From the IMG/VR virus record IMGVR_UViG_3300042565_001121, positions 1 to 29,927 of that record: a stretch of 29,927 nucleotides of DNA. One strand, given 5' to 3'. The first letter of the stretch is position 1, and every line of letters begins with the position of its first letter. Positions 1 through 29,927 of the stretch are shown piece by piece. Origin of the DNA: a virus. The position numbers and the translations under genes are program-made. The notes beneath the pieces are model-generated. The model saw nothing but the letters and a program-made list of their open reading frames with translations. It was not told where the DNA came from and ran no database searches.

Positions 1-8
1 TCCCGATC

Positions 9-434
9 ATGGCTTTCCGTGCAGGTACCACCACCTTCATCGCACTCGACGGCGTCAACGGCGCCGGCACCAACGTCTCACGTTTCGCTGACTCGTTCGA
101 CTGGCCGCAGTCGGTCGAGACGCAGGACGTCAGCGCCTTCGGCACCGCCGCCAAGGCGTTCATCAACGGCCTCACCGACGGCGACACCGTCTCGATCAGC
201 GGCCCGTACGACGCCCCGATGTTCTCGCTGCTGGCCGGCGTGAAGGCGGCGCAGTCGGCGGGCTCGTCGACCATGACGATCCTGTGGGGTCCGGGCGGGT
301 CGGTGTCGGGCGAGGCCCGTGTGACCGCTGAGGCGTGGGTGACGAGCGTGTCGCTGTCGTCGTCGGTCGGCGGCCGTGTCGAGTTGTCGGCATCGCTGCA
401 GGTGACCGGAGCCGTCACGAACAACACCTGGTGA
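9..434 (+). CDS. Major tail (tail tube) protein, probable
   Basis: A 141-residue protein rich in Ser, Thr, Gly and Val with alternating beta-strand character and no membrane segment. Size, composition (for example the 'DGDTVSISGPYD' turn and the Ser/Val-rich C-terminal strands) and position two genes ahead of the tape measure gene fit the siphovirus tail tube subunit, which polymerises as hexameric rings around the tape measure. No catalytic motif is expected or seen. ATG at 9 is the first start in the frame; only 8 upstream bases are in the window, so its ribosome site cannot be judged. The stop overlaps the next ATG by one base (TGATG). A minor tail or tail-terminator role is the alternative. 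The identification rests mainly on gene order. Confidence 0.6.
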   Translation: MAFRAGTTTFIALDGVNGAGTNVSRFADSFDWPQSVETQDVSAFGTAAKAFINGLTDGDTVSISGPYDAPMFSLLAGVKAAQSAGSSTMTILWGPGGSVSGEARVTAEAWVTSVSLSSSVGGRVELSASLQVTGAVTNNTW

Positions 435-913
435 TGGCCGACACGCTCGACTCGTTCGGGCGCAAGGTCGACGGGTTCATCGGAGAGATCGAGGCCGAGA
501 AGCTGCGCGCCATCGCCACCAAGGTCGGTGTCAAGGCCAAGCAGCTCGCCACCGAGGCGGCGTCTGCGGACCTCGGTGGCGACCCGGCGTTCAGCGGGTG
601 GCGACCGGCGACGAACCACCTGGCTACCCGCTTCGACCATGTCCGGCCGGGCGTCATCTCGTTCCACCCGACCGCACGGTCGGCGGGGCCGTGGACGGTC
701 GCCGAGTTCGGCCGCAACCAGGCCGCCGGGCCCCGCATGATCGGGCCACGCCTGACCAAAACGGGCAAGGTCTCCAAGGCCCGCCAGCGTCGCTACAACG
801 GCCGTACCGAGGGCAAGGGCACGGCCAGCGATGCGCTGGCCAAGATCGAGCCGATGGTGCCGGACGTGGTCGACGCCGAGGTGACAAAGGCCATCCGCAA
901 GTTCTTCTCCTGA
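434..913 (+). CDS. HK97 gp10-like tail-associated protein, tentative
   Basis: A 159-residue basic protein: helical N-terminus (residues 1-45), then a beta-rich core with 'GPWTVAEFGRNQAAGP' near residues 88-103, and a Lys/Arg-rich C-terminal third. The 'GPW..xEFG' type of core resembles HK97 gp10-like tail-completion proteins of actinophages, but the match is from memory of family character and is weak. It starts in a TGATG overlap with the tail tube gene and ends 10 bases before the preferred tape measure start. In many siphoviruses this slot holds the tail assembly chaperones expressed by a -1 frameshift; I see no overlapping frame or slippery heptamer arrangement here, so a single protein is made. 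Confidence 0.4.
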   Translation: MADTLDSFGRKVDGFIGEIEAEKLRAIATKVGVKAKQLATEAASADLGGDPAFSGWRPATNHLATRFDHVRPGVISFHPTARSAGPWTVAEFGRNQAAGPRMIGPRLTKTGKVSKARQRRYNGRTEGKGTASDALAKIEPMVPDVVDAEVTKAIRKFFS

Positions 914-923
914 GGCGGTGACC

Positions 924-2660
924 GTGGCGAACAAGATCAGCGTCATCATCGACGTCGCCGTCGACAAGGGCGTCACGTCACTCAAGAAGTTCCGCTCGGC
1001 GATCGGAGAGGCCGAGACGGCGAGCGGCAAGATGCGTGCCGGGTTCGACGTTGCCAAAGAGTCGATCGTTGCCAACGCTGCCAACATCGCAATGGCCGCC
1101 GGCGGTGCGCTGATCGCCTTCGGCGTCAAGGCAGTGCAGGCGTTCCAGGACACGGCGCTCGCCGCTGGTCAGTTCAGCGATGCGACCGGCCTGGCCGTCG
1201 ATGAGGCCAGCCGCTTCATTGAGGTCGCTGGCGACATCGGCATCGAGGCCGGGACCGTCGAAGCGGCGCTCGGCAAGATGAACAAGACGCTCGGCGGCTC
1301 GCCGGAACTGTTTGCCGAACTCGGCGTCGAGATCGCCAAGACCGACACCGGCGCCACCGACGTGAACGGGACGTTTCTCAACGTCGTCGACCGACTAAAC
1401 GCGATCAAGGACCCGGCGGAGCGGGCGCGTGTTGCGTCGCAGTTGCTCGGCAAGGGCTGGCAGGGCATGGCCGAACTGATTGGCCAGGGGTCGACTGCGC
1501 TGAAGGCGTCGCTCGCTGGTGTCGGCGACGCCCAGGTGATCGACGAAGACGAAGAGAAGAAGGCCAAACAGCTTCGCGACCGGATGGACGAGCTGAAGGA
1601 CAGGGTTGAGGGTTTCTCGCTCACACTGGGCGAGTCTCTGGTGCCTGCGCTCGTCGACGCCGCCGATGATGTCATCTGGCTCACCGACAAGGTGATCGAG
1701 TTTGAGAGCACAATTGAAAGCGCGATCGGCGTCGATTCGGGCGGGTGGGCCAAGAAGCTCACCAGCCCCATCGATGTCGCCACGTCCGCAATGAACTGGT
1801 TCACCGATGCGATCGGGTCCAATGTTTCCGCCACCGACGCGATCAGTTACGCCTATGACCACTTGACCGGCGCCACTGATGATGCCACCACCGCCATTGA
1901 GTACGGCACCGAAGCTGCCGCCGAGATGGCACGGATCTACAGCGAGCGGGTCGTGCCGACGGTGGGCGACTCCACCTACGTGTTCGACGCCGCCGCCAAG
2001 GAGGCTAACGACCTTGCCATCAAGACCGGCAAGGTCGAGCGTGCAGCGCAAGCACTCAGCGACGAGTGGGACCGCCTCAAGGGCAAGATCGACGACAAGG
2101 CCGCATGGTTCAACATGCAGGCGACGTTCGACGACATCCGAGACAAGGGTGCTGCAGCGATGCAGGCGGTTGCTGATGGCACCGAAGACGCCGAACAGAA
2201 GATGCACGAATACAGGGATGCGGTCATCGGTGGCCAGCAGGAGGTGTTCGACCTCGGCAAGCAGCTCGGCCTGCTGCCCGACGAGGTGTCGGTGCTGATT
2301 GAGCTGGCAGAGAACGGCCAGATCGACGAACTCGAGCGCCGGTTGACAATCCTGACCCGCAACCGGACGGCGAACCTCGACATCATCGCCCGTGGCGGCG
2401 CCGGCTACGGCGGCCTCTTTCCCGCCCCTCGGGCAATGGGCGGCCCGGTCACTGCCGGTACGCCGTACCTCGTCGGCGAGAAGGGCCCGGAGATCGTGGT
2501 GCCCGGCCGGAGCGGCACCGTCATCCCGAACAACCGGATCGGTGGCGTTGGTGTCGGTTCGCCGATGGTGGTGAACATCTACCCGAAGTCGCTCCCGACC
2601 GATCGTGAACTGATCGACCTGGTGACCAACCTGCGTCGCCGCAACGGTGGGGTGATCTGA
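924..2660 (+). CDS. Tape measure protein
   Basis: A 578-residue protein that sets tail length and is ejected during DNA entry. The N-terminal half is Ala-rich and helical with a hydrophobic stretch near residues 45-75. A long charged helical middle follows, and the C-terminus (about residues 505-545) has the hallmark 'GGPVTAGTPYLVGEKGPE' then 'IVVPGRSGTVIPN', which is common at tape measure ends. GTG at 924 is chosen because GAGG at 912-915 sits 8 bases upstream; GTG at 918 in the same frame would leave only 2. The protein is short for the family; at the usual rough scale of 0.15 nm per residue it predicts a tail under 100 nm. The stop overlaps the next gene by one base. Confidence 0.88.
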   Translation: MANKISVIIDVAVDKGVTSLKKFRSAIGEAETASGKMRAGFDVAKESIVANAANIAMAAGGALIAFGVKAVQAFQDTALAAGQFSDATGLAVDEASRFIEVAGDIGIEAGTVEAALGKMNKTLGGSPELFAELGVEIAKTDTGATDVNGTFLNVVDRLNAIKDPAERARVASQLLGKGWQGMAELIGQGSTALKASLAGVGDAQVIDEDEEKKAKQLRDRMDELKDRVEGFSLTLGESLVPALVDAADDVIWLTDKVIEFESTIESAIGVDSGGWAKKLTSPIDVATSAMNWFTDAIGSNVSATDAISYAYDHLTGATDDATTAIEYGTEAAAEMARIYSERVVPTVGDSTYVFDAAAKEANDLAIKTGKVERAAQALSDEWDRLKGKIDDKAAWFNMQATFDDIRDKGAAAMQAVADGTEDAEQKMHEYRDAVIGGQQEVFDLGKQLGLLPDEVSVLIELAENGQIDELERRLTILTRNRTANLDIIARGGAGYGGLFPAPRAMGGPVTAGTPYLVGEKGPEIVVPGRSGTVIPNNRIGGVGVGSPMVVNIYPKSLPTDRELIDLVTNLRRRNGGVI

Positions 2661-4501
2661 TGCCGGTACCGACGCTCACCGTCGAGGTGGCGTTCTCGTC
2701 GTCGCCGCTGACGGCTGCACCGGTGTGGACCGATGTGACCGCCTACGTTCGGCATTCGCCGGGCGTGCGGATCAGCCGTGGCCGCCCGAGCGAGTCGTCG
2801 ACGTTCTCGGCCGGGCAGTTGACGCTGACGCTGAACAACCGGGATCGGCGCTTCGATCCGCTGTACTCGGCCGGGCCGTATTTCGGCAACCTGACGCCAC
2901 GCAAGCAGATCCGTGTGCGTGCCACGTCGGGCTCGGTGTATGAAGTGTTCCGGGGGTTCGTGACCGGCTGGCCGACGCAGTACCCGGTCGCTGGCCGTGA
3001 TGCCGTCACGACGATCACCGCCTACGACGGCCTGGCGTTCTTGAACGAGATCACCATGCCCGACCAGGTGTATCGGTACAGCAACACCACTGTCGGCTCG
3101 TTGTTCCGGTACTTCCGCCAGGCCGACGTCACAGGCTGGTTCGATGCCAAGAACGGCGACGCGCTCTCGCTGTCGGCGGGATCGTTCGCCGAGGCGTCGT
3201 CGCCGTTGGCGGTTGGCCTGACCGGGTCGACGCCGGTGGCATTTGGCGGGTCGACGGCGTTCTCGTCGACTCGAACGACGGTCGCCAATGCGGGTAACGC
3301 TTGGTCGATCTCGTTCTGGTTGCAGACGACGACGAAGGGGCCGTCGGCGACGAACTGGATGAGCGTGCTGCACGACCCTCGCGCCATCACTTACAACGTT
3401 CGCATCGGCATCGACTCCGGTGGGCTGCTCAAGTTTTCAGGGTTCGACTGGATCCCCGGCTTTCGTCCGTCGGTCGAATCGACCATTAGCGTGGCCGACG
3501 GGTACACCCATCACGTCGCCATTTCCTGCTCATCGGGCGGCACGCCCACGCTCTACATCGACGGCGTGAACCGCTCGGCTACACAGGTGACGGCATCGAC
3601 ATATACGCCCGTGCTACACGTCGGCGGCGCCGTTGCATCCGACATCCCCTTCGTCGGCACCCTGTCCGACATCGCCTACTTCACGAAGGCAGTCTCGGGT
3701 GCTGAGGCGTTGGCGATGGCACTCATCGGCGCCAACCGGTTCGGGCAGTTCTCGGTCGATCGGGTGACGACGGTGCTCGACGCCGTCGACTGGCCTGCGT
3801 CGTGGCGGTCGCTCATCTCGACGACGGCCGGCTACACCGAGGGTTACAACTCGACCGACGACACTGCGCTGAACCAGTTGCAGTTGGCGGCGGCGACCGA
3901 ACAGGGCCGCATGTTCGCGCAGAAAGACGGCAACGTCACGATTCACGGCCGGTTCTGGTCGACGAGCGACGCCCGTGGCAACACGGTGCAGGCGACGTTC
4001 GCCGACGACGGCACCGGCATCGGGTTCCAGTCGTTCGCCGGGTTCGACCCTGGCGACCGGGACGTGGTGAACGATGCGTCGGTGTCGTCGGTGTCGACGC
4101 CGCAACGGTCGCAGGACGCCACCAGCATCTCCGGCCTCGGCCAGCGGTCGACGTCGGTGACGACGGTCGCTACCGCTGAGGGCGCCAAAGCCATCGCTGA
4201 CGGCATCGTCTATCTGCGCAAGACGGCCCGCAGCCGTGCCTTGCCGATCGAGGTGTCGCTGACGGATTCGTCGACGTTCGCCACGCTGCTCGGCCTGGAA
4301 ATCGGCGACCGCTACCGGGTGAAGCTCACACCGCTGGCAGTCGGCGGGCAGATCAGCCAGGACTTGCACATCGAGTCGATCGACTGGGACATCGACCTAG
4401 CCGAGTGGCGTCTGTCGATCGGCGGCACGCCGGTGCCCGCTGCGGCATGGGCGACGGTCGGCACCACCACCGTCGGCAACACCGACGTCATCGGCTACTG
4501 A
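2660..4501 (+). CDS. Tail hub/minor tail protein with LamG-like insertion
   Basis: A 613-residue structural protein. Residues 1-155 ('WTDVTAYVRHSPGVRISRGR', 'LTLTLNNRDRRFDPL') and about 365-613 look like halves of the distal-tail/hub-type minor tail proteins of actinophages that follow the tape measure. Between them, residues about 195-350 form a concanavalin/LamG-like jelly roll: 'AWSISFWLQ' at 214-222, 'HHVAISC' and 'LYIDGV' at 284-303, and 'GTLSDIAYFTKAVSG' near 333-347. Such domains bind glycans, so this is plausibly a cell-surface contact inserted into the hub. ATG overlaps the tape measure stop (TGATG), implying translational coupling. The hub role comes from gene order; the LamG call comes from the strand motifs. 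Confidence 0.72.
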   Translation: MPVPTLTVEVAFSSSPLTAAPVWTDVTAYVRHSPGVRISRGRPSESSTFSAGQLTLTLNNRDRRFDPLYSAGPYFGNLTPRKQIRVRATSGSVYEVFRGFVTGWPTQYPVAGRDAVTTITAYDGLAFLNEITMPDQVYRYSNTTVGSLFRYFRQADVTGWFDAKNGDALSLSAGSFAEASSPLAVGLTGSTPVAFGGSTAFSSTRTTVANAGNAWSISFWLQTTTKGPSATNWMSVLHDPRAITYNVRIGIDSGGLLKFSGFDWIPGFRPSVESTISVADGYTHHVAISCSSGGTPTLYIDGVNRSATQVTASTYTPVLHVGGAVASDIPFVGTLSDIAYFTKAVSGAEALAMALIGANRFGQFSVDRVTTVLDAVDWPASWRSLISTTAGYTEGYNSTDDTALNQLQLAAATEQGRMFAQKDGNVTIHGRFWSTSDARGNTVQATFADDGTGIGFQSFAGFDPGDRDVVNDASVSSVSTPQRSQDATSISGLGQRSTSVTTVATAEGAKAIADGIVYLRKTARSRALPIEVSLTDSSTFATLLGLEIGDRYRVKLTPLAVGGQISQDLHIESIDWDIDLAEWRLSIGGTPVPAAAWATVGTTTVGNTDVIGY

Positions 4502-4517
4502 CACAGGGAGACACTTC

Positions 4518-5126
4518 ATGGCCTATCGGACATGGGCGACCGGTGAGACAATCACCGCGTCGCTGCTGAACGCCCAGTCACCGACGTTGTGTACGTCGGG
4601 AACGAGGCCGTCGGGCGGCAACCTCTACGAGGGCGTCATCATCACCGAGACCGACACTGACCGGGTGCTGTACTACGACGGCACCAACTGGATCATCATG
4701 GCCGAGCCCGATCAGAACTGGGCGCCGACGTTCGCTGCCGGGGTCACAGTCGGCAACGGGTCGTGGTCGTTCTCGTCGTACCACCGCAACGACGGTTGGC
4801 TCGATTATCGGGGTCGCTTCGTGCTCGGTTCGACGTCGGCGATCACTGCCGACGTGCGCCTGAACTTGCCGATCGCTGCGAGCGGCGCAGTGCTGTCGGG
4901 TGAGTTGCGATGCGGGTTCTATCGCTCGTCGTCCGGTGTGCAGGCGGTCGGCATCGGTGCTCTCGATGGCACTACCGGCTCGTACTTCCTGCGTGCCGTC
5001 GATTCGGCCGGTGCGAGCGCGATCAGTACCGGCATCAACGGCACCGCACCGTTCGGGACGGCGTTCACCAACGCCGACGTGATCGACGTCTATGGCCGCT
5101 ACCGCATGACGACGCGGTACTCCTGA
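4518..5126 (+). CDS. Minor tail protein
   Basis: A 202-residue beta-rich protein opening 'MAYRTWATGETITASLLNAQ', a start typical of actinophage minor tail or receptor-binding proteins that follow the hub gene. The centre and C-terminus are Gly/Ser/Thr/Tyr-rich with no catalytic motif. It has its own ribosome site (AGGGAG, 10 bases before ATG), and its stop overlaps the endolysin ATG by one base. It is probably displayed at the tail tip. I cannot say whether it binds the host directly. Confidence 0.62.
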   Translation: MAYRTWATGETITASLLNAQSPTLCTSGTRPSGGNLYEGVIITETDTDRVLYYDGTNWIIMAEPDQNWAPTFAAGVTVGNGSWSFSSYHRNDGWLDYRGRFVLGSTSAITADVRLNLPIAASGAVLSGELRCGFYRSSSGVQAVGIGALDGTTGSYFLRAVDSAGASAISTGINGTAPFGTAFTNADVIDVYGRYRMTTRYS

Positions 5127-5605
5127 TGCCCACCATCACCCCCCGCATCGACCTCGGCCTGCCCGCCCGGGTGACGAACACCAACCGCATCACCGCTCGG
5201 CGAGCGCTGGCCCGCAACCTCGGCATGATCGTGGTCCACTACACCGGCAACGCCCGGTCGTACGCCTCGGCCGACCTGGCCAAGTCGGTGCAGTCAATCC
5301 ACCGGTGGCGGGCGAACGAGTACAACTACGTGATCCACGCCGACGGCCGCATCGCCGAGTTCGCCGGCGCCTACCAGGCGGCGCACTGCGCAGGCCGCAA
5401 CGCCACGTCCTACGGCGTGCTGTTCCTGAACGGCACCAACGATCCGTGCACTGATGCGCAGGTCGCCTCGTTCCGCTGGTTGGTCGACGTCCTCAAGTGG
5501 ACGCAGGCCGTGGCGCCGGGCGTGCGGATCGTGCAGCACGGCCAGGTCGCCGCCACGGCGTGCCCCGGCCCGATCAAGGCTCGCTGGGCGGAGTTGACGG
5601 CATGA
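5126..5605 (+). CDS. Endolysin: N-acetylmuramoyl-L-alanine amidase (Amidase_2/PGRP fold)
   Basis: A 159-residue single-domain amidase that cuts the bond between N-acetylmuramic acid and L-Ala in peptidoglycan at lysis. Zinc ligands are visible in the family order: H38 in 'GMIVVHYTGN', H138 in 'VQHGQV' and C146 in 'TACPGP'. The 'YNYVIHADGRIAEFAG' strand (66-81) and 'AAHCAGRN' (85-92) are also typical. There is no separate wall-binding domain or signal peptide, so release depends on a holin. ATG at 5126 overlaps the previous stop, which rules out the longer upstream reading of this frame. The 3' end overlaps the DUF2746-like gene by 4 bases. The r1t-type holin lies two genes further on, so the lysis cassette is interrupted by a fibre gene. 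Confidence 0.9.
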   Translation: MPTITPRIDLGLPARVTNTNRITARRALARNLGMIVVHYTGNARSYASADLAKSVQSIHRWRANEYNYVIHADGRIAEFAGAYQAAHCAGRNATSYGVLFLNGTNDPCTDAQVASFRWLVDVLKWTQAVAPGVRIVQHGQVAATACPGPIKARWAELTA

Positions 5606-5883
5606 CCACCATCATCGTCGCCGTCATCGGCGGTGTGTTCGGCCTGGCCACGATCTGGCTGCAGGCACGGGTGCACCGAGACAACCGCAGCGACCACGCC
5701 AAGACTGCTGCGACGGTCGATTCGATCGCCGCTGTCGTCGGCGACATGCGTGCCGATCAGATCGAGATCAAGACCGACCTGCGCGAGGTGAAGGCCGATC
5801 TGCGGGATCACTCGCAACGGCTGCGCATCGTTGAGGCCGAGCCAGCCCCGAAGCCAGTTCGCCGCAAGAAGGAGAGCGCCTGA
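5602..5883 (+). CDS. DUF2746-like single-span membrane protein, lysis cassette
   Basis: A 93-residue protein with one N-terminal membrane span (residues 3-20, 'TIIVAVIGGVFGLATIWL') followed by a soluble amphipathic coiled coil ('IKTDLREVKADLRDHSQRL', residues 57-75) and a basic Pro/Lys C-terminus. This is the architecture of the actinophage DUF2746 proteins found next to endolysins; a holin-like or spanin-like lysis role is inferred from position only. ATG overlaps the endolysin stop by 4 bases, and the stop overlaps the fibre start by one base. Confidence 0.6.
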   Translation: MTTIIVAVIGGVFGLATIWLQARVHRDNRSDHAKTAATVDSIAAVVGDMRADQIEIKTDLREVKADLRDHSQRLRIVEAEPAPKPVRRKKESA

Positions 5884-7202
5884 TGCCCACCGTCTCGCAG
5901 TTGCCTGCGCAGCTCGACGCCGAGTGTGTCGCCGGTGACCCGTTCACCATCTCGGTCACGTCGAGCGGGGCGACGATCACGTCGCCGACGCTAACGATCC
6001 GCGACGGCCTCGGTGCGGTCGTGGCGGTGTCGCCGACGGTGTCGCAGGCGGGCGCCGTCACCACGGTGGCATTCAGCGCCGCCAACACCACTGCGCTCAA
6101 GTCGTCGGGACAGACGAAAGCCGAGTACCTGTTCAGCCTGTCGGCGCTGGTGAACGGCCAGGGTCCGTTCCAACTGATCGCCCGGTCGCTGACGGTGTGG
6201 CCGGTCGGTACCGCCGGGGTGGCGACGTCGTCGTCGGCGTCGCTGGCGGTGACGGTCGGCGGTGCGGCGGTGTCGCTGTCGGTTGCGCTCGGCATCGGTG
6301 CCGGTGCGCTGATCGCGGCGAACAACCTGAGCGACCTGGCGTCGGCGGCGACGGCGCGGACGAACCTGGGTGTCACGCCCGCAGGCAACGTGCAGACGTT
6401 CACGTCGTCGGGTACGTGGACAAAGCCGACCGATGCTGCTTACACGTGGGCGCAGGTCACGGTGGTGGGCGGCGCTGGCGGTGGTGGTTCTGGCCGCCGC
6501 GGTGCAGCGGGCACGGTGCGTTGTGGTGGCCAGTCTGGCGGCGCTGGCGGCGTGTCCGTCGCGACGTTCCGCATCGCTGACCTGCCCGGCACGGTGTCGG
6601 TCACGATCGGTGCTGGTGGTGCTGGTGGGTTGGCGGTCACGACCGACGACACGAACGGTAGCAATGGTGGCAGTGGTGGAGCGTCGACGTTCGGATCACT
6701 CTTGGCGACAAACAGCAGCGGTGGTGGCGGTGGTGGACTGAACAACGGCTCAGCCGGGACGGCGTTCGGTGGTAGCGGCAATGTGTTCGGGCCGCTTGGT
6801 GTGTCCAATCCGTCAGCAACCGGCGGCGCTGGCCCCAATGCGCAGAACCGGTTTGCGGCATCCACTGGTGGCGCTGGTGGCGGTCTGACCGCTGCAAACG
6901 TTTCATCGGCAGGCGGTCTCGGCGGCTCAACGTGCACGGTGCAGGCCAACCCGGCCGCAGGTGCCGCTGACGGCGGCGCAGGTGGCGCAGGCGTGAACTC
7001 AACGATTCAGCCAGGCGCTTTCGGCGGCTCGTCGGGTGGAGGCGGTGGTGCGGGCAACGCAGCCGGAACTATCGCTGGTGGTGCCGGTGGCTCCAGTGGC
7101 TACGGCTCTGGCGGTGCCGGGGGTGGCGCATCGACGAACGGTGCGAATAGTGGCGCAGGTGGCGCCGGAGGCGGGGGTTTCGTCATGGTGGTGTGTTTCT
7201 GA
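5883..7202 (+). CDS. Glycine-rich tail fibre/receptor-binding protein
   Basis: A 439-residue fibre in three parts. Residues 1-110 are an immunoglobulin-like/BppU-type N-terminal domain ('ATITSPTLTIRDGLGAVVAV') that likely docks to the baseplate. Residues 145-164 carry the fibre linker signature 'ANNLSDLASAATARTNLGV'. Residues 172-439 start with 'TFTSSGTWTKP' and run into a Gly/Ala/Ser-rich tract with many GGAGG-like repeats. Gly-rich fibre tips of this kind can fold as polyglycine-II lattices whose loops set receptor specificity. The Gly tract gives a locally repetitive, T/G-rich sequence. The gene starts in a TGATG overlap and ends the same way. Its position inside the lysis cassette, not directly after the other tail genes, is unusual but seen in some actinophages. 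Confidence 0.8.
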   Translation: MPTVSQLPAQLDAECVAGDPFTISVTSSGATITSPTLTIRDGLGAVVAVSPTVSQAGAVTTVAFSAANTTALKSSGQTKAEYLFSLSALVNGQGPFQLIARSLTVWPVGTAGVATSSSASLAVTVGGAAVSLSVALGIGAGALIAANNLSDLASAATARTNLGVTPAGNVQTFTSSGTWTKPTDAAYTWAQVTVVGGAGGGGSGRRGAAGTVRCGGQSGGAGGVSVATFRIADLPGTVSVTIGAGGAGGLAVTTDDTNGSNGGSGGASTFGSLLATNSSGGGGGGLNNGSAGTAFGGSGNVFGPLGVSNPSATGGAGPNAQNRFAASTGGAGGGLTAANVSSAGGLGGSTCTVQANPAAGAADGGAGGAGVNSTIQPGAFGGSSGGGGGAGNAAGTIAGGAGGSSGYGSGGAGGGASTNGANSGAGGAGGGGFVMVVCF

Positions 7203-7504
7203 TGGCCGTTCAACGCTGGCTCATCCTCGACGCCGATGGCGTAGCGCAGAACGTCGTCATGTGGGACGCCGACGCGGACCCGGACTGGTCGCCGCCCGAG
7301 GGCTTCACGGTGGTGCCCGATGACGGCACCACGGCAGTCGCGCCACCACCCGCCGACCCGACACCGACCCCGGCACCGACCCCGCCGACGATCGAAGCGA
7401 AGGTCGACGCCGTCATCGCTGCCGTGGCCGCACTGGTCGACGACCGGCACGCCGACGCCGTCGACGCCCTCGCCACCGTCACCACCGAAGGGACACCCAC
7501 ATGA
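7202..7504 (+). CDS. Small fibre-associated protein of unknown function
   Basis: A 100-residue protein. The N-terminal 40 residues ('WLILDADGVAQNVVMWD', 'WSPPEGFTVVPDDG') look like the small W-rich domains that follow phage fibre genes and may be fibre chaperones or accessory tips. Next comes a Pro-rich linker (residues 49-64, PTPTPAP-type), then a helical C-terminus. It is coupled to the fibre by a one-base overlap and to the holin by a 4-base overlap. The function is inferred only from position. Confidence 0.5.
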   Translation: MAVQRWLILDADGVAQNVVMWDADADPDWSPPEGFTVVPDDGTTAVAPPPADPTPTPAPTPPTIEAKVDAVIAAVAALVDDRHADAVDALATVTTEGTPT

Positions 7505-7746
7505 GCCGTCACCTGTTCACCCGAGCGTTCTGGGCCGACGCCGCTGAGCGTGCGATCAAGACGGCCGCCCAGGTCGCTCTCGTCGCCATCGGCCAGGACG
7601 CTGTCGGCGCCGATCTGTGGGGCGCCAACCTCGGCAACGTCGCTGCGCTCGCCGTGTCGGCGGCGCTGGTGTCGCTGCTGACGTCGATCGCATCCGCTCG
7701 AGTGCCGGGCATGTCGCCCGCCTCGGTCGTGCCGCCCGGTCTCTGA
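7501..7746 (+). CDS. Holin, phage r1t family
   Basis: An 81-residue protein matching the r1t-type holin pattern: 'FWADAAERAIKTAAQVAL' at residues 10-27, then membrane spans at about 18-36 and 45-66, the second ending in 'SLLTSIAS'. Holins of this family form the timed membrane lesion that lets the amidase reach the wall. ATG lies in a 4-base overlap with the preceding gene. The 3' flank carries inverted and direct repeats that could end or attenuate the lysis transcript. Confidence 0.87.
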   Translation: MSRHLFTRAFWADAAERAIKTAAQVALVAIGQDAVGADLWGANLGNVAALAVSAALVSLLTSIASARVPGMSPASVVPPGL

Positions 7747-7785
7747 GCCGGGCACCAACGCCCGGTGTGCGCCGGGCACAACGCC
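7747..7785 (+). repeat. Direct repeat forming alternative hairpins after the holin gene
   Basis: GCCGGGCACCAACGCC (7747-7762) recurs as GCCGGGCACAACGCC (7771-7785). Between them GCCCGG (7760-7765) can pair with either flanking CCGGGC, giving two mutually exclusive hairpins. There is no T-tract. This could be a Rho-independent-like terminator without a U-run, an attenuator, or a protein site; the sequence cannot decide. Confidence 0.4.
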
Positions 7786-7799
7786 ACAGGGAGGCAACA

Positions 7800-8069
7800 G
7801 TGAGCAAGGCCCAGCCAAGCGTCGACATCGACGCCATCCTCGCCGCGAACGTCCGCAAGCGGGCGGGCGGCACCTGCACGCTGTGCACCGCCCTAGCCGA
7901 GATGCCTGCCGACTGGCGGGCCAAGTTTGAGGCGGCACTCGACGACAGGAAGCGCTACTCGTCGCAGTCGCTGCTTGACGCCTTTGAGCGGATCGGCGTC
8001 ACGCTCAGCCGTAACGTCGTCGACCGGCATCGCCGTCGCGAGTGTGTGAGTAGTCGTGGACACGCCTGA
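7800..8069 (+). CDS. Small putative DNA-binding (HTH) protein with CxxC motif
   Basis: An 89-residue protein starting at GTG with a good site (AGGGAGG 5 bases upstream). It has 'CTLCTAL' (a CxxC) near residues 25-31, then a helical region with 'YSSQSLLDAFERIGVTLSRNVVDRHRRREC' character (written here as a motif spanning about residues 52-82) that resembles the small HTH proteins of actinophages ending in RHR-x-x-C. A role in DNA recognition, perhaps terminase-like, is possible but unproven. Its last 14 bases overlap the metallophosphoesterase start. Confidence 0.42.
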   Translation: MSKAQPSVDIDAILAANVRKRAGGTCTLCTALAEMPADWRAKFEAALDDRKRYSSQSLLDAFERIGVTLSRNVVDRHRRRECVSSRGHA

Positions 8070-9117
8070 CATCGACGCCATACTGGCGGAGTCGGCCCGC
8101 GATGCGTACGACCTGAAGCGCAAGCACGCCGACGCCATGCACCAGCTCGAGGTCGCCAACGAGGCGCGCCGCCGAGCCGAGCAGGAACTGTCGGCGATGC
8201 TCCGGCTCGACAAGGCACGCCCGGCCGAGCCGCCGAAGTGGATGCGCTCGCCGCGCAAGGCCAGCGCCCACAGCGGTACGCCGTGGCTACTGCTGAGCGA
8301 CCTGCATTTCGATGAGGTTGTCGACCCGGCGCAGATCGGCGGCGTCAACAAGTACGACCGCGCCATCGCCGAGATGCGGCTACGCACCACGGTCGAGCAC
8401 ACGGTGAAGGTCTGCCGGGACTACTGGACCGGCGTCGCCTACGACGGCATCGTCGTGCCGCTGGCCGGCGACCTGTACGCCGGCGACATCCACGAAGAAC
8501 TGAAACACACCAACGCCGACACCATCATGGGTTCGGTGCTGCACTGGAGCGACCAGCTCGCCGCTGCGCTGTCGATGCTCGCCGACGAGTTCGGCAGGGT
8601 GCATGTGCCCGTCGTCGTCGGCAACCATGGCCGCACGACTCGCAAGCCGATGGCCAAGTTCCGGGCTCGGACGAACTGGGACTGGTTCACCGGCCATCTG
8701 CTCGCCCGAGAGTTCCGCAAGGACAACCGGATCACGTTCGACATCGCCGACTCGGCCGACGCCCTAGTGCAGTCCTACGGCCACACGGTCTGCGTGACGC
8801 ACGGCGACCAGGTGACCGGCGGCTCTGGCATCGGTGGTATCTGGCCGCCGATCATGCGGCTCGACGCCCGCAAGCGCGCCCGCTACGCAGCCGTACAGCA
8901 GCCGTACGACCTGCTCGTCATGGGCCACTGGCACCAGTTGACGTGGGGACCGAACTTCATCATCAACGGCTCACTCGTCGGCTACGACGAATACGCCGCC
9001 GTGTCGAACTTCGGCTTCCAGGAACCGGCGCAGGCGCTGTGGCTGATGACGCCGGAGCGTGGCCGCACCTGGATGGCGCCGATCTACGCCCAGGACCGTG
9101 CGAAGGAGGGCTGGTGA
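8056..9117 (+). CDS. Calcineurin-like metallophosphoesterase
   Basis: A 353-residue protein. Residues 1-55 form a charged helical N-terminus; the phosphoesterase domain starts near 76. Metal-binding motifs appear in order: 'SDLHFDE' (D82, H84), 'AGDLYAGD' (D139), 'GNHGR' (N190, H191), 'THGDQ' (H249) and 'GHWHQ' (H291, H293). That is the complete dinuclear-metal set, so it should be active as a phosphodiesterase or nuclease. The 'IHEELKHTNAD' segment after motif II is common in phage versions. Substrate unknown. It starts at GTG 14 bases inside the previous gene and overlaps the next by 4 bases. Its place near the end of the rightward lysis operon suggests late expression. Confidence 0.85.
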   Translation: MDTPDIDAILAESARDAYDLKRKHADAMHQLEVANEARRRAEQELSAMLRLDKARPAEPPKWMRSPRKASAHSGTPWLLLSDLHFDEVVDPAQIGGVNKYDRAIAEMRLRTTVEHTVKVCRDYWTGVAYDGIVVPLAGDLYAGDIHEELKHTNADTIMGSVLHWSDQLAAALSMLADEFGRVHVPVVVGNHGRTTRKPMAKFRARTNWDWFTGHLLAREFRKDNRITFDIADSADALVQSYGHTVCVTHGDQVTGGSGIGGIWPPIMRLDARKRARYAAVQQPYDLLVMGHWHQLTWGPNFIINGSLVGYDEYAAVSNFGFQEPAQALWLMTPERGRTWMAPIYAQDRAKEGW

Positions 9118-9347
9118 CCGGCACCGCCATCGTCGTCGTCTGGCACGACGCTCACGCTGATCGTGCGGGCGGCTGGGTGCTGCCCGCCGACATTGACGCC
9201 GAGCCCTACCGGGTGACGACGGTCGGGTGGCGCATCGAGCCGAAGCCGGGCCATGTCTCGCTTGCTCAGTCGATCGGCGACGACGGTGCGCTCGACCACA
9301 TCATCCATATTCCCGACGGCATGGTGATGGAGGTGACCGAGCTGTGA
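9114..9347 (+). CDS. Small conserved phage protein of unknown function
   Basis: A 77-residue protein with a compact beta-rich pattern: 'IVVVWHDAHADRAGGWV', 'TTVGWRIEPKPGHVSLAQS' and 'HIIHIPDGMVMEV'. Small proteins with a W-x-D-A then TVGW pattern are common in phages, with no assigned job that I know of. GTG at 9114 overlaps the preceding stop by 4 bases (GTGA), and the stop overlaps the next start the same way. Confidence 0.55.
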   Translation: MTGTAIVVVWHDAHADRAGGWVLPADIDAEPYRVTTVGWRIEPKPGHVSLAQSIGDDGALDHIIHIPDGMVMEVTEL

Positions 9348-9520
9348 TCGAGCACGCCCTGGCGGCCCTCGTCGCCGACGCCCGAAGCGCAGGACTGACG
9401 CAGATCGACCTGCTGTCGCTGGAGCGGCTACTGGTCCGCGCCGATGACCAGCGCCGACGGCTAGAGCAACACCGTCGCGACCTAATGACCGTGTACGACC
9501 TACTACCGCCTCACAACTGA
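9344..9520 (+). CDS. Small helical hypothetical protein
   Basis: A 58-residue, almost fully helical protein (Leu/Ala/Arg-rich, 'LLSLERLLVRADDQRRRLEQH'). It starts at GTG in a 4-base overlap and is the last gene before the terminator and attP. It is not recognised. Coding is supported by the overlap pattern and the lack of any competing frame. Confidence 0.5.
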   Translation: MIEHALAALVADARSAGLTQIDLLSLERLLVRADDQRRRLEQHRRDLMTVYDLLPPHN

Positions 9521-9550
9521 ATCGTTCGCTGCGCCCCCTGAGCAGCCCGA

Positions 9551-9593
9551 CGCCACGCCCCTCGCCGCAAGGCGGGGGGCTGTTGGCGTTTTC
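9551..9593 (+). terminator. Intrinsic terminator of the tail/lysis operon
   Basis: CGCCA (9551-9555) pairs with TGGCG (9584-9588), GCCCC with the G-run at 9574-9579, and CGCC (9563-9566) with GGCG (9571-9574) around a small GCAA-type loop; TTTT follows at 9589-9592. It sits 30 bases after the last gene of the rightward operon and just before attP, where it would protect the integrase from read-through. Confidence 0.75.
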
Positions 9594-9595
9594 AT

Positions 9596-9614
9596 CCCAC
9601 AATCGCCCCACAAT
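9596..9614 (+). repeat. Left pair of candidate integrase arm-type sites
   Basis: CCCACAATC at 9596-9604 and CCCACAAT at 9607-9614, 11 bases apart (about one helical turn). The same motif appears as a second pair right of the tRNA-like core, as expected for arm-type sites of a tyrosine integrase. The role is inferred from the arrangement. Confidence 0.55.
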
Positions 9615-9669
9615 TCACCAGGCACGCCGCGACGCCACCTGGCGAAATGCGGCGAGACGGAACGAGAAA

Positions 9670-9757
9670 CCCCAGGTCAGGGCACCTGTAGTGAGCTTGA
9701 CACGGTGGAGGTCTCCGGTTCGAGTCCGGCTACGCCCACCGTAAAGCCCCAGGTCAG
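9670..9757 (+). repeat. CCCCAGGTCAG direct repeats flanking the att core
   Basis: CCCCAGGTCAG occurs at 9670-9680 and 9747-9757, just outside the two ends of the tRNA-like core. These may be inner binding sites for integrase or excisionase. A third copy, extended to 16 identical bases with the left one, lies in the prim-pol gene at 21742-21757. Confidence 0.5.
9697..9740 (+). other. attP core: 3' half of tRNA-Val(GAC)
   Basis: From TTGACAC (9697-9703, an anticodon loop with GAC) the sequence reads through an anticodon 3' stem (GGTGG), a variable loop (AGGTC), a T-arm (CCGG-TTCGAGT-CCGG) and an acceptor 3' strand TACGCCC with discriminator A and CC. Upstream bases do not complete a tRNA, so this is a fragment, not a gene. 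Phage integrases commonly use such tRNA 3' ends as attB and restore the host tRNA on integration. A terminal T-C mismatch in the T-stem suggests that the phage copy differs slightly from the host or that the stem is four pairs here. Confidence 0.8.
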
Positions 9758-9801
9758 ACGGGGTGGCGAGCAGGTCGGGACGTTCGGACCTTGACCGCCA
9801 T

Positions 9802-9820
9802 CCCACAATCACCCACAATC
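9802..9820 (+). repeat. Right pair of candidate integrase arm-type sites
   Basis: CCCACAATC at 9802-9810 and again at 9812-9820, spaced 10 bases and in the same orientation as the left pair. The second copy ends 6 bases before the chosen integrase ATG, so integrase binding could also repress its own gene. Confidence 0.55.
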
Positions 9821-9826
9821 ACCGCC

Positions 9827-10909
9827 ATGACGAAGCGAGCATACGGGTCGGGCAGCAAGCGGGAGATCAGGCCGGGGGTGTGGGAGTTGCGAGCCGCCGG
9901 CCGTTCCAAGACGGTGCGAGGCTCGGCGAAGCAGGCCGAACAGGCGCTGGCGCAGATGGTCGTCGGAACCGGTGGCCGCACCGGCTCCAGCGATGCGACG
10001 CTCGCCGAGCTCGTCGAGCACTGGCTGGCGTCGGCGCGCCTCGAGGCGTCGAGCGTCGCCACCTACCGTGTCGCTCTCGCCCACCTGCCTGCCTCGCTCG
10101 GCCGCAAGCGGGTCGACAGGCTCAGCCTCGCCGACTTCGACCGTGGCTACGTCGACGCCGAGCGGGCCGGGGCCCCGGTGCATCAGGTGCACAAGTTGCA
10201 CACGGCGTTGTCATCGGCGCTGACGCAGGCGGTGCGGTGGGGGTGGATCGGTGCGCACCCGGCGCGCGGCGCACGCCTGCCGTCGCTGCCCGACCGCAAG
10301 GTGAAGCCACCGTCGGCGGCGCAGGTGCAACAGATCCTGGCCGAGGCGGCGAAGACCCTGCAGACGCACGCCTGGCTCCGTCTGGCCGTCACCACCGGTG
10401 CCCGGCGTGGCGAGGTGTTAGCACTTCGCTGGTCGGACATCGACCTCGATGCGGCGACGATGACCGTCGGCCGGTCGCTGAACGAGGACCGGACGGCCAA
10501 GGTCACGAAGACGAACCGAGTGCGGGTGGTGCGCCTCGACGCCGTCACGGTGGCGCTGCTGCGCCAGTGGCGCAACGGCCAGCGTGAGCGCGCCCTGGCG
10601 TGCGGCGCAAGGCTCGCCCGTGATCCGTTCGTCCTGTCGAACTCGCCGGATTCGTCCGTGCCGTGGCGACCCGACGGCACGACGCAACGGTTCCAGCGGC
10701 TGTGCGCCCGTGCCGGGGTGGAGGGCGTGCGGCTGCACGATCTGCGGCATGCCATGGCGTCGCAGTTGCTCGAGCGGGGCGTGTCGCCAGTGACCGTCGC
10801 CGGCCGTCTCGGCCACGCATCGACGACCACGACACTGCGCACCTACGCCCATGTCGTCAGCGGCGCCGATGCTGCTGCTGCCGACGTGATTGCCGACGTG
10901 ATCGGCTGA
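9827..10909 (+). CDS. int: Tyrosine integrase
   Basis: A 360-residue site-specific recombinase that integrates and excises the phage at the adjacent tRNA-Val att site. An arm-binding N-terminus (about 1-50) and SAM-like core-binding domain (about 55-145) precede the catalytic domain. Catalytic residues are visible: R193 in 'TGARRGE', a probable K228 in 'KTNRVR', H304 and R307 in 'HDLRH', H330 in 'LGH' and Y340 in 'LRTYAHV'. All are present, so it should be active. ATG at 9827 is preferred; TTG at 9791 would add 12 residues encoded by the arm repeats. Neither start has a strong ribosome site. The reading direction runs away from attP toward the immunity region, the usual temperate-actinophage layout. 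Confidence 0.95.
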   Translation: MTKRAYGSGSKREIRPGVWELRAAGRSKTVRGSAKQAEQALAQMVVGTGGRTGSSDATLAELVEHWLASARLEASSVATYRVALAHLPASLGRKRVDRLSLADFDRGYVDAERAGAPVHQVHKLHTALSSALTQAVRWGWIGAHPARGARLPSLPDRKVKPPSAAQVQQILAEAAKTLQTHAWLRLAVTTGARRGEVLALRWSDIDLDAATMTVGRSLNEDRTAKVTKTNRVRVVRLDAVTVALLRQWRNGQRERALACGARLARDPFVLSNSPDSSVPWRPDGTTQRFQRLCARAGVEGVRLHDLRHAMASQLLERGVSPVTVAGRLGHASTTTTLRTYAHVVSGADAAAADVIADVIG

Positions 10910-10910
10910 G

Positions 10911-10924
10911 TGTCGCGCGCGACA
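10911..10924. repeat. Perfect 14-bp palindrome after int
   Basis: TGTCGCGCGCGACA is fully self-complementary and begins 2 bases after the integrase stop. It could be a protein-binding site, or with the next hairpin part of the bidirectional end of the convergent int and repressor transcripts. Confidence 0.45.
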
Positions 10925-10935
10925 TGCGCGGCATG

Positions 10936-10963
10936 GCCTGACATGGTGGTCATGTCGTGAGGC
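10936..10963. terminator. Hairpin between convergent int and repressor genes
   Basis: GCCT-GACATG, loop GTGGT, CATGTC-(GTG bulge)-AGGC. The 10-bp stem lies between two converging genes, where a bidirectional terminator is expected. No T-tract is present on either side, so the terminator call is tentative. Confidence 0.4.
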
Positions 10964-10993
10964 ACGATCGCCAGGCATGGACAGAGGATCAGC

Positions 10994-11004
10994 GGGGGGG
11001 GGGG
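10994..11004 (+). repeat. G11 homopolymer
   Basis: Eleven consecutive G bases in the non-coding gap between int and the repressor's 3' end. Such a tract is prone to slippage in replication and to sequencing error, so its exact length should not be trusted. No gene crosses it. Confidence 0.7.
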
Positions 11005-11055
11005 CGTCTAGCGCGCACCCCCGGGTTACGGTGCGTCAGATGACGACCGACGACA

Positions 11056-11406
11056 TCACTGCGGCGATTGCTGCGACTCAGGTGCTGCTCGACGAGCTGC
11101 ATCTTCGAGTCGGGCGACTTGAGCAGTCAGCGCCACGATCTGTTCCGTCATCGACGCCAGAGCCGCCATCACCTGATCGTCTCGCTGGCTGACGACCGGC
11201 GGGGCCGGTGGGTTCTCGGGCCAGTCGAGCGGCCAGTCGAACGCCTGGGCGACGATCTCGCGCGTGTTCGCAGCACGGCGGTCCTCGCCACGCTCGATGC
11301 GATCCCACTGCGAGTGCGACGTGCCGCCCGCTTCGCCCGCCCGGCGCATCGACCAACCACGCCGTAAGCGCTCGTTTCGCACGATCTCGCCCTGTTCTGT
11401 GTTCAC
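11056..11406 (-). CDS. Immunity repressor candidate (XRE-type HTH)
   Basis: A 116-residue protein on the only leftward gene. Residues 6-50 form a Cro/CI-type HTH ('IVRNERLRRGWSMRRAGEA', then 'SHSQWDRIERGE'), followed by a Trp/Pro linker and a predicted C-terminal coiled coil ('MTEQIVALTAQVARLEDAA', about 85-103) for dimerisation. There is no LexA-like peptidase domain, so induction cannot go through self-cleavage. The start is GTG at 11406: the only ribosome-site candidate is absent, and a -10 box lies 7 bases upstream, so the mRNA is probably leaderless. TGGGCC-type inverted repeats overlap its promoter, allowing autoregulation. A Cro-like role is the alternative. Confidence 0.75.
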   Translation of the reverse strand: MNTEQGEIVRNERLRRGWSMRRAGEAGGTSHSQWDRIERGEDRRAANTREIVAQAFDWPLDWPENPPAPPVVSQRDDQVMAALASMTEQIVALTAQVARLEDAARRAAPESQQSPQ

Positions 11407-11422
11407 GGGGCCATTATGGGCC
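11407..11422. promoter_or_regulatory. Operator O1 over the leftward -10
   Basis: GGGGCCATTATGGGCC, an imperfect inverted repeat of the TGGGCC-type half-site found in O2 and O3. It covers the leftward -10 box and predicted start, so binding would shut off the repressor gene. Confidence 0.5.
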
Positions 11423-11441
11423 GTCTGAGTGTCTGAATCAA
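11413..11441 (-). promoter_or_regulatory. Leftward repressor promoter (leaderless)
   Basis: On the minus strand: TTGATT (complement of 11436-11441), 17-base spacer, CATAAT (complement of 11413-11418), then 6 bases to the repressor GTG. The predicted +1 falls on the start codon, with no ribosome site in between. Leaderless transcripts are common in actinobacteria. Confidence 0.65.
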
Positions 11442-11443
11442 AG

Positions 11444-11457
11444 GTGCCATAGGTCCC
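11444..11457. promoter_or_regulatory. Degenerate operator-like site
   Basis: GTGCCATAGGTCCC matches the O2 core GGGCCATTCGGCCC at 10 of 14 positions. It is weaker than the other three sites and may be a low-affinity operator or chance. Confidence 0.3.
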
Positions 11458-11466
11458 TAGTCCATA

Positions 11467-11482
11467 TGGGCCATTCGGCCCA
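11467..11482. promoter_or_regulatory. Operator O2
   Basis: TGGGCCATTCGGCCCA: perfect 6-bp arms around ATTC, lying between the divergent promoters about 26 bases upstream of the leftward -35 and 19 bases before the rightward -35. Confidence 0.6.
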
Positions 11483-11500
11483 GAACGGAACACTTTCGCC

Positions 11501-11529
11501 TTGACAGGTTGGGCCACATGGCCCATTGT
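11501..11529 (+). promoter_or_regulatory. Rightward early promoter
   Basis: Consensus TTGACA (11501-11506), 17-base spacer, CATTGT (11524-11529, keeping the key A2 and T6). It drives the excisionase-like gene and probably the long early operon. The predicted +1 is at or one base before GTG 11537, so this transcript may also be leaderless. O3 fills the spacer and touches the -10. Confidence 0.7.
11510..11525. promoter_or_regulatory. Operator O3 inside the rightward promoter
   Basis: TGGGCCACATGGCCCA: perfect 7-bp arms around CA. It occupies the spacer and first -10 bases of the rightward promoter, so a bound repressor would block early transcription. It is the best-formed member of the operator set. 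Confidence 0.65.
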
Positions 11530-11536
11530 GTCTCTC

Positions 11537-11788
11537 GTGGGGAACACACACACCGGAGGGGCTGACGCTCTGACCGTCATCGTCCAGGCCGACACCGCCA
11601 TCGTGGTCGGCGCCGCAGAGGCAGCCAAACGGCTGAACACGTCCGAGCAGCGGGTGCGCGAGTTCGTGCGGGCCGGGCTGCTGGCCACCGTGCCGCACCT
11701 GTCGACCGACGCCAAGTTGGCGATCGCCGTTCGCGAGCTCGAGCGGTTCGCCGCTCAGGGCACGACCCTGCGGGCGGTGGCGTCGTGA
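11537..11788 (+). CDS. Excisionase/MerR-like HTH protein
   Basis: An 83-residue protein with one winged-helix HTH of the excisionase/HTH_17 kind: 'GAAEAAKRLNTSEQRVREFV' then 'RAGLLATV' at about residues 25-52, plus a C-terminal helix. As the first gene of the rightward early operon it is placed like Cro or excisionase and could direct excision or control early genes. GTG at 11537 fits a leaderless message. The alternative is a rare CTG at 11570, which has GGAGGG 9 bases upstream and would remove 11 residues. It overlaps the next gene by 4 bases. Confidence 0.6.
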   Translation: MGNTHTGGADALTVIVQADTAIVVGAAEAAKRLNTSEQRVREFVRAGLLATVPHLSTDAKLAIAVRELERFAAQGTTLRAVAS

Positions 11789-12033
11789 ACGGCCCGCAGA
11801 TCGACGCCCACCTGAACACCCACGGCAGCCTGCCGAGGCACCGGCCGCCGTCGGTCGTCCAGCACAACCACGGCGCCCGGCACTACATCTCGCTCGGCAT
11901 CGGCAGCGTGGCGCTCGTCGCCACCACCGCCGAACTGGTGCAACTGATCGACGGTCTGTCCGACGTGCTTGGCGACGTGCGCATCGCCGACATGCGGGCC
12001 GTGATGGCACCGCTGCCGGAGGTGGCACAGTGA
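11785..12033 (+). CDS. Hypothetical early protein
   Basis: An 82-residue protein with a His-rich N-terminus ('HLNTHGSLPRHRPP', 'VVQHNHGARHYISLG') and a helical C-terminus. The 'ISLGIGSVALVATTAELVQLIDGL' stretch (about residues 36-59) resembles a short conserved fold seen in small phage early proteins, but I cannot name it. GTG start and stop are both in 4-base overlaps. Confidence 0.5.
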   Translation: MNGPQIDAHLNTHGSLPRHRPPSVVQHNHGARHYISLGIGSVALVATTAELVQLIDGLSDVLGDVRIADMRAVMAPLPEVAQ

Positions 12034-12125
12034 TCGCCGACTGGTCTGACCGGCTGGCCGCTATCGCCTGCCTCGCCGTGTGGGCCGCTGGCACCTACGC
12101 CTGGCTGCGCTGGTGCGACCGATGA
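12030..12125 (+). CDS. Very small single-span membrane protein
   Basis: A 31-residue product from GTG 12030 ('MIADWSDRLAAIACLAVWAAG' then 'TYAWLRWCDR') with one membrane span at residues 9-26. It fits exactly into the operon: GTG overlaps the upstream stop by 4 bases, and its TGA overlaps the downstream ATG by 4 bases. That fit is the main reason to call it real. Function unknown. Confidence 0.5.
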   Translation: MIADWSDRLAAIACLAVWAAGTYAWLRWCDR

Positions 12126-12421
12126 GCCGCCAACCGTTCACCATGCTGCTCGGTGGCCACGTCGCCAACCTGCGGCCGCTGGCCGACGCTCGCCCGTTCG
12201 ACTGGATGGACGACGAGCCGCTGACGGCGCTCGACCTGCAGCTGATCTGCGCCGTGCTCGGCCGCAGCGACATCAAGGCCGTCCGTGAGGCGGGCCGTCG
12301 CCTCGAGCACCACCATCGCCGCACCGCAACTCCCCTCAGCGGTGCAGGCCGCCCAGGCGTTCCCCGTGGAATCGGGTCGCAGCGCCTGGGCGTGATCGAC
12401 CCCGACGGAGGTGCCGCGTGA
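12122..12421 (+). CDS. Hypothetical early protein
   Basis: A 99-residue protein: an ordered N-terminal 65 residues ('FTMLLGGHVANLRPLADARPFDWMDD', written as a region spanning 6-31) and a His/Arg-rich, probably disordered C-terminus ('RRLEHHHRRTATPL'). It is not recognised. ATG in an ATGA overlap with the small membrane protein, and its stop overlaps the next GTG. Confidence 0.45.
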   Translation: MSRQPFTMLLGGHVANLRPLADARPFDWMDDEPLTALDLQLICAVLGRSDIKAVREAGRRLEHHHRRTATPLSGAGRPGVPRGIGSQRLGVIDPDGGAA

Positions 12422-12603
12422 TCTGGCACCTGTTGGCCTTCGCTGCCGGCGTGCAGCTCGGCCTTGCCGTCACCCTGTGGCGGCTCGGCGAGCAGCGCCA
12501 GGCGCTGCAGGACGAAGCCGAACGGCTCGACGAGCGTGCCGCCGAACTCGACCACCTGTGGAACATCGTCATCAGCGAGCGGCGCGGGGAGTGCGGGCGG
12601 TGA
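12418..12603 (+). CDS. Small membrane-anchored coiled-coil protein
   Basis: A 61-residue protein: membrane span at residues 3-21 ('WHLLAFAAGVQLGLAVTLW') then a charged coiled coil ('LGEQRQALQDEAERLDERAA'). This resembles an inner-membrane anchored coiled coil, but it lies in the early operon, far from the lysis genes, so I do not call it a spanin. Function unknown. Confidence 0.5.
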   Translation: MIWHLLAFAAGVQLGLAVTLWRLGEQRQALQDEAERLDERAAELDHLWNIVISERRGECGR

Positions 12604-12638
12604 AGCAGATCAACCAACTACATACATCAGGGGAGACA

Positions 12639-13481
12639 ATGAATACCGATCCATGCATTGAGATTGTGACCGTTACGCCGCCATTGGCGGCTGAGTGGCT
12701 CACGAGAAACCTGAAGAATCGCAAGGTCAGATTTAGCCAGGTAAACAAGTTGGCTCACGCCTTCAGTGTTGGGCAGTACATCTTGACCGGCGAGACTGTC
12801 AAGTTTGACGTCAGCGACGCGCTGATTGATGGGCAGCATCGCCTGCTGGCCGTCATCAAGGCCGATGTAGCGGTGCGAATGATTGTCGTTCGGGGCCTGC
12901 CTGTTGAGGCCTACGAGATCATCGATTCGGGCATCAAGAAGACCGTCGGAGACAGGCTGGGTGGATTGGGTGTCAAGAACTCCAACGACCTGGCTGCGAT
13001 GGCTAAGTTTGCCATCGCGCTGCGCAGGGGGATGAACCCCAACAACACATCAGCTCTTGCCGAGTATGTCTCTGACATCGATCAGCAGCACGACGTAACC
13101 GAGCATCTGAATGTTTACGAGACTGCGTTTAGGCTTGCCACTCGAACGATGTTCAAGAGGTCGGCCGCTGGTGGGCTCTTTGTCCACTTGATCCTGAGCG
13201 GATTCGACGCCGAGGACATCGATTCGTTTGCTGAGGGCGTTGCCACTGGGACTGATCTTGGCGGCACGGACTGCAGACTTGCAGTTCGCAATTGGCTTAT
13301 CAACAGAAAAGCCAACGGGCGGAAAACCGAGAGCGCCACCGAACTCGAAGTATTGATTCGGGGTTGGAACGCCTACGCGGCAGGTAGGCCGCTCAAGATT
13401 GTGAAGTCGATGGCCCGCAAAGGGGTGGAGTTCCCGCAGGTCTTGTGTCCCAAGGACCTCTTGGACGCTGCGGTGTCATGA
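12639..13481 (+). CDS. DGQHR-domain protein of low GC content
   Basis: A 280-residue protein with 'DALIDGQHRLLAVI' (DGQHRL at 64-69) and 'EIIDSGIKKTVGDRL' (93-107). This motif pair marks a phage family related to the DGQHR/ParB-like fold also found in DndB; its job is not established. ATG 12639 is chosen over the upstream GTG 12600 because GGGGAG lies just upstream of it. Two sampled 60-base lines are 50% and 55% GC against 68% in the next gene, and codons such as ATT, TTT, AGA and AAT are frequent, so it was probably acquired from a lower-GC source. It overlaps the exonuclease gene by 4 bases, so it is fully integrated in the operon. Confidence 0.65.
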   Translation: MNTDPCIEIVTVTPPLAAEWLTRNLKNRKVRFSQVNKLAHAFSVGQYILTGETVKFDVSDALIDGQHRLLAVIKADVAVRMIVVRGLPVEAYEIIDSGIKKTVGDRLGGLGVKNSNDLAAMAKFAIALRRGMNPNNTSALAEYVSDIDQQHDVTEHLNVYETAFRLATRTMFKRSAAGGLFVHLILSGFDAEDIDSFAEGVATGTDLGGTDCRLAVRNWLINRKANGRKTESATELEVLIRGWNAYAAGRPLKIVKSMARKGVEFPQVLCPKDLLDAAVS

Positions 13482-15004
13482 AACTCAAGTACAGCGCCAA
13501 GGCCCACGGCTACTGGCTGAACGGCAAGCGGTGCAAGTCGCCGAGCGCCATCGCCAAGGTGCCCGACGACTCATCGGCGCTCGACTTCTGGCGTCGCCGT
13601 CAGACCGCCATCGGGCTCGCTCTGCAACCGCACCTGCTGACCGCTGTCGCCGCCAACGCCGACGACAAGAAGGCGCTTGACGCCATCTGCGAAGAAGCGA
13701 TGACCGCCGCCGGTGCGTCGTCGGGCCGGGACTACGGCACCGCCGTGCACAAGATCACCGACCTGCTTGACGGTGGCGTGTTCGTCTTGGAAACGCCCGA
13801 GGTCGTTGCGATCCGTGAGACGTGGCGCACGCTGCTCGACTCGCACGACCTGGAGATCGTCGCCAGCGAGCAGGTCATCGTTCACCCCGACCTGATGGTC
13901 GCCGGCCGGTTCGACCGGGTGGTGCGGCACCGCTCGACCGGCGAGTGCTTCATCCTCGACACCAAGACCGGCAAGAGTGCCGCCGACTTCTTGCAGTCGC
14001 ACGCCGTGCAACTGTGGCTGTACGCATCGGCGCCGCTGTGCGCCGACGGTCCGACCGGCGACGCCGACTTCGAGGTCGCCGAGTTCGTGCCGATGCACGC
14101 AGTCAGTCAGTCGGTGGCGCTGGTTGCGCACCTGCCGATGGAGGGCGAGGCGTCGATCATTGGCATCGACATCGCCGCCGGGCGGCAGTGCTTTGAGCAG
14201 GTCATCCAGCCGACGTGGGCGTGGCGCTCACGTTCCGACCTGCGGGTTGATGGTTGGAGTACTCCAACATTTCTGTCAGCTAATGCTGTCCTAGCCGCCA
14301 ACCTCGTCGACCGGTTGCGCGCCGTCGCCGCACTGTCGCCCGATGTCGCCCAGCGGGTACGCGAGGCGTGGCCCGCTGGCTGCCCCAAGTTGTCCGAAGG
14401 CGGCCACACCGCCGAGCAGCTCGACCAGATCCAGCAGATCGTCGAGCAGGCCGAGACGATCACCTCGGCACCATTCGCCGACCTGCCGACCGAGCCTGCG
14501 CCGCTGCGCACCGTGAACGTCGCCGAGGTCCGGGCCCGGGTGGTGCCCGATGAGGGTGAGCCTGCGAGCGAGGGCCGCATGGTGCAGATGCGTGAGTTGC
14601 ACGCTGCGCTCGACGACGTGCAGCGGGCATGGATCGCTGCGCTTGCCGACCAGTCGCGCGCCGTGGCGTCGTTCCACCTCGCCGAACGCAAGACGACCCG
14701 TAGCACTCGCATCGTGCGGGGACTGATCGAGTTGGCGCAGAACGACTGCATGGACGACGAATTGGTGCGTGCCGCTGCAGCGTTTGCGCTTGACAGTGAC
14801 GAACCGTTGCAGGCGTCGATTCCGCCCGGTGCGGCGATCGCTGCGCTCGGGTGGACGGAGGCGCTGACCTTCCAGACCGCCTGCGAAACCTTCGTCGAGG
14901 GGCGCATGACGCTCGCATTCGGCGACACCGGAGTGATGCGGCTGGTTGACCGGCCGCTCACCGCAGACCAGGCCGCCGAGCGACTCGGCGGCACCTGGGC
15001 CTGA
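13478..15004 (+). CDS. RecB/Cas4-like PD-(D/E)XK exonuclease
   Basis: A 508-residue protein. The nuclease core lies in residues 80-200: 'GTAVHKITD' (H91), 'EQVIVHPDLMVAGRFDRVV' (E131, D146), 'FILDTKTGK' (D161, K163), and Q178 in the following helix. This is the complete motif set of the RecB-like/PDDEXK_1 nucleases used by phages for recombination. Residues about 370-508 are helical without recognised motifs and may contact an SSB or annealase. No RecT/Erf-like annealase gene is evident in the window. ATG overlaps the previous stop (ATGA). Confidence 0.8.
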   Translation: MKLKYSAKAHGYWLNGKRCKSPSAIAKVPDDSSALDFWRRRQTAIGLALQPHLLTAVAANADDKKALDAICEEAMTAAGASSGRDYGTAVHKITDLLDGGVFVLETPEVVAIRETWRTLLDSHDLEIVASEQVIVHPDLMVAGRFDRVVRHRSTGECFILDTKTGKSAADFLQSHAVQLWLYASAPLCADGPTGDADFEVAEFVPMHAVSQSVALVAHLPMEGEASIIGIDIAAGRQCFEQVIQPTWAWRSRSDLRVDGWSTPTFLSANAVLAANLVDRLRAVAALSPDVAQRVREAWPAGCPKLSEGGHTAEQLDQIQQIVEQAETITSAPFADLPTEPAPLRTVNVAEVRARVVPDEGEPASEGRMVQMRELHAALDDVQRAWIAALADQSRAVASFHLAERKTTRSTRIVRGLIELAQNDCMDDELVRAAAAFALDSDEPLQASIPPGAAIAALGWTEALTFQTACETFVEGRMTLAFGDTGVMRLVDRPLTADQAAERLGGTWA

Positions 15005-15075
15005 CAACCACATCGCTGCCAGTTGAGCGAATCCCAACACCCAAAAAACACAAACATGACAGGGAGATACCCACA
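15005..15075 (+). promoter_or_regulatory. Intergenic leader of the SSB-like gene
   Basis: One of the few gaps in the early operon. It is A/C-rich and unstructured (CCCAAAAAACACAAACAT at 15040-15057) with AGGGAG at 15061-15066, 9 bases before ATG. TTGAGC at 15023-15028 is -35-like but no good -10 is placed after it, so I see a strong translation start, not a clear promoter. Confidence 0.4.
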
Positions 15076-15513
15076 ATGTCCGACCCCTTCAGCAACCAGT
15101 CCGACCCGTTCATGGCCGCTGGCGGCTCCAGCGCCGCCAGCGTGTCGTTCCCGAACCTCGGCGACACCGTGACCGGCGTGGTCACCGCCATCGACCAGCG
15201 CGACGACACCAAGCCCGACGGCGAGGTCAAGCGCTGGCCCGACGGCAAGCCGATGGCCGTGTTCATCTTCACGCTCGAGACCGACGACGGCCCGCAGGCG
15301 CTGTGGGTGCGCGGCCACATGGTCACCGCCATCCGTGAAGCCGCTGCCGCTGCCGGGCTCAAGACCGTCATCGGTTCCGAGCTGACGATCAAGCACCACG
15401 ACCTCGGCGAGGAGCGTAAGGGCTTCGCCCGGGCCAAGTTGTTCAAGGCCAAGTTCGGCCCGGCGCCGGTGAAGGCCGCCAAGCCCGCCGCACCCGCAGA
15501 CGAGGCGTGGTGA
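15076..15513 (+). CDS. Single-stranded DNA-binding-like protein (OB-fold)
   Basis: A 145-residue protein of the actinophage ssDNA-binding-like family: a Pro/Phe/Gly start, 'FPNLGDTVTGVVTAI' (31-45), 'KRWPDGKPMAVFIFTLET' (about 57-74), 'ALWVRGHMVTAIREA' and 'LGEERKGFARAKLFKAKF', the strand order of an OB fold. The C-terminus is a Pro/Ala linker ending 'ADEAW', acidic with a final aromatic, like SSB tails. It has its own strong ribosome site and so is probably abundant. It lies between the exonuclease and the resolvase, consistent with recombination or replication. Confidence 0.68.
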   Translation: MSDPFSNQSDPFMAAGGSSAASVSFPNLGDTVTGVVTAIDQRDDTKPDGEVKRWPDGKPMAVFIFTLETDDGPQALWVRGHMVTAIREAAAAAGLKTVIGSELTIKHHDLGEERKGFARAKLFKAKFGPAPVKAAKPAAPADEAW

Positions 15514-15698
15514 CCGGCGACTACCCGGTGGTCTACGCCCACTCCGTGCACCACCTCGGTGCATGGGTGGTCGTCGGCCCGACCGGTGTGATCGCCTGCC
15601 CCGACCGTGCGACCGCCAACCGGATCAACGACCTGCTCGCCGAGCACGGCATGGTTGACGTGCCCGACAGCCTCGAAGGCGTGGAGTGGGCGCAGTGA
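15510..15698 (+). CDS. Small hypothetical protein
   Basis: A 62-residue protein ('YPVVYAHSVHHLGAWVVVGP' then 'RATANRINDLLAEHGMVD'), a beta-hairpin plus helix pattern without known motif. GTG 15510 gives the usual 4-base overlap; GTG 15507 is possible. It sits between the SSB-like and RuvC-like genes. Confidence 0.5.
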   Translation: MTGDYPVVYAHSVHHLGAWVVVGPTGVIACPDRATANRINDLLAEHGMVDVPDSLEGVEWAQ

Positions 15699-16156
15699 CC
15701 CTCACCATTGGCATCGACCCCGGTGTCGCCGGCGCCATCGCTGTCGTCTCCGCCGCCAACGAGGTGCTCGTCTGGGACATGCCGACGATCGAGGTGCGCG
15801 GCAAGAAGCGCATCTCGGCCCGGCACCTGCGCGACCTGCTCGTCGACATCGGCCCGGCCGTCATGGTCGTCGTTGAGGACGTGCAGGGCGTGCAGGGTTC
15901 CGGCGCCACGTCGGCGTTCTCGTTCGGCCGTGGTGTCGGCGTCATCGAGGGCGTGCTCGCCGGGCTCGACCGGCCCGTCACCTACGTGTCGCCGCAACGC
16001 TGGACGAAAGACCTCGGCGTCGGCTCCGACAAAGGTGCGCACCGTCTGGCAGCGCAGCGGCTGTGGCCGCTCGACGACCTGTTCGACCGCGTCAAGGACG
16101 ACGGCCGGGCCGACGCTGCGCTGCTCGCCCATTGGTGGATGAGGGGGCTGGGGTGA
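15695..16156 (+). CDS. RuvC-like Holliday junction resolvase
   Basis: A 153-residue RNase H-fold endonuclease. Catalytic carboxylates are in the family pattern: D8 in 'IGIDPG', E61 in 'VVVEDVQ' and D136/D140 in 'KDDGRADAALLA'. It would cut recombination intermediates or branched replication products before packaging. Length is slightly below cellular RuvC (about 170). 'FSFGRGVGVIEGVL' matches the conserved helix that follows motif II in phage and bacterial RuvC. GTG overlaps the preceding stop, and its stop overlaps the methylase GTG. Confidence 0.88.
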   Translation: MTLTIGIDPGVAGAIAVVSAANEVLVWDMPTIEVRGKKRISARHLRDLLVDIGPAVMVVVEDVQGVQGSGATSAFSFGRGVGVIEGVLAGLDRPVTYVSPQRWTKDLGVGSDKGAHRLAAQRLWPLDDLFDRVKDDGRADAALLAHWWMRGLG

Positions 16157-16848
16157 CCCCGTACTACGAGGACGACGCCGTGACGATCTATCACGGGGAC
16201 TGCATGGAGATCCTGCCCTCGCTGAAGTCGGGCACCATTCACGCCGTCATCACCGACCCGCCGTTCATCATCGGCGCTGTCAGTGCAGGAAACATGAACG
16301 CCAAATCGGGCGGGTGGGCCGACATGATGAACAGTTCGCTGTGGTTCTCGTCGTGGTATCGCGAGGTCGACCGAGTGCTCAAGTCGTCGGGCGTGTTCTG
16401 GTCGTTCCTGAACTGGCGATCGCTGCCGGTCGTGATGCGGGCAGCAATCGACGCACAGTTGCCGCTGACGTCGATGGCGGTGTGGGATAAGCGATGGATC
16501 GGCCCAAGCGGTCCGCAGGGCTTGCGCTCGAGTTACGAGATGATCGCCCTGTTCTGCCAGCCCGAGTTCGCCATCCCCAACCGTGGCGTCGCTGACGTGA
16601 TCCCGTTCAAGGTCGGCAGTTACAAGGCATCCGGCCATCCAGCAGAGAAGCCGCTCGGCCTACTGGCTCGGCTAATTGAGATATCGGCGCTACCGACCGA
16701 CGCCATCATCGTCGACCCGTTCCTTGGGTCAGGCACCACGGCGCGCGCAGCGAAGGATGCAGGGCTGCGATGTATCGGCATTGAGGCCGAGGAGCGGTAC
16801 CGCGAGATCGCTGCCCGACGCATGGTGCAGGAGGTGTTGCCGCTGTGA
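16153..16848 (+). CDS. DNA N4/N6 methyltransferase, beta class
   Basis: A 231-residue SAM-dependent methylase with class-beta motif order: motif IV 'TDPPF' (34-38) early, and motif I 'DPFLGSGTTA' (188-197) near the C-terminus, with 'GHPAEKPLGL' (161-170) between. The DPPF form suits N6-adenine or N4-cytosine methylation. There is no restriction partner beside it, so it is an orphan enzyme, likely protecting phage DNA or marking it. Starts at GTG, 4-base overlaps on both sides. Confidence 0.9.
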   Translation: MTPYYEDDAVTIYHGDCMEILPSLKSGTIHAVITDPPFIIGAVSAGNMNAKSGGWADMMNSSLWFSSWYREVDRVLKSSGVFWSFLNWRSLPVVMRAAIDAQLPLTSMAVWDKRWIGPSGPQGLRSSYEMIALFCQPEFAIPNRGVADVIPFKVGSYKASGHPAEKPLGLLARLIEISALPTDAIIVDPFLGSGTTARAAKDAGLRCIGIEAEERYREIAARRMVQEVLPL

Positions 16849-17066
16849 CCCCCGACCCGACACCGATCCCGGCGACCGGCATCACCCGCAACGAACACGA
16901 CCAGCTCGTCGCCGCCAAGGGTCGGCCACTCACCCAGGGACCGATCAGGCGGCGACGCCAGGTCGACGACGCCGCCGACCTCAGCGGCATGACCGTGCTC
17001 GACGGCGTACTGGCCGAGCACCTGAGGAACGAGAAGAACAAGGAGGTTCCCCATGACGAAGGATGA
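16845..17066 (+). CDS. Small hypothetical protein
   Basis: A 73-residue charged protein with a Pro-rich N-terminus and 'RRRRQVDDAADLSGMTVLDG' (36-55). No recognised domain. The GTG overlaps the methylase stop by 4 bases and the 3' end overlaps the next gene by 14 bases, which carries its own ribosome site inside this frame. Confidence 0.42.
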   Translation: MTPDPTPIPATGITRNEHDQLVAAKGRPLTQGPIRRRRQVDDAADLSGMTVLDGVLAEHLRNEKNKEVPHDEG

Positions 17067-17235
17067 GCTGTACCCCGTCATCGACGAGGTGCTGCACCAG
17101 CGCTGGCACCCGTACACCAACGCTGGCAGCGCGTGGATCTACCGGTTCGGTGACGACGCCCAGCTGAATATTCACGAACTGGCCGAGGCGCTGTGCGACG
17201 CCATCGTCGAGCGCATGGCGGGAGGGCCGTCGTGA
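17053..17235 (+). CDS. Small acidic hypothetical protein
   Basis: A 60-residue protein ('ELYPVIDEVLHQRWHPY', 'WIYRFGDDAQLNIHELAEAL'). It has the strongest ribosome site of the region (AGGAGG at 17041-17046, 6 bases before ATG), despite overlapping the previous gene. Not recognised. Confidence 0.5.
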   Translation: MTKDELYPVIDEVLHQRWHPYTNAGSAWIYRFGDDAQLNIHELAEALCDAIVERMAGGPS

Positions 17236-17498
17236 GCGGTGACCCGCGCGTTAGTTACAAGATCGCTGCGGACGAGTACGACCGCCTGCGAGCCGCCTTG
17301 CGTGCGGCCACCAAAAGCACGTACATCGTCAACGAGAAGTCGCCACGCCACGGTTACGACCGCAAATGGAAGATCTACGTGCTGTTCAACGACGGCACGA
17401 ACCAGACGTACTGGGCCGACGACGACGCTCAATCACTGCAGCGTCAGATGCAAGTCGCTCTGTCTGAAGCCTCCAGGAGGACGTCGTGAGCGGTGACC
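17228..17498 (+). repeat. 17-bp direct repeats bracketing one small gene
   Basis: CGTCGTGAGCGGTGACC occurs at 17228-17244 and 17482-17498, each covering a GTG start codon. The interval is 254 bases and holds exactly one gene, so recombination between the repeats would remove or restore it while leaving an intact start. Confidence 0.6.
17232..17489 (+). CDS. Small hypothetical protein, repeat-flanked
   Basis: An 85-residue protein ('YKIAADEYDRLRAALRAATKS', 21 residues abbreviated here as positions 9-29 in meaning; 'YDRKWKIYVLFNDGTNQTYW' at about 43-62). Its middle looks like a single beta-sheet. The first 13 bases of the gene together with 4 upstream bases repeat exactly at the start of the next gene, bracketing this gene as a possible cassette. 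Function unknown. Confidence 0.5.
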   Translation: MSGDPRVSYKIAADEYDRLRAALRAATKSTYIVNEKSPRHGYDRKWKIYVLFNDGTNQTYWADDDAQSLQRQMQVALSEASRRTS

Positions 17499-17848
17499 GA
17501 GACATCGTGGAGCGGCTGCGGGAAGCGCACCAAACAGTACCGATCCCATCCATTGCATCGCTCTACAGCAATGCCGCCGACGAGATCGAGCGGCTGGAAG
17601 CAGCGCGCCAACAACTGCTAAATGCGGCTCGCGGATACATGGACATGGTCTGCGAAGAACGAGACAAAAACGAGCGGCTGCGGGCCGAGCGTGACGCCGA
17701 GCACGCCCTGGCCGACCAGTTACACAACGCGCTGTGCCTTGTCGCCGTGGATCTCTCCGGCCCCAAGACGGCCGCTGCCGTCGCCGCCTACGCCACCGCC
17801 CGCACCAACGGTAGCGCCAGCGCCACAGATGTGGGAGCCCAGCCGTGA
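17486..17848 (+). CDS. Coiled-coil hypothetical protein
   Basis: A 120-residue, mostly helical protein with a heptad-rich centre ('AADEIERLEAARQQLLNAAR', then 'EERDKNERLRAERDAEHALA') and a disordered Ala/Thr-rich end. Such proteins are common in actinophage early operons with no known role. GTG overlaps the preceding stop and the WhiB-like gene follows in a 4-base overlap. Confidence 0.5.
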   Translation: MSGDRDIVERLREAHQTVPIPSIASLYSNAADEIERLEAARQQLLNAARGYMDMVCEERDKNERLRAERDAEHALADQLHNALCLVAVDLSGPKTAAAVAAYATARTNGSASATDVGAQP

Positions 17849-18219
17849 GCGACTGGCGCACCCTCGCTGCCTGCCGTGGGCTCGACCCGGACCTGTTCTT
17901 CCCCGCTCGGGGCGACTCGTTCACCGCTCGCAACGCCCAGTCGGTCTGCGCCGCCTGTCCGGTGGCCGAGCAGTGCTTGGAGTTCGCCATCGAGGTCGGC
18001 GAGACCGAGGGCATTTGGGGCGGCCTGTCCGGTCGGCAGTTGCGAGCGGAGAAGCGCCGGCGGGCGGGTGGCGTTCGACGGAAGGCACCGACGAACATCG
18101 ACCACGGCACCGAGGGCGGCTACCACGCCCACCGTCGGGCAGGGACGCCGACATGCGTGCCGTGTCGTGAAGCGCACGCCGCCTACAAGGCCGAGCGCAA
18201 GCGGGAGCGGGCGGCATGA
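17845..18219 (+). CDS. WhiB-family Fe-S transcription factor
   Basis: A 124-residue regulator. The four [4Fe-4S] cysteines are C10, C35, C38 and C44 ('LAACRGLDPDLFFP', 'VCAACPVAEQC'), followed by the WhiB signature 'GIWGGLSGRQLR' (56-67) and a basic patch. A C-terminal extension has 'HGTEGGYHAHRRAG' (87-100) and 'CVPC' (C104, C107), probably a small zinc site. WhiB proteins occur only in actinobacteria and their phages and bind sigma factor; phage members can repress host whiB genes. GTG start in a 4-base overlap. It is directly followed by a second WhiB-like gene. Confidence 0.9.
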   Translation: MSDWRTLAACRGLDPDLFFPARGDSFTARNAQSVCAACPVAEQCLEFAIEVGETEGIWGGLSGRQLRAEKRRRAGGVRRKAPTNIDHGTEGGYHAHRRAGTPTCVPCREAHAAYKAERKRERAA

Positions 18220-18602
18220 ACTGGGCCGAACTGCGTGCGCAGCTCGCCTGCACCGACCGTGGCGACGAGATGTGCATCGACCCGTGGCGGCCGCAACACA
18301 AGCGGGCCAGGCAGGAGCGTGAAGCGTTGGCCATCTGCGCCGACTGCCAGCACCTCGACCGGTGCCGGGCGTGGGTGCTGCGCCAACCCGACGACCCGTC
18401 GCCAGTCATGGTCGTCGGCGGCATGACACCAGGGCAGCGGCGCAAATACCGCCACGGCGGCGACGCCTGCGGGACCGCCGCCGGGTACTGGCGGCACCAC
18501 CGCAGCGGCGAGGAGGCGTGCTGGCCGTGCAAGCAGGCAGCGAACGAGGCGCGACGCGACTACCGGGCGCGACGCAAGAACGAGGGAAGGGGAGCGGCGT
18601 GA
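18216..18602 (+). CDS. Second WhiB-like protein
   Basis: A 128-residue protein with the same two-part plan as its neighbour: cysteines C12, C41, C44 and C50 ('LACTDRGDEMC', 'ICADCQHLDRC') in WhiB spacing, then 'VVGGMTPGQRR' (66-76) in place of GIWGG-x, and a C-terminal 'CGTAAGYWRHHRSGEEACWPC' type zinc element whose residues C85, C102 and C105 are the key points. The altered Gly turn means sigma contact may differ. Arrangement suggests tandem duplication followed by divergence. ATG overlaps the first WhiB stop. Confidence 0.78.
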   Translation: MNWAELRAQLACTDRGDEMCIDPWRPQHKRARQEREALAICADCQHLDRCRAWVLRQPDDPSPVMVVGGMTPGQRRKYRHGGDACGTAAGYWRHHRSGEEACWPCKQAANEARRDYRARRKNEGRGAA

Positions 18603-19741
18603 AAGCTCCGTTCGTATGGTTCGGTGGGAAGCGGCGCGTTGCTGAAGTGGTGTGGGCTGCGCTCGGTGACGTCGACAACTACGTCGAACCGTTCGCTGGG
18701 TCGCTGGCGGTGCTCTTGGCTCGGCCGCATGACATGCACGACGGGCGTCGTCGTGCGTCGACGATCAACGACGCCGACGGCTTCGTCGCCAACTTCTGGC
18801 GCGCGTTGGCGCTCAACCCCGACGCCGTGGCGCATCACGCCAACTGGCCGGTCAACGAGGTCGACCTGTTCGCCCGGCACCTGTGGCTCGTCAATACCGG
18901 ACGCTCACGCCTCCTCAACGGCCTGGAGGCCGACCCAGAGTTCTACGACGCACAGATCGCGGGCTGGTGGGTCTGGGGTGTCAACGCGTGGATCGGATCG
19001 GGCTGGTGCTCTGGCACTGGCCCCTGGATGACCGACGATGACGGGGTGGTTGGCAAGCTGCCGCACCTCGGGAGCGCCGGACAGGGCGTGAACCGCAAGC
19101 TGCCGCACCTCGGGGACGCCGGACAGGGCGTGAACCGCCAGCTGCCGCACCTCGGGCACGCCGGACAGGGCGTGAACCGCCAGCTGCCGCACCTCGGGGA
19201 CGCCGGGCGGGGCGTGAACCGCCAGCTGCCGCACCTCGGGGACGCCGGGCGGGCAGGCTTCAACAACCTCGAGCACGCGCTGCGGCCCGATGGCGTTGAC
19301 GGGTACTTCCGCGACCTTGCCTCGGTGCTGCGGGACGTGCGGGTGTGCTGCGGCGACTGGTCACGCGTCACCACACGCGGCGCGCTGAGCTACGGCGCCA
19401 CAGTCGGCGTGTTCCTTGACCCGCCGTACCTCGGTGATGTCCGCACCGCCGACCTCTATGCCGTCGACGACCACTCCATCGCCAACGAGGTACGCGAGTG
19501 GTGCATCGCCAACGGCGACGACCCGCGCTTGCGGATCGTGTTGGCCGGATACGACGCTGAGCACGACCACCTCATGCCAGCCACGTGGCGACGGCACCGC
19601 TACAGCGCCAGTGTCGCCTACCAGACGACCGCAGGCGGCGGGCAGAACGCCGCCAACCGCCACAACGAGGTGCTGTGGATGTCGCCGCATTGCCTGGGCG
19701 AACCCCACGCGCAACTCGACCTGTTCGGAGGCGCGGCGTGA
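18599..19741 (+). CDS. Dam-like (D12 class) adenine methyltransferase with internal repeats
   Basis: A 380-residue N6-adenine methylase. Motif X 'WFGGKRRVA' (7-15), motif I 'YVEPFAGS' (28-35) and motif IV 'DPPY' (274-277) are all in D12 order. The target-recognition part is expanded by five tandem 14-residue repeats at 153-222 (unit LPHLGDAGQGVNRQ-like), absent from plain Dam enzymes. GTG 18599 overlaps the WhiB-like stop. It probably methylates phage DNA; the repeats could alter DNA contact or length. The stop overlaps the prim-pol ATG. Confidence 0.9.
   Translation: MKAPFVWFGGKRRVAEVVWAALGDVDNYVEPFAGSLAVLLARPHDMHDGRRRASTINDADGFVANFWRALALNPDAVAHHANWPVNEVDLFARHLWLVNTGRSRLLNGLEADPEFYDAQIAGWWVWGVNAWIGSGWCSGTGPWMTDDDGVVGKLPHLGSAGQGVNRKLPHLGDAGQGVNRQLPHLGHAGQGVNRQLPHLGDAGRGVNRQLPHLGDAGRAGFNNLEHALRPDGVDGYFRDLASVLRDVRVCCGDWSRVTTRGALSYGATVGVFLDPPYLGDVRTADLYAVDDHSIANEVREWCIANGDDPRLRIVLAGYDAEHDHLMPATWRRHRYSASVAYQTTAGGGQNAANRHNEVLWMSPHCLGEPHAQLDLFGGAA
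19055..19258 (+). repeat. Five tandem 42-bp repeats inside the methylase gene
   Basis: Units begin at 19055, 19097, 19139, 19181 and 19223 (the last partial), each in frame and encoding about 14 residues (KLPHLGSAGQGVNR-like). Differences are few (Lys/Gln at position 1, Ser/Asp/His, Gln/Arg), so the array is young or kept uniform. Unit length is a multiple of three, so copy number can change without frameshift. Confidence 0.85.
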
Positions 19742-21888
19742 TGCCCGCCACCACACCACCACCCGCCGACGTGCACCAGGCGGCGCTCGACCTCGCTGCG
19801 CACGGGTTCCGGGTGCTGCCGATCCGGCCCGGCATGAAACACCCGCCGATGGCCGCATGGCAGCAGGCCGCCACCACCCGCACCGAAGCGATCGGCGCCT
19901 GGTGGAACGGGCTGTACCGAGGCCACGGCGTCGGTATCGCCACCGGCCACCTCGACACCGGCGAAGGGTTCTTCGTGCTCGACATCGACGAGCGCGACAC
20001 GTTCAGCGGCACCGACACGCTGCACGACCTGGAGAAGATGCACGGCCCGCTCCCGGCGACCATCACGTCGATCACCGGCAGCGGCAGCGAACACCGCTAC
20101 CTGCTGGTTCCAGCCGGGCGGCCGGTGCCTCGCAACGACCAGTCAGGCAGGCTCGGCGCCGGGCTTGACATCCGAGGCGAAGGCGGCCAGGTCGTCGTCG
20201 CCCCGACCGTGCACCCCAACGGCAACGCCTACGCCTGGGAAGTCGGCCACGCACCCGGCGAGATCGACATGGCCGAAGCGCCCGCCTGGCTGATGGACCT
20301 GCTCGCCCCGGTGGAGCGCAGCGCACCGGCACCAGCGCCGACCCGGCAGCGTGACGTGTTCCTGTCGTCATCGCCGGCAGATCGCTGGAACGACCGCACC
20401 ACCTGGCCCGACCTGCTCGAGCGGGACGGATGGCAACTCCACCACATCGACCCCGACGGTGAGCAGCACTGGACCCGGCCCGGCAAAGACCGGCGAGAAG
20501 GCACGTCGGCGACCGTCGGCTGGCAGGGCAACGACGCCCTCAAGGTGTTCACCTCGGCTGTGCCGTGGCTGCAGGCCGAGCGCACGTACTCACGGTTCCA
20601 GTACGAGGCGGCACGCACGCATGGCGGCGACGAACGGGCGCTGGCCCGCCAGATCATCGCCGACGAAGGTGCCGCTGTCGTCGCTGCGCTCCCGGTGGTG
20701 CCCGTCGGCACCGAGCCGCCGGCCAGCGACGAGATGAGCGACTACGACGCCTCGCTGCGTGGCCTACTGCTCAACTGGGGCGACTTCTGGGCGAAAGACA
20801 CCACCGAGGCGTCATGGCTTGCCGAGCCCGTCATCGCCCAGGGGCGCGCCACGGCGCTGTTCGCCCCGGGCGGCACCGGCAAGTCGCTGTTCGCCCTGTG
20901 GCTGTGCGCCTCGATCGCCTGCGGCCTGATCGGGCTCGACGGCATGACGCTGCAGCGGCGACGGGTGCTGTACCTCGACTACGAAATGACCGCCGACGAC
21001 CTCGCCGAGCGGCTCACGGCGATGGGGTTCAGCGCCGAGATGGACCTGGGCTGGTTGCACTACGCCCTGCTGCCGTCGTTGCCGCCCGCCGATGCGCCCG
21101 AGGGCGGCAAAGCCATCGCCCGGCTGGCACAGCTCGTCGGCGCCGACCTAGTGGTCATCGACACCTTCGGTCGGGCCGTCGCCGGTGACGAGAACGACGC
21201 CGACACGGTGCGCAACTTCTACCGCTGGACCGGTCTCCACCTCAAGGCCGAGGGGCGGGCGTTCCTGCGGGTCGATCACGCCGGCAAGGACGTCGAGAAG
21301 GGCCAGCGAGGCACCTCGGCGAAGAACGACGACGTCGATGTGGTCTGGCGGATGATGAAGGCCGACGGCGGCTTCACCCTCAAGGCGACGAAGCGGCGCA
21401 TGGGCTGGGTACCTGAGGAGGTGGTGCTGATGCAGCGAGACGATCCCCAGTTGCACTACCGCACCGGCATCGACGCCGTGCCCGCCGGTACCGCCGAGAC
21501 GGTCGCCGACCTCGATGCGCTCGGCGTGGCGGTTGACGCATCGGCCCGCAAGGCCGCCGAAGCACTGCGCGCGGCAGGCCGCTCAGCGAAGAACGACCGC
21601 ATCCGAGCGGCACAGAAAGCACGCCGAAGCAGGGTCATGCAGCCTGTGGATAACCACCCCCAAAGCGCGCCCCGAAGTGCGGGGCGCGGTCGCGAAACGG
21701 AGCGCGCCCCGATTGTTGGGGCGCACCGGGGCGCACTTGACGAAACCCCAGGTCAGGACGTGGGGCGCGGTGCGGGGCGCGGTGGGGCGCGGTACCCCGA
21801 CGCAACTGGGGCGCGCGCCCCCTCTCTAGAGGGGGCGCGCCCCAGCGTGAGCCCCGGCAAGCCAATTCCATCGATGGACGACTTCTGA
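19741..21888 (+). CDS. Prim-pol/helicase replication protein
   Basis: A 715-residue bifunctional replication protein. Residues 1-185 are an archaeo-eukaryotic primase (prim-pol) domain: 'FFVLDIDE' (D81, D83), 'GSGSEHRYL' (H118) and 'GLDIRGEGGQVVVAPTVHP' (141-159). Residues 345-560 are a RepA-like AAA helicase: Walker A 'APGGTGKS' (375-382), Walker B 'VVIDTF' (471-476) and 'RVDHAGKD' (510-517). The C-terminal 80 residues are low complexity, encoded by the GGGGCGC array, and end 'IPSMDDF', similar to an SSB tail. It would prime and unwind phage DNA, so the phage starts its own replication. ATG overlaps the methylase stop by one base. Confidence 0.88.
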   Translation: MPATTPPPADVHQAALDLAAHGFRVLPIRPGMKHPPMAAWQQAATTRTEAIGAWWNGLYRGHGVGIATGHLDTGEGFFVLDIDERDTFSGTDTLHDLEKMHGPLPATITSITGSGSEHRYLLVPAGRPVPRNDQSGRLGAGLDIRGEGGQVVVAPTVHPNGNAYAWEVGHAPGEIDMAEAPAWLMDLLAPVERSAPAPAPTRQRDVFLSSSPADRWNDRTTWPDLLERDGWQLHHIDPDGEQHWTRPGKDRREGTSATVGWQGNDALKVFTSAVPWLQAERTYSRFQYEAARTHGGDERALARQIIADEGAAVVAALPVVPVGTEPPASDEMSDYDASLRGLLLNWGDFWAKDTTEASWLAEPVIAQGRATALFAPGGTGKSLFALWLCASIACGLIGLDGMTLQRRRVLYLDYEMTADDLAERLTAMGFSAEMDLGWLHYALLPSLPPADAPEGGKAIARLAQLVGADLVVIDTFGRAVAGDENDADTVRNFYRWTGLHLKAEGRAFLRVDHAGKDVEKGQRGTSAKNDDVDVVWRMMKADGGFTLKATKRRMGWVPEEVVLMQRDDPQLHYRTGIDAVPAGTAETVADLDALGVAVDASARKAAEALRAAGRSAKNDRIRAAQKARRSRVMQPVDNHPQSAPRSAGRGRETERAPIVGAHRGALDETPGQDVGRGAGRGGARYPDATGARAPSLEGARPSVSPGKPIPSMDDF
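21667..21843. repeat. GGGGCGC heptamer array, candidate origin
   Basis: GGGGCGC occurs 8 times on + (21681, 21718, 21728, 21762, 21774, 21784, 21808, 21832) and 4 times on - (GCGCCCC at 21667, 21704, 21815, 21837) within 177 bases, far more than elsewhere. The array ends in a strong inverted repeat and lies in the 3' end of the replication gene, where prim-pol/helicase elements often keep iterons and an origin. The origin role is inferred. Confidence 0.5.
21742..21757 (+). repeat. 16-mer shared with the attP flank
   Basis: GAAACCCCAGGTCAGG is identical to 9666-9681 beside attP, and its 11-base core also occurs at 9747. It lies inside the heptamer array. Confidence 0.6.
21806..21845. repeat. 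40-nt inverted repeat in the prim-pol 3' end
   Basis: CTGGGGCGCGCGCCCCCTCT (21806-21825) faces AGAGGGGGCGCGCCCCAG (21828-21845): 18 pairs with a 2-base bulge and a CT loop. It would make a very stable hairpin in either strand and is inside the coding sequence. Confidence 0.75.
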
Positions 21889-21899
21889 AAGGCCAACCC

Positions 21900-22403
21900 A
21901 TGACCCGCACCCGTATCGACGTCCAACTCGCTGCAGCCGCCACCCTGCTCGACCGCCTGGCATCGTCGTACCCCTCGGCGCTCGGCCACCTCGCCCGCGA
22001 GCTGCTGGTGCTCGACGGCATGCCCGACCACACTAGCGGCGCCGGTATCACCCGTGGCGCGGGTAGCGACGTCGAGGCGCTCACCGCCGTCGAACGGGTC
22101 GCCGCCAGTCGGGTGCACTTCTCGACCGAGCTCGACACGTTGCGTGAGGATGCCCAGGCGGTCATCGAGATGATCGGCGCACTGGCGCACATGATCGACC
22201 GGGCCATCGGCCTACGTGCACCGATCGCTGTGTCACGGTGCCGGGATTCGCTGCCCGGCCGGGACGGCGGCATGAACTGGGGCGACCCGACCTGTGAGGA
22301 GATCCCGGCGAAGGCGGGGCTGTGCTCGGCGTGCTATCAGCGCGAGCGGCGCTGGCGCATCGGTGAGGGGCTGGCGGAGCGGGACACGGTGGCGGCGCGA
22401 TGA
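21900..22403 (+). CDS. Putative zinc-ribbon protein
   Basis: A 167-residue protein: helical N-terminal 110 residues, then a C-terminal cysteine cluster ('VSRCRDSL', 'DPTCEEIPAKAGLCSACYQRE') that fits a small zinc ribbon, ending in a basic helix. DNA binding is plausible but unproven. ATG at 21900 is 11 bases after the prim-pol stop, with AAAGG upstream. The 3' end overlaps the next ATG by 4 bases. Confidence 0.55.
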   Translation: MTRTRIDVQLAAAATLLDRLASSYPSALGHLARELLVLDGMPDHTSGAGITRGAGSDVEALTAVERVAASRVHFSTELDTLREDAQAVIEMIGALAHMIDRAIGLRAPIAVSRCRDSLPGRDGGMNWGDPTCEEIPAKAGLCSACYQRERRWRIGEGLAERDTVAAR

Positions 22404-22672
22404 ACCTGCTCGACAAACTGCGTCACGACGCGGCCCGCCTCACTGCGCTGACCGAAGCGCAGGCGGCCAGAATTGACCGTGTGGTCGTTCAGGTCGAGCG
22501 GCTGCAAGGGCTTTACGTCGAGAAGGCGGACGAGGTCATCAGACTTCGGGACGCTGGCGACGCGCTGTGTCGCTACATCATCGACAGTGGCCCTGGGTTG
22601 CATGACGACGAATCCATTGTCGCCTACTGGATGGAAGTCCGTGGCGACGCTCCGATGAAACCTGGCCGCTGA
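22400..22672 (+). CDS. Coiled-coil hypothetical protein
   Basis: A 90-residue helical protein ('LLDKLRHDAARLTALTEAQA', 'RIDRVVVQVERLQGLYVEKA') with a short C-terminal domain around 'CRYIIDSGPGLHDDESI'. It is the last gene of the early operon before a promoter-like gap. Not recognised. Confidence 0.5.
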   Translation: MNLLDKLRHDAARLTALTEAQAARIDRVVVQVERLQGLYVEKADEVIRLRDAGDALCRYIIDSGPGLHDDESIVAYWMEVRGDAPMKPGR

Positions 22673-22684
22673 CCTGCGTCGATG

Positions 22685-22714
22685 TTGGACAATGAAACCA
22701 AGAACCTGTAGTCT
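22685..22714 (+). promoter_or_regulatory. Candidate promoter for the late operon
   Basis: TTGGAC (22685-22690), 18-base spacer, TAGTCT (22709-22714, TA---T kept). It lies in a 107-base gap after the early operon and before the HNH/terminase block, and a CGCCCG...CGGGCG hairpin follows at about 22726-22756 in the leader. Confidence 0.5.
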
Positions 22715-22779
22715 CGGTGTAAGTCGCCCGTCGTGTGCAGCAGCACCGGCGGGCGTTGCCGTTGTCGGGGGTGGCGCAG

Positions 22780-23055
22780 ATGCCTGGCCGGAACCGTTCC
22801 CACTACAGCGGCGACTATCAGCGCCGAGCCCGAGCGGTGCGCCAGGCAGCCAACGCCAACCCCGGCACACGCTGCTGGCGATGCGGTCGCACCCTGGCCG
22901 AGCACGGCCCCGGCGTTCGCTGGGATGCCGGCCACGTCAGGGACGGCGACCCGACATCGCCGCTGGCCGCCGAGGCGAGCAGCTGCAACCGGTCAGCCGG
23001 TGCGACTGCGGGCAACCGTCGCCGTCGAGGGCTTGAGGTGACGAGGCAGTGGTGA
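22780..23055 (+). CDS. HNH-type endonuclease-like protein
   Basis: A 91-residue protein with the actinophage HNH plan: 'CWRCG' (C32, C35), 'WDAGHVRDGD' (D49, H52), 'SSCNRSAG' (C69, N70) and 'AGN' (N79). A zinc-bound beta-beta-alpha nuclease next to the terminase genes is typical of cos-type phages, where such enzymes aid terminase cutting. ATG 22780 is favoured because the upstream frame has no better start; GTG 22771 is possible. Its last 20 bases are the first copy of the repeat flanking the next gene. Confidence 0.75.
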   Translation: MPGRNRSHYSGDYQRRARAVRQAANANPGTRCWRCGRTLAEHGPGVRWDAGHVRDGDPTSPLAAEASSCNRSAGATAGNRRRRGLEVTRQW

Positions 23056-23495
23056 GTGAAGCCCAGGACGTGACGCTGTACCCGCAGTACGCACGTCGGG
23101 ACGTGACGCTGATCTGCGGCCCGCCCGGTAGTGGCAAGTCGACACTGGCTCGGCGGTTGCATGGCCACGTGCTGGAACTCGAATCCATCACCGCCGACAC
23201 ATGGCAGGCCCGGCTCAAGTTGTTCGGGCGAGCCTGCTACCGGATCGGGCGTGACCCGATGGCTAGGGCTGCCGTCGTGCGAGGCGCACCGACGCAGGCC
23301 GAGCGGGATCATCACGTCGAACTGTGCAAGCCGTCGAAGGTGATCGTGCTGCTCACGCCTGCCGATGTCTGCCACCAGCGAGTCGCTGAGCGCAACCGCA
23401 GCACCGTCGCCGGTGAGCACGAGGCCATCGATGCATGGTGGCAGGCGTGGAACGTCGAGCACCCCGACGACCTCAAGGTGACGAGGCAGTGGTGA
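23036..23495 (+). repeat. 20-bp direct repeats bracketing the kinase gene
   Basis: AGGTGACGAGGCAGTGGTGA occurs at 23036-23055 and 23476-23495, so the HNH protein and the kinase share the same last six residues (VTRQW plus stop). The 440-base interval contains exactly the kinase gene; loss by recombination would leave a clean HNH 3' end. Confidence 0.75.
23052..23495 (+). CDS. P-loop kinase (AAA_33/polynucleotide kinase-like)
   Basis: A 147-residue NTPase with Walker A 'GPPGSGKST' (23-31) and a C-terminal 'VCHQRVAERNR' lid-like segment ('LLTPADVCHQRVAERN'). It resembles small nucleotide or polynucleotide kinases of actinophages that repair DNA or RNA ends; substrate cannot be read from sequence. 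GTG 23052 gives a 4-base overlap with the HNH gene; GTG 23049 is equally placed. The exact 20-base repeats at both ends suggest recent insertion as a cassette. Confidence 0.78.
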   Translation: MSEAQDVTLYPQYARRDVTLICGPPGSGKSTLARRLHGHVLELESITADTWQARLKLFGRACYRIGRDPMARAAVVRGAPTQAERDHHVELCKPSKVIVLLTPADVCHQRVAERNRSTVAGEHEAIDAWWQAWNVEHPDDLKVTRQW

Positions 23496-23502
23496 CGGTG
23501 GG

Positions 23503-23530
23503 TTGCATGACTATGCACGTTTCTTATGAA
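23503..23530 (+). promoter_or_regulatory. Weak promoter-like pair before the terminase genes
   Basis: TTGCAT (23503-23508), 16-base spacer, TATGAA (23525-23530). The -35 overlaps the first TGCATGACTATGCA palindrome, so a factor bound there could regulate it. The surrounding 160 bases are unusually A/T-rich for this genome. Confidence 0.35.
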
Positions 23531-23645
23531 TCATGCACACTCCAGAGAACCCCGCAAAAAAGTTCACGCATACTTACCAGGGATTATGGGGTCTGACCAG
23601 GCAGAACCAGCCGACCGCCGACCACGCTGAGTGCATGACCATGCA
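23504..23645 (+). repeat. Paired TGCATGACyATGCA sites
   Basis: TGCATGACTATGCA at 23504-23517 and TGCATGACCATGCA at 23632-23645, identical except one base, each an inverted repeat (TGCAT/ATGCA). They frame an A-rich gap before the small terminase gene, with a half-site (ATCATGCAC) near 23530. Protein-binding sites are the likeliest use. Confidence 0.6.
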
Positions 23646-23656
23646 GTGAGGTGCCC

Positions 23657-23929
23657 ATGTCCATCACCGCCGCAGCCGCAACCGGTGACCGCCAGGCGAC
23701 GCTGATCGCCATGCGCGACAAGCTCGCCGCCGACATGGATGAAGCGCCCCCGGCAGTCGTGGCGCAGATCGCCGCTCGCCTGCAGTCGGTGCTGTCTGAG
23801 CTCGACGGCCTGGCCGTCCCGGGGGAGCGAGACCTTGCCGATGAACTCAAGCAGCGACGTCTTGACCGGATCGCAGCGACCAAGTCTGCTGCATCTGCCA
23901 AGCGAAAGACGCGGGAGCGCCGGGCCTGA
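23657..23929 (+). CDS. Small terminase subunit-like protein
   Basis: A 90-residue helical protein ('RQATLIAMRDKLAADMDE', 'IAARLQSVLSELDGLAV', a basic C-terminus 'SAKRKTRERR'). Position directly before the large terminase fits the short terminase-small-like proteins of actinophages, but no clear HTH is seen. ATG 23657 is chosen with GAGG 6 bases upstream. Its last 89 bases overlap the large terminase start in another frame. Confidence 0.5.
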   Translation: MSITAAAATGDRQATLIAMRDKLAADMDEAPPAVVAQIAARLQSVLSELDGLAVPGERDLADELKQRRLDRIAATKSAASAKRKTRERRA

Positions 23930-25313
23930 GGCGGTCGACTTCGCTGCCAGCGCCGGGCTCGTGCTCGACGACTGGCAGTCGTGGGTGCTCGAGATGTCGC
24001 TGGCCGAGCAGGACGACGGCCTCCACTCGGCGTTCGAGGTCGGCGTCGAAGTCGGCCGGCAGAATGGCAAAGGGTCGATCATGGAGGCCCGGCAGCTTGC
24101 CGGGTTGTTCCTGCTCGGCGAGCAGCTGCAGGTCCACACGGCGCACGAATTCCGTACCACGTTTGAACACTTCCTGCGGATCACCCGCCTGATCGAGTCG
24201 GCGCCTGCGCTCGACAAGAAGGTCATGCGCATCCGGCGTGGCGCTGGTGAGCAGGCCGTCGAACTCAAGTCCGGCGAGCGGCTCCGGTTCATCGCCCGAT
24301 CGAGTGGCGGTGGCCGAGGATTCAGCGGCGACACCGTCTACCTTGACGAAGCGTTCGCAGTGACCGAGCAGATGATGGGTGCTCTCATCCCGTCGCTGTC
24401 GGCCCGGCCGAACCCGCAATATTGGCTGCTGTCGTCGGCGCCGATGTCGTCGAGCAAGGTGCTGCACGCCATGCGCGCCAGGGCGGCCGAGGGCGGCAGC
24501 CCGAGGTTGTTCTATGCCGCCTGGTCGAACGAGCCAGGCACCGACCCTGACGACTGGGATGCGATCGCCCGTGCCAACCCGGCGCTCGGCGGACGCATCT
24601 CGCCCGAGTTCATCGAAGCCGAGCGGGCGGCGATGCCGCTGCCCGAGTTCCTCCGTGAGCGTCTCGGCATCCCCGACCCGCTCCCTGAGGATTCAGCGGC
24701 GAGGGAACCCAAACTCCCTGCCGACGCCTGGGCGTCGACGGTGGTCTACTCGCCGGTGCCGATCAACCCCGGCGAGATTGTGCTGTCGTTCGACGTGTCG
24801 CCGGGTGGCGAATGGTCGAGCATCGCCATCGCCGCCGGGTCGCTTGATGCGCCCTACGTCGAGGTGATCGAGCACCAGGCTGGCACCGGGTGGCTGCCTG
24901 GCCGGCTGGTCGAACTCGTCCAGCGGTGGCAGCCGATGTCGCTGGTGTGCGATTCGGGCGGCCCGGCCGGTTCGGTTGTCGGTGCCGTGGTGCACGCCAT
25001 GCGGCTCGCCGGCGTCTCGTCTGACCTGCTTCACCAGACCACGTTTGGCGAGATGAAGCAGGCGTGCGGAGCGTTCTACGCCGACGTCGTCGAGGGTCGC
25101 CTGCGGCGGCCACCGAACCAGGGACCGCTCGACAACGCTGCTGCTGACGCCGCTGAGCGTCGGCTGGGCGAGTCGTGGGCATGGGATCGCCGCAGTGCGA
25201 CGGTGCCCATCTCGCCGCTGGTGGCGGTGACGTTGGCCCGCTCACTGCTTGGCGACAAGCCCACCAAGCTGACGCACTCGGCGTCGGCGTTCGTGTCGCT
25301 CGACGACTACTAG
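23841..25313 (+). CDS. terL: Terminase large subunit
   Basis: A 490-residue packaging motor and nuclease. ATPase: Walker A variant 'GRQNGKG' (72-78), Walker B 'VYLDEA' (167-172) and coupling motif 'LLSSAP' (196-201). Nuclease: D318 in 'LSFDVS', D371 in 'VCDSGG' and a third acidic site near D431. It moves DNA into the prohead and cuts it. The first frame is open back to 23739, but ATG 23841 best fits the usual start ahead of 'GSAGPEAVDFAASAGLVLDDWQ' (the region around residues 25-46). No strong ribosome site; the overlap with the upstream gene implies coupling. Confidence 0.9.
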   Translation: MNSSSDVLTGSQRPSLLHLPSERRGSAGPEAVDFAASAGLVLDDWQSWVLEMSLAEQDDGLHSAFEVGVEVGRQNGKGSIMEARQLAGLFLLGEQLQVHTAHEFRTTFEHFLRITRLIESAPALDKKVMRIRRGAGEQAVELKSGERLRFIARSSGGGRGFSGDTVYLDEAFAVTEQMMGALIPSLSARPNPQYWLLSSAPMSSSKVLHAMRARAAEGGSPRLFYAAWSNEPGTDPDDWDAIARANPALGGRISPEFIEAERAAMPLPEFLRERLGIPDPLPEDSAAREPKLPADAWASTVVYSPVPINPGEIVLSFDVSPGGEWSSIAIAAGSLDAPYVEVIEHQAGTGWLPGRLVELVQRWQPMSLVCDSGGPAGSVVGAVVHAMRLAGVSSDLLHQTTFGEMKQACGAFYADVVEGRLRRPPNQGPLDNAAADAAERRLGESWAWDRRSATVPISPLVAVTLARSLLGDKPTKLTHSASAFVSLDDY

Positions 25314-25329
25314 CCCGAGGAGGTCGCGC

Positions 25330-25461
25330 ATGTTCACTGCCATGCAACTCGTCGGTCTGGTCATGGTCGTCGTCGGTGCCTTCATCGGCGCCGGCCTACC
25401 TGGTGCCCTCGTCGGCGCCGGGATTCTGCTCACCTACTTCGGTCTGGCGGGTGAGCGCTGA
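25330..25461 (+). CDS. Small two-span membrane protein
   Basis: A 43-residue hydrophobic protein, too short for most gene callers: 'MQLVGLVMVVVGAFIGAGL' then 'ALVGAGILLTYFGLAG', two membrane spans. It has a good ribosome site (GAGGAGG 6 bases upstream) and its TGA overlaps the portal ATG by one base. Small membrane proteins between terminase and portal are common in actinophages, role unknown. Confidence 0.6.
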   Translation: MFTAMQLVGLVMVVVGAFIGAGLPGALVGAGILLTYFGLAGER

Positions 25462-26951
25462 TGTTGTCGTCGATCTTCCGTCGCCCCGAGCAGCGCGCCC
25501 AGGCGACCACCTGGGGACTCTGGCCCGGCGAGATGACCCAGGTCGTCGGCGGCGTGTCGGTCACCGAGCAGACGTCGATGCAGTTGCTCACCGTCTACGG
25601 GTCGGTGCGCCTCATCTCCGATTCCATCGCCACGCTGCCGCTCGACGTGTATCGCCGCACCGGCGACGACGCCAAGGTTGAGGTCACCAAGCCGAAGTGG
25701 TTGCAGCAGCCGACTACGAATCTCGACTTCACCGCATGGGTGTCGCAGGTGTTGTCGTCGCTGCTGCTACACGGCAACGCCTACGTCGTCGTGCAGCGCA
25801 ACGAGGTCGGCGCCATCGTCGAACTGATTCCGCTCGACCCGTCAAAGGTGCGGGTGACTCGTGATCGCGGCCGCCTGGCCTACATGGTGAACGGCCAACG
25901 AGTCGACGCCGAGATGCTCCACCTCAAGGGGCTGATGCTGCCGGGTTCCGACGTCGGCCTGTCGCCGGTCGAGTACGCCCGCCAGTCAATCGGGCTCGGC
26001 CTGGCCGCCGTCAAGTTCGGCACCGGCTACTTCGAGGGCGAGGGCAACATGCCCGGCGTCATCGAGATGCCCGGCAGCGCACAGTCCGACACACTCAAGG
26101 CCATCGCCGACCAGTGGCGCCGTCGTCGCCGTGAGGGCGGCCGCGGCCTGCCCGGCGTGCTGCAAGAGGGCGCCGTGTGGAAGCCGACCGGCGTCACCAA
26201 CGAGCAGGCGCAGTTCTTGGCCACCCGCAAGTTCACGTCGGCCGAGATCGCCGGGCAGATGTTCATGATCGACCCGACCGAGCTCGGCATCGGCATCGAA
26301 GGTTCCTCGCTGACCTACGCCAACCTTGAGCAGCGAAACACCCGCTTCGTCCGGGTGACGTTGCTGCCGTGGATTGTGCGACTGGAGAAGGCGCTGTCCG
26401 ACCTGCTGGCGCAGCCTCGGTACGTCAAGTTCAACCTTGGCGCCCTGCTCCGTGGTGACCTGCAGACCCGTTACGCCGCCTACGCCGTCGGCATCGGCGC
26501 CGGGTTCTTGGAGCCGAACGAGGCGCGCGACTGGGAAGACCTGCCGCCGATGGAGGACACGCCCGACGTCCCCGACGTGCCCGACGACAACGACGACGAC
26601 GAGGCGCTGCGTTCCGTGATGCCCGCACGGCAGATCGTGCCCGCATCGCAGGTGGACATGCGCCAGGATCTCGTCATCCCGGCGCCGATCGTGAACATCC
26701 AGCCGGCACAGGTGACGGTCAACGTCGAGCCGACGCCGGTGACGGTGAACGTCCCGCCGACCGAGATGACGGTGAACGTGGAACCGATGCCCGTGACCGT
26801 GAACGTCCCTCCAACCGATCTGACGGTGAACGTCCCGACGCAGCCGCCGCCGATCGTCTACGTGCAGCCGCCGGATTCCGGCGACGAGTCCATCACGTTC
26901 ACGCGTGACCCGTCGGGCCGCATCGTCGGCGCCAAAAAGGTGACGAACTGA
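25461..26951 (+). CDS. Portal protein (HK97 gp3-like) with repeat tail
   Basis: A 496-residue portal that forms the ring at the DNA entry vertex. The core (about 35-355) shows 'VYGSVRLISDSIATLPLDVYR' features, 'LHGNAYVVV', 'IPLDPSKVRV' and 'GIGIEGSSLTYANLEQRN', all usual for HK97-type portals. An acidic linker (about 370-385) leads to a C-terminal array of seven 9-residue repeats of TVNVPP type (410-472), which is additional to the family core. ATG overlaps the upstream stop, and the next gene starts in a one-base overlap. Confidence 0.92.
   Translation: MLSSIFRRPEQRAQATTWGLWPGEMTQVVGGVSVTEQTSMQLLTVYGSVRLISDSIATLPLDVYRRTGDDAKVEVTKPKWLQQPTTNLDFTAWVSQVLSSLLLHGNAYVVVQRNEVGAIVELIPLDPSKVRVTRDRGRLAYMVNGQRVDAEMLHLKGLMLPGSDVGLSPVEYARQSIGLGLAAVKFGTGYFEGEGNMPGVIEMPGSAQSDTLKAIADQWRRRRREGGRGLPGVLQEGAVWKPTGVTNEQAQFLATRKFTSAEIAGQMFMIDPTELGIGIEGSSLTYANLEQRNTRFVRVTLLPWIVRLEKALSDLLAQPRYVKFNLGALLRGDLQTRYAAYAVGIGAGFLEPNEARDWEDLPPMEDTPDVPDVPDDNDDDEALRSVMPARQIVPASQVDMRQDLVIPAPIVNIQPAQVTVNVEPTPVTVNVPPTEMTVNVEPMPVTVNVPPTDLTVNVPTQPPPIVYVQPPDSGDESITFTRDPSGRIVGAKKVTN
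26688..26876 (+). repeat. 27-bp repeats encoding TVNV-type 9-residue units in the portal
   Basis: Seven consecutive in-frame units (IVNIQPAQV, TVNVEPTPV, TVNVPPTEM, TVNVEPMPV, TVNVPPTDL, TVNVPTQPP, IVYVQPPDS). The central five are closest. The alternation of E-P and P-P after TVNV suggests an ancestral 18-residue doublet. Confidence 0.75.
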
Positions 26952-27391
26952 TGGCCGACAACGTTGGCTACACCCCAGGGTCAGGCGCAACCGTCGCCGC
27001 CGACGAGATCGGCGGCGTGCTTCATCAGCGCGTCAAGCTCGGCATCGGTGACGACGGTGTTGCCGTCGATGTGTCGGCGGCCAACCCGATGCCGGTGGCG
27101 CTCACGCAGGGCGAGGTCGTCGAGGCGCTTGAGGCGATGCGCATGGCGGTGCAGTCACTCAGCCGCTCCATTGGCCAGTCGATGCCTGATGTGGCTGGCC
27201 GTCTGCGTGTCGTGGTGGATGCCATCACTGGCTCTCTGACGTTGGCGACGATCACCACGGTCGGCACGGTGACGACGGTCAGCACGATGACAAACCAGAC
27301 GCAGGTCGGCGGTAACCCGGCATTTGAGCAGATCCCGGCGCTGATGCGCCTCGGCGCTGACAGCCTCCGCAGAAACGTGAGCGTGACCTGA
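26951..27391 (+). CDS. Conserved structural protein of unknown function
   Basis: A 146-residue protein beginning 'MADNVGYTPGSGATVAADEI', a widely seen phage start, with 'VHQRVKL'-like and 'DVSAANPMPV' segments and a Thr/Val repeat 'ATITTVGTVTTVSTM' that may form a trimeric beta-stalk. It lies between portal and protease, so a head-surface or tail-accessory role is possible. Coupled to the portal by a one-base overlap. Confidence 0.6.
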   Translation: MADNVGYTPGSGATVAADEIGGVLHQRVKLGIGDDGVAVDVSAANPMPVALTQGEVVEALEAMRMAVQSLSRSIGQSMPDVAGRLRVVVDAITGSLTLATITTVGTVTTVSTMTNQTQVGGNPAFEQIPALMRLGADSLRRNVSVT

Positions 27392-27392
27392 G

Positions 27393-28835
27393 ATGACCAC
27401 GACCAACGGAAACCGCAAGATTCTCGACCTGAAGCGGTGGGAGTTCTGCACTCCTGCCCCCACGGCGACCGTGGCGGGCTCGTTCATCGCGTCGTCGCAC
27501 GACTACCGGCAACAGCAGTTGTACGTCGTGTCGGCAACGGTCCAGTACCTCTACTCGGCGCAAGAAGACGCATGGGTGCAGATCCCGTCGGGCGCTCTCG
27601 CTGGCACATTCGCCGTCGGTGCGTGCGGCACGGCCACGTCGGTTGGCCCGAGCGGTACGGCGACCGCTGGCACGACCTCGACGATCACAACGAACCTCAC
27701 CCTGGCCCGTGACCTGCGCGGCTACAGCATCCACATCACCGGCGGCCCGAACGCTGGCGCGACGCTGGCGATCAGCAGCAACACGGTCGGCACGAACGCC
27801 GTCATCACTGTTCCGGTACAGGCGTCGGCGTTCTCCGCCTCGACCACGTACCGACTCCTGACGCCTCGCTGGTACGTGCTCAACGCCGTAACGGCGTCGG
27901 GCACCACTACGGCCAACCTGTTCAAGTTCTACGACTTCGCCCTGAACACCTGGACCGCCGCCGAGACGGGCGCCACCGACGGCGTCGCTCCAGCGGCCGT
28001 GATCGGCACCGACTCCAAGTTGATCGCGACATCGTCGTGGCAGGGCGAGGGATATGCAGCGTTCGCCACCGGCACCGCCACGGCAGGTGGTGCGTCGACG
28101 CTGACGAACTCGGCAAAGACCTGGACAACGAACCAGTGGGCGAACTCCCAGGTCCGCATCGTCTCGGGCACTGGCGCAGGCCAGATCCGCACCATCGCCA
28201 GCAACACCGGCACGGTGCTGACCACCTCGGCGGCATGGACGACGGCACCTGACGCCACCTCGGTCTACTCGATCGAGGGCAACGACGACTTCATCTACTA
28301 CATGGGCTCGGCGGCGGTGACGCTGTTCCGCTACAGCATCTCGGCAGGCACATGGACGACGCTTTCACCGACCGCCGCCCGTGCTGGCGCTCCGGCAGTC
28401 GGCATGTCCGGGCACTGGATCTGGAAAGCCACCGACGCAGCGTGGACGAGTGAGTCGGCCATCCTGAACGGCCGGTACATCTACTCGTTCCGTGGTGGCG
28501 CTGGCGCCGTGCTCGACCGCTACGACATCGCCGCGAACACCTGGGGCAGCGCCCTGACGTACGCCCCGGCGACCGAGGTGTTCGGCGCTGGCACGAAGTA
28601 CGTCTACCGCAATAACGCCATCTACGTGCAGAAGGACGCGACCGGCCGATGGTTCCGGCACAACGTCGTGACCAGCGAGCAGGACGGCTGGTCGACGATG
28701 ACCTACACCCAGGGCGCAGCCATCGCTGGCGACACGAGCTTCGACGTCTACTACACCGACGGCGCCACCGAAATCGACTACGTCTACATGGTGCTGAACA
28801 CGTCCACCGTCATGCTTCGGGCGATGGTCATCTGA
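27393..28835 (+). CDS. Beta-propeller-like structural protein
   Basis: A 480-residue protein rich in Thr, Ala, Ser, Tyr and Trp with repeated blade-like strands ('RYSISAGTWTTLSP', 'RYDIAANTWGSALTY', 'FYDFALNTWTAAET'): the D-x-x-x-N-T-W or S-A-G-T-W pattern is Kelch-like. Between portal and protease this is not a core head gene; a surface-exposed fibre or decoration is a fair guess. It starts 1 base after the upstream stop and ends in a TGATG overlap. Confidence 0.6.
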   Translation: MTTTNGNRKILDLKRWEFCTPAPTATVAGSFIASSHDYRQQQLYVVSATVQYLYSAQEDAWVQIPSGALAGTFAVGACGTATSVGPSGTATAGTTSTITTNLTLARDLRGYSIHITGGPNAGATLAISSNTVGTNAVITVPVQASAFSASTTYRLLTPRWYVLNAVTASGTTTANLFKFYDFALNTWTAAETGATDGVAPAAVIGTDSKLIATSSWQGEGYAAFATGTATAGGASTLTNSAKTWTTNQWANSQVRIVSGTGAGQIRTIASNTGTVLTTSAAWTTAPDATSVYSIEGNDDFIYYMGSAAVTLFRYSISAGTWTTLSPTAARAGAPAVGMSGHWIWKATDAAWTSESAILNGRYIYSFRGGAGAVLDRYDIAANTWGSALTYAPATEVFGAGTKYVYRNNAIYVQKDATGRWFRHNVVTSEQDGWSTMTYTQGAAIAGDTSFDVYYTDGATEIDYVYMVLNTSTVMLRAMVI

Positions 28836-28996
28836 TGACCGTCGACGACCTCATCCGCCAGGCCCGTACGTGGGTCGCCCGGCAGACGGTGCTACGGGCC
28901 GAAGCGGAGCGCCTCGGTGACACGTCAGCTATCGCCGCCGCCGACGCAGAGATCGCCGCCACCGAGGACACCATCGCCATGCTCGAGGCGCTGTAG
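28835..28996 (+). CDS. Small helical protein
   Basis: A 53-residue helical protein ('VDDLIRQARTWVARQTVLRA', 'IAATEDTIAMLEAL'). Coupled to the gene above by a one-base overlap. Not recognised; possibly a small structural or chaperone protein. Confidence 0.5.
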   Translation: MTVDDLIRQARTWVARQTVLRAEAERLGDTSAIAAADAEIAATEDTIAMLEAL

Positions 28997-29011
28997 TCGA
29001 GAGGAGCGGCC

Positions 29012-29176
29012 GTGCTGCTCACGCTGCTGCAGTCCACCGGCACCCCGCCTGAGCCGCCGCAAGACGATCCCGGCAGCGGTAGCCGCACGTATGTCGGCAT
29101 CGCCGGCAGCCCCCGCCGTCGCACCGTCGACGAAGAACTAGAGGCAATCCTCGCCTCGCTCCTGCTACTCACCTGA
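29012..29176 (+). CDS. Small hypothetical protein
   Basis: A 54-residue product from GTG 29012 with GAGAGGAG upstream. It has a hydrophobic N-terminus, Pro/Gly/Ser-rich middle and 'RRRTVDEELEAILASLLLL' C-terminal helix (38-56 region). The ribosome site and clean fit in the gap support it. Function unknown. Confidence 0.48.
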   Translation: MLLTLLQSTGTPPEPPQDDPGSGSRTYVGIAGSPRRRTVDEELEAILASLLLLT

Positions 29177-29188
29177 GGAGGTGCTCAC

Positions 29189-29896
29189 ATGATGATCGAC
29201 GAACGCGGCACTGGCCGCCAGATCCGGCACTACGACCTGACCGACTTCGAGTTCCGCGAGGGCGGCGACAACGGCTACACCTTTGAGGGCGTGGCATCGG
29301 TCGTCGATGCGCCCTACACGGTGCACGACATGTTCGGCACGTTCACCGAGACGATCGCCGCCGGCGCCTTCACCAAGACGCTGCGCGACTCCAAGGCCGA
29401 CGTGGCGCTGTTCATCAACCACGATCACAAGGGCATTCCGCTCGCCACCCGTTCGGCTGGCACGCTGCGCCTTGTGGCCGACCCGGATCTGCGTGTCTCG
29501 GCCGAGCTTGACCCGGCCCGCAGCGACGTGCAGAACCTGCGCAGCGCCGTCACCCGTGGCGAGATGCGCCAGATGTCGATCGGCTTCACCGTGCCCAAGG
29601 CGCGAGACAAGTGGAACGACGACATGACCGAGCGCACCATCAAGGAACTCCAGCTGTTTGAGGCGTCGGTCGTGTGGCAGGGTGCGAACCCGTACACGTC
29701 GGGGTCGATGCGTTCCTTCGACGAGATGCTGGCATCGCTCACCGATGCCGAGATGACCGACGACGAGGTGCGTCGCGCACTGGCCTTCTTCGAGGCCCGT
29801 CTGCCGCAGCCACCCGTCGACACCTTCGCCGACCGTGACCGGATGGACCGGGAACGGCTCGAGCGCAAGCGTCTGTTGCGCCCTGCGCTGACCTGA
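29189..29896 (+). CDS. Prohead protease (HK97 family)
   Basis: A 235-residue serine protease that matures the head by cutting scaffold and capsid. Catalytic signs: H78 in 'ALFINHDH', S130 in 'MRQMSIGF', and an acidic residue in 'IKELQLFEASVVWQGANP' (E153 or E158), the usual order. 'GVASVVDAPY' near the N-terminus is also typical. ATG 29189 is favoured with AGGAGG 7 bases before it; ATG 29192 is the alternative. The major capsid gene is expected just past the window end. Confidence 0.9.
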   Translation: MMIDERGTGRQIRHYDLTDFEFREGGDNGYTFEGVASVVDAPYTVHDMFGTFTETIAAGAFTKTLRDSKADVALFINHDHKGIPLATRSAGTLRLVADPDLRVSAELDPARSDVQNLRSAVTRGEMRQMSIGFTVPKARDKWNDDMTERTIKELQLFEASVVWQGANPYTSGSMRSFDEMLASLTDAEMTDDEVRRALAFFEARLPQPPVDTFADRDRMDRERLERKRLLRPALT

Positions 29897-29927
29897 CGCT
29901 GCACCTGCGACCCGCTCCCCACGCCGC
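29897..29927 (+). other. Window end, no gene seen
   Basis: Thirty-one bases after the protease stop show no start codon with a ribosome site. The capsid gene likely begins beyond the window. Confidence 0.6.

Follow-up and report, generated by a model that had tools for sequence, protein, structure and literature searches.

The window, the whole stretch of DNA analysed, is a complete phage record of IMG/VR, 29,927 bases in length. Encodes terminase, portal, primase-helicase, exonucleases and tyrosine integrase. The host is likely actinobacterial, because the terminase matches mainly actinobacteriophages (best match about 39% identical, Arthrobacter phage BaileyBlu). The lysogeny region carries the integrase gene int, a leftward gene for a putative immunity repressor (rep) and a rightward gene for an excisionase-like protein (xis), with promoters and palindromes between the latter two (Table 1). 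A tRNA-like 3′ half upstream of int suggests, by its sequence, integration into a host tRNA gene; because only half of a tRNA is present, no tRNA or Rfam call was obtained at that position. The 42-nt tRNA half, sought as attB with at most one mismatch, was absent from 398 genomes of one phylum. In the species genomes searched no relative of rep was found, and integrase relatives were only about 30% identical.

Table 1. Features of the lysogeny region, with positions in the window; +1 positions are predicted.
Feature	Position	Strand	Description
Candidate attP core	9697..9740	+	tRNA-like 3′ half, tRNA-Val-like: GAC anticodon region, T arm, acceptor 3′ strand; upstream of int, conserved in relatives
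Pint	9791..9819	+	TTGACC-17-CACAAT, 7 nt, ATG 9827; third promoter of leaderless geometry; conserved in L048-L050
int	9827..10909	+	Tyrosine integrase, 360 aa; ATG 9827; Pfam Phage_integrase 5.7e-25, PHROG integrase 8e-63
rep	11056..11406	-	Putative immunity repressor, 116 aa; GTG start at 11406; XRE/HTH_31-type N-terminus, C-terminal helix 73-107
O1	11408..11422	.	Imperfect candidate operator over the Prep -10, GGGCCA-TTA-TGGGCC
Prep	11413..11441	-	TTGATT (11441-11436), 17, CATAAT (11418-11413), 6 nt, GTG 11406-11404; predicted +1 is the G of GTG 11406
O2	11467..11482	.	Perfect palindrome between the promoters, TGGGCC-ATTC-GGCCCA; centre about 62 bp upstream of PR +1, 68 bp upstream of Prep +1
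PR	11501..11529	+	TTGACA (11501-11506), 17, CATTGT (11524-11529), 7 nt, GTG 11537-11539; predicted +1 11537 (or 11536)
O3	11510..11525	.	Perfect palindrome in the PR spacer and over the first two -10 bases, TGGGCC-ACAT-GGCCCA
xis	11537..11788	+	Excisionase/MerR-like wHTH protein (Xis), 83 aa; GTG at predicted +1
GGAGGGG	11555..11561	+	Possible Shine-Dalgarno for a CTG start at 11570; inside the xis frame, kept in all relatives seen
Temperate cassette	9594..11500	.	attP-int-rep-O1-O2

Rep and Xis are both assigned weakly, below the Pfam cut-offs. Rep matches Pfam HTH_31 at E 4e-5, yet below the curated cut-off, and PHROG transcriptional regulators at E about 1e-3. An AlphaFold model built on three sequences gives the HTH helices and one long C-terminal helix, with pLDDT 78-91 in the better part of that helix and an overall mean of only 67 (moderate). 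Homologues in L002-L004 are 61-63% identical and align from residue 1. The preliminary description had given the repressor no cleavage domain, and this is borne out: the protein is short, it ends in the long helix, and no Pfam or PHROG match to an S24/LexA-type C-terminal peptidase domain was obtained. It is reasonable to suppose that a non-RecA-type induction signal would be needed for the switch. Xis matches Pfam HTH_17 at E 1e-4 and, weakly, phrog_66 'excisionase and transcriptional regulator' at E 0.0025; its predicted structure is poor (mean pLDDT 53). The 83-aa excisionase-like protein may also be a lytic repressor.

Prep and PR are divergent and stand back to back, and the sequence from either promoter to its GTG holds no Shine-Dalgarno. 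The predicted +1 had been placed on the GTG for the leftward promoter, and at or one base from the GTG for the rightward one; both promoters were found as claimed, with the gaps of 6 and 7 nt. A strict scan of the 30 kb (TTG in the -35, A2 and T6 in the -10, spacer 16-19, score at least 9/12) returned only three sites, namely Prep, PR and Pint. Each of them is followed, after 6-7 nt, by an RTG with which an ORF of 83-360 aa begins. The background rate of an ORF of at least 60 aa starting in the four-base slot is 0.079 per site at a random position, so that three of three would arise by chance in about 5 of 10,000 cases, if the sites are independent. Relaxing the -10 rule brings in two further window sites of 9/12, at 9697 and 12802, neither of which has the leaderless geometry. 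Applied to the window and related phages together, the relaxed rule gives 12 distinct sites of at least 9/12, with an RTG at offset 6 or 7 in 7/12, whereas the remaining offsets between 0 and 40 together account for four RTGs; because the sequences are related, these sites count as roughly four independent promoters (those of int and rep, PR, and an additional one in L067). In L067, at 3175-3210 and in a second downstream copy, two small genes show the leaderless geometry behind near-identical promoters (TTGACA or TTGACG, 17, TTAGAT, 6 nt, ATG). Prep of the relatives reads TTGCAC-17-CATAAT or CATACT-GGCAAC-GTG, with spacing and the 6 nt to GTG unchanged. The distance from the PR -10 to the GTG is 7-8 nt in the versions of L005, L073, L067 and L075, despite altered spacers. 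Changes in the discriminators of the relatives likewise leave the start-codon distances of Prep and PR as they are. Most likely, judging from this geometry, the mRNAs of rep, xis and int each have the first base of the RTG start codon as their 5′ end.

The exact palindrome TGGGCC-N4-GGCCCA occurs twice in the 30-kb window, as O2 and O3 only, against 0.015 expected. O2 and O3 are spaced by 43 bp, about four helical turns. O1 departs from the inner form GGGCCA-N2-TGGCCC by one mismatch and one extra central base; sites as good (gap 0-4) occur in 0.4% of random 136-bp stretches. A fourth candidate site at 11444-11457 is weak, with 3 mismatches. Three to four TGGGCC-type repeats with O3 perfect and O1 imperfect, as noted earlier, are thus correctly counted, the fourth being the weak one. 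Their placing over both -10 regions and between them holds for O1, on the Prep -10, and for O2, between the promoters; O3 touches the PR -10 only at its edge. Differences in symmetry suggest that operator affinity may be graded.

Three contigs (L005-L007) have the same gene order, two of them near-identical in this region; the relatives compared are few and closely linked. Identity to the window is 98% for Int, about 100% for Xis and 61-63% for Rep, about 57-60% for the intergenic DNA, and about 57-77% at the DNA level for rep plus the intergenic segment. The divergent block lies between near-identical int and xis and breaks off at the xis GTG. PR of the relatives reads TTGACG-17-TTGAGT, 8 nt, GTG, with a poor -10 (TTGAGT). 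The exact operator TGGGCC-N4-GGCCCA is absent in L005-L007, whose operators do not form clean palindromes; this class of operator is thus seen in a single phage. The presumed recognition helix reads HSQWDRIE in the window and HTWWDLVE in the relatives; its residues and the operator sequence differ together. Such a pattern is as expected if rep and the operators form an exchangeable immunity cassette.

Five further contigs were brought in by an exonuclease-based search. The records L073, L076, L074, L075 and L067, which may be fragments, hold neither int nor rep. The temperate cassette is missing as one block from L073-L076, and PR almost directly adjoins the hairpin that ends at window position 9593. 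L073 and L076 carry the window-type PR with -35 and -10 intact and the left half of O3 changed from TGGGCC to AGGGTC (AGGGTC-GCAT-GGCCCA; e.g. L073:5050-5115). L074 and L075 carry the L005-type PR, its -35 and -10 likewise kept, with the operator half-site changed from GGCC to GGCT. Escape from repression and neutral decay would both fit these changes in sisters devoid of the repressor. The xis body is missing from L073-L076, but the first 18-20 codons or so (window 11537-11590) are kept, and some of these phages have them joined in frame with the ORF that follows. The retained codons could form a leader peptide or a 5′ leader with its own role. The hairpin, at window 9561-9593, is GC-rich, followed by a T-run (CTCGCCGCAAGGCGGGG...GTTTTC), lies just before the cassette and is common to the cassette-less sisters. 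It is likely a terminator, and the exchange probably has its left edge there.

Taken as a whole, the immunity switch is rather probably an ordinary repressor switch with leaderless mRNAs, in a temperate actinophage-like virus. Divergent promoters, leaderless geometry on both sides and an operator set had been proposed for it, and sequence and relatives support all of these. For its working (Rep binding, cooperativity, autoregulation, any role of Xis at Prep, transcript 5′ ends) the following course is inferred. In the lysogen, Rep dimers (HTH and C-terminal helix) would bind O3 inside PR and O2, probably cooperatively, and PR would be shut off. The weaker O1, on the -10 of Prep, would let abundant Rep curb its own production. 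Under lytic conditions PR would drive the excisionase-like wHTH protein and early genes; this protein would act early in lytic growth or excision and may also repress Prep. The switch would in this respect operate in the manner of lambda, PY54 and BPs.

The palindromes might instead be used by the Xis/Cro-like protein or by a host factor. Apl of phage 186 and similar excisionases likewise act between early promoters (PMC7498355), and O1 could be viewed as a pair of GGGCC half-sites that point the same way at a distance of 10 bp, an Apl-type arrangement. Against this, RDF sites are direct repeats (PMC7498355), perfect dyads fit a dimeric HTH repressor, and in L005-L007 Xis is identical yet O2 and O3 are not kept, while Rep differs. 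Divergent Rep and operators beside a conserved Xis link the palindromes more closely with Rep than with Xis. Their use by another protein is held quite improbable. The start of xis allows more latitude. A PR transcript start near 11537 is well supported, and GTG 11537 and CTG 11570 share one reading frame in a stretch conserved in all relatives. Only rep (and int) might be leaderless, with the PR transcript from about 11537 carrying a 33-nt leader in which GGAGGGG leads to CTG 11570 or to a codon further along in that frame. A later start is allowed by the long N-terminal extension before the HTH (residues 1-22 precede the HTH core and are predicted disordered or with low confidence) and by the conserved GGAGGGG, which together with the surrounding 25 nt is identical in all relatives, even those without the xis body. 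CTG is, however, rare as a start codon, a mycobacterial mRNA beginning with GTG is always translated from that GTG (PMC4633059), and the promoter-to-GTG distance is fixed at 7-8 nt across several PR versions, which a leadered mRNA would not need. A leadered xis is accordingly held unlikely, and initiation at GTG 11537 is preferred.

The preliminary description had further expected leaderlessness to make the switch responsive to ribosome changes, an expectation that finds no support here, as both opposing mRNAs and that of int have the same geometry. A lysis-lysogeny choice that depends on stress-modified 70S initiation could draw on the leaderless geometry of rep and xis (and int), and on an M. 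tuberculosis leaderless reporter that proved robust during growth and, under some stresses, was sustained better than the Shine-Dalgarno one (PMC8485053). A property common to two opposing genes gives no net bias, however: with rep, xis and int alike, altered 70S initiation would, to a first approximation, shift them in step without tipping the balance. Leaderless initiation is also routine in mycobacteria: about one transcript in four has no leader, and during ordinary growth these are translated equally well as those with a leader (PMC4633059). The conserved geometry is also general for the phage group. Because it is a general promoter style of the group, leaderlessness is read as a shared initiation mode and not as a special sensor. 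A switch that reads the ribosome is thus regarded as extremely improbable. It is very doubtful, too, that int, rep and xis are leaderless as a matched set coupling lysis-lysogeny to 5′-RTG translation (e.g. by GTG versus ATG efficiency or stress-altered ribosomes). By analogy with the M. tuberculosis reporter, a mild effect of stress on leaderless translation is possible.

An HTH repressor gene and a lytic DNA-binding gene diverge from a candidate operator region, as in cI/cro-like switches, and a -10 about 6-8 nt before an RTG, with no Shine-Dalgarno, is that of a leaderless gene pair of actinobacterial type. PY54 (and lambda) cI/cro is alike in its divergent repressor and lytic genes and 16-bp palindromic operator. 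The locus differs from it in a different, shorter repressor without cleavage domain, a first lytic gene that resembles an excisionase in place of Cro, GTG as start codon and a probably actinobacterial host. In PY54 the cI and cro mRNAs both begin at AUG by RACE (PMC4488713), so the double-leaderless design is not new. Mycobacteriophage BPs has a small HTH repressor (103 aa in the active form), divergent Prep and PR, a 12-bp palindromic operator between the PR -10 and -35 and, where Prep starts, another site that is degenerate (PMC4557955). The window shares the small HTH repressor, the divergent promoters, the candidate operator in the PR spacer and the poorer site at Prep. BPs carries attP within its repressor gene and has a degradation tag (integration-dependent immunity), whereas the window has its candidate attP upstream of int and a rep that it does not interrupt. 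With the candidate attP outside the rep frame, the switch does not appear, on the evidence seen, to be of the BPs integration-dependent class. P2/186 C(CI)-Cox/Apl is alike in an excisionase-like first lytic gene, and 186 Apl is both excisionase and regulator (PMC7498355). Its promoters are face to face and those of the window back to back; the switch is not of the face-to-face P2/186 class.

The switch is real and conserved, but its kind is already known in other phages, and translational sensing is not established by it. It provides a clean example of an exchangeable immunity cassette bounded at a leaderless start codon, in an uncultured, probably actinobacterial phage group. Since the cassette boundary lies at the leaderless start and natural sisters that lost the cassette carry a changed operator, the operator assignment and the leaderless rule are easy to test.

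Several candidate features were set aside. The conserved block 11438-11465, considered as a Xis site, was not significant against shuffled columns (permutation p 0.34). A search for the two-operator pattern elsewhere in IMG/VR gave six matches. On inspection their sequences resembled repetitive DNA, in part collagen-like coding or tandem repeats, rather than immunity regions. The palindrome O3 itself accounts for the terminator-like call at 11510-11525, which is situated upstream of the predicted +1. An Rfam rpsB match at 11491-11605 is below threshold (22 vs 40 bits) and was taken as chance.
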